From contig JAJDZJ010000124.1 in the NCBI GenBank assembly GCA_022824685.1, positions 1 through 52,018 of the forward strand: a DNA stretch of 52,018 bases, given 5' to 3'. Origin of the DNA: Caldilineaceae bacterium (GTDB lineage: Bacteria; Chloroflexota; Anaerolineae; Caldilineales; Caldilineaceae). Numbering within the stretch: the stretch's first letter is position 1; each line of letters begins with the position of its first letter. Both the position numbers and the translations under genes were made by a program. The notes beneath the pieces are model-generated. The model did not search any database, was not told the DNA's origin, and was given only the letters and a program-made list of their open reading frames with translations. Below are positions 1 through 52,018 of the stretch, in pieces.

Positions 1-39
1 AAAGTGTTCAACCAGTGATACGACCTTTCTATCCGCCAT
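1..39 (-). CDS. 5' end of an unidentified gene leaving the window
   Basis: Thirteen codons of an open frame run off the left edge, starting with ATG at 39 and reading MADRKVVSLVEHF. A purine-rich Shine-Dalgarno-like stretch (AGGGGGGAC) lies about 2-10 bases upstream on the minus strand. The frame is too short to name. It would be divergent from the oxygenase gene at 588, with the intervening 548 bases as shared upstream region. Confidence 0.4.
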   Translation of the reverse strand, partial: MADRKVVSLVEHF

Positions 40-587
40 GAGTCCCCCCTTGTCTGGTGAAAGGACTCTCAATCGTATCAAATCGTCTCTATTCCGTCAT
101 CTTACCCATTTTTCAACCCAATTTAGATGCGATTGCCCTGCGGGTGGCGGGGCGGTGAAACAGAGGATCGACGGGAAGAGCGCCGGCGAGGGCGGTCGAA
201 GGGTGTAGGGATTCGGGGACCGGCGGAACGCGGTTGGCTGGAAAGTCTTGGCCAAAGTACGCATTTTGCAGGCGGGGCACGTTTTTGCGGGGGGCGTTGC
301 GGGGTGGTGTCCCAAGGCGAGGAGAGAGGGGAGAGAAGTGAGGAGTGAGAGAGACTGTTTGACGCGGGGGCAGGCATGGTTGGGGCGAGTTTCGGGCAAT
401 GGCTGAAAAAGGCAAATAAATCCTGGAGACCGTCTTTCCAGGCAGCCCCAAGAATGGGCTGCGACATGCGCAATCGCTGAGGTAGCGCCGCCCATGGATT
501 TGGAATATACTGAATCCAACCAGTCCCAACCTTCAGATTCCGGGCGCTCGAGCAACGCAGATGAGGCGCAAATCCCAGGAGGAAAGC
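40..587. other. Intergenic region without a convincing gene
   Basis: 548 bases between a leftward partial gene and the first rightward gene. The frames that cross it are antisense, Pro/Arg/Ser-rich and lack ribosome binding sites, so I call none. It holds a 20-base element at 121-140 that recurs inverted near the right end of the window, and a purine (GA-rich) tract around 317-355. A TATACT hexamer at 506-511 could be a -10 for the gene at 588, but I see no good -35. Confidence 0.5.
121..140 (+). repeat. 20-base dispersed repeat, left copy
   Basis: ATTTAGATGCGATTGCCCTG. An exact reverse-complement copy is at 51883-51902. Flanking bases differ, so the shared unit is about 20-22 bases. Both copies lie outside coding sequence, upstream of gene starts. 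It is probably a dispersed intergenic repeat of this genome; its role is unknown. Confidence 0.7.
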
Positions 588-1544
588 ATGGCAGAGGGAA
601 AGGCAGCCCAGAAAGGGCAGGCTGGCAGTTCGCGTTTGGCAGAGAAGGGATTGACGCCGGCACAGGTCGACCAGTTTAAGGAGGAGGGCTTTCTGATTGT
701 GCGTCAGATGCTGCCCCTTGAAGCGTTGCAGCCCCTGATTGACGAGCTCAGCCAGAAGGTGGACGACTCGATTGAAGCGGCTGTGCTGCAGGGACAGCTC
801 GATGCCAAGTACAGGTGCATTGATGCGCCGTTCGCGAAGCGGTTGGCGCAGGCTTCCGCATCTTGTTCAGACCGCGACTGGCTCTGGCAGCATTACTTTT
901 CGCGCGGCAAGCCGATTTCGGCAGGCATGTATGCCCTCCGCACGGCGCCTGCGCTCTTGGACGCGACCGAGTCACTGATTGGGCCTGAAATCCTGGCGCA
1001 TCCCCAGTTTGCGTTGCGACCGAAGATGCCTGACCTTGATCTCATGGATATTCCCTGGCACCAGGACCTCGCCTATCTTATTCCGGACGAAGCCGGAGAG
1101 ACCCTGGTCGTCAACTTCTGGATTCCGCTTGTCAGCGCCACCGAGCGGAACGGGTGCATGCAGGTGATACCGGGCTCCCACCTTCTAGGGCTGATCGAGC
1201 ACGGCCTATGGATCGAGACGCCTGGTCATAAGGGCGCCAGAGGAATAGCAGACTCGGATCTGCCTGCCAGCAGTGTCGTCACCTGCGAAGTGGAGCCGGG
1301 CGATGTCCTGGTCACGATGGAACGGCTTGTACACCGTTCGATTCCCAACCGGTCGGACACTGTGCGCTGGAGTGTTGACACACGGTATAGCCGCATCGGG
1401 CTGCCGACAGGCCGTTCCAAGGTGCCGGGCTTTGTTGCGCGCAGCCGGAAGGACCCCGAAAGTGTTGCCCGCTCCCACTATGATTGGATACAGAGCCTGG
1501 CCGCCGCGGGACTTGATCGGTGGGGTCTTCCGCTGAAGAACTGA
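588..1544 (+). CDS. Phytanoyl-CoA dioxygenase (PhyH) family oxygenase
   Basis: A 318-residue protein of the PhyH family of Fe(II)/2-oxoglutarate dioxygenases, which hydroxylate acyl-CoAs or various small molecules; the substrate cannot be told here. The facial-triad HxD is visible in PWHQDLAY near residue 163. The distal His and the 2-oxoglutarate-binding Arg fit VHRSIPNRSD in the last third. I chose ATG 588 because AGGAGGA sits 5-11 bases upstream; an in-frame ATG at 561 has no such site. It heads a run of closely spaced rightward genes, with the isomerase-like gene 19 bases on. A second PhyH gene at 4935 belongs to a repeat of this arrangement. Confidence 0.85.
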   Translation: MAEGKAAQKGQAGSSRLAEKGLTPAQVDQFKEEGFLIVRQMLPLEALQPLIDELSQKVDDSIEAAVLQGQLDAKYRCIDAPFAKRLAQASASCSDRDWLWQHYFSRGKPISAGMYALRTAPALLDATESLIGPEILAHPQFALRPKMPDLDLMDIPWHQDLAYLIPDEAGETLVVNFWIPLVSATERNGCMQVIPGSHLLGLIEHGLWIETPGHKGARGIADSDLPASSVVTCEVEPGDVLVTMERLVHRSIPNRSDTVRWSVDTRYSRIGLPTGRSKVPGFVARSRKDPESVARSHYDWIQSLAAAGLDRWGLPLKN

Positions 1545-1563
1545 GAGCAAAGGAGGCCAGACG

Positions 1564-2487
1564 ATGGCCGAGCATGTGTTCAAGCTGGGCATGTACCTCC
1601 CGGAACTGGATTTGCCATTTGACGAGTCGCTTGCAAAGGCCAAGGAGATTGGGGCGGATTGCGTCTGGTTCAATCGATTGGGCCCCGATGGGCCGCCCAT
1701 AGGGGCGCTGGATGACGGTGGCGTGGAGGCCTTGGGCAAGCAGGTGGAAGCCCATGGACTCGAGATCTTTTTGATCAATGTAGGCAACCCATTCAAACAG
1801 ATACACCTTACGGATATCGAACTGGATAGTATGGCTGACCATCCGGAATTTCGCCGCGACATGGCAGATCTTGTGCGCTCGATGCAGATCGCGGCTCGGT
1901 TGGGAGTGGGAGCCGTTGGCTTATTCACTTTTGCCTGGCCGGGGGAATATACGGCGGGAAAGCCAACCTGGCCAATGCGATGGCTTACGAGGGGCGGCTA
2001 TATTTCGGATGCGGAGATGGACAAGCTGGTGAAGGCCTTTTCGCTGGCGCTTGAAGAGGCCGAGATGTACGATGTCGATCTTGCGCTTTCGATGATGCCC
2101 TGGAACTACACGAATACGACGGGGAACTTCCGGCGGCTGGCCGAGGCGCTCAACTCGCCGCGCATCAAGGTGATGTGGGGGCCTTCTGACAACCTGAACA
2201 GCGGTGAGGCAGATGTGGCGACGGCCGGATTTCTGAATATCCATCCCTATTTGCACGGGCTGCACCTGAAGGACCTGACGGTAAGAGACGGCCTGCGGTT
2301 GGACTTTTGCTACTGCCCGCTGGGCGAAGGCGACGTGGACTATCCCGCCATTTTGCGGAGCCTGCGGGCGCGCGGCAGCGACGCGGTGCTGTCGGTGGCG
2401 ACGCACTTTTTGCCGCGGAGCGGATCGCGCGTCGAGGCGATGGAGATCAATTTCAGGAACCTGAAGCGTTTGCTGCGCGATCTCTGA
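1564..2487 (+). CDS. Sugar phosphate isomerase/epimerase-like TIM-barrel protein
   Basis: A 307-residue protein resembling the xylose-isomerase-like TIM barrel family (AP endonuclease 2 fold), which isomerises or epimerises sugars and inositols or dehydrates related acids. Support comes from the N-terminal pattern LGMYLPELDLPFDESLAKAK followed by GADCVWF, and the late barrel motif HGLHLKDL typical of the metal-binding half. Length fits the family (about 270-320). AGGAGG lies 7 bases before the ATG. It sits between a PhyH oxygenase and a VOC protein, suggesting oxidative breakdown of a small hydroxylated or sugar-like compound. Substrate unknown. Confidence 0.75.
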   Translation: MAEHVFKLGMYLPELDLPFDESLAKAKEIGADCVWFNRLGPDGPPIGALDDGGVEALGKQVEAHGLEIFLINVGNPFKQIHLTDIELDSMADHPEFRRDMADLVRSMQIAARLGVGAVGLFTFAWPGEYTAGKPTWPMRWLTRGGYISDAEMDKLVKAFSLALEEAEMYDVDLALSMMPWNYTNTTGNFRRLAEALNSPRIKVMWGPSDNLNSGEADVATAGFLNIHPYLHGLHLKDLTVRDGLRLDFCYCPLGEGDVDYPAILRSLRARGSDAVLSVATHFLPRSGSRVEAMEINFRNLKRLLRDL

Positions 2488-2539
2488 GGCCCCGCGCCCC
2501 TTGGAACCGCTTTCCGGACCACACTGCCTGCGGAGGAAG

Positions 2540-3055
2540 ATGAGAGTGAGCAAAATCACAGTTGATCACGTTGCAATCATGGTGAGCGATCTGGAGAGAT
2601 CGCTGGCGTTTTACCGGGACATTCTTGGCATGGAGGTCGTCTCGCCGGAGGAGCACGATGGCGGCCCGATCGATGAGATGACCGCCATGTCGAACGTGCA
2701 CATGCGCGAGTATCGTTTGCGGCCGCCCGGCGGCGTCAACGGTCACACGCGCACGTCCGAACAGGGCTTCACTTTCGACTTGATCCAGTGGATCCATCCC
2801 GAGAGCCCGACAGGAAGGAATCCGATCCATCATGTGCCCAGCGCACACTTCTGTTTTGGGGTCGAAGATGTACAGGCGACCTATGAACGGCTCAAGGCTG
2901 CCGGCGTCGAAATGGTATCCCCGCCGGTGCGTTTCGCCGGAGAAGGCGACTGGCATGTCCTCTTTTTCTACGACCCGGACGGCAATCTGCTCGAGCTGAA
3001 CGAAATTGGCACCGGCGAGCAGGTTCCCCATGATTTCAACTGGAGTTCGGCCTGA
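2540..3055 (+). CDS. VOC (glyoxalase/dioxygenase fold) family protein
   Basis: A 171-residue vicinal-oxygen-chelate protein with two beta-alpha-beta-beta-beta modules. The first opens with VDHVAIMVSDLERSLAFYRD, the second has HFCFGVEDV and ends with DGNLLELNE, giving the usual His and Glu metal ligands. Such proteins act as lyases, isomerases, epimerases or ring-cleaving dioxygenases, and the reaction is not readable here. ATG 2540 follows GGAGG closely; a GTG two codons later has better spacing, while the upstream ATG at 2501 gives an extension outside the family pattern. It is a paralogue of the VOC gene at 5729. Confidence 0.8.
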   Translation: MRVSKITVDHVAIMVSDLERSLAFYRDILGMEVVSPEEHDGGPIDEMTAMSNVHMREYRLRPPGGVNGHTRTSEQGFTFDLIQWIHPESPTGRNPIHHVPSAHFCFGVEDVQATYERLKAAGVEMVSPPVRFAGEGDWHVLFFYDPDGNLLELNEIGTGEQVPHDFNWSSA

Positions 3056-3155
3056 TCGGTCGCGGAGCGAGTAAACGTGCTTCAGGCCCTTCGAAGTATC
3101 CGCGTATCCGTGCGGCGATGGCGGCGGCCGGGTACTCTCCTGTAAAGGATAGACA

Positions 3156-3941
3156 ATGCGAGATGTAGCATACTGGCCAAAGACTTTTCTCGATGAGGTG
3201 GAGGAAAAAACGGTTGACAACGGCATCAAGTTCTGGTCGCTCGGAGGGCCGAGTTTCGTCTACCGCACACCAGAGACGACGATATGGATCGATCCATACT
3301 CTTATGGGACGCCGGACGACGCCGTACCAGGCGCCTATCGTGCAACGGCAATACCTGTCAAGCCGGATGAAGTCCGGGTAGCCGATATCGTAATATCGAC
3401 CCATGATCACGTCGACCACTGTCATGACGGTACCCTTGTGCCCATCGTCGACAACACGGATGCCTTCTGCGTCGCCCCCAAATCCTCGGCGAAACTTATG
3501 CGGGAGTTTGGCATCTCTGATGACCGGATTCGCGAGGTAGCGCCAGGGGACTCCATTCAGTTCCGTGACGTCGAAATGCAGGTCTATCCTTCCTACGACC
3601 CGAACGAGCCTCACGCTGTCACTTTCGTTCTTTCATCAGGCGGGACAAAGCTCTTTGTCTCCGGAGACACTTGGGACGGACAGGCGCTGTCAGATGTCGG
3701 AAAGGAGCACGACCTGGACTTGGCATTGTTGGCCTTTGGCCGCACCTGGTATATGGGTGTGGAGGAGTTTTTCGACGTTGCGCAAAAGCTTGGCCCAAAG
3801 ACTTTGCTGCCATTTCATTGGGAATTCTGGCGTAACCACACCGGTGACATTGGCGAGCTTTTCCAGCACTACTACCGACGGAAACCGGACTTCGACCTAC
3901 GCATTTTGCTCGTGGGGGACTCGCTCCAACTCTGCGCCTAG
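3156..3941 (+). CDS. MBL-fold metallo-hydrolase, UlaG-like
   Basis: A 261-residue metallo-beta-lactamase-fold hydrolase. The dinuclear metal motif HxHxDH is in THDHVDHCHD around residues 86-92. Later ligands fit the GDTWDG segment and a histidine in LLPFHWEFW. This pattern, with WSLGGPSFVYRTPETTIWIDP at the start, is close to the L-ascorbate-6-phosphate lactonase UlaG group, so lactone or phosphodiester hydrolysis of a sugar derivative is the best guess. An AAGGAT box precedes the ATG. The gene lies in the oxygenase/dehydrogenase cluster, where a lactonase would fit between oxidation steps. Confidence 0.8.
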   Translation: MRDVAYWPKTFLDEVEEKTVDNGIKFWSLGGPSFVYRTPETTIWIDPYSYGTPDDAVPGAYRATAIPVKPDEVRVADIVISTHDHVDHCHDGTLVPIVDNTDAFCVAPKSSAKLMREFGISDDRIREVAPGDSIQFRDVEMQVYPSYDPNEPHAVTFVLSSGGTKLFVSGDTWDGQALSDVGKEHDLDLALLAFGRTWYMGVEEFFDVAQKLGPKTLLPFHWEFWRNHTGDIGELFQHYYRRKPDFDLRILLVGDSLQLCA

Positions 3942-3993
3942 AAAGATATCCGGAGCCGGTAGTATAACGGTTTCGCCTCTGGGGGACTGACGG

Positions 3994-4812
3994 ATGGAGC
4001 GGTTGCCAGGCAAAGTCGCGATAATTACCGGCGCCGGGCAAGGCCTGGGCCGGTCAACTGCCCTGCGGTTCGCGGCTGAGGGCGCCAGAGTCGTCGTAGC
4101 CGACGTCAACTGTGAAACTGCTCATAATACGGTAACTGACATCAAGTCGGCGGGCGGCGACGCAATTGCAGTGATCGCCGATGTAAGCGTTTCCGACGAT
4201 GTCGAAAAGATGGTGGCGGAAACTCTGGCCGACTATGGCCGCGTCGACATCCTTGTGAATAATGCCGCCATGTTTGGCTGCGGCAAACATATCGCCGAGA
4301 TTGAAGAGGACGAGTGGGACCAGGTGATGCGGGTAAACCTCAAGGGTCCGTTCCTGTGTTCGAAAGCCGTAGTTTCGCCGATGCGGGCCCAGGGCGGCGG
4401 CAGCATCGTCTTTGTATCTTCAATGTCCGGGGTGGTGGCGAACGAACGGCAGGCTGATTACAACACGTCAAAACATGGTCTCATTGGTCTGGCCCGCTGT
4501 ATGGCGCAGGACTGCGGGGAGTACGGCATTCGCGCAAATGTCGTTTGCCCCACTGGGATGAATTCGCCGATGATGGCTCGTACGCCTGCAGCAAATGTCG
4601 CTCCCTATGCGGCCATGACTATGTTTTCCCGATTTGCAGAGCCCGAGGAAGTGGCAAGCGCGATCCTGTTTCTTGCCAGTGATGAGGCATCTTATATCAC
4701 GGCGGCGGTGCTAATGGTGGATGGCGGGGCGACAGGGATCCAGCCTTCGGGCCGGCAACTGAAGGAAAGCGCGACAAAATTCTTGCGGCGCGTAGAAAGC
4801 GGCGCCCTATGA
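3994..4812 (+). CDS. SDR family NAD(P)-dependent oxidoreductase
   Basis: A 272-residue classical short-chain dehydrogenase. The cofactor motif TGAGQGLG is at residues 12-19, NNAA near 90, and the catalytic Ser with YNTSK in the middle. The C-terminus extends about 15 residues beyond the usual VDGG end. It resembles the SDR at 7055 closely, sharing the QGGG, SGxV, YNxSKHGxIGL and RFAEPxEV blocks, so the two are likely paralogues within one cluster. Typical substrates are secondary alcohols of sugars or hydroxy acids; the exact one is unknown. Confidence 0.88.
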   Translation: MERLPGKVAIITGAGQGLGRSTALRFAAEGARVVVADVNCETAHNTVTDIKSAGGDAIAVIADVSVSDDVEKMVAETLADYGRVDILVNNAAMFGCGKHIAEIEEDEWDQVMRVNLKGPFLCSKAVVSPMRAQGGGSIVFVSSMSGVVANERQADYNTSKHGLIGLARCMAQDCGEYGIRANVVCPTGMNSPMMARTPAANVAPYAAMTMFSRFAEPEEVASAILFLASDEASYITAAVLMVDGGATGIQPSGRQLKESATKFLRRVESGAL

Positions 4813-4934
4813 TTTATCGCTATTGTGAGGCGAGGTCGGCAAGCATAGCCTTTAGCCGGTGAAACCCCGATTTCCATGATGGGTCCCAAACGCGGCAGGT
4901 CCATGTCTGACTCAGGCAAAGGGAAAGGTGGACA

Positions 4935-5711
4935 ATGAAGCTTTCGCAGCAGCAGCTTAACCTGTTTTCCGATTTCGGATTTCTGGTATTTCGCCAGTTA
5001 CTCTCTCCTGAAGAAATGGAAGTGTACAGCCGTGAGTTCAATGCCGGACTGGATTCCTGGATAGATGGCGGAAAACACGACGGCAAGAGCCGCCACTACG
5101 CCTCTCTAATGGAAGAACAGTCACCTTTCATTTCCAGTCTGGCCGATGACCACCGTTTCGCGGACGTAGCCGAACAGCTATTGGAGAAAGATGTGCTTGC
5201 CATTGCTGTGGACGGGAACTACCATGTCAGCGACACTCTCTGGCACCCGGACACCGGTTCCCTGGACTACACTGCAGTTAAGTTTTGCATTTATCCGGAT
5301 CCGTTGAACGGCAGCAACGGCGCCTTGCGAGTCATTCCCGGTTCACATCGAGACCCCTTTCACAGCCAGATTAGTCGAGATTCCGAGACTTCGTACAACC
5401 TTGCCCAGGCCGAGGTTCCATCTTACATTTTCGAATCGCGTCCGGGCGATGTCCTGGTATTCAATGTTGCCCTGTGGCACGCGGCGTTCGGCGGCAACAA
5501 CAGCCGGCGGCAAGGAGTTGTGGTCTACTATGAGGACCCCGACACTCCAGAGGCCACAGCTGCCATTCAGGAGCAAATGCGCGGCAATCACCGTGCATTC
5601 GCGCAGAAGGGCCGACCCATGTATGGCCCATATTGGCGTTCGGTCGACGATGTCCGCCATCAGCGCTGGCTTCGAAGACTGGCGGAATTAGATTCATTGG
5701 AAACACACTGA
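4935..5711 (+). CDS. Phytanoyl-CoA dioxygenase (PhyH) family oxygenase, second copy
   Basis: A 258-residue Fe(II)/2-oxoglutarate oxygenase. The N-terminal LFSDFGFLVFRQLLSPEE is the standard PhyH opening. The HxD triad is in LWHPDTGSLDY near residue 99, and the distal His with Arg is in LWHAAFGGNNSRR. It is shorter than the copy at 588 and only distantly similar. A GGAAAGGTGG stretch precedes the ATG. The VOC gene follows after 17 bases, so the pair is probably co-translated. Confidence 0.85.
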   Translation: MKLSQQQLNLFSDFGFLVFRQLLSPEEMEVYSREFNAGLDSWIDGGKHDGKSRHYASLMEEQSPFISSLADDHRFADVAEQLLEKDVLAIAVDGNYHVSDTLWHPDTGSLDYTAVKFCIYPDPLNGSNGALRVIPGSHRDPFHSQISRDSETSYNLAQAEVPSYIFESRPGDVLVFNVALWHAAFGGNNSRRQGVVVYYEDPDTPEATAAIQEQMRGNHRAFAQKGRPMYGPYWRSVDDVRHQRWLRRLAELDSLETH

Positions 5712-5728
5712 ATGAGGAGGGACGAACT

Positions 5729-6202
5729 GTGATCAGTTCTGTGAACGTGATGGACCATGTTTCTGTAACCGTGAGCGACATGGACCGTTCGCTCGCCTTC
5801 TACAGAGATCTGCTGGGAATGGAGGAGATCGAACGACACTTACTTGAAGGCGAGACGATCTCGAAGATGGCGGGGAAGGATGATGTCGTCATGCAGGTTG
5901 TTCGTTTAGAGGCTCCGGAAACGCCTGGCATGTTGCTCGACCTGCAGGAGTATGTACAGCCCAAAGGGAAAGTTTCAGATGGGAAACTGGGAGATGTGGG
6001 CCACTCTCATATCTGCTTTGGCGTGCCCAATTTAGCTGAGGCGTACCGGGAGCTCAAAGAGGAGGGCGTCACATTTGTATCGGAACCGGTCAGTTTTGAT
6101 CTCGGTTGGGCCATCGTTCACGTGGTATTCTTTGAGGACCCCGACGGCTACGTTCTGGAACTCATGCAGGTACCGTACGAGACGAAAGATGATGACAACT
6201 GA
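5729..6202 (+). CDS. VOC family protein, second copy
   Basis: A 157-residue vicinal-oxygen-chelate protein. It opens with MDHVSVTVSDMDRSLAFYRD and has a second module with HICFGVPNL and a terminal DGYVLELMQ metal-ligand segment. I chose GTG 5729, seven bases after GAGGAGGGA; a start at 5633 would overlap the preceding oxygenase by 79 bases and add unrelated sequence. It is similar to the protein at 2540. Likely a lyase, isomerase or ring-cleavage type enzyme acting on the product of the neighbouring oxygenase or dehydrogenases. Confidence 0.82.
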   Translation: MISSVNVMDHVSVTVSDMDRSLAFYRDLLGMEEIERHLLEGETISKMAGKDDVVMQVVRLEAPETPGMLLDLQEYVQPKGKVSDGKLGDVGHSHICFGVPNLAEAYRELKEEGVTFVSEPVSFDLGWAIVHVVFFEDPDGYVLELMQVPYETKDDDN

Positions 6203-6240
6203 GGCACGTTCGTTCTGGCCTTTCACCCAGGAGGTAGCCA

Positions 6241-7038
6241 ATGCCCCGTTACGAACTTGACGGCCAGGTCGCCATCGTCACCGGCGCGGGGCGAGGCATC
6301 GGGAGGGCCATAGCCCATCGCCTTGCGCAAGAGGGCTGCAAGGTGACGGTTGCCGACTTGAATCCTGAAACTGCCGCCCAAGTTGCTGCGGAAATCCGCG
6401 AGGAAGGCGGCCACGCATTTTCGTTGCAGGTCGATGTGACGCAGCAACCAGAGGCCCAGGGCATGGTGCAGCAGACCATTGAACAGTTCGGAAGCCTGCG
6501 CATCCTGGTGAACAACGCCGGCATCGGCGCAATCGCCCCCTTGCTGGAAACTGACGAGGAGACTTGGGACGCGATGATGAATGTGAACGCCAAAGGCGTT
6601 CTGTTCTGTTCCCAAGCGGCGGCGCGACAGATGCTTGCGCATGGTGAAGGGGGCCGCATTATCAACAACGCATCGGGAGCGGGAAAGGTGGCGCCAGGAA
6701 AGAATCTGCCACTTGGGGCCTATGCAGCCAGCAAACACGCGGTGGTGGCGCTTACCAAGCAGATGGGGCTGGAGCTGTCGGACCACGGCATTCTGGTCAA
6801 CTGTGTTTGCGCGGGAATCGTTGATACGCCGATGTGGGACCTGATCGATCGAGAGACGGCTGCCCGCCAGGGCGCGCCTGTGGGCTCGATCAAAGCGCAG
6901 GCAGTGGATGGTGTGCCGCTGGGACGCATCCAGAAACCTGAAGACGTGGCCAATGTGGTGGCGTTTCTGGCTTCGGAGGACGCTTCGTACATGACAGGCC
7001 AGACGTACAACGTGAGCGGCGGGCTACTACCATATTGA
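6241..7038 (+). CDS. SDR family NAD(P)-dependent oxidoreductase
   Basis: A 265-residue short-chain dehydrogenase with TGAGRGIG at residues 14-21, NNAG near 91, and an active-site YAASK near residue 161. The D at the end of the second strand (VADLN) points to NAD preference. AGGAGG lies 7 bases upstream of ATG. The next SDR starts 16 bases after its stop codon. It is more distant from the other two SDRs of the cluster than they are from each other, so it may catalyse a different step. Confidence 0.88.
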   Translation: MPRYELDGQVAIVTGAGRGIGRAIAHRLAQEGCKVTVADLNPETAAQVAAEIREEGGHAFSLQVDVTQQPEAQGMVQQTIEQFGSLRILVNNAGIGAIAPLLETDEETWDAMMNVNAKGVLFCSQAAARQMLAHGEGGRIINNASGAGKVAPGKNLPLGAYAASKHAVVALTKQMGLELSDHGILVNCVCAGIVDTPMWDLIDRETAARQGAPVGSIKAQAVDGVPLGRIQKPEDVANVVAFLASEDASYMTGQTYNVSGGLLPY

Positions 7039-7054
7039 ACAGGATGCTGTAAGT

Positions 7055-7804
7055 ATGGCGAATCGTCTTCAGGGCAAGGTGACGGCGATAACGGGCGCGG
7101 GCATGGGATTGGGACAGGCTGTTGCCATGCTGTTCGCGAGCGAGGGGGCCCGGGTCGTTGTCGGTGAGATCGACGAGGAGAAAGGCCAGGAGACGGTCGA
7201 CCGCATCGCGGCGCGGGGCGGAAAGTCTGCGCTCGTTCCGATGGATGTGCGGCTGCCTCAGGATGCCGAGAAGTTGACACGCGTCGCGGTGGAATCATTC
7301 GGTCGGCTCGATGTATTGGTCAACAACGTGGGCGTGCAGATCAACAAGGATGTGGTCGAAACCAGTGAGGAGGAGTGGGACTTCGTCGTCGACACGAACC
7401 TGAAGAGCATGTTTCTGTGTTCGAAATATGCAGTTGCGCAGATGCGATCTCAGGGCGGTGGCAACATCATTTGCATTTCGTCGCTTTCGGGCCTGGTGGG
7501 CAACGGTTTACAGGCATCCTACAACGCGAGCAAGCACGGCGTGATCGGGCTCGTTCGTTCGATGGCGGTGGACCATGCGGCTGACAAGGTCCGGGTCAAT
7601 GCGGTCTGCCCCGGCTCTATGAACACGCCGCTGACCGAGACGATACCGGAAGAAAAGCTGGCGCCGTACCGGGAAGCCAATCTCTTGAAGCGTTTTGCCG
7701 AGCCGAGCGAGGTTGCCCTTGCCATTCTCTTTCTGGCGAGTGATGAAGCCTCATTCGTAACCGGCTCGGTGCTTGTGGCCGACGGCGGATTTACGACGAT
7801 TTGA
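7055..7804 (+). CDS. SDR family NAD(P)-dependent oxidoreductase
   Basis: A 249-residue short-chain dehydrogenase with TGAGMGLG at residues 12-19, NNVG in place of the usual NNAG near 90, and the catalytic YNASK. It closely resembles the SDR at 3994 in its second half. It sits between another SDR and a D-2-hydroxyacid dehydrogenase, which suggests serial oxidation of a polyol, sugar or hydroxy acid. Confidence 0.88.
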   Translation: MANRLQGKVTAITGAGMGLGQAVAMLFASEGARVVVGEIDEEKGQETVDRIAARGGKSALVPMDVRLPQDAEKLTRVAVESFGRLDVLVNNVGVQINKDVVETSEEEWDFVVDTNLKSMFLCSKYAVAQMRSQGGGNIICISSLSGLVGNGLQASYNASKHGVIGLVRSMAVDHAADKVRVNAVCPGSMNTPLTETIPEEKLAPYREANLLKRFAEPSEVALAILFLASDEASFVTGSVLVADGGFTTI

Positions 7805-7870
7805 TTCTCAGACGTGTTGCAGTCAAGCCAGGGCAGGAATTGCGGCCCGCCATCAGAGCCAGGTGACCCC

Positions 7871-8857
7871 ATGACGAAGCAGTTGAACGTTCTATTCTTG
7901 CCCCATCCGGTGAAGGTTTCCATGTTTGATCCATGGGGGATGGACGTGGTTAAGGCTGTCAGTCGCAACCACATTGTGCATGTTCTGGATTACGATCAGG
8001 CGCTTGCGCCCCAGTTCAAAGGGATCGACGCGGTGATAGACCACGGCGGCTCGGCTGGGACGCGCGAGATGGTGGACGCAGCGGTTGACGCTCAGCTGTG
8101 GCAGATACTGGGTACCGGGTTCGACCACTTCGATCTTGACTATTGGAAGTCCAAGGGGATGCCGGTGGCCAACTGCCCCGGCGCTTTCAGCGCAGTGGCG
8201 CTGGCCGAGACCGCCATGATGTTCGTTTTGATGCTGACGCGCCGCTATCCGGAGGCGCGGGCGCGGCTGGACGAAGGGGAACTATACGAACCGGTCGGTT
8301 TCGAATTGGAGGGGATGCAGCTGGGCATCGTCGGCTTCGGCGCGAGCGGCATCGAATTGGCGCGCCGGGCGCGGCCTTTTGGCATGGAGATCGCTGCGAT
8401 CGATATACGGGAGGTCAGCGGCGCTGAACAGGAGGAGTTCGGTCTGTCTTTCGTGGGCTCTCCGGATGACCTCGAGAAGGTCGTTGCCGAATCGGACGTT
8501 CTGTCGCTCCACCTGCACTTGAACAGCGAGACCCACCATATCATTGACGCGCGCATGTTGAATCTGATGAAACCGACCGCCTACATTATCAATGTCGCCC
8601 GCGGCGCGCTGATTGATGAAGATGCGCTGACAGAGGCGCTGCTTGAAGGCAAACTGGGCGGCGCGGGCATCGATGCCTATAGCCAGGAACCGCCGGACGT
8701 CAGCTCACCCTTCTTTGGCCTCCCAAACGTCATTGCCACGCCACATACGGCCGGCGTAACCGATGGCACCTCGCGCAAGCGAGCGCAGTGCGCGTCCGAC
8801 AATGTTGACCGCATTGCGGCCGGTTTGGAACCGCTCTACCGCATAGATCTGGAATAG
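7871..8857 (+). CDS. D-isomer-specific 2-hydroxyacid dehydrogenase
   Basis: A 328-residue NAD-dependent dehydrogenase of the phosphoglycerate/hydroxypyruvate reductase family. The nucleotide-binding motif LGIVGFGASG is in the middle. The catalytic triad is present: Arg in NVARGALID, Glu in SQEPPD and His in TPHTAG. I chose ATG 7871 with a weak AGGTGA upstream; an earlier in-frame start at 7814 would add 19 residues without family resemblance. As the last gene of the accessory cluster it likely reduces or oxidises the 2-keto or 2-hydroxy acid end product. Confidence 0.87.
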   Translation: MTKQLNVLFLPHPVKVSMFDPWGMDVVKAVSRNHIVHVLDYDQALAPQFKGIDAVIDHGGSAGTREMVDAAVDAQLWQILGTGFDHFDLDYWKSKGMPVANCPGAFSAVALAETAMMFVLMLTRRYPEARARLDEGELYEPVGFELEGMQLGIVGFGASGIELARRARPFGMEIAAIDIREVSGAEQEEFGLSFVGSPDDLEKVVAESDVLSLHLHLNSETHHIIDARMLNLMKPTAYIINVARGALIDEDALTEALLEGKLGGAGIDAYSQEPPDVSSPFFGLPNVIATPHTAGVTDGTSRKRAQCASDNVDRIAAGLEPLYRIDLE

Positions 8858-8935
8858 TCTCAGGCTCAACTTGAAGAACAATATCCCATCGATGACTCTA
8901 CGCACATAGAGTCGTACCGGCGCGGCCTGGAACCG

Positions 8936-9832
8936 ATGCCAATGGTCAGCGTCGGGCCGGACTTTTTTCAGGAAGAGACTTTGTATTCAGAGTCCCGGCG
9001 CGGGTTTCTCAAGCTGTTCGGCTCTGCCGCGCTGGCTGGCGCGGCCGGCCTTGGCTATGGGGGGCTGTTGGAGCGGACCTGGGTCGATGTTGAATGGGTA
9101 ACGGTTAAGGCGCCTGGCCTGGCCGAAAGACTGGCCGGCCTGCGCGTTGCGCAGATCTCCGACATCCATCTCAGCCGTTTCACGACGAAAGACCAACTGG
9201 CGGCAGCCATAGGCCGCATAAACCAGATGCAGCCCGACATTGTGGCGCTGACCGGCGACTTCGTGGGTCACCAGGCGGGCTATGCCACCGGTTTGATCGA
9301 GCCGTTGCGCATGCTGGAACCACCGGCATACGCCGTGTATGGCAATCACGATCTGTGGACAGATCGCGAGGCTGTAGGCGCTGCCCTGGCCGAGACACCA
9401 GTGAATCTTCTGGTCAACCAGGGTGTCGAGGCCGCGCCGGGACTATTCGTCGCGGGGCTGGACGACGCCTGGTCCGGGTACCCGCGTCCTCAGCTTGCGC
9501 TGGCCGGGGCTCCTTCCGACTCCACGAATCTTCTGCTCTGTCACGAGCCGGACTATATTGACAGCATCCACAAAGCGGAAGCGCCGGTCGCGCTGCAGCT
9601 CAGCGGACACAGCCACGGCGGGCAGGTGCGGCTGCCTTCCACCCGGCCCGACGGCAGCGGTTTGGCGACCCGCGCGCCGGTGTTGCCGCACATGGCGACC
9701 AGGTATCCAATCGGCCACTATCAGCTCGGGAGGCGCCAACTTTACACGAATCGGGGACTAGGCGTCTGGCCCCTTCCCTTCCGATTCAATTGCCGGCCGG
9801 AGATTACGGTTCTCACCCTTCAGGGTGCCTGA
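8936..9832 (+). CDS. Metallophosphoesterase with Tat-like N-terminus
   Basis: A 298-residue calcineurin-like phosphoesterase. The metal-site motifs occur in order: ISDIHLS, LTGDFVG, YGNHDLW, a CHEPD segment and GHSHGGQVR. This order fits the YkuE/LpxH-like group. The N-terminus has SRRGFLKLFG followed by an Ala/Gly-rich hydrophobic stretch, so Tat-dependent export or membrane anchoring is likely. There is a 78-base gap from the upstream dehydrogenase and it is probably a separate unit. Substrate unknown; phospholipid or nucleotide pyrophosphates are typical for relatives. Confidence 0.85.
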   Translation: MPMVSVGPDFFQEETLYSESRRGFLKLFGSAALAGAAGLGYGGLLERTWVDVEWVTVKAPGLAERLAGLRVAQISDIHLSRFTTKDQLAAAIGRINQMQPDIVALTGDFVGHQAGYATGLIEPLRMLEPPAYAVYGNHDLWTDREAVGAALAETPVNLLVNQGVEAAPGLFVAGLDDAWSGYPRPQLALAGAPSDSTNLLLCHEPDYIDSIHKAEAPVALQLSGHSHGGQVRLPSTRPDGSGLATRAPVLPHMATRYPIGHYQLGRRQLYTNRGLGVWPLPFRFNCRPEITVLTLQGA

Positions 9833-9941
9833 GAGTTGTGTGCAATCTTACGGCATCGGAGCGGATCAACTGTCATAATCGTTTTATGTACAGACTGAAG
9901 GACCACGCTCAAATGAGGGGCATAGCTGGATTGCGTACCAT

Positions 9942-9970
9942 TTGACGCGGGGTATCGCCTATGCTAGACT
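9942..9970 (+). promoter_or_regulatory. Probable SigA promoter of ftsH
   Basis: TTGACG at 9942-9947 and TAGACT at 9965-9970 are separated by 17 bases, with a TGn extended -10 immediately before TAGACT. Transcription would start about 90 bases upstream of the ftsH ATG. No other strong promoter is visible in the 235-base gap. Confidence 0.65.
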
Positions 9971-10067
9971 TCCCGCGTGGTTAGCGTGGCGTCCAAGTTG
10001 CCCAAAAGGGCGGTTCGGCAATTTTGCTACGCTGACGCACCTGTCGCTGTGTACCTAGAGAGGATCT

Positions 10068-12032
10068 ATGGATTCAAAACGAATTCGCAACGGCATGATC
10101 TACTTCCTGCTGGTTGTAGCTCTTGGCGCGTTTCTCTATATCGTTCTGAGCAGGCAGGGCAACAATGTTTCGGCGACCGTTTCCATTGCTGAAATCGCGT
10201 CACTCGTCCGCGGCGGCAACGTTCAGGAGCTTCATGTAGACGGTGACGAGGTAACTGCCTACTCCGGCGGAAAGCTGATCGGTTCGCGTAAAGAGACCGG
10301 CATTGGCCTCATCGAGACGCTTGAAAACCTCGGAGTCACTGCGGATCAGCTTGCTGCAGTCAATGTGGAGATTGAGGCGCCCAGCGGGTTTGAGGTGTAC
10401 GGCAGCATTCTGCTGGCACTGCTGCCAATTTTGCTGATCGCCGTCTTTTTCATCTTCATTTTGCGGCAGGCTCAAGGCGCCGGCAACCAGGCGTTCAGCT
10501 TCAGCAAGAGCCGGGCGCGCATGTTTACCGGCGACAAGCCGACCGTCAATTTCGGCGATGTGGCGGGTAATGAAGAGGCGAGGCAGGATCTGGAGGAAGT
10601 CGTTGAATTCCTGAAGGAGCCGCAGAAGTTCGCGTCACTTGGCGCGCGGATTCCCAAAGGTGTGCTTTTGATTGGACCGCCGGGCACCGGCAAGACTCTG
10701 ATGGCGAAGGCTGTGTCCGGTGAGGCTGGTGTGCCGTTCTTCAATATCAGCGGCTCTGAATTTGTTGAAATGTTTGTCGGCGTTGGGGCAAGTCGCGTTC
10801 GGGACCTGTTCGAGCAGGCAAAGAAGAATTCGCCCTGCATTATTTTCATCGACGAGATCGACGCGGTTGGCCGGCACCGGGGCGCGGGGCTGGGCGGCTC
10901 TCACGATGAACGCGAGCAGACGCTCAACCAGATCCTGGTCGAGATGGACGGTTTTGATACGGATGTCAATATCATCATCATCGCCGCCACCAACAGGCCG
11001 GACATTCTGGATCCCGCCCTGTTGCGGCCGGGGCGCTTCGACCGGCGAGTGACGATGGATTCGCCGGACGTGAAGGGTCGGCGGCAGATTCTGGATGTCC
11101 ATGTGAAAGGCAAACCACTGGCAACCGACATCGATCTGGAAGTCGTTGCCAAGCAGACGCCGGGATTTGTCGGCGCTGACATCGAGAACCTGGTAAATGA
11201 GGCGGCGATTCTTGCCGCGCGGCGCAATCGCCGCTCAATCGGGCTGGCTGAGTTCCAAGAGGCGATCGAACGGGTCATTGCCGGCCCGGAACGGCGCAGC
11301 CGCATCATGTCTCCGAAGGAAAAGGAGATCGTTGCCTACCATGAGGCCGGTCACGCGGTGGCGATGCACGTGCTTCCCCGCCATGACCCTGTACACAAAG
11401 TGACGATCGTGCCGCGCGGGATGGCGGGCGGTTACACAATGCCCTTACCGGAAGAAGAGTCCAATTTGAGCACAAGGGACAAGTACCGGGATGAGCTTGC
11501 CGCTCTGTTGGGCGGTCGGGTCGCAGAAGAGATCCGCTTTGAGGATGTTACCACCGGGGCCAGCAATGATCTCGAACGTGTGACGAATATGGCCCGCATG
11601 ATGATTACGCAGTGGGGTATGAGCGACACGCTTGGCCCGGTCCAATACGGTGAACGCGAGGAAATGGTGTTCCTGGGCCGGGGCATCGCGGAAACCCGAA
11701 ATTATAGCGACAAGGTTGCGCAGGAGATCGATGAGGAAGTGCGAAACCTGGTTGATGAGGCCCACCAACGCTGCCACGAGATCCTGACCTCCTATGAGGA
11801 CCGCCTGGATGCCGTCGCGGCCGCGCTGCTTGAGCAGGAGACACTGCATGCCTCGGAGTTTCAAGCGATCATGCGCGGTGAAGATCCATTCCAGTCCGTT
11901 GGCGACTTGGAAACCAGGCAAACCAGCGGCACGCCAACTTCGGAGCAGGACGGCAACGAGCGGTCTCGTGAAGAAGATAGCCGTGACCAGGGGTTGGACT
12001 TGAGCGGAGGGACGCTGCCGGCCCCCGCCTGA
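10068..12032 (+). CDS. ftsH: ATP-dependent zinc metalloprotease FtsH
   Basis: A 654-residue membrane AAA+ protease that degrades unassembled membrane proteins and short-lived regulators. An N-terminal transmembrane helix (about residues 8-25), a small extracytoplasmic domain and a second helix (about 110-130) precede the AAA domain. Walker A GPPGTGKT is at 203-210, Walker B is [11 protein letters not shown], and the second region of homology is [21 protein letters not shown]. The zinc motif HEAGH is at 425-429, with a further acidic ligand downstream. The length is normal and the polar C-terminal tail is poorly conserved, as usual. A GAGAGGATCT box precedes the ATG. Confidence 0.97.
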
Positions 12033-12082
12033 AAGGCGCGTCCCGCCTGTAATCGAACCGGCGCACTTCCGCTATTGCCTGG

Positions 12083-12106
12083 CCTCGCCCGTAGGGCGGG
12101 GTCTTC
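12083..12106 (+). terminator. Candidate terminator after ftsH
   Basis: CCTCGCCC and GGGCGGGG form an 8-pair stem (one G-U) around a GTA loop, followed by TCTTCT. The tail is only partly U-rich, so this is a weak intrinsic terminator or a stable 3' hairpin. Confidence 0.4.
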
Positions 12107-12156
12107 TCACATGATCCTCACTTTCATTCCAATCTGACACACGTCCTGACTGAATC

Positions 12157-12918
12157 GTGTCCCAGCTCATCTATCACCTAGACCGCATGTTGCTGGCCGG
12201 GGCCCCGCCCGTCCGTTGGATGGACGGCCTTCTCCTGCTCATTGGGGCGCTGGGCGCGTTGGGGCTCCTACCGGGCGGCTATATTACGGCAGGGCTATGC
12301 CTGATCCTCCTCATCTCCTTCATCTGGATTCGCCGCCGGTGGCGCAGCCAGGACTATGTACAGTTTCACGAGGAGACTGCCCCCGATGTCACGCCCCAGG
12401 CGCTGGCTCCTTCGGATAGCGTGCCGATTCGGGCCAGCGGTTACTTTTCGGTGGAGGAGAAAAGCGAGCGTTTCACCTGGCTGCAAGGTTACTTCCGTAC
12501 ATTCGCGACGCGGGAACACGCGGTAATCTGCCTCGTGCAACCGAAACGGTTTCTGTTGGCTGAGTGGCCCGAAAGGGATGTTGGGATGTGGTACGTTTTC
12601 TTTTTCCCCAGGTCGGTCCGCGACATACGCTACGGCACGGTCCGTTACGGACGCAAAACGCAGCCTTGCCTGGCGATTGAACACGAAATCCACATACCCA
12701 AGCGGGGCCGCTTCAGCCGGGAACGCAAGGTCCTGGAGACTGTCTTCCTGGCTTCGCCAACTGAGGAGGATACGCGTCGAATCCTGGCAGATCTCCTCCA
12801 TGACACGCGTGCCCCCAAGGAAGCCAAGCAGAAGAAACGGCCCCCCAAGCCACCCGCCCATCCGGCCCGCAACGGACACGTGAAGATTCCGATGGGCGCG
12901 ACCCGCCGCCTGGACTGA
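12157..12918 (+). CDS. Uncharacterised two-helix membrane protein
   Basis: A 253-residue protein that I do not recognise. Two hydrophobic segments near residues 22-38 and 40-56 are followed by an Arg-rich stop (IRRRWR) and a soluble domain with many aromatic and charged residues, ending in a Lys/Pro-rich tail. This suggests a membrane-anchored cytoplasmic domain. The start is GTG at 12157 without a good ribosome binding site; ATG at 12187 is an alternative. It lies between ftsH and a dCMP deaminase. Confidence 0.6.
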   Translation: MSQLIYHLDRMLLAGAPPVRWMDGLLLLIGALGALGLLPGGYITAGLCLILLISFIWIRRRWRSQDYVQFHEETAPDVTPQALAPSDSVPIRASGYFSVEEKSERFTWLQGYFRTFATREHAVICLVQPKRFLLAEWPERDVGMWYVFFFPRSVRDIRYGTVRYGRKTQPCLAIEHEIHIPKRGRFSRERKVLETVFLASPTEEDTRRILADLLHDTRAPKEAKQKKRPPKPPAHPARNGHVKIPMGATRRLD

Positions 12919-12949
12919 GCGGAACAAGCGGGAACGTTTGGCGAAGCGC

Positions 12950-13390
12950 ATGACCTCAGTGAAGTCTGGCCGCCCCTCGTGGGACGAGTATTTCCTCCAC
13001 ATTGCATTCACAGTCGCCGCGCGCAGCACATGCGACCGCGCCCACGTTGGCGCGGTGATCGTTCGCGACAGACGCATTCTGACCACGGGCTACAACGGCG
13101 CGCCGACCGGCCTGCCTCACTGTGACGATGTCGGGCACCTGATGGTAGACGGGCACTGCGTGCGGTCGCTGCACGCCGAACAGAACGCCATCATCCAGGC
13201 CGCGCTCCACGGGGTTGGCACGGGCGGCAGTGTGATCTATGTAACTCACCAGCCGTGCATCACCTGCGCCAAGATGATCATCAATGCCGGAATTGAAAGA
13301 GTTGTTTACGCTGGCCCGTACCCGGATGAAAACAGCCGCCGCTTCTTGCGGGAGGCAGGTGTCGCGCTGATCCATATGCCAACGCAATGA
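12950..13390 (+). CDS. dCMP/cytidine deaminase family protein (ComEB-like)
   Basis: A 146-residue zinc deaminase. The zinc site is HAEQNAI with PCITCAKM (HAE and PCxxC). The substrate-side pattern GYNGAPTGLPHC is typical of dCMP deaminase, which makes dUMP for dTMP synthesis. I chose ATG 12950; a TTG four codons earlier is possible. No strong Shine-Dalgarno precedes either start. The next gene is separated by a long regulatory leader, so this gene ends its unit. Confidence 0.87.
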   Translation: MTSVKSGRPSWDEYFLHIAFTVAARSTCDRAHVGAVIVRDRRILTTGYNGAPTGLPHCDDVGHLMVDGHCVRSLHAEQNAIIQAALHGVGTGGSVIYVTHQPCITCAKMIINAGIERVVYAGPYPDENSRRFLREAGVALIHMPTQ

Positions 13391-13429
13391 CCGCCAGATT
13401 CGTTCTTGCGCGAAAGTCTGTTCAGAGAA

Positions 13430-13458
13430 TTGACAGATCGTCCCGGCTGGCGTATAGT
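13430..13458 (+). promoter_or_regulatory. SigA promoter of the trpE operon
   Basis: A perfect -35 TTGACA at 13430-13435 and -10 TATAGT at 13453-13458 with a 17-base spacer. Transcription from about 13465 would produce a 5' leader of roughly 470 bases containing the T-box described next. Confidence 0.8.
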
Positions 13459-13755
13459 CGATGCCAACATCTGAACATGAAAGACTTTGAACCGGAATAG
13501 TAGCGCTCAAAGCGGGCTCCAGAGAGTCTCGGGTTGGTGGAAACGGGATAGCGGCGCCGAGCGTGAATGGGCCGGGGAGTTGGACAGCGAACAGTGGACT
13601 GATGGTCGTTCCCGGGCTGGTCTGCCAGCCGCAGGATAAGTACACCACTTAGTAGCCGGTCACGGAGACGCCACCGTTACCAGGGCGCTGCGGTCCAACC
13701 TGAACCCTTTTGAATGGGGTCGGTCGTCCGCGATGAGTGAGACTGGTGCAGGCAG

Positions 13756-13783
13756 CCCTTGCGTTTCATGCAAGGGTTTTTTT
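13756..13783 (+). terminator. Hairpin with U7 tail inside the T-box leader (stem III position)
   Basis: CCCTTGC and GCAAGGG form a perfect 7-pair stem with a 7-base loop, followed directly by seven T residues (13777-13783). It lies where T-box stem III is expected, just before the antiterminator. By itself it looks like an intrinsic terminator. Confidence 0.5.
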
Positions 13784-13835
13784 GATTACTGTCGTATGCC
13801 GGTCTAATTAGGGTGGCACCGCGGGCGTCTGTCCA

Positions 13836-13891
13836 GACCTCGTCCCCGAAAGCAGAGCGGATTCTCTGTGATCGGAGACGGGGTCTTTTTG
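13836..13891 (+). terminator. T-box regulated terminator
   Basis: GACCTCGTCCCCGA (13836-13849) pairs with TCGGAGACGGGGTC (13872-13885), with one mismatch and one G-U pair, followed by TTTTT. The hairpin follows the T-box core closely and is the expected competitor of the antiterminator. Confidence 0.85.
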
Positions 13892-13937
13892 TTTGGCCGG
13901 CAACCGAACCAGCTTCTGATGCAAGAGGAGAGCAACT

Positions 13938-15479
13938 ATGGCAACCTATCGTCCCTCGCTGGAGGAAGTAAAGGAGTTGGCGTCCTCGGGCAACACGATT
14001 CCGGTTTTTCGGGAACTGCCTGCCGACTTGGAAACACCGGTGTCGGTGTACCTGAAGTTGCGGAACGGCGGCCCTTCGTTTTTGCTGGAGTCGGTTGAGA
14101 AGGGTGAGCAGGTGGGCCGGTACAGTTTTCTTGGCGTACGTCCGCCGTTGACCCTGTGTGCCCAAGGGGATCAGCTGGCAGTGGGCGGGGCGGACGGCTC
14201 TGTGCTGGAAAGGCGGGAAGGCGACCCGTTCGCGTTCGTGCGCGCAATGCTGGCTGAGCGCTGTCCGGTAGAGGTGCCGGGGCTGCCTCGCTTCTCAGGC
14301 GGCGCGGTCGGCTATTTTGGGTACGACACGGTGCGCTTTATCGAGCGATTGCCGACCACGGCCCGCAGAAAACTGGCCATTCCGGATATGCTGCTGCTTT
14401 TCAGCGACAATCTTGTTGTCTTCGACCATGTGCAGCACAAGTTGCTGATCATCGCCAATATGCAGATTCAAGAGCAAGACCGGGTGGACGACGGACAGAT
14501 ACGGACAGCCTACGCCGACGCCGTCGATCGCATCGACGCGATTGTCCGCGACCTGCGCCAACCGCTCGCGCCGCCAGAAAACAGGCCCGTAGACGGGGGC
14601 GCCGAATGGCGAAGCAATTTTGAGCAGGGGGAGTACGAAGAGATTGTGCGCAGCGCCAAGGAGTACATCGCGGCGGGTGATATCTTCCAAGTGGTGCCCA
14701 GCCAGCGGCTCAGCCGGGAGACGAACGCTGAACCGTTCGCGATCTACCGTGCGCTACGCATGTTGAATCCATCTCCCTACATGTACTTTCTGGAGTTTGG
14801 CGGGGTGGCAGGCCTGGCGGAAATCACCGGCGCAGATGAACCGTTGTGGATTATCGGCTCGAGCCCGGAGATGCACGTCAGGCTCGAAGACGGCCGCGCC
14901 TATCTGCACCCCATCGCGGGAACGCGATGGCGGGGCAAAAACGCGGCCGAGGACGATGCCTTGGCAGAAGGGCTGCTAAACGACCCGAAGGAACGTGCGG
15001 AGCATGTGATGTTGGTTGACCTGGGCCGCAATGACCTGGGCCGTGTCTGCGAGTACGGCACGGTCAACGTGCCGGAGATGATGGTCATCGAGCGCTACAG
15101 CCACGTGATGCATATTGTCAGTGATGTTCAGGGCAAATTGGCGCCTGGGCACGATGCGATCAGTCTACTGAAGGCGACCTTTCCGGCGGGCACGGTCAGC
15201 GGCGCGCCTAAGGTACGGGCAATGGAGATAATCGAGGAGTTGGAGGGGTTGCGGCGCGGCTTATATGCCGGCGCGGTCGGCTACATTGACTACGATGGCA
15301 CGATGGATACCTGCATCGCAATTCGCACGATTGTGATGCAGGGGAAGACCTGCTACTTGCAGGCGGGAGGCGGCATTGTCGCAGATAGCGACCCCACCTA
15401 TGAGTGGGAAGAGACGCTGAACAAGGCGAGAGCCCTGTCCGCCGCGGTACGGCGGGCCGAAGAGGGGTTAGACGGTTGA
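13938..15479 (+). CDS. trpE: Anthranilate synthase component I
   Basis: A 513-residue chorismate-binding enzyme that, with TrpG ammonia, makes anthranilate, the first committed step to Trp. Family motifs are visible: PIAGTRWRG, HVMLVDLGRNDLGRV and GTVSGAPKVRAMEII. The N-terminal LLESVEKGEQVGRYSF contains the LLES motif associated with Trp feedback inhibition. AGAGGAGA precedes the ATG. It is the first gene behind the T-box, so both transcription and activity appear to be Trp-controlled. A PabB role is unlikely given the trp context. Confidence 0.96.
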   Translation: MATYRPSLEEVKELASSGNTIPVFRELPADLETPVSVYLKLRNGGPSFLLESVEKGEQVGRYSFLGVRPPLTLCAQGDQLAVGGADGSVLERREGDPFAFVRAMLAERCPVEVPGLPRFSGGAVGYFGYDTVRFIERLPTTARRKLAIPDMLLLFSDNLVVFDHVQHKLLIIANMQIQEQDRVDDGQIRTAYADAVDRIDAIVRDLRQPLAPPENRPVDGGAEWRSNFEQGEYEEIVRSAKEYIAAGDIFQVVPSQRLSRETNAEPFAIYRALRMLNPSPYMYFLEFGGVAGLAEITGADEPLWIIGSSPEMHVRLEDGRAYLHPIAGTRWRGKNAAEDDALAEGLLNDPKERAEHVMLVDLGRNDLGRVCEYGTVNVPEMMVIERYSHVMHIVSDVQGKLAPGHDAISLLKATFPAGTVSGAPKVRAMEIIEELEGLRRGLYAGAVGYIDYDGTMDTCIAIRTIVMQGKTCYLQAGGGIVADSDPTYEWEETLNKARALSAAVRRAEEGLDG

Positions 15480-15545
15480 GATGACGGTGGAGACGACGGT
15501 GGAGACTCAAGTCCCATCTCCTTTCAGCGAATACGGGAGCTAGAC

Positions 15546-16601
15546 ATGGCACAGAAGAGACGAATTCTCACAGGCGACAGGCCAACGGGCAAGTTGCACC
15601 TCGGCCATTATGTGGGCAGTATGCAGTACAGGCTGGCATTCCAGGAGGAGTATGAATGCTTTTTCATCATAGCGGACCTCCATATGCTGACGACGAAGCC
15701 GACCAAGGAGGACATTGCGCAGATTGGACAAAATGCCCGCGAGATTGTTCTCGACCATCTGGCGATTGGCATCGATCCGAGCAAGACGTCGTTCTATCTG
15801 CAGTCGGCTGTGCACGAGATCTATGAAATGCATCTGATTCTCAGCGGAATGGTGACGGTGGAACGGTTGCAGCAGCTGCCAACGATCAAGGATATGGCAG
15901 CGGCAGCCGAACTGGAGCAGATGCCCTATAACCTGTTGGGCTACCCGGTGCTGCAGGCGGCGGATATTCTGATGCCGCGCGCGCATTTGGTGCCTGTGGG
16001 CAAGGACAACGAGTCCCACATTGAGATCAGCCGCCAGATCGCGCGGCGCTTCAACAATGCCTACTCTGAGGTCTTTCCGTTGCCGGATTCCTACATCGTC
16101 GGTGGAACGCTCGTCGGAACCGACGGGCAGGCCAAGATGAGCAAGAGTCTGGGCAATGCGATTCTGCTCAGTGACGACGCGGCGACAGTCAAGAAACGGG
16201 TCATGAGTATGTACACTGACCCGAACCGTATCCGCGCAGACATTCCGGGGACGGTGGAAGGCAACCCTGTATTCAGCTATCACGACATGTTCAATCCAGA
16301 CAAGGCAGAGGTGGAAGACCTGAAGGCACGATACCGAAAGGGGGCTGTAGGCGACGTAGAGGTAAAGACAAAGCTCTTCAGCGCGTTGGAGGGTTTCCTC
16401 GAGCCGATTCGCGAACGGCGGGCATACTACGCTGATCAGACCGGATTCACCGACGAACTGATCTATGAGGGCACGCAGCGGGCCCAGCAGGAGGCCCGGC
16501 TGACCCTCATGGAAATGAAGAAGGCTATGGGATTGACCGGTGTGTGGAATCGGATTCGCCGCTCTAACGAGCGCCGCCAAAAGCGGCTTGCAAAGGCATA
16601 G
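15546..16601 (+). CDS. trpS: Tryptophanyl-tRNA synthetase
   Basis: A 351-residue class I aminoacyl-tRNA synthetase that charges tRNA-Trp. The HIGH-type motif is HLGH at residues 18-21 and KMSKS is at 197-201. The [14 protein letters not shown] opening and SMYTDPNRI segment are typical of bacterial TrpS. It sits between trpE and trpG under the same T-box, so the synthetase and the biosynthetic genes should respond together to uncharged tRNA-Trp. Confidence 0.95.
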
Positions 16602-16630
16602 GCCGAATGTCATAGAAAAGGAGCGGGGAC

Positions 16631-17227
16631 GTGATCGCCGTCATCGACAATTACGACAGTTTCACGTACAATCTGGTACAGTTTTTGGGCGAAATCGTAA
16701 GAGAGACGCCTTTGCCCGGCGGAGAGAAGGCCAATCAGATTCAGGTCTGGCGCAATGACGCGATCGATGTTGAGGCGTTCATCGAGAAAAGACCGAATCA
16801 CGTGATCATCAGCCCCGGGCCGGGCACGCCGGAACAGGATAGCGGCATCAGCAATGACGTGATCCGTCACTTGGGCGATCGCGTCCCGGTTCTGGGTGTC
16901 TGTCTCGGTCAACAGTGCATCGGGCACGTGCATGGCGGGAGGGTCGAGCGCGCCCCGCGGCTGATGCACGGCAAGGTTAGTCCGATTCACCACAGGGGCA
17001 CTGTCCTTTTTCAGGGGATTCCCAGCCCATTCACCGCCACCCGTTATCATAGTCTGATCGTGGAGGAGCCTTTGCCGGAGGCGTTGGAAGCGACCGCGCA
17101 CACGGTCGAAGGCGAGCTGATGGGCGTTCAGCACCGCGCCAAGCCCATTTTCGGTGTGCAGTTTCATCCGGAGAGCATCCTGACTGCGTACGGCCACGAT
17201 TTGTTGCGGAACTTCCTGAAGGTATGA
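16631..17227 (+). CDS. trpG: Anthranilate synthase component II (glutamine amidotransferase)
   Basis: A 198-residue class I glutamine amidotransferase that supplies ammonia to TrpE. The catalytic triad is visible: Cys91 in GVCLGQQ, and His179 and Glu181 in FHPES. The opening IDNYDSFTYNLVQ and the SPGPGTP oxyanion segment are standard. The start is GTG at 16631 after GGAGCGGGGAC. Its stop overlaps the start of the next gene by 4 bases (ATGA). It may also serve p-aminobenzoate synthesis. Confidence 0.94.
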   Translation: MIAVIDNYDSFTYNLVQFLGEIVRETPLPGGEKANQIQVWRNDAIDVEAFIEKRPNHVIISPGPGTPEQDSGISNDVIRHLGDRVPVLGVCLGQQCIGHVHGGRVERAPRLMHGKVSPIHHRGTVLFQGIPSPFTATRYHSLIVEEPLPEALEATAHTVEGELMGVQHRAKPIFGVQFHPESILTAYGHDLLRNFLKV

Positions 17228-18330
17228 CTGACGGTGACAGAATGAGCGGCGCATGGACGCAGGCCGTTCACGACTATCTGACCGGTTCCGTTTCCAGCCG
17301 GTTTCGCGGCCAGGAGGCGACGGTAACGGATCACTGGCGGGGCCGCGATAATCTGCTGTGGCGGGTGCGCTGCGGTGACGGCGCCGATGTCGTCGTCAAA
17401 ATGTTTACCGATGCCGGTCAGGCGCGCTGCCGCCGCCAGTTCAGCGGCCAGGCACAGTTTGCCGCCGTTGGACTTGCCCCGGAGCCGCTCTGGTATGATC
17501 GTTATCCCCACGGACTGCCCTGCCAGATACTGGTGTACCGATGGACGGAAGGCGAGGCATTGCGGCTCACGGATCATCAGCAGTGCATCGCTCACGCCGA
17601 TGCACTGGCCCGAATCCACAGCGCAGAGAGAGACGAAGCGCAGCGATTCAGCCCGCACCCGTTCAATCTGCTGACATTCTGGCAGATATGGCAGGCGGGT
17701 GAGGCCCCGTTGCGCGAGTGGATTTCAGTTGCGACGGCGCCGCTTCTGGCCGAACACCTCGCCATGCTGTGGGCGGCCGTTCACCGCGAGATGGAAGCGG
17801 CGCTGCCGCTGCTTGGGGAGACGGCTCCCGCGCCGGTTCACGGGGATCCGGCGGCGGAGAATTCCCTGTTCCACCGGGGGCTGGGCCTACTGGTGGACTG
17901 GGAGTACTTTGGGCTGGGGGACCCCGCCCAGGAAGTCGCCCGTTTCCTGTTCTACGAAGACGGCGGTTGGCCGGACGAAGGCAAAGCCAGGTGGCGGGAA
18001 CACTATGAACATGCTCATCCGGCGCCGGGCTTTACCGAACGGGTCGATCTTTACTTTCGGCTGCTCAACTTCCAGGCTGTGACCTATTTGCTGGATGGCA
18101 TTCGACAGAGGGCGGCGCCGGAAATCTCGGATACCGATTCAGAGGCGATCCGGACCCAGTACAGGGCTTTCCTCGCTGAAACTTTGGCGGTTGCATTGGG
18201 CCGCACTCTGGCGCTGTGGGAACTGCCGCACCTGGACATTGCGGGTAGCAGGCAGCTGGCAGACGAGATTGGGAACCTGATGAACGTGCAGGCGCCCGAC
18301 AGAAAACCATCGTCAGCTTCCGCCAAATAA
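17224..18330 (+). CDS. APH/choline-kinase-like phosphotransferase inside the trp operon
   Basis: A 368-residue protein-kinase-fold phosphotransferase of the aminoglycoside phosphotransferase/choline kinase type. The catalytic loop is VHGDPAAENS (HGDxxxxN) and the metal-binding Asp is in LVDWEYFGLGDPAQE. The N-lobe has the lysine-bearing DVVVKMF. The ATG overlaps the trpG stop by 4 bases, so it is translationally coupled to trpG. It has no known role in Trp synthesis. Small alcohols such as choline, homoserine or sugars are typical substrates of relatives; the real one is unknown. Confidence 0.85.
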   Translation: MTDGDRMSGAWTQAVHDYLTGSVSSRFRGQEATVTDHWRGRDNLLWRVRCGDGADVVVKMFTDAGQARCRRQFSGQAQFAAVGLAPEPLWYDRYPHGLPCQILVYRWTEGEALRLTDHQQCIAHADALARIHSAERDEAQRFSPHPFNLLTFWQIWQAGEAPLREWISVATAPLLAEHLAMLWAAVHREMEAALPLLGETAPAPVHGDPAAENSLFHRGLGLLVDWEYFGLGDPAQEVARFLFYEDGGWPDEGKARWREHYEHAHPAPGFTERVDLYFRLLNFQAVTYLLDGIRQRAAPEISDTDSEAIRTQYRAFLAETLAVALGRTLALWELPHLDIAGSRQLADEIGNLMNVQAPDRKPSSASAK

Positions 18331-18390
18331 TCGGCTCGGCACTACGGAGTTTATTGGCGGGAACTGCTCGACATGACAGGAGAAACTCAC

Positions 18391-19440
18391 ATGGCGTCAC
18401 CCATACATGAAGCTCTGGAATCAATTTTCGGTGGGCATGATCTCAGCGTTGAGGCGGCCGACGCGGCGATGACACAGATCATGAGCGGCGAGGCCACCGA
18501 TGCGCAGATCGGGGCACTTCTGGCTGCGCTGCGCCAGAAAGGAGAGAGTATCGCCGAAATCACCGGTTGCGCTCTGGCGATGAAACGCGTCGCGGTCCCG
18601 GTCCGGCCCGATCTTGAAGGGCAGCGCCTGTTGGACACCTGCGGCACGGGCGGCGACCAGACCGGCACGTTCAACATAAGCACAACGGTTGCGTTCGTGG
18701 TGGCCGGGGCCGGCGAAAAGGTGGCGAAGCACGGCAACCGGTCCGCCAGCAGCCAGTGCGGCAGCGCCGACGTCCTGGAGGAGCTAGGCGTCCGCCTGGA
18801 CCTGGGGCCGGACCAGGTTGCGGAGTGCATAGAGGAGGTTGGCATCGGATTTCTGTTTGCGCCGCTCTACCATCCTGCGATGAGGTTCGCGATCGGCCCG
18901 CGCCGTGAACTGTCGACGCGGACCGTCTTTAACTTACTGGGCCCCCTCACAAACCCGGCGAATGCCACACACCAGGTGATCGGCGTGCCCAGCTCCGAAC
19001 TGACGAATCAGATGGCAAGTGTGCTGGAACAGATGGGAACGAGGGCTGCAATTGTGGTTAACGGGACCACCGAAGAAGGGCGCGGCGTAGACGAGCTTAC
19101 GACGACCGGGGTCAACTGGATCAGTCATCTGCGCAATGGGGAGGTTTGCGAAAGTAAACTTGATGCGGCTGATCTTGGCCTGGCGCCCGCTACGATGGAC
19201 GACCTTCGCGGTGGAGACGCTGGCGAGAACGCCGCCATCACAACGGGCATACTGAGTGGCGATCTGCGCGGCCCCAAGCGAGATGTGGTACTATTGAATG
19301 CGGCAGCCGCCCTGACCACCGAAAGCCGTGACTGGGAGGCGGGCCTGACCGCGGCCGCGCAGTCGATCGATAGCGGCGCGGCGCAGGACATACTTGGCAG
19401 GTTTATCGCCAAGACGCAGAGCTTCGGCGGTGAGCAGTAG
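18391..19440 (+). CDS. trpD: Anthranilate phosphoribosyltransferase
   Basis: A 349-residue enzyme that joins anthranilate to PRPP. The PRPP/diphosphate loop GTGGD is at residues 85-89, followed by TFNIST and the KHGNRSASSQCGSADVLE segment typical of TrpD. I chose ATG 18391 with AGGAG 8 bases upstream; ATG 18373 lies ahead of that site. The C-terminal Rossmann-like region and total length are normal. Confidence 0.96.
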   Translation: MASPIHEALESIFGGHDLSVEAADAAMTQIMSGEATDAQIGALLAALRQKGESIAEITGCALAMKRVAVPVRPDLEGQRLLDTCGTGGDQTGTFNISTTVAFVVAGAGEKVAKHGNRSASSQCGSADVLEELGVRLDLGPDQVAECIEEVGIGFLFAPLYHPAMRFAIGPRRELSTRTVFNLLGPLTNPANATHQVIGVPSSELTNQMASVLEQMGTRAAIVVNGTTEEGRGVDELTTTGVNWISHLRNGEVCESKLDAADLGLAPATMDDLRGGDAGENAAITTGILSGDLRGPKRDVVLLNAAAALTTESRDWEAGLTAAAQSIDSGAAQDILGRFIAKTQSFGGEQ

Positions 19441-19443
19441 AAA

Positions 19444-20307
19444 ATGGCAAAGTTTTCTCAGTTGGAAATTGCGAAACACAAGGGCCATGTCCTCGATCGG
19501 ATTATGTCCTGGAAACGCCAGGAGGTGACCCGCCAGATGGAGGCGGTCCCCCTGGCCCAACTCAAGGCGCTGGCCGCGGTGACCGAGCCGCCGATGGATT
19601 TTGCGGGCGCGCTCACCGCCGAAACCGGCGCCAGCCTGATCGCGGAAGTCAAGCGGGCCAGCCCCTCCCAGGGATTGATTGCCCGAGACTGGTCGCCGAC
19701 CGCGATTGCCGAAACCTATGCCGCCAGCGGCGCGGCCGCGATTTCCTGCTTGACCGATTCAAGATTCTTCCAGGGACAGCTCACTCATCTTGCCGAAATC
19801 GGCGACCACCTGCGCGCCAGGAAACTGTCCACGCCGCTGCTGCGCAAAGAGTTCATCTACCATCCATACCAGGTATACGAAGCCCGAGCAGCGGGAGCGG
19901 ATGCCCTGCTTCTGATCGTGGGCGTGCTTGGAAACGCCGACCTGAGAGAGTTGCTGCAGCTGACAGATGGCCTGGGGATGGACGCCCTGGTTGAGGTGCA
20001 TGACGAGGAGGAGTTGGCGCGGGCGTTGTCCGTGGGCGCCCGGATTATCGGCGTCAACAACCGCGATTTGAGAACTTTCGACGTGGATATCGAGACCACT
20101 GGCCGGTTGCGAAAACAGATACCTATCGACAAAGTTCTTGTAGGCGAGAGCGGGATTCGCAACGCTGATGATGTGAAGCGCATGACCGACATGGGCTGCG
20201 ACGCAATCCTGGTAGGCGAGAGTTTCTGTAAGCTGCCCCAGGAGGAACGCGGCGCGCTGGTGCGCGAGTTCGCGCTCGCGGGGAAGCTTCAAGACAGGAC
20301 TCTGTGA
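19444..20307 (+). CDS. trpC: Indole-3-glycerol phosphate synthase
   Basis: A 287-residue TIM-barrel enzyme that closes the indole ring. The catalytic lysine segment EVKRASPSQG covers residues 68-77. LLRKEFIYHPYQ, GVNNRDLRTFDVD and VGESGIRN are the later family motifs. The gene starts 3 bases after the trpD stop and no separate strong ribosome binding site is visible, so coupling is likely. It is not fused to TrpF, which lies further downstream. Confidence 0.96.
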   Translation: MAKFSQLEIAKHKGHVLDRIMSWKRQEVTRQMEAVPLAQLKALAAVTEPPMDFAGALTAETGASLIAEVKRASPSQGLIARDWSPTAIAETYAASGAAAISCLTDSRFFQGQLTHLAEIGDHLRARKLSTPLLRKEFIYHPYQVYEARAAGADALLLIVGVLGNADLRELLQLTDGLGMDALVEVHDEEELARALSVGARIIGVNNRDLRTFDVDIETTGRLRKQIPIDKVLVGESGIRNADDVKRMTDMGCDAILVGESFCKLPQEERGALVREFALAGKLQDRTL

Positions 20308-20340
20308 GGACATTCACCGTATGCCCGGATGGCATTCCTT

Positions 20341-21072
20341 ATGACCGGCACAGTTCTCAATGTGATCGCCGTCCTGGTGGGAGGGACCGTTGGCACGCTG
20401 TTGGGCAACCGGCTGCCGACGAGAATTCAAGAGACTGTGATGCACGGATTGGGCCTGATGGTCCTGGTCATTGGGATGGTCATGGCAATCGGGACGAACA
20501 ATCTCCTCATTCCTCTCTTCAGCGTTGTTGCGGGCGGCATCGTTGGCGAACTGATGCGCATAGACGATGGGCTGAACTGGCTGGGCGCGCAGGCCGAGGC
20601 CCGCTGGGGCAGCGCATTGGGACAGAGCGGAAATGCCGGTTGGAGCGTTACGCGGGCATTTGTCACCTCCAGCCTGATCTTTTGCGTCGGGCCGATGACG
20701 ATCCTTGGCAGCATTCAGGACGGGTTGCTCGGCGACTATGAGTTGCTTGCGATCAAGAGCGCTCTGGATGGGTTTGCCGCCATTCCATTTGCGGCAAGCC
20801 TGGGCCCAGGGGTCTTGCTGAGCGTTGGGACGGTCGCAGTGGTGCAGGGCGGGTTGTCCGCGCTGGCGGGGGGGCTCGGTCTGGGACTGGAAGAGGTCAG
20901 CCGGGCAACGCCGTGGGTCGTCGAACTTACGGCAACGGGCGGCGTCATGATTCTGGGAATCGGTCTGACGCTGTTGGAACTGAAGAGGATCAGGGTCGCA
21001 AGTCTACTGCCAAGTATCGCAATCGCGCCCTTGCTGGTCTGGCTGCTTGGTGCGACAGGCATAGGATATTGA
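20341..21072 (+). CDS. DUF554 (YqgA-like) membrane protein
   Basis: A 243-residue polytopic membrane protein with about six hydrophobic segments. The start TGTVLNVIAVLVGGTVGTLL and the following GLGLMVLVIGM fit DUF554 proteins such as YqgA, whose function is unknown; some relatives are suspected transporters. I start at ATG 20341, where the protein matches the family. ATG 20329 would add four residues. A seven-codon frame at 20321 with GAGGA upstream ends in TGA overlapping this ATG, so it may deliver ribosomes by coupling. It lies between trpC and trpF. Confidence 0.8.
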   Translation: MTGTVLNVIAVLVGGTVGTLLGNRLPTRIQETVMHGLGLMVLVIGMVMAIGTNNLLIPLFSVVAGGIVGELMRIDDGLNWLGAQAEARWGSALGQSGNAGWSVTRAFVTSSLIFCVGPMTILGSIQDGLLGDYELLAIKSALDGFAAIPFAASLGPGVLLSVGTVAVVQGGLSALAGGLGLGLEEVSRATPWVVELTATGGVMILGIGLTLLELKRIRVASLLPSIAIAPLLVWLLGATGIGY

Positions 21073-21129
21073 CAGGAAGCCAGAGGCAGGCACTTGCATG
21101 AACGTCGACCAGAAGGAGGAAGGCGACCG

Positions 21130-21846
21130 ATGACGCGCGTGAAGATCTGCGGCATCTCCAGCTTTGAAGACGGACTGTGCGCGGCGGAAGCCGGCGCGGA
21201 TTTTCTGGGATTCATCTTTTTCAGAAAATCTCCCCGTTTCATCTCGCCGGATGGCGCGGGAGAGATTACAGCCGGACTCAGGGCGCACGCGGCATCATCG
21301 GGGCCGCTTTCAGATTCCGGTACCAGGTCGTCTCCGACGCCCCGGTTCGTCGGCGTCTTCGTCAATGAACCTCTGGCTGTCGTTGAGGAGACGATGCGCC
21401 GGGCCAACCTGGATTACGCGCAGTTGCATGGAGATGAGCCGCCGGCGATGCTTGAAGCGCTTGGCGGACGCGGCTTTAAGGCACTCCGCCCAACCAGCGC
21501 CGTCGAAGCGGGTATCGAGGCAGAGTGGTACGCGGATCTTGGGCCCAGCGACGGTCCCCAGCTTCTGGTCGACGCCTACGATCCGCGTGAGTACGGGGGA
21601 ACGGGAAAGAAGGCCGACTGGATTGCCGCCGCGGAAGTGCGGAAAACATACCCTCGCCTGGTACTCGCCGGCGGCCTGACACCACTGAACGTGGCCGCGG
21701 CCGTGGAGGCAGTCCGGCCATGGGGTGTTGACGTGAGCAGCGGCGTGGAGAATGGACCCGGGCGCAAAGACCCGGAAAAGGTGCGCGCCTTTGTCGCCGC
21801 AGCCAAAGGCTGGGGGACGCGGGCCGCGGGCTCGTATACAGGTTGA
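21130..21846 (+). CDS. trpF: Phosphoribosylanthranilate isomerase
   Basis: A 238-residue TIM-barrel enzyme, third step after anthranilate in Trp synthesis. The start MTRVKICGISS has the catalytic Cys of the KICG motif, and QLHGDEPP, LLVDAYDP and DVSSGVENGPGRKDPEKV are typical. ATG 21130 is preceded by AAGGAGGAAGG at 7 bases; the frame extends upstream to 21094 but without support. Residues 49-75 form a longer, less conserved insertion than usual. Confidence 0.95.
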   Translation: MTRVKICGISSFEDGLCAAEAGADFLGFIFFRKSPRFISPDGAGEITAGLRAHAASSGPLSDSGTRSSPTPRFVGVFVNEPLAVVEETMRRANLDYAQLHGDEPPAMLEALGGRGFKALRPTSAVEAGIEAEWYADLGPSDGPQLLVDAYDPREYGGTGKKADWIAAAEVRKTYPRLVLAGGLTPLNVAAAVEAVRPWGVDVSSGVENGPGRKDPEKVRAFVAAAKGWGTRAAGSYTG

Positions 21847-21879
21847 GAGCCAGTTTGGACAGGTTCAAGAGATAGAAGC

Positions 21880-23130
21880 ATGGAGATCTTGGGGGGACCA
21901 CTGTTTGCGGTTGCCGGGGCCGGAGAATCTCACGGGCCAGGTGTAACGACGATTGTCTTCGGATGCCCCGCCGGCCTTCGCATTCAACGGGGCGAGGTAC
22001 AGCAGTACCTGGACCGGCGGCGTCCCGGCAGCAACCGCCACGGCACACCCAGGCAGGAGGCGGACAGGGTGGTCCTGCTTTCGGGCCTGTACGCGGAGGG
22101 CGAGATTGAACGCTTGCTCTCGGGTCCTGCCGTGTCGGTAGGCGGCGAGTCCGGTTCTGAAACTGAGAGCTATGAAGAGGGATTTTCAACGGGGGAACCA
22201 ATCGCTGCCCTGGTTCTCTCCACTTCGCAGCGGTCGCGACACTACGATCAGTTCGCGGGACCCCGCGGCGAGGTACGGCCCGGGCACACGGACCTGGTCA
22301 AGTATCACAAGTCACAGGGCTTCGTCGACATACGCGGGGGCGGCCGCTCCAGCTACCGTTCGACCATTTCGGATGTAATCGGCGGATCGATCGCTCGCAT
22401 CTTCCTGAAGGAACATTTCGGAACGGTGATCCTATCTTCGATTTCGCAGGTTGGCCCACTCAGGACTGACCTGAGTCTGGCACAGCACTTTGCCAGCGTT
22501 GCGCAACAGCAGGGCGCCCAGACGGTGACTTCGGAACAGATCGCCGCGGTGGAGTCGAGACTGGACACGGCAGAGATTCGCTCGCTCGACGCAGAGTTTG
22601 CGCAGGAGGCCGGCGAGTTGATCAAGCGAACCCGGATTGAGGGTGATTCACTGGGCGCGGCGGTTGAGGTTGTTGCCGTGAACCCGCCGTCGCTGGTGGG
22701 CGAGCCGCTCTACCAGAGTCTCAAAGTTCGGTTGATGGGCGCGTTGGGGGGACTGAATGCCGTGCAGTCCTGTGAGGTGGGCGACGGGGTGGAGGTCATC
22801 TCCCGCAAGGGCAGCGAGAACAATGATCCCATCCGCAGCGGCGGCTATCAGACAAATAGTCACGGCGGGCTGATCGGCGGCGTCACCACCGGGTCGCCGT
22901 TGGTCTGCCGAGTGGGATTCAAGCCGACCTCGACGATTCTCAAGACGCAGAATTCGGTGCGCAAGAATCTGGAGGAGATCGAATTTGCCCTGGATCGAGG
23001 CCGCCACGATCCCTGTGTCGGCGTCCGCGCCGGGGTGACGCTTGAGTCTCGCCTGGCGATCGAGTTGATGAATGCTGCGCTGATGCATCAGTCGGGCCGG
23101 GTAAGCACGCCCGAATTCAAATTATTCTGA
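21880..23130 (+). CDS. aroC: Chorismate synthase
   Basis: A 416-residue enzyme that converts EPSP to chorismate using reduced FMN. GESHGPGV near residue 14, RRRPGSNRHGTPRQEADRV, GHTDLVKY, RGGGRSSYRST and DGVEVISRKGSENND are its conserved blocks. It is longer than the usual 360-390 residues because of a few insertions. It is the branch-point supplier for all three aromatic branches, yet it lies in the Trp-controlled T-box operon. Confidence 0.95.
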   Translation: MEILGGPLFAVAGAGESHGPGVTTIVFGCPAGLRIQRGEVQQYLDRRRPGSNRHGTPRQEADRVVLLSGLYAEGEIERLLSGPAVSVGGESGSETESYEEGFSTGEPIAALVLSTSQRSRHYDQFAGPRGEVRPGHTDLVKYHKSQGFVDIRGGGRSSYRSTISDVIGGSIARIFLKEHFGTVILSSISQVGPLRTDLSLAQHFASVAQQQGAQTVTSEQIAAVESRLDTAEIRSLDAEFAQEAGELIKRTRIEGDSLGAAVEVVAVNPPSLVGEPLYQSLKVRLMGALGGLNAVQSCEVGDGVEVISRKGSENNDPIRSGGYQTNSHGGLIGGVTTGSPLVCRVGFKPTSTILKTQNSVRKNLEEIEFALDRGRHDPCVGVRAGVTLESRLAIELMNAALMHQSGRVSTPEFKLF

Positions 23131-23145
23131 CTCGGAGTCGACAGA

Positions 23146-24792
23146 TTGGACAACACGCACACATCCGAAGCGGCTCAATCGCTTGAAGACCTGTTGGCCG
23201 ATGGCAGCAACCTGACGATTACCGGCTTCATGGGCACGGGCAAGACGACGGTTGGTCAGATTCTGGCGGAGCGCCTGGGCCGCAAGCTTGTCGATATGGA
23301 TGAGCGGATTGAGGCCGAGTTTGGGAAGACGATTGCGGAGGTATTTGCCGACGAAGGCGAGGCGCTGTTTCGGCAGGCGGAGGCGCGGCTGTGTCAGACG
23401 CTGGCTGGCGAGTCCAACCTGGTCATCGCGACCGGCGGAGGCGCGCTGGTGAACGATGAGAACCTGCAGACGATGGAGGCCGGCGGTCCTGTTGTATGCC
23501 TGACAGCGGGAGTAGACACAATACTGGACCGGGTCGAAACATTCGAAGACCGTCCCTTGCTGCCTGGTGACAGGGAGGAGAAGAGGCGCAACATCGAGAG
23601 ATTGTTGCTGAGCCGCCGCGGCGCGTATGGACGCATTCCCTTGCGCGTGCTAACCGACGACGTCGCGCCGGAAACAGTCGCGGAGAGAGTGATCGACACC
23701 TTGGAAGGGAACAACGAGGTCGATGGGATGACCCGCATTACGGTGCCCACGCCGGATGGACAGTATCACATCTGCATTGGTGAAGGCATCCTGTCAAGCG
23801 CAGGGCGTCTGCTCGCGAATCGCGGCGTGGCAAAGGGCCAGGCAGCCATCGTTAGCAACGAAGAAATCGCCGGACATTTCGCTGAAACAGTGAGCGCGAG
23901 CCTGAGGAATGAGGGCTACACGCCGGTCCTGTGCATTGTTCCGGAAGGGGAAGCGCATAAGACGCTGGCAACCGTGGGCGGCCTGTATGATCAGTTCGTT
24001 GCCGCCGAGTTGGACAGGAGAAGCCCCATTATCGGGCTGGGCGGCGGTGTGATCGGGGATATGGCGGGATTCGCGGCGGCCACCTACCTGCGGGGCGCGC
24101 CCTTTGTACAGATCCCGACGTCTCTGCTTTCCATGGTCGACGCCTCGGTCGGGGGAAAGACGGGGGTGGATTTGCCCCAGGGCAAGAACCTGGTGGGCGC
24201 GTTCAAGCAGCCTGAGGTCGTGATCATCGACCCGGAGTCGCTCGCTGAACTCCCGACTGCCGAATTCCGGTCGGGGCTGGCCGAAATCGTGAAGCATGGC
24301 ATTTTGGGCGCGCCGGATCTCTTCCGACAGATGGAGCAGGAGGGACCGACCGACTTGACCCAGATGATTGCCGATGCGGTCCGGGTGAAGGTGGACGTCG
24401 TGATTGAGGATCCATTCGAGAGAGGGCGGCGAGCGACGCTCAACCTGGGGCACACATTCGGCCACGCAATCGAGCAGGTGAGCGGCTACTCCTTGCGGCA
24501 CGGTGAGGCGGTCGCGATCGGCACTGTTGCCGCTGCCCGGATGGCTGTCGCGCTGGACCGATGCGACGCAGGGACTGCGAACCGCATCGAGAGATGCCTG
24601 GAGAGGCTGGATCTGCCCACTACGGCCAGCGGCCTTGACCTGGAAGAGGTATACGCCATGATGTTTCGAGACAAGAAACGGAGTGGACGCACGCTGCGTT
24701 TCATTATTCCCCAGGGGATAGGTGATGTGGTCATCATCGACGATCCGGGCCGGGAGTTCGTGATCGATGCGCTGGTTTCTGTGTTGGCGTAG
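23146..24792 (+). CDS. aroKB: Shikimate kinase / 3-dehydroquinate synthase fusion
   Basis: A 548-residue bifunctional protein. Residues about 20-190 are shikimate kinase: Walker A GFMGTGKT at 27-34, DMDERIE, and the ATGGGALV and EDRPLL segments. Residues about 197-548 are 3-dehydroquinate synthase: the NAD-binding GGGVIGDMAGF near 299, the Lys-bearing SVGGKTGVDLPQGKN, EIVKHG and the zinc histidine in GHTFGH near 438. The two domains join in NNEVDGMTRITV without a long linker. The start is TTG at 23146 with a weak GGAGTC upstream. AroK/AroB fusions are known in some bacteria. Confidence 0.94.
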   Translation: MDNTHTSEAAQSLEDLLADGSNLTITGFMGTGKTTVGQILAERLGRKLVDMDERIEAEFGKTIAEVFADEGEALFRQAEARLCQTLAGESNLVIATGGGALVNDENLQTMEAGGPVVCLTAGVDTILDRVETFEDRPLLPGDREEKRRNIERLLLSRRGAYGRIPLRVLTDDVAPETVAERVIDTLEGNNEVDGMTRITVPTPDGQYHICIGEGILSSAGRLLANRGVAKGQAAIVSNEEIAGHFAETVSASLRNEGYTPVLCIVPEGEAHKTLATVGGLYDQFVAAELDRRSPIIGLGGGVIGDMAGFAAATYLRGAPFVQIPTSLLSMVDASVGGKTGVDLPQGKNLVGAFKQPEVVIIDPESLAELPTAEFRSGLAEIVKHGILGAPDLFRQMEQEGPTDLTQMIADAVRVKVDVVIEDPFERGRRATLNLGHTFGHAIEQVSGYSLRHGEAVAIGTVAAARMAVALDRCDAGTANRIERCLERLDLPTTASGLDLEEVYAMMFRDKKRSGRTLRFIIPQGIGDVVIIDDPGREFVIDALVSVLA

Positions 24793-24854
24793 CCGCTGGC
24801 CACTGAGAGAACACGACAACGTAGACCTGCAACTGACTGAGCGATAGCGAAAAC

Positions 24855-25301
24855 ATGACCAATATCCTGGTTCTTCATGGACCCAACCTCAATCTGCTGG
24901 GCACCCGCGAACGGTCTATTTACGGCCATGTCTCGCTGGAGGCCATTGACCGCGAGCTGGTTGCCGCGGCTGGCGAGGGCGTGGAAATCCGGACCATTCA
25001 AAGCAATCATGAAGGCAAGTTAATCGACGAGATCCACCATGGGCGCATGTGGGCAGACGGCATCTTGATGAATCCCGGAGCATTCACGCACTACTCCTAC
25101 GCCATTCGCGACGCGGTGGCCGGCGTCGCCATACCCACGGTGGAAGTTCACCTGAGCAATGTCCACAGCCGCGAGGCGTTTCGCCACCGGTCGGTCATTG
25201 CGCCAGTCTGTATCGGACAGATTAGCGGTTTTGGCTGGCGCAGCTATCTTCTCGGTCTGGAGGGGCTCTTGTCGTACATTTCCGAAAATCGGACCGACTG
25301 A
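24855..25301 (+). CDS. aroQ: 3-dehydroquinate dehydratase, type II
   Basis: A 148-residue dodecameric-type dehydroquinase. [11 protein letters not shown] with the following IYG supplies the active-site Arg and Tyr, NPGAFTHYS binds substrate, and [16 protein letters not shown] completes the site. It converts dehydroquinate to dehydroshikimate. The 62-base gap after aroKB has no terminator, so it is probably the last gene of the T-box operon. No clear terminator is visible in the 109 bases that follow. Confidence 0.95.
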
Positions 25302-25410
25302 ACATTTCGGTCTGGCTCCTAGGCGAAAACATGATGTCGCTACGAGAATGCTCAGACCGTTCCTGACACATTGCCTGCGCATCTAACGCAGACAGCCTCC
25401 TTCGCAGCAG

Positions 25411-26751
25411 ATGACCCTATTTCGCTGGCGCCTGTTCTGGACGCTCACCATATTATGTGTTCTTATGCTCATGGCTGTCCTGCTCATGGCCACGGAGCAG
25501 CCGGCGGCAGGATCGGTCCTGTCTTTGTCCGTAAGTCGTCCGGCGCTTGATCCAGTTGTCGAGAAATTGCCGGCGACATCGCCGCCTGATGATTCCTCCA
25601 GTTCAGCCTTGGTCGACCTGCCGAAACCTGCTGTAGCGAGTAACGGCACCGTAGAATTGTGGCATAGCTGGGCAGGCAGAGACGGGGACGCGTTGGCGGC
25701 CATCCTGGAACGCTTTCACCAGACAAGGCCCAATGTTCAGGTGGAGGCACAGTTTGTTGACTTTGGTGACCTGGCGCAGGCGTACACGACTGCGGTTCAG
25801 GCCGGGGAAGGGCCGGACTTGATTTTGGCGCCCAACTGGTGGATTCCAGACCTGGTTGCCGCGGGCGTTTTGTTGCCGATTGACAATCAGATTTCTGATC
25901 AGGAACGGGAGCAGTTTTTTGCGGCAGCCATCGAAAACCTCGTTTGGGAGGGCATGTTGTATGGCTTGCCTACGGACTTCGAGCTCGTCGCGTTGTACTA
26001 CAACCGGCGGCTGCTGAACGAAGGCGACCTGCCGGGCACAACGGAAGACATGGTCGCTCTGGCCGTGGATTCTCCTCTGCAGGGCGCCGGCATCTACACC
26101 AACTTTTATCACCTGTTCTGGGGAATCAGTGCCTATGGAGGCAGCCTCTTCGACGACGATGGACGCGTCACCCTCGAACAGTCGCCAGGCGCGGCAGCGT
26201 TTCTGGCCTGGTTGAAACGGGCCGGTGACACGCCAGGGATCCATGCCGCTCTCGACTACGGCATGCTGATGGAGCGCTTCAAGAAAGAAGAATATGCGCT
26301 GTTTGTCGACGGGCCGTGGAGCATCGGCGAATTGCGTCAACATTTCGGGGCTGATCTGGGTGTAGCAAAGCTGCCGGCAGGACCTCATGGGCCCGCCCGC
26401 CCCTGGTTGAGCGCGGATGGCGTGTTTCTGAACCCGGCCACGACGGCAGACCAGCAGGCGCTTGCGCTGGCGGCCGCCCTGCATATCACGAACGCGGAGA
26501 GCGCCTCGATATTGGCAAGAACTGCCGGACGGCTGCCCGCGCACAAGGGCGCGGACCTGGGAGAGGATCCTCTGCTGGCCGGTTTCACCATGCAGGCGAT
26601 CGATGCGGTTCCTCAGCCCCACTCTGCAGAGCTGGACGAAGTGTGGGTCTACGCAACTGACATGGTCTCACAGGTTCTTGGCGGTTCTGCGACGCCGGAG
26701 GAGGCCGTTATCGAAGCCGCAACGCTCATCAATGAGGCGAACGGCAAGTAA
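25411..26751 (+). CDS. Extracellular solute-binding protein (family 1, sugar type), orphan
   Basis: A 446-residue ABC-transporter binding protein of the MalE/UgpB type. One hydrophobic segment (about residues 8-27) and a Ser/Pro-rich spacer precede the binding domain, which opens with TVELWHSWAGRDGDALAAIL and continues with GEGPDLILAPNWW. No lipobox cysteine is evident, so it is probably secreted or anchored by the N-terminal helix. No permease or ATPase gene is nearby. Ligand unknown; sugars are typical. Confidence 0.85.
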   Translation: MTLFRWRLFWTLTILCVLMLMAVLLMATEQPAAGSVLSLSVSRPALDPVVEKLPATSPPDDSSSSALVDLPKPAVASNGTVELWHSWAGRDGDALAAILERFHQTRPNVQVEAQFVDFGDLAQAYTTAVQAGEGPDLILAPNWWIPDLVAAGVLLPIDNQISDQEREQFFAAAIENLVWEGMLYGLPTDFELVALYYNRRLLNEGDLPGTTEDMVALAVDSPLQGAGIYTNFYHLFWGISAYGGSLFDDDGRVTLEQSPGAAAFLAWLKRAGDTPGIHAALDYGMLMERFKKEEYALFVDGPWSIGELRQHFGADLGVAKLPAGPHGPARPWLSADGVFLNPATTADQQALALAAALHITNAESASILARTAGRLPAHKGADLGEDPLLAGFTMQAIDAVPQPHSAELDEVWVYATDMVSQVLGGSATPEEAVIEAATLINEANGK

Positions 26752-26830
26752 GTTGTGGGCGGGAAACCTTGAGTGACCGCACAGTGGTTGTTGATTCGGT
26801 TGGATTGAAGAAACCGGCCCTCTGAGGACT

Positions 26831-27925
26831 GTGCTCGCGCCCAACCGGGGACTGAGGACAGTCTGTTCGCAAATGGCAGACGGAGATAAATTGAACGTGA
26901 CGCCCCGACTTTCTCTGGAGACCCGTCCCCAAGGTATTGTCGCCGGACTCTACGACCGTCTTCCGTTCCCAAACATTGGGCCGACCCAGGAGCTTGCCTT
27001 TGACCTCGGAATCACCGCCCACGATGGCGATGTCCAGTTGCAAGGATTGGTGATACAGGGTTATAGCGGGCACCAGATGTTGTTTGAGCAACGCTGGTCG
27101 GCGCGCATGATTCGTCAACGCACCGGTGAAGAAGACCTGACGATTTCAGCCGGAACCGGGTTGGCCGTACGAAGTCTCCAGTTTCTCCTGCACGGGTACG
27201 AATGCCTTACCCATATCGAGATAACAGTTGTCGGCAGGGCAAAGGGGGCTGGAGAGGGGTCCGAAGGCGGCCCAGGGATTCAGGCTCACTGCCAGGCCCC
27301 GGTCGCGTACCACGAACAACAGACGGACTTTTACTTTCCGCTGGCCGGGGCATGGTGGGCGGCGCAAGCCGGAGACTGGAGTGACTTTCACAAGACGGAG
27401 GTTTACAGCCAGCCCTTCGCCCTGGATTTCGTGAAACTGGGCCCCGACGGGCGCACATTTTTGGGCAACGGGCGCGCGCTTTATGACCACCACAGTTGGA
27501 ATCAACCTGTATACGCCGCGGCAGGGGGCAAAGTGGCCTATCTCTGTTTCGATATGCCGGACATGGCGCCAGGAGCCATACCCGACCAGGCTATCATGCG
27601 GGGCGATATGCGCCGCCTGCTGGGAAATGCCGTTGCCGTCAGCCATGCCAACGGCGAATTCAGCTATTATGCCCATCTGCAGCAGGCGAGTTTGCAGGTA
27701 AACGATGGTGAAGTGGTGCGAAGGGGAGCGCTCCTGGGACGTGTGGGCAACAGCGGCAATTCGCCGGGTCCGCATTTGCACTTCCATGTGATGAATGGAC
27801 CCAACCTCTTTATCGATCAGGGGCTGCCGGTCCAGTTCAGTCACTTTGAGGCCGGCGGACAGCAGTTTCCCGAACCGATTACGATTCCGACTCGCATGAT
27901 TGTCGTCGGGCCGGAGCGGACATGA
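26831..27925 (+). CDS. M23-like (LytM/DUF-type) metallopeptidase domain protein
   Basis: A 364-residue protein. The C-terminal half has an M23 fold: [28 protein letters not shown] and [17 protein letters not shown] (HxH near residues 315-317). The usual first His of the HxxxD ligand pair is not visible; the segment there is [13 protein letters not shown]. No signal peptide or membrane helix is seen, which is unusual for a peptidoglycan hydrolase. The start is GTG 26831; ATG 26873 is an alternative, and neither has well-spaced Shine-Dalgarno. Residues 1-180 are unrecognised. Confidence 0.75.
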
Positions 27926-27995
27926 CGCGTAGCGCCACCAGGCAGATACTTTTCAACTGTTCATCGTTCGCAAGCCTTCAGGGCCATAAAGCAAG

Positions 27996-28457
27996 ATGAC
28001 CGAAATGCCAGCCAACGGGAACGGCCCAGGCGATGCCGTTCTCCAGTATCATCTGGACGACGAACAGTACGAGATTTTGGTGGAAGCCGTCGCTGGAGAG
28101 AGGGCGGTGGGGGTCGCTCTGTGGGAGGAGTCGATCAGCGATGAGTTGGGCGAAAGACCGTCGCCGGAGACGAGAGCGCTGTTCGACCTCGACCTCTATC
28201 TGGAAAACAGTGTGTTGCTGGCTCTGTACGGAACGTCGATTTATACTGATCCTGAAAGCGATCCCTTGCGCGGCTGGCAACAGGCTGGTAGAATAGTGCA
28301 GGCTCAGATAAGGGAAGGAATCTGGCTGGATGAGATTGCGACGACTGAGGAGGAGGAGCTTGTCCTGATTCTGAGTCGCAATCACCGGCCGCAGTTGTAT
28401 TTTAGTGTGAGTGGCTGGACTGTTGAGGAATGGGAATCTCTGCCCGGCGAGCAATGA
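27996..28457 (+). CDS. Uncharacterised acidic protein
   Basis: A 153-residue acidic soluble protein that I do not recognise. It is rich in Glu and Leu with predicted helices and has no signal peptide or membrane segment. Nothing points to a function. It starts at ATG 27996, 70 bases after the M23-like gene, so it may be co-transcribed with it. Confidence 0.55.
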   Translation: MTEMPANGNGPGDAVLQYHLDDEQYEILVEAVAGERAVGVALWEESISDELGERPSPETRALFDLDLYLENSVLLALYGTSIYTDPESDPLRGWQQAGRIVQAQIREGIWLDEIATTEEEELVLILSRNHRPQLYFSVSGWTVEEWESLPGEQ

Positions 28458-28498
28458 CCGCTGTCTGAGGGTAGCCGGTCGTGAACATACGGAGGTCG

Positions 28499-28541
28499 GC
28501 TTCACTTAGAGTGAAGCGAGGGGCGGGCGCGGCGTCGCGCC
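28499..28541. repeat. Two adjacent hairpins
   Basis: GCTTCACT-TAG-AGTGAAGC (28499-28517) is a perfect 8-pair hairpin. GGCGCG-GCGT-CGCGCC (28526-28541) is a perfect 6-pair hairpin. They lie between an unknown gene and a membrane protein gene and could end the upstream transcript, although no U-tract follows. Confidence 0.5.
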
Positions 28542-28608
28542 GCACCCTGCTCAGAGAAAAAGCGTTTGAGGGATTCAGCCGCAACGACCCGATTTGGGGA
28601 GGTTCAAG

Positions 28609-29154
28609 ATGACAATTCTGACTGCCACGAGCGTCGCTCAGACAAACACGGAACGCTGGAGGGCTTCACTTTACGCGGCGCTGGCAGCGGCAGTCGTGGC
28701 GCTGCTGATGGTGTTGCTGAAGGGTGTGCCCGTTATCGGAGCCCTATTGGGAATCGTGATCGGCGCTGCCCCGATTGTGGGTTACGACTATGCACGGGGG
28801 GCCTTGGGCGGGAGCTGGAAGCCGGTGATCGGCGGGCTGATCGGGAACGTATTGTTCGTCATTGGGGTTGCTCTACCTGGCGTATTTACGACGGACTTCG
28901 GGTTCGTTGTCACGGGTCTGGTCATCAGTCTCCTTACCACGATCATCTGGCCGATTGTCGTTGGGGCGATGAGCGCGAATCAGTCAATTTGGCGGCTCTT
29001 GCTGGCAAGCATAATCGGACTCATTCTTGGGTATATCGTGGCGTTCATCGCCGCGGGTCAGAATCCAACCAGTTGGCCTGGCATTTCGGCGATCCTCTTT
29101 TGGGCTGTATGGGGCGGAACGGTTGGCGCGGCGTTGAGCGCCTGGAGCAAGTAA
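28609..29154 (+). CDS. Uncharacterised polytopic membrane protein
   Basis: A 181-residue protein with about five hydrophobic segments: near residues 20-60 (two helices), 73-95, 100-125, 130-150 and 157-178. It is Gly/Ala/Ile-rich. I do not recognise a family. ATG 28609 has GGGAGG 6 bases upstream; a TTG start at 28594 would precede that site. A hairpin follows its stop codon, so it may be monocistronic. Confidence 0.65.
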   Translation: MTILTATSVAQTNTERWRASLYAALAAAVVALLMVLLKGVPVIGALLGIVIGAAPIVGYDYARGALGGSWKPVIGGLIGNVLFVIGVALPGVFTTDFGFVVTGLVISLLTTIIWPIVVGAMSANQSIWRLLLASIIGLILGYIVAFIAAGQNPTSWPGISAILFWAVWGGTVGAALSAWSK

Positions 29155-29207
29155 ACAGCGAAACAGGGCACGTTCCTGTGCCGCAGGCAATTTGAAATAG
29201 CACTGGC

Positions 29208-29235
29208 TCAGCGGGCGAGTTTAAGCGCCCGCTGA
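29208..29235 (+). terminator. Candidate terminator after the membrane protein
   Basis: TCAGCGGGCG and CGCCCGCTGA form a perfect 10-pair stem around an 8-base loop, followed by TTCAATTCT. The stem is very stable, but the tail is only moderately U-rich. Confidence 0.5.
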
Positions 29236-29319
29236 TTCAATTCTGGACGGAGAGAGTTGGGCAGCACTCTCCTTCTGCGGCGCTGAGCGCAGCACCGAGA
29301 ACCGGGACCGGCTTGGCCA

Positions 29320-30975
29320 ATGTATCGGGATGCAACGACGCTTGAAGAGATATACCGGCTGGCGTTGCCGCCGGGCTCAAGGGTGCTGTTCGGCAAGGAG
29401 CTGCTTGGCCGGCCGGTCAGTTGGGCGTGCAGCATGCGCCCAAGTCCACCGGCCTTCCCCAATCTTGAAGGGGAAGAACTGGCCCTGATCGATATCGAGG
29501 ACCTGCGCCAGTTTGACCCACAAATGCGACTGGACCGTGTTGTCAATAGCCTGCACCAAGCGGGCATTTCAGCGATTGGCGTGATTGGCGAGGCGCCGCA
29601 GGCCGCGGTGAAGGCCGCTGAAAAGAACCAAGTCCCAATTATTGCGCTCCCCGCGTCCCAACACCTGCTGACAGTTGAAAGGACCGTAATCCGCCTGATT
29701 GTAGACAGGGGGGGATACCTTGCCGCGAAGGCTGCTGATCTGCAACGGGAGTTGACGCAGATTGAATTGGACGGGGGCGGCCTGGGGATGATGGCGGAGC
29801 TTCTGGCGCGGTTCTCTGAACAGCCGGTCCTCTTTTTGAAGGATGAAGGGAATCCGATCGCGTTTGCCGGACTAGAGGAGTTGCCGGAGAACCACAAGCG
29901 GCGCGTATTGGCGTCACTGCCCAGCCGGACGACTTTGCGCAGCTGGCTGGCCGCCAGGATGGGCCCGGTCCCGACCGAAAACGATGATTTGACAGGCATC
30001 CTTCCATTTGAGGGCAAGCAACGTTTTCGCGAAATGGTGGTGAGCCCCGTCATCGTAGCGGAGCGAGTTGAGGGATACTGCCTTCTGTTGCGGTCGAGCT
30101 CCGGTATGTCGGATGAGATCTCAACGGTCGAGCGGCTGGCGGCGCTGCAGGGGGCGGGCGCGGCAGCCCTGGCCTGGAGCCGAGAACAGGCGGTCGGGGC
30201 GGTCGAGGAAAAGATGCGGGCCGTCTTTTTGGATGAGTTGCTGGCAACAGAGATTGCCGACGAGGAGGCGTGGATCCAGCGGGGGCATACGCTGGGCTTC
30301 GACCTGGCGAGGCCCCACACCGCCTGGCTGATCCAGGCGGAAGGCATTCAGGACTGGCCGAATGCGCTCAGGCAGTATTTAGCCACACGGCAAGAACCGG
30401 TCCTGATCTCTGTGCGCGCTGAAGTTGCGCTGCTATTCTGGCCCAGCGACAATCCCAAGAGCGGGCGAGAGTTTAAAGCAGTGGCGAATGGGATCGTTGA
30501 TCACTTCACTTCATCCTATCGCAGGGCCAAACTCAACATTGGGATCGGCCGGCCGGCCTCCTCGGTGCGGGAATGGCTGCGCAGCCTGGAGCAGGCGCGT
30601 GAAAGCTGGCGAATGGGTAGCTCATGGCAGGCATCGCCGGTGACCTATTTTGGCGATTTGGGGCTATACCAGCTGCTGACGGGGTTAGGCGGGAGCGGAG
30701 AAGCGGGCCGATTCTTCCGCAAAACGGTGGAACCCTTGATCTCGCATGACGTGGAACACAACGCTGAACTGGTCGAGACGCTGGAGGCCTTTTTTGCTTG
30801 CCACGGGAACCTCAGTCAGACCGCGGCCGCTCTGCATATCCACCGCAATACGCTTACCTACCGCCTGCAGCGGATCTCCGCCATCACGCGTATGGACCTG
30901 GACGACGCCGACTCGCGTTTTTCCCTCCAACTTGGTCTCAAACTGCGCCCCGTTTTGAAGAACAGGATGATGTAG
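29320..30975 (+). CDS. PucR family transcriptional regulator
   Basis: A 551-residue regulator. The N-terminal 130 residues fit the PucR-like ligand domain (LLGRPVSW, LEGEELALIDIEDL, AIGVIGEAPQAAVKAA). The middle has a GGDEF-like degenerate domain. The C-terminus is the PucR HTH_30: LVETLEAFFACHGNLSQTAA, then LHIHRNTLTYRLQRI. Such proteins usually activate purine or amino-acid catabolism genes. It ends 25 bases before the convergent trpA stop. No obvious target is adjacent, although the unlinked membrane protein and binding protein genes upstream are possible. Confidence 0.9.
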   Translation: MYRDATTLEEIYRLALPPGSRVLFGKELLGRPVSWACSMRPSPPAFPNLEGEELALIDIEDLRQFDPQMRLDRVVNSLHQAGISAIGVIGEAPQAAVKAAEKNQVPIIALPASQHLLTVERTVIRLIVDRGGYLAAKAADLQRELTQIELDGGGLGMMAELLARFSEQPVLFLKDEGNPIAFAGLEELPENHKRRVLASLPSRTTLRSWLAARMGPVPTENDDLTGILPFEGKQRFREMVVSPVIVAERVEGYCLLLRSSSGMSDEISTVERLAALQGAGAAALAWSREQAVGAVEEKMRAVFLDELLATEIADEEAWIQRGHTLGFDLARPHTAWLIQAEGIQDWPNALRQYLATRQEPVLISVRAEVALLFWPSDNPKSGREFKAVANGIVDHFTSSYRRAKLNIGIGRPASSVREWLRSLEQARESWRMGSSWQASPVTYFGDLGLYQLLTGLGGSGEAGRFFRKTVEPLISHDVEHNAELVETLEAFFACHGNLSQTAAALHIHRNTLTYRLQRISAITRMDLDDADSRFSLQLGLKLRPVLKNRMM

Positions 30976-31000
30976 GCGAAGGCAGTCACACCGCCTGTTT

Positions 31001-31816
31001 TCAGCCGGACTCGCCCTGTGTCTGGTGGCTGCCCGTTGCGAGCTGCTCGGCGAGGCTGCGCACAGCTTCGAGCCCTTCCCCGGATCCGGCAGCCTTTACC
31101 AGGGCAGAACCGACGACTACCCCTTGCGCGATATTGGCCACTCGTGCGGCCTGACTGCCTGTGCTGATGCCGAAGCCGACCGCGAGGGGCAGGTCGGTGT
31201 GGCGACGGACCCGTTCGACGAAAGCTGGCAGGCCCGGCGGCAGTTCATCACGCGCGCCGGTGATACCGGTAACGCTGACGAGATAGATGAACCCGGTGGT
31301 ATGGCGGGCCACAGATTTGATGCGTTCTTCGGTGCTGGTGGGGGCCAGCATATAAACTGTTGCCAGACCGGCCGCGCGGCAGGCAGGCTCCAGCATTTCA
31401 GATTCTCCTGGCGGCAGATCGGGGACGATCAGGCCATCCATGCCGGCATCGGCTGCAGCCTCGACGAACCGTTCTTCGCCGAAGGCCAGAATCGGGTTGT
31501 AGTAACTCATTGCGCAGAAGGGCGTTTCGACGCCCCGGTCTCGCAGCTCGCGTGACATCTGCAGGCAGTCGGCCACGGTCGTGCCGCCAACGAGGGCAGA
31601 GAATGTGGCCGTCTGGATGGTCGGTCCGTCGGCAAGCGGATCACTGTGGGGGATGCCGAATTCGATAATGTCCGCGCCGGCTTTCGCCAGGGCGGCGACG
31701 ACCTCGACAGATTCCTGTCGGGTCGGGTAGCCCATGGCATGATAGGGCATAAACGCGGCGCCGCCACTCTTTTTCAGGTCTCGAAAGACCTGATCAATGC
31801 GATCTACTCCGTTCAT
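31001..31816 (-). CDS. trpA: Tryptophan synthase alpha chain
   Basis: A 271-residue TIM-barrel subunit that releases indole from indole-3-glycerol phosphate. The catalytic pair Glu52 ([11 protein letters not shown]) and Asp63 (LADGPTIQ) is present, and the [18 protein letters not shown] segment is typical. AGGTGAGAG precedes the ATG. It is the last gene of the leftward aromatic operon, 29 bases after trpB, and it is separated from trpEGDCF, which lie in the other operon. Confidence 0.95.
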
Positions 31817-31845
31817 CTCTCACCTCGCGCCCAGAGCTGGCCCAT

Positions 31846-33096
<1,251 letters not shown>

Positions 33097-33139
33097 CAGT
33101 TCCTCGCAGTGGGTCTGGCGACGGAGGCGCAACCGTCCG

Positions 33140-34075
33140 TCATCTACGCTCGAAGATGATATTTGTAGCCTGCTGCATAACAGAGACCGGCGCGGCTTCG
33201 CCGGTCCACTTTTCCCAGGCGATGGCGCCCTGGTATACGAGCATTCCGAGGCCCCCGATGGGTGTCGCGCCATCGGTGGATGCCAACTGCAGCATGCGCG
33301 TCATGGCCGGGTTGTAGACCAGGTCATAGACGATCTGATCCTCGCGAAATTCGACGTTTTCCTCCCAGGGAAGCCCTTCGATGCGGGGCTCCATGCCCAG
33401 CGACGTACAGTTTACGATCAGGTCGGCGTCCTGGGCGCTGCGGGTTACGTCGTCGGGGAAGGCGGTGCCGCTAATCCTGATTTGCGGGAAGTAGGACTGC
33501 ATGGTCGCCGCCAGATCCACAGCCTTCGGGACGGTACGGTTGAGGATGGCGACGCTGTGCACGCCTGCCTCGGCGAGCCCGTAGACCACCGCCCTGGCGG
33601 AACCGCCGGCTCCGATCACGAGCGCGCGCTTCTGGGCGGGGTCGACATCGTGCGCGTGCAGATCGGCGATGAAGCCGGCGCCGTCCGTATTGTCGCCGGT
33701 CAGCTGGCCATCTTCTTCGACAACAATCGTATTGACTGCGCCTATCGCTTCGGCCGCGGCGGTCCAGTTTTGCAGATGCGGCATGACAGCCTGCTTATGG
33801 GGGACGGTCACGTTTACGCCTCTCAGCCCGAGGGCCGGCAACGAGGCGACCGCTGCCGGCACGCGTTCCGGGGGCACAGGGAAGGCCAGGTAGCGCCAGT
33901 TCATTTGGCGGGCGACGAAGGCGGCGTTGTGCATCTGCGGGCTGATCGAATGGGTGACGGGCCACCCCAACAGGCCGACGAGCGTTGTCGCCGCGTTGAT
34001 GTCGGTCGGGAACAGCTCTGAATCGGCTGCCGAGGCCGGCGGCGCGACTGCTTTGGGCTGCTGGGGATCACGCAT
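33140..34075 (-). CDS. aroE: Shikimate dehydrogenase
   Basis: A 311-residue NADP-dependent enzyme that reduces dehydroshikimate. The substrate site is [16 protein letters not shown]; the catalytic Lys94 (VTVPHKQ) and Asp131 (GDNTDGAG) are present, and [10 protein letters not shown] is the cofactor loop. ATG 34075 overlaps the end of aroA by 8 bases, which implies coupled translation. The first 30 residues are a Pro/Ala-rich extension not usual for the family. Together with aroKB and aroQ this completes the middle of the pathway. Confidence 0.94.
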
Positions 34076-35399
34076 TTTCGTCTGCCCAATCGATCTCTTG
34101 CACGTCAACGTTGAGCGCGCGCAGCGTCGATTCGAAGCCGGGAAAGCTGTCGGCGGTAACGTGCGCGTTATGGATGGTCGTCTCGCCGCCGGCGATCACA
34201 CCGGCCACGGCCAGTGCCATCGCCAACCGATGGTCGCCGTGGCTGTCGACGGCCGCGCCGGTGAGCCGGGTGGGTCCATCCACGATGAACCCGTCGGCGG
34301 TCTCCTGAATCTGCGCCCCCATCTTTTTGAGCTCGGAGACGGTGGTGGCGATGCGGTCGGTCTCCTTAACGCGGAGCTCCTGGGCATCCCGCACAACGGT
34401 GCGGCCCTCGGCCTGGGTGGCTGCCACGGCCAGGACCGGCAGCTCGTCGATCATGGTTACAAGTTGCTCGCCCCCGAAATCAAGGCCTTTCAGACCGCCG
34501 CCGCTGACGATCAGATCGGCCACGGGCTCACCGCCCTGCAGGGGCCGCTCTCTACGCCGAATATTGGCGCCCATCTCTGACAGAGCGTCTACGATGCCGG
34601 TACGGGTTGCGTTGACGCCCACATCTACGATCGTCAGATTGCTGTCCGGCAAGGCGGAAGCGCCAACCAGGAGAAATGCGGCCGAGGAGATATCGCCTGG
34701 GATCAGAATGTTCAGTGGTTCCAGCGGGGACTGAGGACGTTCGCTGTGGGTCGTATTGCCCAGAGCGGAGACCGGCGCGCCCATCGAGTTCAGCATGCGT
34801 TCAGTGTGGTCGCGGGCAGGGCCCGGCTGGTGCACGACGGTCAGCCCATGGGCGTACAGGCCTGCCAGGAGGATGCAGCTCTTGACCTGGGCGCTGGCGA
34901 CCGGCATCTCGTATTCGATGGCGGAGAGGCGGGAAGGCACAATCGTAAGGGGCGCGTAGCGGCCGCCTTGTCGTCCGAAGATCTGCGCGCCCATCGTGCG
35001 CAGCGGGTCGACGATCCGGGCCATGGGGCGGCCGCGGATTTGGGACGTTCCACTGAGAACGCTAACGAACTCCTGACCAGCCAGCAGCCCTGCGAGAAGA
35101 CGCATGGTCGTGCCGCTGTTGTCGCAGTCCAGCACGTCGCCAGGCTCTTGCAGGCCATCGAGGCCGACGCCATGGACCTCCAGTCGGGTCCTGCTGATTT
35201 CATCGATGCGCACACCCATGGCCCGCATGATGTTCATGGTTGCCCGACAGTCATGGCCATCCAGGAAGTTGCGGATGTGAGAGGAGCCCTCGGCGATCGA
35301 ACCGAAGATCACGGACCGATGGCTGATGGACTTATCTCCGGGCACGCTGCAGCGGCCGATGAGGGGACAATTGTTTCTGATCTTGAGGATGTCTGCCAT
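34068..35399 (-). CDS. aroA: 3-phosphoshikimate 1-carboxyvinyltransferase (EPSP synthase)
   Basis: A 443-residue enzyme that joins PEP to shikimate 3-phosphate. VPGDKSISHRS carries Lys23, DNSGTTMRLLAG is the PEP-site loop, and QELRVKETDR is the C-terminal domain motif. The NSGTT loop is like that of Bacillus-type enzymes rather than the NAGTA loop of E. coli. GGAAAT precedes the ATG weakly. The 121-base gap from tyrA has no evident promoter or terminator. Confidence 0.95.
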   Translation of the reverse strand: MADILKIRNNCPLIGRCSVPGDKSISHRSVIFGSIAEGSSHIRNFLDGHDCRATMNIMRAMGVRIDEISRTRLEVHGVGLDGLQEPGDVLDCDNSGTTMRLLAGLLAGQEFVSVLSGTSQIRGRPMARIVDPLRTMGAQIFGRQGGRYAPLTIVPSRLSAIEYEMPVASAQVKSCILLAGLYAHGLTVVHQPGPARDHTERMLNSMGAPVSALGNTTHSERPQSPLEPLNILIPGDISSAAFLLVGASALPDSNLTIVDVGVNATRTGIVDALSEMGANIRRRERPLQGGEPVADLIVSGGGLKGLDFGGEQLVTMIDELPVLAVAATQAEGRTVVRDAQELRVKETDRIATTVSELKKMGAQIQETADGFIVDGPTRLTGAAVDSHGDHRLAMALAVAGVIAGGETTIHNAHVTADSFPGFESTLRALNVDVQEIDWADENA

Positions 35400-35520
35400 T
35401 TGATTTCCGGGTCGTTAAAGGACGGTTGGACCTTCAGAAAACTCGTGTGGCGCGCCTGTGATGTGCCTGCTTACCCCATGCGAACGCGTTTGCAGTTTGT
35501 GAATTTTGCAGGAGGCCAGC

Positions 35521-36420
35521 TCAGTTGCTGGCCTGTGAGGCAGTTCCCCGTTTTGAGGGTTTCCAGGCGGCACGGGCCTCCTGGGAGCAGGAGAGCTTGG
35601 TTTGCAGGGCGTCTTCATCGTCTTGCGCCAGAAGCGTTCGCAGCTCCAAAAGATGGTCGTTCAGCGTGTCCAACTGCGACAGAACGGCATCGCGGTTGGT
35701 CACCAGAATGTCCAGAAACATCTGTGTATCGCTTGCGGCCACCCTGCTGGTATCGCGAAAGCCGCCGGCGGCCAGTTCCCAGACGGCGTCATCAGTTTTT
35801 CCGCTATCATTGACAGTGTGGACAAGAGCGCTCGCCAGTAGAAAGGGCAGGTGGCTGATGGCGGCAACCAGCCGGTCATGGCGGGCGGGCTGCATTGTGA
35901 TGGGCGTTGCGCCGATGGCCAGCGCGAGTTCGGTGGCCAGGGAGACTGTTTCCGCGGTCGTGCGCGGCAGGGGCGTGAGGACCCAGGGCGCGCCCTCGTA
36001 CAGTCCACTTTCGGCGGCGGCGTAACCGGCCGTTTCTTTACCGGTCATTGGATGGCCGCCGATGGGCTGCACGGTGGCGGGCAGCCTGTCCATTGCGGCG
36101 CAGATTTCGGCTTTCGTGCTGCCCATGTCCATGACGACCGTGCCCGGCCACAGGATTGGACCGAGCGTTTCCAACATCCGTACGACAGCACGCACGGGCG
36201 TGGACAGGATCACGATATCAGCGCCGGCGACACCTGAACTGAGATCGGTTGTCGCCAGGTCGACGGCGTTCTCGTGAAAGGCGCGCAGGATGGTCGTGAA
36301 GTTGCGGGTGACTCCACGCACTTCACGACAGAGATTGCGCTGTTTCAGGTCGAGGCAGAGGCTCGTCCCCATCAGACCGAGCCCAATGACCGCGACACTG
36401 CATTCAGAAAGAGATTTCAT
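35521..36420 (-). CDS. tyrA: Prephenate dehydrogenase
   Basis: A 299-residue NAD(P)-dependent enzyme that turns prephenate into 4-hydroxyphenylpyruvate for Tyr. The Rossmann motif GLGLMG is at residues 13-18, MDMGSTK and GGHPMTGKE are substrate-site motifs, and the helical dimer domain follows. No ACT domain is present, so feedback control by Tyr is not obvious at protein level. An arogenate dehydrogenase activity cannot be excluded. Confidence 0.92.
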   Translation of the reverse strand: MKSLSECSVAVIGLGLMGTSLCLDLKQRNLCREVRGVTRNFTTILRAFHENAVDLATTDLSSGVAGADIVILSTPVRAVVRMLETLGPILWPGTVVMDMGSTKAEICAAMDRLPATVQPIGGHPMTGKETAGYAAAESGLYEGAPWVLTPLPRTTAETVSLATELALAIGATPITMQPARHDRLVAAISHLPFLLASALVHTVNDSGKTDDAVWELAAGGFRDTSRVAASDTQMFLDILVTNRDAVLSQLDTLNDHLLELRTLLAQDDEDALQTKLSCSQEARAAWKPSKRGTASQASN

Positions 36421-36510
36421 TCTTGTTCGGTGACGCCCGCATGGTTGTCCTGTTTGTGGGCAGGCCCGTCTGATTCGCTGGCAGGACGCGCCGTATGCAA
36501 AAACAGAGAC

Positions 36511-37527
36511 TCAGAGATTCCGTCCGACGGCATTCGCGACGTCCTTCAACTCCTTCATCAGGCTGCCGAAACGCTCGAAAGTCAGACTTTGGGCGCCGTC
36601 GCTCCAGGCTTTGGACGGGTTTGGATGCACTTCGATCATGAGGGCATCGGCCCCCGCGGCGACCGCGGCCTTTGCGACCGGCGCCACGTACTCCCACTGG
36701 CCCGTGCCGTGCGCCGGGTCGGCCACGACGGGCAGGTGGGTGAGTTGCTTCAAGACCGGGATCGCATTGATATCGAAGGTGTTGCGGGTGGCGGTTTCGT
36801 AGGTCCTGATGCCGCGTTCACAGACCATAACCTGCATGTTCCCATTGCTGAGAATGTACTCAGCGCCCATCAGCAGCTCTTGAATCGTACCGCTGATGCC
36901 GCGTTTCAGGAATACAGGCTTGCTGGTTTTGCCCACCGCCTTCAGGAGCGGGTAATTCTGGTTGTTGCGGGCGCCGATCTGGAAAATATCCGTATAGTCG
37001 CCGACCAGCTCGATATCCTCCGAACTCATGACTTCGGTGATGATCGGGAGGCCGGTCTGCTCTCTGGCCTCCGCCAGATATTTGAGGCCCTCTTCGCCCA
37101 ACCCCTGGAAGCTGTAAGGGCTGCTGCGCGGCTTGAAAGCGCCTCCTCGCAGAACGGAGCCGCCGGCCTCCTTGACGGCGTGGGCAGTCTCCAGGATTTG
37201 CTCCCGGCTTTCCACGCTGCATGGCCCGGCCATGACTACAACTCTCTCACCGCCAACACTGATTCCGTTTACAGGGATGGCCGTCGAAGACTGGACAAAG
37301 TCACGGCTGGCGTACTTGTAGGGCTGCATGATGCGGACCGTTTTTTCCACCCCGTCGAGAACCTCGAAGGTGTCCTGTTGGATCAGATAGTCGTCGGCGC
37401 CGATGATGCCGACAATTGTGCGGGCTTCGCCGCGGCTAAGGTGCACTTTGTAGCCAAGCTCTTCCACTCGCTGGACGACGCTCTCAACCTGTTCTTGTGA
37501 AGCATGTTGTTTCATTACGACGATCAT
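36511..37527 (-). CDS. aroF: 3-deoxy-7-phosphoheptulonate synthase (DAHP synthase), copy 2
   Basis: A 338-residue type I-beta DAHP synthase, first step of the shikimate pathway. An N-terminal ferredoxin-like regulatory domain (about residues 1-70, [18 protein letters not shown]) precedes the barrel, which has [38 protein letters not shown] and [11 protein letters not shown]. This domain layout is that of the Thermotoga enzyme, whose N-terminal domain binds Phe or Tyr. ATG 37527 follows AAGGAAGGAAC. It is a tandem paralogue of the next gene upstream. Confidence 0.95.
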
Positions 37528-37631
37528 GGTTCTGTTCCTTCCTTGATTCGCTGCGCATCTCAATTTTCGACGAAAAATATGATTTCTGTTTCAACATGGT
37601 TCTCTGTCATGCCCGAAGCGGGTAGGGACTC

Positions 37632-38729
37632 TCAGGCCAATACGACCCCCTTTTCTCTTTCCGCTCCATCCGGTTCTTTCGCGTCGTCGGCGGAGGCAGT
37701 TACACCGGCAGGCGAGGCGATGGAGCGGCCGATGGCCTTGGCAACTCTTCGCAGGCCGTGCATCAGGTCCGCGAACCGTTCTGGTTTAAGGCTTTGGTCG
37801 CCGTCGCTCAACGCGGACTCGGGATCAAGGTGAACCTCAAGGATGAGCGCATCGGCGCCGGCCGCGACGGCTGCTAGAGACATCGGGGGCACGAGCTCCC
37901 AATCGCCGGTGCCATGGGCGGGATCAGCCACGACAGGCAGGTGTGATGCCCGTTTCAGTACGGGGATGGCGTTGAGGTCGAAGGTGTTGCGGGTCGCTGT
38001 TTCGTAGGTACGGATGCCGCGCTCGCACAGCATCACCTGCATGTTGCCATTGCTCAAAATATATTCAGCGCACATCAGGAGCTCCTGGATCTCGCCGCTG
38101 ATTCCGCGCTTGAGCATCACCGGGCGGTTCGTTTTGCCTACCTCTTTGAGAAGGCCGTAATTCTGCATATTGCGGGCGCCGATTTGCAGGATATCCACGT
38201 ATTCGGCCACCAGGTCGATGGTCTCGACGGTCATCACTTCGGAGATGACGGGCAGTCCGGTGATTTCACGAGCTTCGGCCAGGTATTTGAGCCCTTCTTC
38301 GCCAAGCCCCTGGAAGCTGTAGGGGCTTGTCCGGGGCTTGAAGGCACCGCCGCGCAGGACTGACGCCCCGGCCTCTTTGACCGCGATGGCGGACTGGATG
38401 ATCTGTTCCCGGCTCTCCACGCTACAGGGTCCAGCCATGACGACGACCTGGTCCCCGCCGAAACGGACGCCGCCCACGTCGATCGTGGTGCCGTCAGGGT
38501 TGGTGGTTCGGCTGGCCAGCTTGAAGGGATCCTGGATGCGGACAGTTCTGAGCACGCCCGCCATGGCATCAAACGTCTGGCGCCGAACCTGCGTCAGGTC
38601 TCCGATGAGGGCGATGACGGTATGGTTTTCGCCATGGATTGGTTGGGTTTGGGCGCCCATGGAGGCTGCACGGCTGAGAACATGCTCGATCTCGGCTGCG
38701 GTCGCCTGAGGTTTCATTACGATGACCAT
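37632..38729 (-). CDS. aroF: 3-deoxy-7-phosphoheptulonate synthase (DAHP synthase), copy 1
   Basis: A 365-residue type I-beta DAHP synthase with the same domains as copy 2: N-terminal regulatory domain, [36 protein letters not shown] and [11 protein letters not shown]. It is clearly a tandem duplicate; the barrels are nearly superimposable, while the N-terminal domains differ much more. It has a C-terminal tail of about 25 charged residues not found in copy 2. ATG 38729 follows TTGGAG at 6 bases. Confidence 0.95.
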
Positions 38730-38840
38730 TCTATACTCCAATTTGATGATGGCGTTCTCTGCTTAAGCACAGACCTTAATTTGTCGAAAATTTACGATAG
38801 GGTCTGTCAGTATGGCGTGAGGTCGAAGGCTGAATGGACA

Positions 38841-39698
<858 letters not shown>

Positions 39699-39769
39699 CT
39701 GATTACTCCATGGTAGATTGACGTCGAAAGAGAGTGTTTTGCCTTCTCCACGTCTATAGACCGGCGCCG

Positions 39770-40195
39770 TCAGGACCGGTTTTCCAGCTGTTCATCGATC
39801 CACTGATTCAGTTCGTCCAGATCGATTTCGGTTGCCAGGCTCTTGTCCGGGCGCAGAGCTTGGGCTTCTTTCAGATAGACATGCTGAATGTCTTTTTGGG
39901 GCGTAGCGGTGTTCCAATGGATCATCACGCGAATACAGTTTGGCACACTGTCGGGAACGCCCATTTCATGTCCGCACAGAAGCGGCACATCCATCCAACC
40001 CAGCTGGCGAGCGGCGAACGCGGGATATTGGCTGACCACGTCAAGTGTTGTGGTGAAGATTGCGCTGGCAACGTCACCAGGATCGATATTGTTGAGACGA
40101 ATCATAAAGGCCAACAGTTCGCGGGTCGCACGCAGGATCTCTTCAGGCGTATCGTTTTCAATTGTTGTTGCGCCACGCACTCCTCTACAGATCAC
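39770..40195 (-). CDS. aroH: Chorismate mutase, AroH type
   Basis: A 141-residue monofunctional chorismate mutase of the Bacillus AroH fold, making prephenate. The active-site residues correspond well: Arg7 in RGVRGATT, Glu77, Arg89 in CIRVM and Tyr107 in HVYLKEAQ. I chose GTG 40195 with AGGGAGAA upstream, because the family begins VIxRGxRGATT; the frame is open further upstream but passes through the leader terminator. It is the first structural gene after the leader attenuator. Confidence 0.94.
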
Positions 40196-40326
40196 GGGAT
40201 TCTCCCTGTATGGCCGGCGCGGCTGCCTCGGGGTGGTCGAAGCAGTCCGCGGCGTTATCGATGTTTCTCCCAATTGGCACTCTTGAATTGAGCAAGTATC
40301 GGTTGCACAAATTCCCTTTCTCCAAC

Positions 40327-40357
40327 AAAAAAAGCGTGGAGTTTGTCTCCACGCCTT
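40327..40357 (-). terminator. Intrinsic terminator between the aromatic leader ORF and aroH
   Basis: On the minus strand GCGTGGAG-ACAAA-CTCCACGC is a perfect 8-pair hairpin followed by seven T residues. AAG/TTT pairing can extend the stem to 11. It lies 24 bases after the leader stop codon and about 130 bases before aroH. No clear second promoter is seen between it and aroH, so transcripts must read through it to express the operon. Confidence 0.88.
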
Positions 40358-40486
40358 GAGAGTTCTTACGTCGACTGCCCTTACACAGCCCAACGCTCCT
40401 CAACCAGCGGAGACGGTTGGCTCACGCCAAAATAATAGCCAAACCAGAAGTTGCCAAAAGAAAACCCGCGCCATTCATGGCGCAGG
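40346..40486 (-). promoter_or_regulatory. Candidate ribosome-mediated attenuator structures
   Basis: Minus-strand RNA can form: (a) a 9-pair hairpin, CCUGCGCCA with UGGCGCGGG (40486-40465), enclosing the first Trp codon; (b) a hairpin CCAAC...GUUGG with inner CUCC/GGAG (40420-40390); (c) an alternative 7-pair helix between UCUCCGC (40413-40407) and GUGGAGA (40352-40346), which takes the 5' arm of the terminator. Pairings b and c are exclusive because both use UCUCC; c and the terminator are exclusive because both use the terminator arm. A ribosome stalled at Tyr-Tyr-Phe would cover the CCAAC arm and favour c. Confidence 0.5.
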
Positions 40487-40611
40487 TTGTTGGTCAGCAG
40501 CATCTCCGCGGCGGTCGGACCGTCCAACAGGTTGATTGGCAGAAGGGAATCGTCCTCGTTACGAATCAGGTCAGCGATTGTTACCGGCGCTTCGCGTCTT
40601 TCAGTTTTCAC
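40381..40611 (-). CDS. Aromatic-rich leader peptide of the aroH-trpA operon
   Basis: A 76-codon frame from GTG 40611, with AGGAAGA 9 bases upstream, to TAA at 40381. I do not recognise it as a protein family. Residues 47-61 read [15 protein letters not shown]: nine aromatics (2 Trp, 5 Phe, 2 Tyr) in fifteen codons at 40473-40429. The frame ends just before an intrinsic terminator and lies between a good promoter and an operon that makes Trp, Phe and Tyr. The best reading is a leader peptide whose translation controls termination. At 76 codons it is long for a leader. It could instead be a small functional protein. An ATG at 40503 would give 40 codons but has no spaced ribosome binding site. 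Confidence 0.6.
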
Positions 40612-40669
40612 TCTGTCGAATCTTCCTCGTTGGAGAGCGATTACGCATCTGTCTCGCACATTGGAGGCA

Positions 40670-40698
40670 AGGCTATCACATCGAAAACAGGTTGTCAA
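40670..40698 (-). promoter_or_regulatory. SigA promoter of the leftward aromatic operon
   Basis: On the minus strand, a perfect -35 TTGACA (40698-40693), a 17-base spacer ending in TGA (an extended -10 TGn) and -10 TAGCCT (40675-40670). Transcription from about 40663 gives a 50-base untranslated stretch before the leader GTG at 40611. Confidence 0.7.
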
Positions 40699-41630
40699 TT
40701 CCGCCGAAGCCAGAATCACAGTTTGCGGCGGTCGGATGCGCTTGAATGCTGCCAGAGACAGAACCAATTAATCCGCGAAGTCACGCGAAGGGTCGCGAAG
40801 AACACCCTATTATCCGTGGAGGGACGCGGAGGACGCCAAAGACGTAGTGAATTTTCTTTGCGCAGTTGCGCCGCCCTTCAATGACCAGCCGCAATTTACA
40901 CTCGGAAGTCGTTGTTCAGACGAACGTCAGTGAGCCCTAGTCGGGGCCAGGAGGTAGGCGGTAGAAGCATTCGGCCGACAGGACGCCTATCAGGAATCGT
41001 CGGGAATGAATTGCGACATGCACGCAAGAATGTCCAACGATAGAGCGAATGGTGGGCCTGCGCGCAAATGTGATGGGCGCGCACGCGGTTGTGGACGCGG
41101 GCAGGAAATGGCGCAGGCCAGGGCGCCAATGCCCTGCGGCGGTGGGGCGAGCGGGTGGGGGAGCGGGAGTTCGGAGGGGCCCCCGGCCCGGCGGCAAACA
41201 GGCGCCGCCGGGGATAGCCGCAAGGCCACCCGGTCCTGGCACTGCCCCGCCCCGTGGATGGGAGACTTGGGGGCAGGCGGCGAGTGATGGCATAGGCGTG
41301 CGGCGGCGCGCGAGAAGGGCGGGGCGCGGAGGGGCCACCGACACATGGCAAGGCGTCAAAGTGGCAGGGTGGGGGTTGGGGGAGGCCCAGGACTGCAGGG
41401 GTTAGGGGCGAGGGGTTAGGGATTTGCTGCCGCGATGGGGGGCCTGGTGAATGGGGAACGGACCAGGCGCCGGTCTTGCGTATCGGAATCTGTTCCCCGA
41501 CAATAAGGGCGAACGCTAATCCTTTTATTGTCAGTTGCATCAGGGGTCCTCGGTTTGGCCTTAGGGCAAGTTTGCGCGGCAGGCGCGCGATGTCCGTTTG
41601 CGGACCGATCACTTTTCCGGGAGGAAATCC
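40699..41630. other. Intergenic region without a convincing gene
   Basis: About 930 bases between the leftward aromatic operon promoter and the rightward SDR gene. Apart from the decamer repeats it is very GC-rich, especially 41090-41440, with G-runs and low-complexity composition. The open frames here are Pro/Arg/Gly-rich on both strands, without ribosome binding sites or recognisable domains, so I call none. Confidence 0.55.
40774..40834. repeat. Decamer-spaced CGCGAAG repeats
   Basis: CGCGAAG occurs at 40774, 40784 and 40794, exactly 10 bases apart. A degenerate second block of GGAG-ending decamers follows at about 40814-40834. The array lies about 75 bases upstream of the -35 of the aromatic operon. 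Similar decamer runs are common intergenic elements in many bacteria, so function is uncertain. Confidence 0.6.
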
Positions 41631-42401
41631 ATGCAGGGTTCATTTTCGTTGCAGGGCAGAGTCGCGCTGGTGACGGGCGCGAACGGCGGGATTGGCCGCT
41701 CGATCGCGTTGGGGTACAAGGCGATGGGCGCGACGGTGGTTGCCACCGGGCGCAATCCGAAGAAAAACGAGGCGATGGCGGCAGAGCTGGGAGAAGGCCA
41801 CGAGGTAATTTCGCTGGACGTGAGGGACGAAAAGGCGGTCAATCAGGCGGTAGCGTCAGTTGCGGAGAAGCACGGCAGATTCGACATTCTGGTCAACAAT
41901 GCGGGCATCGCCCGCCGGATCAATACGCTGGACATGGACACCGAGGACTGGCACGCGGTGATCGACACGCATTTGAACGGCGGCTTCTACTGCGCCAAGG
42001 CTGCGGCCAAAGCGATGGTTGGCGCCGGGAACGGCGGCAAGATCATCAACATCGGATCGATGTACTCGCTGTTTGGGCCGCCCAATGTCACAAACTACGC
42101 GGCGGCCAAGACCGGAGTCCTCGGCCTTACGCGCGGGCTCGCGGTGGAGCTGGCCGTCCACAACATCCAGGTCAACGCGCTTCTGCCCGGCTGGCACAAG
42201 ACCGACCTGAACCGCGACCTGCTGGATGGTCCGCTGGGTGAAGAGATCCGGCACAAGACACCGGCGCGGCGTTTGGGAACGGCCGATGACCTGGCTGGCG
42301 CGGCGATATTCCTGGCATCGGATGCGGCCGAGTTTGTTACGGGCACCACCCTGGTTGTGGACGGCGGTTATTCGATTATGGACCGGCAGTGGTCCGATTG
42401 A
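41631..42401 (+). CDS. SDR family NAD(P)-dependent oxidoreductase
   Basis: A 256-residue short-chain dehydrogenase with TGANGGIG at residues 15-22, NNAG, an Asp/Arg cofactor segment (ATGRNPKK) suggesting NADP, and the catalytic YAAAK. It resembles gluconate/2-deoxygluconate-type dehydrogenases, but the substrate is not certain. ATG 41631 follows GGGAGGAAATCC. It is probably monocistronic: a separate promoter precedes the next gene. Confidence 0.88.
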   Translation: MQGSFSLQGRVALVTGANGGIGRSIALGYKAMGATVVATGRNPKKNEAMAAELGEGHEVISLDVRDEKAVNQAVASVAEKHGRFDILVNNAGIARRINTLDMDTEDWHAVIDTHLNGGFYCAKAAAKAMVGAGNGGKIINIGSMYSLFGPPNVTNYAAAKTGVLGLTRGLAVELAVHNIQVNALLPGWHKTDLNRDLLDGPLGEEIRHKTPARRLGTADDLAGAAIFLASDAAEFVTGTTLVVDGGYSIMDRQWSD

Positions 42402-42427
42402 ATCTGGTCATTTGGATCGGGTATAAT
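42398..42427 (+). promoter_or_regulatory. SigA promoter of the Uma2-nitroreductase-helicase unit
   Basis: TTGAAT at 42398-42403, an 18-base spacer and a consensus TATAAT at 42422-42427. The -35 overlaps the stop codon of the SDR gene. Transcription would start about 50 bases before the Uma2 ATG. Confidence 0.65.
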
Positions 42428-42483
42428 GCGGGCAGCCAAAGGCTATGGCGAATCAGAAGGGCGAATTGGAAGGGTGAATCGCA

Positions 42484-43215
42484 ATGGTTGTAACGTCAGC
42501 TGAACGCTCAACGACGGCTCCTCCGACAGAGGATGTGACGCCAGTTCCGCCTTTGAACAACGGCGACCGCCTTACGCGCGCCGATTTCGAACGCATCTAC
42601 GAGGCCCATCCGGAAATTAAGAAGGCGGAACTCATTGAAGGAGTCGTCTATGTGCCACCCCCGGCACGCCATCGCGAACATGGAAAACCGCTCTTTCACC
42701 TAGTAAGCTGGCTAGGCGCCTACAGCGTGGCAACGCCAGGCGTTGAAGGCAGTGACAACGCTACGCTGCGACTTGACTTCGAAAACGAACCGCAGCCCGA
42801 CGCGCTCCTGTTTCTGCCGCGGGAATGGGGCGGAACAGCCTGGGTGGGGGAGGACGGCTATCTGGAAGGGACGCCGGAGCTGATTGTCGAGGTGTCCGCG
42901 AGCAGCGCCAGCTATGATCTGAACCAGAAGAAACGGGCCTATGCCCGCAACGGGGTCCTGGAGTACATCGTGTACCTGGCCTATGAGAAACGGGTAATCT
43001 GGCACTTTCTGCGTGACGGCGTATATGAGGAGCAGGAGTCCGACGAGGATGGCGTTCTCAAGAGCGAACGCTTTCCGGGACTCTGGCTGCTGCCGGATGC
43101 GCTCCTTTCCGGCGATCTGTCCCGGGTGTTGGAAACGCTGCAGAAGGGGCTGGCGTCGTCTGAACACAAGGAATTTCACGCCGCGCTCACGCGGCGCATC
43201 GAGGAGGCCACATGA
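42484..43215 (+). CDS. Uma2 family (DUF820) putative endonuclease
   Basis: A 243-residue protein of the Uma2 family, which has a PD-(D/E)xK nuclease fold and is greatly expanded in Cyanobacteria and Chloroflexi. The core motifs are KAELIEGVVY, PQPDALLFL (the Asp) and ELIVEVSASSASYDLNQKKRAYA (ExS...K). The true biological role of the family is not established. GGAAGGGTGA precedes the ATG. Its stop overlaps the nitroreductase start by 4 bases. Confidence 0.87.
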   Translation: MVVTSAERSTTAPPTEDVTPVPPLNNGDRLTRADFERIYEAHPEIKKAELIEGVVYVPPPARHREHGKPLFHLVSWLGAYSVATPGVEGSDNATLRLDFENEPQPDALLFLPREWGGTAWVGEDGYLEGTPELIVEVSASSASYDLNQKKRAYARNGVLEYIVYLAYEKRVIWHFLRDGVYEEQESDEDGVLKSERFPGLWLLPDALLSGDLSRVLETLQKGLASSEHKEFHAALTRRIEEAT

Positions 43216-43877
43216 ATCTCGCAATTCCGGAAAACCTGGCAGTCGTCGACCATTTGCTAACGACCACGCGTTCGGTGCGCAAGCGTCTGGACCTGAGTCG
43301 TCCTGTAGAGCGTGAAGTCATCGAGGCGTGTCTGGAGATTGCAGCCCAGGCCCCCAGCGGCAGCAACCGGCAGGGCTGGCATTTCGTTGTGGTAACCGAC
43401 GGCGAGAAGAAGCGGTTCATCGCTGAACGGTACCGGAAGGCCTGGTACGGCTATAACGCGACGCGCAGTGTGGGAGAAGGGCCGAACCTGACTGCGGATG
43501 AGAAGCAGATGCTGCGCGTGATCAGCTCCGCTCAGTATCTGGCCGACAATTTGCAGGACGTGCCTGTTCTCGTGGTTCCGTGCATCGAAGGCCGGCCGGA
43601 AGATGCCGCGCCGGCGTCACAGGCGGGTGTCTACGGTTCGATTCTGCCGGCCGCATGGTCGCTGATGCTGGCATTGCGCGCCAGGGGTCTGGGGTCTGCC
43701 TGGACGACGCTTCACCTGCAGTATGAGCAGGAGATTGCCGAGACGCTTGGCATCCCTGACGGTATTTCCCAGGCCGCGCTGCTTCCTGTCGCCTACTTCA
43801 AGGGCGACGACTTTCGACCGGCCAGGAGGAAGCCGATGCGGGATCGAACCTACTGGAACGGCTGGCAGACAGAATGA
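43212..43877 (+). CDS. Nitroreductase family protein
   Basis: A 221-residue FMN-dependent nitroreductase-like protein. TTRSVRKRLDLSRPV and APSGSNRQGWHFVVVTD are the FMN-binding opening, AWSLMLALRARGLGSAW is the mid-helix pattern, and GIPDGISQAALLPVAY the later FMN segment. It overlaps Uma2 upstream and the helicase fusion downstream by 4 bases each, so the three are translationally coupled. A repair link is not obvious; it may reduce quinones or nitro compounds. Confidence 0.88.
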   Translation: MNLAIPENLAVVDHLLTTTRSVRKRLDLSRPVEREVIEACLEIAAQAPSGSNRQGWHFVVVTDGEKKRFIAERYRKAWYGYNATRSVGEGPNLTADEKQMLRVISSAQYLADNLQDVPVLVVPCIEGRPEDAAPASQAGVYGSILPAAWSLMLALRARGLGSAWTTLHLQYEQEIAETLGIPDGISQAALLPVAYFKGDDFRPARRKPMRDRTYWNGWQTE

Positions 43878-46800
43878 GACTGGTCGCTGACATACATCTC
43901 CACTCACACTATTCGCGCGCGACGAGCAAAAACCTGACCTTTGAGCACCTTTGGAAATGGGCGCAGCTCAAGGGCGTTCAAGTGGTCGCTTCTGGCGACA
44001 TCGCCCATCCGGGCTGGCTGGAGGAGCTGCAGACGAAATTGGCGCCGGCGGAAGAGGGCCTGTTTCAGTTGAAGCCAGAGTACGCCGCCGCGGTCGCGGA
44101 CGAAGTGCCTCCCTCCTGCGAGGGGCCTGTCCGATTCCTGATTGGAGGTGAAATCAGCAACATCTACAAGCGATATGATCAGACGCGCAAAGTACACAAC
44201 ATTGTCTTTGCGCCCTCGGTGGAGGCGACGACAGTTCTGCAGGCCGAATTGGAGAAGATCGGAAACATTCGCTCTGACGGGCGGCCGATCCTGGGATTGG
44301 ACAGCCGCGACCTGCTGGAGATAGTGCTGGAGGTTGATGACCGCTGCCATCTCATTCCCGCGCATATATGGACTCCGTGGTTCTCCATCCTCGGCTCCAA
44401 GTCCGGTTTCGATTCAGTGGAGGCGTGCTTCGCCGATCTGACGCCCCATATTTTCGCGGTTGAAACGGGTCTCTCCTCTGATCCACCGATGAACTGGCGC
44501 GTCTCGTGGCTGGACAGCTACACGCTCGTCTCCAATTCAGACGCCCACTCGCCACAGAAGCTGGCCCGCGAAGCGACGCTTTTCGACACCGAGTTGAGCT
44601 ATGACGCAATGTTTGACGCGCTGAAGAGCGGTGATCCCGCGCAGTTCCTGGGAACCGTCGAGTTCTTTCCGGAGGAAGGCAAGTATCACCTGGACGGCCA
44701 TCGCAAGTGCGGGGTCTGCTGGGAACCGGTGACGACGGTTGCGAATGAAGGGCGGTGCCCTAAGTGCGGCAAGCCGGTGACGGTTGGGGTCTATCATCGG
44801 GTCGAGGAGCTGGCCGACCGGGCGCCGGGCGCGCGGCCTCCCTCAGCGGCCCCCTTCACCAGTCTGATCCCGTTGCCGGAAGCGCTGAGCGAGATCATCG
44901 GCGTGGGGCCGAATTCCAAACGGGTACAGACCGAGTATCTGCGTTTGCTGGGGCGGTTGGGGCCAGAGCTGGAGATATTGCGGGCGCTGCCATTGGAGGA
45001 CATATCGGCCGCGGGGGGGCCTCTGCTTGCGGAGGGCATTCGCCGGATGCGGGAAGGCGATGTCGTTACACAGAGCGGCTACGACGGCGAATACGGTGTC
45101 ATACGCATGTTTGATGGGGAGGCGGACCAGCTTTCATCTTTTCAGCTAGGGATGTTTGCGAGCGAACCGGCCCGGGTGAAGGAGGCAGGAGGCGCGGCAG
45201 CGGAGAGACTGGAAGCTCCGGGGGAAGAGGGGCCGGCCCTGGAGGAAGGGAGGGCAGAGACGGGCGGGGAGAACGGGGTTCGGGAAGGTCGCAGGGTAGA
45301 CGGGGGGACGGCTGAAGCGCAGTACAGTTTGCCCCTGGATGCCTTGTCTAAAAGGGATGGCCACGCCAGGAATCAGGGTTCTGAGGCCCCAGACGGACGG
45401 ATGCAGGCCGGTTGGTTTGAAGAGCTCAATCCGGCACAGCGGGCCGCGGCCTCCCACACCGGGTCCCCGCTGGCCATTGTGGCGGGGCCGGGCACGGGCA
45501 AGACGCGCACCCTGACCGGCCGGATTGCCCATCTGATCGAGAACCTGTCAGCGGAGCCGTCATCCATACTGGCGATCACGTTTACGAACAGGGCGGCGGA
45601 GGAGATGCGAGAGCGGTTGGCCGCGCTGTTGGGCAGCGAAAGGGTGCGGGAGATCACTGTCGGCACCTTTCACCAGTTGGGGGCCAGTCTGCTCAGGGAG
45701 TTTGGGGAGGCCGTCGGCGTGCCCCGAAACTTTACAATTCTCGCGGAGGCGGACCGGCAAGCGATGATGAAAGGGGCCTGCCCTGAGCTGTCTGCCAGGG
45801 AGATGCGGCTTGCGCTGGAGAGGATTTCGGCGCGCAAGAATGGTCTTGTGGAGCCGGCCGGGGAGGACGGCGGGCCAGAGGCCGGCGAAGAGATATGGGA
45901 CCGCTATCAGGCCGCGCTGACAGAGGCCGACGCGCTGGACTTTGACGATCTGATCGTGCGCGCAGTCCAGCTGCTGCAGTCGGACGCCGCCGTCTTGCGA
46001 ACGGTCCAGGGGCGCTTCCGCTGGATTTCGGTGGACGAATTCCAGGATGTAAACAGTGCGCAGCACCGGTTGTTGCGCCTGCTGACGGGGGCCGGGGCCG
46101 ACCTCTGCGTGATCGGTGACCCGGACCAGGCGATATATGGCTTTCGAGGGGCGGACCACCGTTATTTCCTTTCTTTTGAAGACGATTTTCCAGGGGGCCG
46201 GAGGCTGTACCTGGAGCGCAACTACCGGTCGGCGCAGACGATTCTGGACGCAGCGATGCAGGTGATCTCCCGGAACGCCGATCACCAGGCAACCGAACTG
46301 ATCGCGGACTTTTCGGAGCGGATCAAGCTGGACGTATACCGCGCCCCCACCGATCGGGCCGAAGCCGAGCATGTCGTACACCAGGTCGAGCAGATGGTGG
46401 GCGGCGTCAGCTATTTCTCGCTGGATTCGGGGCGCGTTGGCGAGGACGGTTTGCCGGAGGCGTATTCCTTTGGCGACTTCGCGGTCCTGTACCGGCTCAA
46501 TGCGCAGGCCAGGCTGCTGGAGGAGGCTTTCGACCGTTCGGGGATCCCGTACGAGGCGATCGGCGGAAAGACGCTGGCGGAACAGAAGCCGGTTCGGGAG
46601 ATCCTGGCGCTTCTGTGGCTGACGCAGGCGCCGGTGAACGCCACCCATTGGAGGCGCGTTCTGACGGAGGGAAAAGGCGCGCTCGGGGCAGGCGAGCTGG
46701 AGGCGCTGCTCAGCCGCATGGACACAGATGCCAGAGGAACCGGGCAGGAGGCAGGCTGGCGCAGGTTAATTGACGGAGCGGTCAAGTTGGGCGTTCAGAA

Positions 46801-47395
46801 AAGGAGGCAGCGGGCACGGTTGGCAGAGACTGGGCAACTTCTGGACGATCTGGCGGGCGCCGTCACTGCTCCCCTTTCTGAACGGATCCGGGATGCCGCC
46901 GCTAGTTGGGAGAGGCTGCGGGGCACAGAATACAGCGGCTCGGAAAAGGAGCTGGTCGCCCGGTTGGTACGGAGGGCGGCGCCCTTTCGCGATCGTTTGC
47001 AGGAGTTCCTGACGATGATGGCGCTGCAGAGCGAGGGGGACCAGTACGAACGGCGGGGGGACCGGGTGACGCTTATGAGTCTCCACGCTTCAAAGGGGCT
47101 GGAGTTTGCAGTGGTTTTCATTGTTGGATGTGAGGCGGGGTTGCTCCCCTATCTGCCCGAAAACCGGATGGTCGACATAGCAGAGGAGAGGCGGCTGTTT
47201 TACGTTGGCATGACGCGGGCGCGGCGGCGGTTGGTTCTGACACATGCGGGCCGGCGCTTTCTGCACGGGCAGGCGATGGAAAACAGGCTATCGGACTTTG
47301 TCAGCGACATTGAGGCGGCGCTGCAAGAGGTGCGGCAGGCCGAACCGCGCAAGGCGCGCAGGAGAGCCAAGGACAGGCAGTTGCGGTTGATATAG
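43874..47395 (+). CDS. Endonuclease Q - UvrD/Rep helicase fusion
   Basis: A 1173-residue fusion. Residues 1 to about 425 match endonuclease Q (PHP family): DIHLHSHYSRATSKN, SGDIAHPGWLEEL, HIWTPWFS, SNSDAHSP, a zinc finger CGVC...CPKC near residues 280-300 followed by VYHRVEELADR, and the terminal DGEYGVIRMF. EndoQ nicks DNA 5' of deaminated bases. A Gly/Glu-rich linker (about 428-520) leads to a complete SF1A helicase: LNPAQRAA, Walker A AGPGTGKT near 537, DEFQD, GDPDQAIYGFRG, LERNYRSAQTIL, SLHASKGLEF and FYVGMTRARRRL. The architecture suggests nicking at a damaged base coupled to unwinding from the nick. Confidence 0.9.
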   Translation: MRLVADIHLHSHYSRATSKNLTFEHLWKWAQLKGVQVVASGDIAHPGWLEELQTKLAPAEEGLFQLKPEYAAAVADEVPPSCEGPVRFLIGGEISNIYKRYDQTRKVHNIVFAPSVEATTVLQAELEKIGNIRSDGRPILGLDSRDLLEIVLEVDDRCHLIPAHIWTPWFSILGSKSGFDSVEACFADLTPHIFAVETGLSSDPPMNWRVSWLDSYTLVSNSDAHSPQKLAREATLFDTELSYDAMFDALKSGDPAQFLGTVEFFPEEGKYHLDGHRKCGVCWEPVTTVANEGRCPKCGKPVTVGVYHRVEELADRAPGARPPSAAPFTSLIPLPEALSEIIGVGPNSKRVQTEYLRLLGRLGPELEILRALPLEDISAAGGPLLAEGIRRMREGDVVTQSGYDGEYGVIRMFDGEADQLSSFQLGMFASEPARVKEAGGAAAERLEAPGEEGPALEEGRAETGGENGVREGRRVDGGTAEAQYSLPLDALSKRDGHARNQGSEAPDGRMQAGWFEELNPAQRAAASHTGSPLAIVAGPGTGKTRTLTGRIAHLIENLSAEPSSILAITFTNRAAEEMRERLAALLGSERVREITVGTFHQLGASLLREFGEAVGVPRNFTILAEADRQAMMKGACPELSAREMRLALERISARKNGLVEPAGEDGGPEAGEEIWDRYQAALTEADALDFDDLIVRAVQLLQSDAAVLRTVQGRFRWISVDEFQDVNSAQHRLLRLLTGAGADLCVIGDPDQAIYGFRGADHRYFLSFEDDFPGGRRLYLERNYRSAQTILDAAMQVISRNADHQATELIADFSERIKLDVYRAPTDRAEAEHVVHQVEQMVGGVSYFSLDSGRVGEDGLPEAYSFGDFAVLYRLNAQARLLEEAFDRSGIPYEAIGGKTLAEQKPVREILALLWLTQAPVNATHWRRVLTEGKGALGAGELEALLSRMDTDARGTGQEAGWRRLIDGAVKLGVQKRRQRARLAETGQLLDDLAGAVTAPLSERIRDAAASWERLRGTEYSGSEKELVARLVRRAAPFRDRLQEFLTMMALQSEGDQYERRGDRVTLMSLHASKGLEFAVVFIVGCEAGLLPYLPENRMVDIAEERRLFYVGMTRARRRLVLTHAGRRFLHGQAMENRLSDFVSDIEAALQEVRQAEPRKARRRAKDRQLRLI

Positions 47396-47471
47396 GTCGC
47401 GCAGGGGCTCGAGTCAACCTCCGCTTACACCGCGGGCCCTTCCTCGGTGGACCCAGCCTTTGCCGGTCTTC

Positions 47472-48446
47472 TCACAGGTGTTCCCAGGCCGAGGCTTCGT
47501 CGAGCGCCGCCATGTGCTCGTCAGTCAGGACCTGATCCAGGGCCGCCAGGCTTCCCTTCAGCTGTTCAACCGAATTGGCGCCGATGATGGGCGCGGTTAT
47601 TCCTGGTTTGGCCAGAAGCCAAGCAAGCGAGACGGCCAGCGGCGCGGCGCCCAGGGCTCCGGCTACGGCCCGCACTGCATCCAGGGTTTTCCAACCGGCG
47701 TCGTTGAAGTAGCGACCGCGGACACTATCCGCTCGGACGCTGTCCGTATCGCGCGCGCTGCCGTATTTGCCTGTCAGAAAGCCGCCGGCGAGCGGGCTGT
47801 ACGGTATGATTCCCAGGCCGTAGGCCCGGCTGGCGTCGGCGAGTTCCCGCTCGAACTCGGCCCTGTGGACCAGGTTGTAGTGGGGTTGGATCGAGTTGAA
47901 GCGCGCCAGACCTGACCTGTCGCTGGTCCAAAGCGCCTCCATCAAGCGCCAGGCCGGGTAGTTGCTGCAGCCGATATACCGCACTTTCCCTTGTTGCACC
48001 AAACGATCCAGCGATTCCAGTGTTTCGTCGATGGGCGTTTCGGCGTCGAAGAAGTGGGTCTGGTAGAGGTCGATGGTATCGCTCTGCAGACGGCGGAGTG
48101 AGGCGTCGCAGGCTTCGAAAATGTGCTTGCGGCTCAGGCCCTGATCGTTGGGGCCCGGCCCCATGGGACCGCGTACTTTGGTGGCAACGATCATCTGGCT
48201 GCGGTTGGCTCTTGCCTGCATCCAACGGCCGATCACCTCCTCGCTGACGCCGCCGGCGTTGCCTTCTACCCAGCGGCTATAGATGTCGGCGGTATCGATG
48301 AAATTGCCGCCCTCCTCAGCAAAGGCATCCATCACCGCGAAGCTGGTCTTTTCGTCGGCCGTCCATCCGAACTGCATCGATCCCAGACAGAGCGGCGACA
48401 CTTTCAACCCGGTGCGGCCGAGGCGCCGGTATTCCTTCAAGCTCAT
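47472..48446 (-). CDS. Aldo/keto reductase
   Basis: A 324-residue NADPH-dependent aldo/keto reductase. The tetrad is visible: Asp and Tyr in FIDTADIYS, Lys in VATKVRG, and His in [23 protein letters not shown] and [14 protein letters not shown] are typical. The ATG overlaps the selB stop by 4 bases and has AGGAG 6 bases upstream. Substrate not known. It converges with the helicase fusion gene, 76 bases away. Confidence 0.9.
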
Positions 48447-50374
48447 TGGTCAACTCCTGTGAGCATTCTCTCATCCCCGGTGCGGCGGGTCACGCGGCGA
48501 GCGTCCAGCTCCTCCAGGAGCGCCTGCGCGTACTTGCGGCTGGTATCGAGGAGGTCGCGCACGTCGGCCAGGGTAACGGACCCATTTGCCTGTGCCAGGG
48601 CTACGATTCTTTGTGTGGCGTCATCGAAATCCTCTTGGCGAAAGAGGACCGACCCGGGCAGGCGCAGGATAGTTTTCCGCTCAACAAGCGACTCCAGCAG
48701 GTCGGTATCACCGTCCAGCAGCTTCAGTGTGTCGATGGCATTGGGCGGACTGAACGGCGCCTTGGAAAAGGAACGCAGTACGCGGTCTACCGCCCGCTCC
48801 TGGCCGGCCGAATACCGTACAGCATGGGAAGGCAGGCGAACCATGCCCTGTTCGTTTGCCAGCAGGCCGTCGGTTTCAGCGCTGGCGACCAGATCGTTGA
48901 AGGCTCGTTGGGGCAACTCCTTCCGGACGCGGCCTGCGCCGACCACTCTCAGGCGGCTGCGCGCTTCGCTATGGGGCATCCCCTGTCGGAGGGGGTAGCG
49001 GCGGTGGAAATCGCCGAGGACCTGTTGCATGTCGGCGACGACTTGCTGGTAGGCTGAAGCGCTGATCATGAGCCGGCGGCTGTCCAGCCCTTGAATCAGT
49101 CCAACGTCGAGGAGCTGGTCGATGGCTTCCCCGGCGATCGCCTGGTCGAGACCGCTGGCGGCGACCAGCTCCGGCTGCGAAAGGAGCGGGTCCCGCTCTA
49201 GGCTCTGCAAAATGATCTCATCGGGGCTGCCTTTGGCGAGTGTTTCCAGTTTTTCGATGACCGCGGGATCGAATCTTCGATAGCGGCGGCGGGGGTGCGG
49301 GTCGAGGATTTCGCCGCCCCCAAGCGTGACACTGGGCGAGGGTTGACGGAGGATGAAACGGTCTCCGGCAGCAACGAGGATAGGACGCGCCAGACGCAGC
49401 TGCAGCCAACCTTCGTTCCCTGGCAGCAGTTCCTCCGCGGCGAGGAGCCGCACGTTCGCGGGCGTTTCCGAAGCGCCGCTGAACAGGTCTACGGCCATGT
49501 TGTGGGGCAGCGGTTTGGGTATGTCTGACAGAAGCCTGAAGGAGACATCGATCAGCCGCGTCGCCCGCAGCGTCCCCGGGTTCACTGCCACTTGACCGCG
49601 GCGGATCTGGTCGGTGGCGATGCCGCTGAGGTTGACGGCGACCCGGCTGCCGGGCAGGGCGCGCTCGATGCTTTGCTTATGCGTTTGGAGGGCGCGGACG
49701 CGGCCGGAGGGCCCGTCGGGGAGAATCTCAACCGGCTCTCCGACTGAGAGATGGCCATCGCTCAGGGTACCGGTCACGATGGTTCCGAAACCGGGCAGGC
49801 TGAAGATTCGGTCGATGGGAAGCCGGGGCCGGCCGCGATCGCGGCGGGGGGGCAACTCCGTTAGCGCGCTTGCCAGCGCTGATCGCAGATGTTGCAGGCC
49901 GTCGCCGGTTTCGGCGCTGACGCGGACGATGGGCGCGCCTTCCAGGCAGGTGCCGTCCAGTATTTCCTGGATGTCCAACTCGATCAGTTCGAGCCACTCG
50001 GGCTCATCGATCAGGTCAGATTTCGTGAGGGCGACAAGGCCGTTGGGAATGGCGAGCAGGTCCAGAATGGCGAGGTGTTCGCGAGTCTGGGGCATGACCC
50101 CCTCGTCGGCGGCGATAACCAGAATGGCGGCATCGACACTTCCGACGCCGGCCAGCATGTTCTTGATAAAGTCGATATGGCCGGGCACATCGACGATGCT
50201 GACAGATTCTTGCGCGCCGTCGGGCAGCGTCAGATCCATCCAGGCGAAGCCCAGCACGATGGTGAGTCCGCGCCGCTTTTCTTCTTCCAGGCGGTCGGGG
50301 TGGCTTCCTGTCAGAGCCTGGACAAGCGTCGATTTGCCGTGGTCGACATGCCCGGCGGTGGCGATGACCCGCAT
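48443..50374 (-). CDS. selB: Selenocysteine-specific translation elongation factor SelB
   Basis: A 643-residue factor that brings selenocysteyl-tRNA to UGA codons with a SECIS element. The GTPase has [11 protein letters not shown], the switch [28 protein letters not shown] and TKSD. The EF-Tu-like domains are followed by the long helical C-terminal half with SelB winged helices ([20 protein letters not shown]). RRGLTIxLGFAW is diagnostic of SelB rather than EF-Tu. Its start overlaps the stop of the upstream coiled-coil gene by one base. selA and selC are not seen here. Confidence 0.94.
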
Positions 50375-51681
50375 TAGTTCCGGTTGTGCGGCTGATCACC
50401 AGAGACGATACCAGCCGTGCGGGGGGCGCTGTTATTCTGGCGAGCGTACAGCTCTGCGGTGCGGCGCTGCTTTTGCCACTCCTCTTCCAGGTCTTTCATC
50501 GTATCGTCTCTCTCTTCGAGAGCGGATTGCAGACCGTCGAGCCAGAGTTGGGCCGCATTGATGTAACGGCCGCCATACTGTTCCTGCAGTTTCCACAGCA
50601 GGCGCAGCATCTCTTCATGGACACGCAAATCATGCAGAATGGGGGGAACATGGTCGAGGAGCTCCTTATTGCTCTTCTCCTGTTCCCTCCACAGGTGTTC
50701 TTGCCGGAGGCTGTCGCGGCGGCTCCTCTTTTCGTACTCTTCTTGAAATTCCTCCATCTCCCGGCGCATTCGTTCTTCAGCCAGGCGTTGGAGTTCCTGC
50801 ACCTGGACCTGATCGCGACGAATGCTTTCCTGGAACTCAGGAATCGTGTTGGCCGTCCTGCGGGCCGTCTCTACGGTCTGGGCGAAGGATTGCAGACGCT
50901 CTTCGTTCTTGGAGACAAGGGTTTTCTGGTCGTCAATTGTCTCCTGCCAGCGGGTGAGAACCTGCAGCCGCTCGACGACCTCGACGCGCAGCCGCTCCAT
51001 GAAGTGTTGCTGTTCCTCCCGAATTTCAGAGAAGACCGGGCGCCAGCGCTCGATCTCGGCGCTCATACGGCGGTCGGCATCCTCAAGAATGGAGAATCGT
51101 CCACTGAAGGCTTCGGTTCGTTTGAAGAGCTCAACTGTCTCTTGCTGCAGTTGGGTGATACGCTTGGCGTCGCCGGTGCGCTGGTCGGCCAGGAAGGGAA
51201 TCTGCCGGGTCCGTTCTTCAAGGTCTTTGACAAGCAGGTTGACCTGGTTCCGGCCCTCCATGATCATATCGACCAGACGTTCTTCTTCGCCCTTGCGGGC
51301 TGAAATCGCCTCTTCAATTCGGCCGATACGCGGTAGTTCACGGCGCACCTCACTGATCTCTCGCGTAAGCGCCTCTCTGTCGGCGAGCCGGGCGCGTTCG
51401 TTTTCGCGCGCGAATTGGGCTTGCCCCTCGTCGCTGCGGTCGATCATCAGGCCGAACTCCTGCTTGACGCTCTCGATCTGTTGTTCAAGTTGGGCAAACC
51501 GACCCAATTGCGCGATTGTCGAAGCCAGGCGTCCTTCAAGTTCTTGTATACGGCGGGCTTGTTCGACAATATCTCCAGCCTGGCTCTCCAGTTGTTGTTG
51601 CAGGCGCGCGATTTCAGCCCGGTCGCGCCGGTGCTCCTCGTCGAGCCATGTTACCATCTGGGCTAGTTGGTCATTGTCCAT
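50374..51681 (-). CDS. Uncharacterised long coiled-coil protein
   Basis: A 435-residue, Glu/Arg/Gln-rich protein that is almost wholly coiled coil (about residues 1-360), with heptad-like stretches such as RRDRAEIARLQQQLESQ. The last 80 residues (near GGRYINAAQLWLDGLQSALEER) look globular. It has no signal peptide or membrane helix. I do not recognise a family. ATG 51681 has only a weak purine site; TTG 51708 is an alternative. It is first in the selB operon, joined by a one-base overlap. Confidence 0.75.
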   Translation of the reverse strand: MDNDQLAQMVTWLDEEHRRDRAEIARLQQQLESQAGDIVEQARRIQELEGRLASTIAQLGRFAQLEQQIESVKQEFGLMIDRSDEGQAQFARENERARLADREALTREISEVRRELPRIGRIEEAISARKGEEERLVDMIMEGRNQVNLLVKDLEERTRQIPFLADQRTGDAKRITQLQQETVELFKRTEAFSGRFSILEDADRRMSAEIERWRPVFSEIREEQQHFMERLRVEVVERLQVLTRWQETIDDQKTLVSKNEERLQSFAQTVETARRTANTIPEFQESIRRDQVQVQELQRLAEERMRREMEEFQEEYEKRSRRDSLRQEHLWREQEKSNKELLDHVPPILHDLRVHEEMLRLLWKLQEQYGGRYINAAQLWLDGLQSALEERDDTMKDLEEEWQKQRRTAELYARQNNSAPRTAGIVSGDQPHNRN

Positions 51682-51843
51682 TTTTCTTGCTTTCAGCGCA
51701 CCAGGCAAAGACCGACGCGCTCAGGTAGACATACGAAACAGGCAAACCGGTATTTTTGAACGCTGCAGCCCTTTCGATTCCGGCCCAAGGTCGGGACGTG
51801 TTTCTCATACCTGCCAGCTGGCAGGGCCGTTTCGGGAGCCTCA

Positions 51844-51852
51844 ATTATACCA
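51844..51852 (-). promoter_or_regulatory. Extended -10 promoter of the coiled-coil/selB operon
   Basis: A perfect TATAAT on the minus strand (51849-51844) preceded by TGG (TGn extended -10). No good -35 is present at 16-18 bases. The start would lie about 155 bases before ATG 51681. Confidence 0.5.
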
Positions 51853-51882
51853 TTTGGAGCAGAGCACAGAAAACGGGACAGC

Positions 51883-51902
51883 CAGGGCAATCGCATCTAA
51901 AT
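51883..51902 (-). repeat. 20-base dispersed repeat, right copy
   Basis: Exact reverse complement of 121-140, sitting about 30 bases upstream of the TATAAT of the coiled-coil/selB unit. The rest of the right end (51903-52018) holds no gene I can support. Confidence 0.7.
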
Positions 51903-52018
51903 CTGTAGGCCGATTCAGTTGAAATTGTGGCCAGAAGAAAGCGAGAATAAGTGGAAATCACCCTGCGCTTACTGAATATCGACGGGAAGACGCCGCGGAT
52001 CAGGCCCTCAGTCGGCGA

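Follow-up and report, generated by a model that had tools for sequence, protein, structure and literature searches.

Does the short open reading frame (ORF) that precedes aroH in a Caldilineaceae genome (Chloroflexota) act as the leader of a transcription attenuator, and, if so, which amino acids does it sense? We consider this question for a stretch of 52,018 nucleotides, hereafter called the window, and for homologous loci in related genomes. Our answer is that the aroH leader is very probably a classic ribosome-mediated transcription attenuator, whose sensor consists of mixed Phe and Tyr codons, here together with Trp codons.

Leader, terminator and operon

The basic elements of the locus, all on the minus strand, are as follows.

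40670..40698, minus strand: promoter TTGACA-17-TAGCCT, with TGTGA before the -10 (from sequence and the corresponding site in homologous loci); the hexamers are TTGACA at 40698-40693 and TAGCCT at 40675-40670, separated by a 17-base spacer
40381..40611, minus strand: leader peptide ORF of 76 codons, from GTG at 40611 to TAA at 40383-40381 (sequence and homologues)
40429..40473, minus strand: aromatic run, residues 47-61, with the sensor codons 5 Phe, 2 Trp and 2 Tyr (sequence and homologues)
40327..40357, minus strand: intrinsic terminator, with an 11-pair perfect stem at 40357-40331 and U7 at 40333-40327 (sequence)
39773..40195, minus strand: aroH, chorismate mutase, the first gene of the operon (TIGR01796, 132 bits)
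31001..39698, minus strand: the remaining operon, pheA, aroF, aroF, tyrA, aroA, aroE, trpB and trpA (NCBIfam; order kept in relatives)

These elements agree with the original prediction, which had named the promoter, nine aromatic codons in fifteen within a 76-codon frame (found at 40473-40429), a stop codon followed by a perfect hairpin with U7, and an operon running from aroH to trpA. The stem of the hairpin begins 23 nt past the leader stop, and NCBIfam matches bear out the gene list. The promoter, in the form TTGACA-16/18-TAnnnT, is kept ahead of the leader in 49 of 50 homologous loci. GAGGAAG lies upstream of the GTG at 40611, and codon conservation together with the pN/pS ratio suggests that the leader ORF is translated.

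The operon after the leader, aroH-pheA-aroF-aroF-tyrA-aroA-aroE-trpB-trpA, in which both aroF genes encode DAHP synthases according to NCBIfam, makes products that lead to Phe, Tyr and part of Trp synthesis. This order is retained in Caldilineaceae relatives as far as the contigs reach; in some genomes of the family, pheA stands immediately after the leader or there is a single aroF. As separate observations on operon content (loci L110 and L122), G011 has a tandem pair of pheA-like genes and G036 has two trpA-like genes.

To estimate how often such an arrangement arises by chance, we scanned both strands for stretches of 15 codons with at least 7 aromatic ones that are followed by a stop within 60 codons and by a strong terminator. 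In the 52 kb window, exactly one site was found, the aroH leader. In 1.25 Mb of fetched sequence, all 32 of 32 matches were aroH leaders, five of them being overlapping alternative frames at leader sites already counted; the chance rates thus refer to the window and the fetched loci rather than to a whole genome. The aromatic runs that appear in another frame in some homologues were set aside as a by-product of the leader DNA itself.

The gap between the leader stop and aroH is about 185 nt and contains the terminator, and a sequence scan of the interval between the terminator and aroH found no promoter-like site. This spacing also bears on the idea that the leader boosts aroH translation by ribosome reinitiation and does not control termination. 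Reinitiation has been proposed for bacterial leader genes generally (PMC4833913); here, a terminator with T7 and about 185 nt separate the leader stop from aroH, and we consider this explanation extremely improbable.

Predicted antiterminator

An attenuator needs more than a terminator, and it is at this point that the analysis goes beyond the original prediction, from which the antiterminator was absent. The codons next to the aromatic run on its 3' side can pair with the 5' arm and loop of the terminator.

40407..40414, minus strand: antiterminator 5' arm GUCUCCGC, within the coding sequence directly past the run (complementarity and folding)
40345..40352, minus strand: antiterminator 3' arm GUGGAGAC, overlapping the 5' arm and loop of the terminator (complementarity and folding)

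In other lineages, the arms differ in sequence yet still pair: CGUCUCC with GGAGACG, UCGCCAUCC with GGAAUGGCGA, GUCGCUCC with GGAGCGAC, and GGACCGC with GCGGUCC. When each leader was compared with shuffled versions of itself, the complementarity gave a combined Fisher p of about 3e-11 over 20 representatives, and a second sample gave a combined p of 2e-13 over 21 families; both values ignore phylogeny. Individual tests gave p values between 0.003 and 0.67, and the complementarity is weak in family f28 (p 0.11-0.67). For Caldilineaceae, a gap of 2-13 nt usually separates the last aromatic codon from the arm, and one of 18-36 nt separates the stop from the terminator. The homologue alignments that the original prediction had proposed as a check show that the aromatic run, the stop and the terminator are kept with compensatory changes, and that the antiterminator is kept as well.

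When the window RNA was folded as it stands before synthesis of the terminator 3' arm, placing the ribosome on the last aromatic codon gave -31.0 kcal/mol and 10 antiterminator pairs, and placing it on the stop gave -3.0 kcal/mol. Once complete, the transcript nearly always prefers the terminator, also with a stalled ribosome (p(term) 0.97 here), so the choice of antitermination would have to be kinetic. The comparisons point to an antiterminator that would exclude the terminator and would remain accessible while a ribosome is stalled at the sensor codons, with the weak case of f28 noted above. As far as sequence comparison can decide, we regard this pairing as the decisive evidence for an attenuator.

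The mechanism that we infer is as follows. When charged tRNA is ample, the leading ribosome would clear the run and reach the stop, where it would cover the region between the antiterminator arms; the terminator 23 nt downstream would then form, and RNA polymerase would halt before aroH. If, instead, charged tRNA-Phe, tRNA-Tyr or tRNA-Trp were scarce, the ribosome would stall in the run and leave GUCUCCGC free to pair with GUGGAGAC in the terminator 5' arm, and the polymerase would read into the operon. In most Caldilineaceae, a terminator-like hairpin before the run probably pauses the polymerase until the ribosome arrives, which would give a synchronous start.

Hairpin ahead of the sensor codons

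This additional hairpin, which we call P, lies inside the leader ORF.

40463..40488, minus strand: P hairpin AACCUGCGCCA-UGAA-UGGCGCGGGUU, terminator-like (prediction and covariation)
40456..40464, minus strand: U-tract of the P hairpin, UUUUCUUUU, encoding Phe-Ser-Phe of the run (third positions frozen)

The P stem has 9-11 pairs, is followed directly by 8 U in 9, and is predicted to be terminator-like. It is present in 15 Caldilineaceae genera and in one f15 genome, and f24 and f33 have a P hairpin with the U-tract UUUUAUUU, which encodes Phe-Tyr-Phe; most other families are without it. Over 29 sequences, 96.9% of the cells are paired and 13 cells are changed on both sides; none of 500 shuffles was as good on these measures, and slid versions fail. 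In addition, GGG-TTT-TCT-TTT is frozen at third positions in the leaders that bear the hairpin, and lineages that lack it write the same Phe-Ser-Phe as TTC-TCG-TTT.

Pausing of RNA polymerase is well established as the synchroniser of trp attenuation (PMC1183508), and by analogy P is probably the synchronising element that attenuation models require, sited before the sensor codons. Alternatively, P may be a true second terminator, at which untranslated leaders end, so that the operon would need a close ribosome slowed at the aromatic codons. The long stem with its U-rich tract, the covariation, and the frozen third positions with their different spelling where the hairpin is missing would all suit such a role; on the other hand, its absence from most other families indicates that the basic switch does not need it, and pausing has a well-established part in synchronising trp attenuation. 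We therefore treat the second-terminator reading as possible though rather doubtful; it extends the attenuator explanation rather than opposing it.

A protector or pause hairpin of the 1:2 type, in which the aromatic codons pair with the region after them (GGUUUGGC/GCCAACC), can be drawn by inspection in the window's genus. None was seen outside that genus, and the 1:2 hairpin was dropped as evidence.

N-terminal half of the leader

The part of the leader that precedes P and the run shows a different kind of conservation.

40492..40545, minus strand: N-terminal segment of 18 residues, with conservation at the amino-acid level and free third positions in five genera (codon table, pN/pS and alignment)

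The pattern LLPIxLLDGPTAxExLL is kept in g1, g7 and g15 and more loosely in g2 and g9, while its third positions vary freely, and pN/pS over the segment is 0.29. Outside these five genera the N-terminus is unconserved, and leaders there go down to 25 codons. The original prediction had called the length of the leader atypical; this holds in Caldilineaceae, where the long form is an elaboration, but not elsewhere in the phylum, where leaders are often 25-35 codons long. It had also named a non-aromatic protein conserved as amino acids over its whole length in the homologues as the pattern that would speak against an attenuator. Such conservation is seen in the N-terminal half in five genera, and it does not extend throughout.

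Judging from the codon comparison, selection on the N-terminal amino acids exceeds the needs of plain attenuation, and this is unusual for an attenuator leader. A nascent-chain effect and a role in trans are possibilities, the latter by analogy with peTrpL, a leader peptide that acts in trans (PMC7298713). The same segment raises the question of whether the leader is a functional small protein, the terminator being an ordinary one between two genes. Purifying selection on LLPIxLLDGPTAxE (pN/pS 0.29, free third positions) and the peTrpL precedent (PMC7298713) would fit this explanation, but a conserved N-terminus in five genera only, with leaders as short as 25 codons elsewhere, does not, and the antiterminator pairing would be left unexplained. 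Moreover, the leader peptide has no Pfam or NCBIfam match, and its AlphaFold model is of low confidence (pLDDT 58.5, pTM 0.21) and gives no sign of a folded protein. We consider a small protein in place of an attenuator to be very unlikely; as an additional role in the window's genus, a small-protein function could exist beside attenuation.

Combining these features, one may tentatively picture an attenuator with two checkpoints: a translation-sensitive terminator with a U-tract made of sensor codons (UUU-UCU-UUU or UUU-UAU-UUU), then the mixed run, the in-frame antiterminator arm and the second terminator. In this scheme, a close-following ribosome stalled at the aromatic codons would be needed, and in five genera the N-terminal nascent peptide would be involved. 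As a whole, we hold this scheme to be less than probable.

Amino acids probably sensed

Returning to the attenuator reading, we counted the aromatic residues in the runs of 39 lineages. The runs contain 127 Phe, 119 Tyr and 23 Trp (269 in total); Tyr occurs in 39 of the 39 lineages, Phe in 38 and Trp in 23, and one family has a Tyr-only run, YYYYYYY. The aromatic identity swaps between lineages while the density is maintained, which fits the sensing of tRNA and is unlike a protein. The 23 Trp codons compare with 1.1 expected under selection for Phe and Tyr only, an excess of about 20-fold (phylogeny ignored), although Trp is rarer than its share among the aromatics in the window's proteins.

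The idea that Trp codons in the run go together with trpBA in the operon was considered and rejected: genus g16 has no Trp codon in its run though the operon has trpBA, and G027 is the reverse, with a Trp codon in the run and no trpBA match within the 12.8 kb fetched.

Could the attenuator nevertheless answer to Phe alone, the Tyr and Trp codons being passengers? Among the residues of the runs, Phe ranks first (127 of 269), and a precedent exists in Corynebacterium glutamicum aroR: despite its Phe-Tyr-Phe codons, this leader is reported to respond to Phe limitation and not to Tyr availability (PMC11802643). However, Tyr is found in every lineage and comes close to Phe in number (119 of 269), the run of one family consists of Tyr only, and Trp exceeds the Phe/Tyr-only expectation (23 against 1.1, about 20-fold with phylogeny ignored), though it stays below the level of aromatic equivalence. 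We judge the Phe-only reading unlikely. Taken at the level of codon content, the mixed sensor is real, with Phe and Tyr as the core signal and Trp as a frequent extra, and control by three amino acids is likely in only part of the phylum. The original prediction that shortage of any of the three would release the terminator is thus borne out only in part, Phe and Tyr codons being essentially universal and Trp codons confined to 23 of 39 lineages.

Distribution in Caldilineaceae and Chloroflexota

The combination of leader, run, stop and terminator was found in 16 of 17 Caldilineaceae genera; in the 17th (G019, 85% complete), no aroH was found. Profile searches over the family gave strong leader matches in most Caldilineaceae genomes, and in g16 (a Caldilinea-like genus) and G021, which the first profile missed, direct reading found the leader upstream of aroH. 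In other families, weak profile matches proved to be real short leaders before aroH, such as MTRGAFSFSYFWFYGYF... and MCSSRVAYWFYFYSG..., with a terminator after each. Some weak matches were rejected: those in G230, G330, G281 and G316 are not leaders, and the one in G086 (L109) arose by chance and lies opposite another gene.

For the phylum as a whole, aroH loci were chosen regardless of leaders, and the 400 nt before aroH were scanned. An ORF with an aromatic run and a terminator was present at 41 of 57 Chloroflexota loci; since these loci were the highest-scoring aroH matches, this figure describes a sample and not a census. The controls gave 0 of 57 on the reverse strand, 1 of 57 in downstream sequence and 1 of 285 in shuffled sequence. 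The positive loci come from many families of the class to which Caldilineaceae belongs and also from families outside it (f69, f104). In family f74 of Chloroflexota, aroH is present and an aromatic leader was found at 0 of 10 loci (L199-L201, L203-L205, L211, L219, L221, L226); six of these ten loci were scanned against Rfam and contained no Rfam element.

As a side observation, the leaders L157, L158, L159 and L099-L102 (f53, f4, f36 and genus g16) begin within -1 to 8 nt of the transcription start predicted for them, and these mRNAs may therefore be leaderless.

Comparison with known systems

Multivalent attenuators are known from the ilvGMEDA and thr leaders, which, like the aroH leader, carry codons for more than one amino acid that the operon makes or is linked to; they differ from it in using branched-chain or Thr/Ile codons and in belonging to gammaproteobacteria. 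The E. coli trpL and pheL leaders share with the aroH leader an ORF of sensor codons, mutually exclusive antiterminator and terminator, a U-tract and a biosynthetic operon (for the trp anatomy, see PMC1183508). They are single-amino-acid sensors, whereas the run described here mixes Phe, Tyr and Trp; unlike in trpL and pheL, its antiterminator arm lies within the ORF, between the run and the stop, and, in place of a 1:2 hairpin, its synchronising hairpin, where present, is separate and stands before the run.

Two further leaders concern the aromatic pathway. According to PMC11802643 and PMC4046766, the AroR leader of C. glutamicum aroF (Neshat et al. 2014) resembles the aroH leader in its aromatic-pathway operon, its Phe and Tyr codons and its transcription attenuation; as described there, it differs in having only Phe-Tyr-Phe, with no mention of Trp, a DAHP-synthase operon and an actinobacterial host. 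The uORFC-13-1 motif before aroF of Acholeplasma is likewise a predicted upstream ORF with a terminator, in which a U run encodes Phe (PMC8632094); by its description, it is a prediction with at least one Phe codon, confined to Acholeplasma and unassigned environmental sequences (PMC8632094).

For a long time, descriptions of leader-peptide attenuators came from Proteobacteria and Actinobacteria only, with Firmicutes added later (PMC2965389), and the leader models that a 2013 survey could use covered just His, Leu, Thr and Trp (PMC3766115). In the region 40180-40760, no Rfam family matched, including the Trp, His, Leu and Thr leader models and the T-box. The original prediction knew of no such leader in Chloroflexi, and our full-text searches of an open-access library likewise found no report of a leader-peptide attenuator in this phylum. 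The principle of ribosome-mediated attenuation is known, and the aroH leader is apparently undescribed in Chloroflexota. From known leaders it differs by its mixed run of three amino acids, by an antiterminator arm that is read in frame, by a separate hairpin that covaries and precedes the sensor, and by its occurrence before aroH across the phylum.

The window also contains trpE, at about 14 kb, and here the sensor is of another type.

13478-13850, plus strand: T-box preceding trpE (RF00230; 88.6 bits and E 8e-20, slightly short of the gathering score, 93)

T-boxes, like the attenuator, sense tRNA charging, but they read the tRNA directly, without translation. The specifier of this T-box is apparently UGG, by reading of the alignment, and T-boxes before trpE are already known in Dehalococcoides (PMC2494555). 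With trpE under a T-box and the aroH operon under an attenuator, the Trp branch and the common, Phe and Tyr operon use different RNA sensors here, a division of control that is clear in this genome.

Taken across the phylum, the comparisons argue for an attenuator that would be conserved through much of Chloroflexota and would control the whole aromatic pathway by a mixed Phe/Tyr(/Trp) sensor. Its leaders form a natural series with mixed codons, in which the reading of several tRNAs by one switch may be tested, and the inner hairpin offers a test of whether polymerase and ribosome need a synchronised start.
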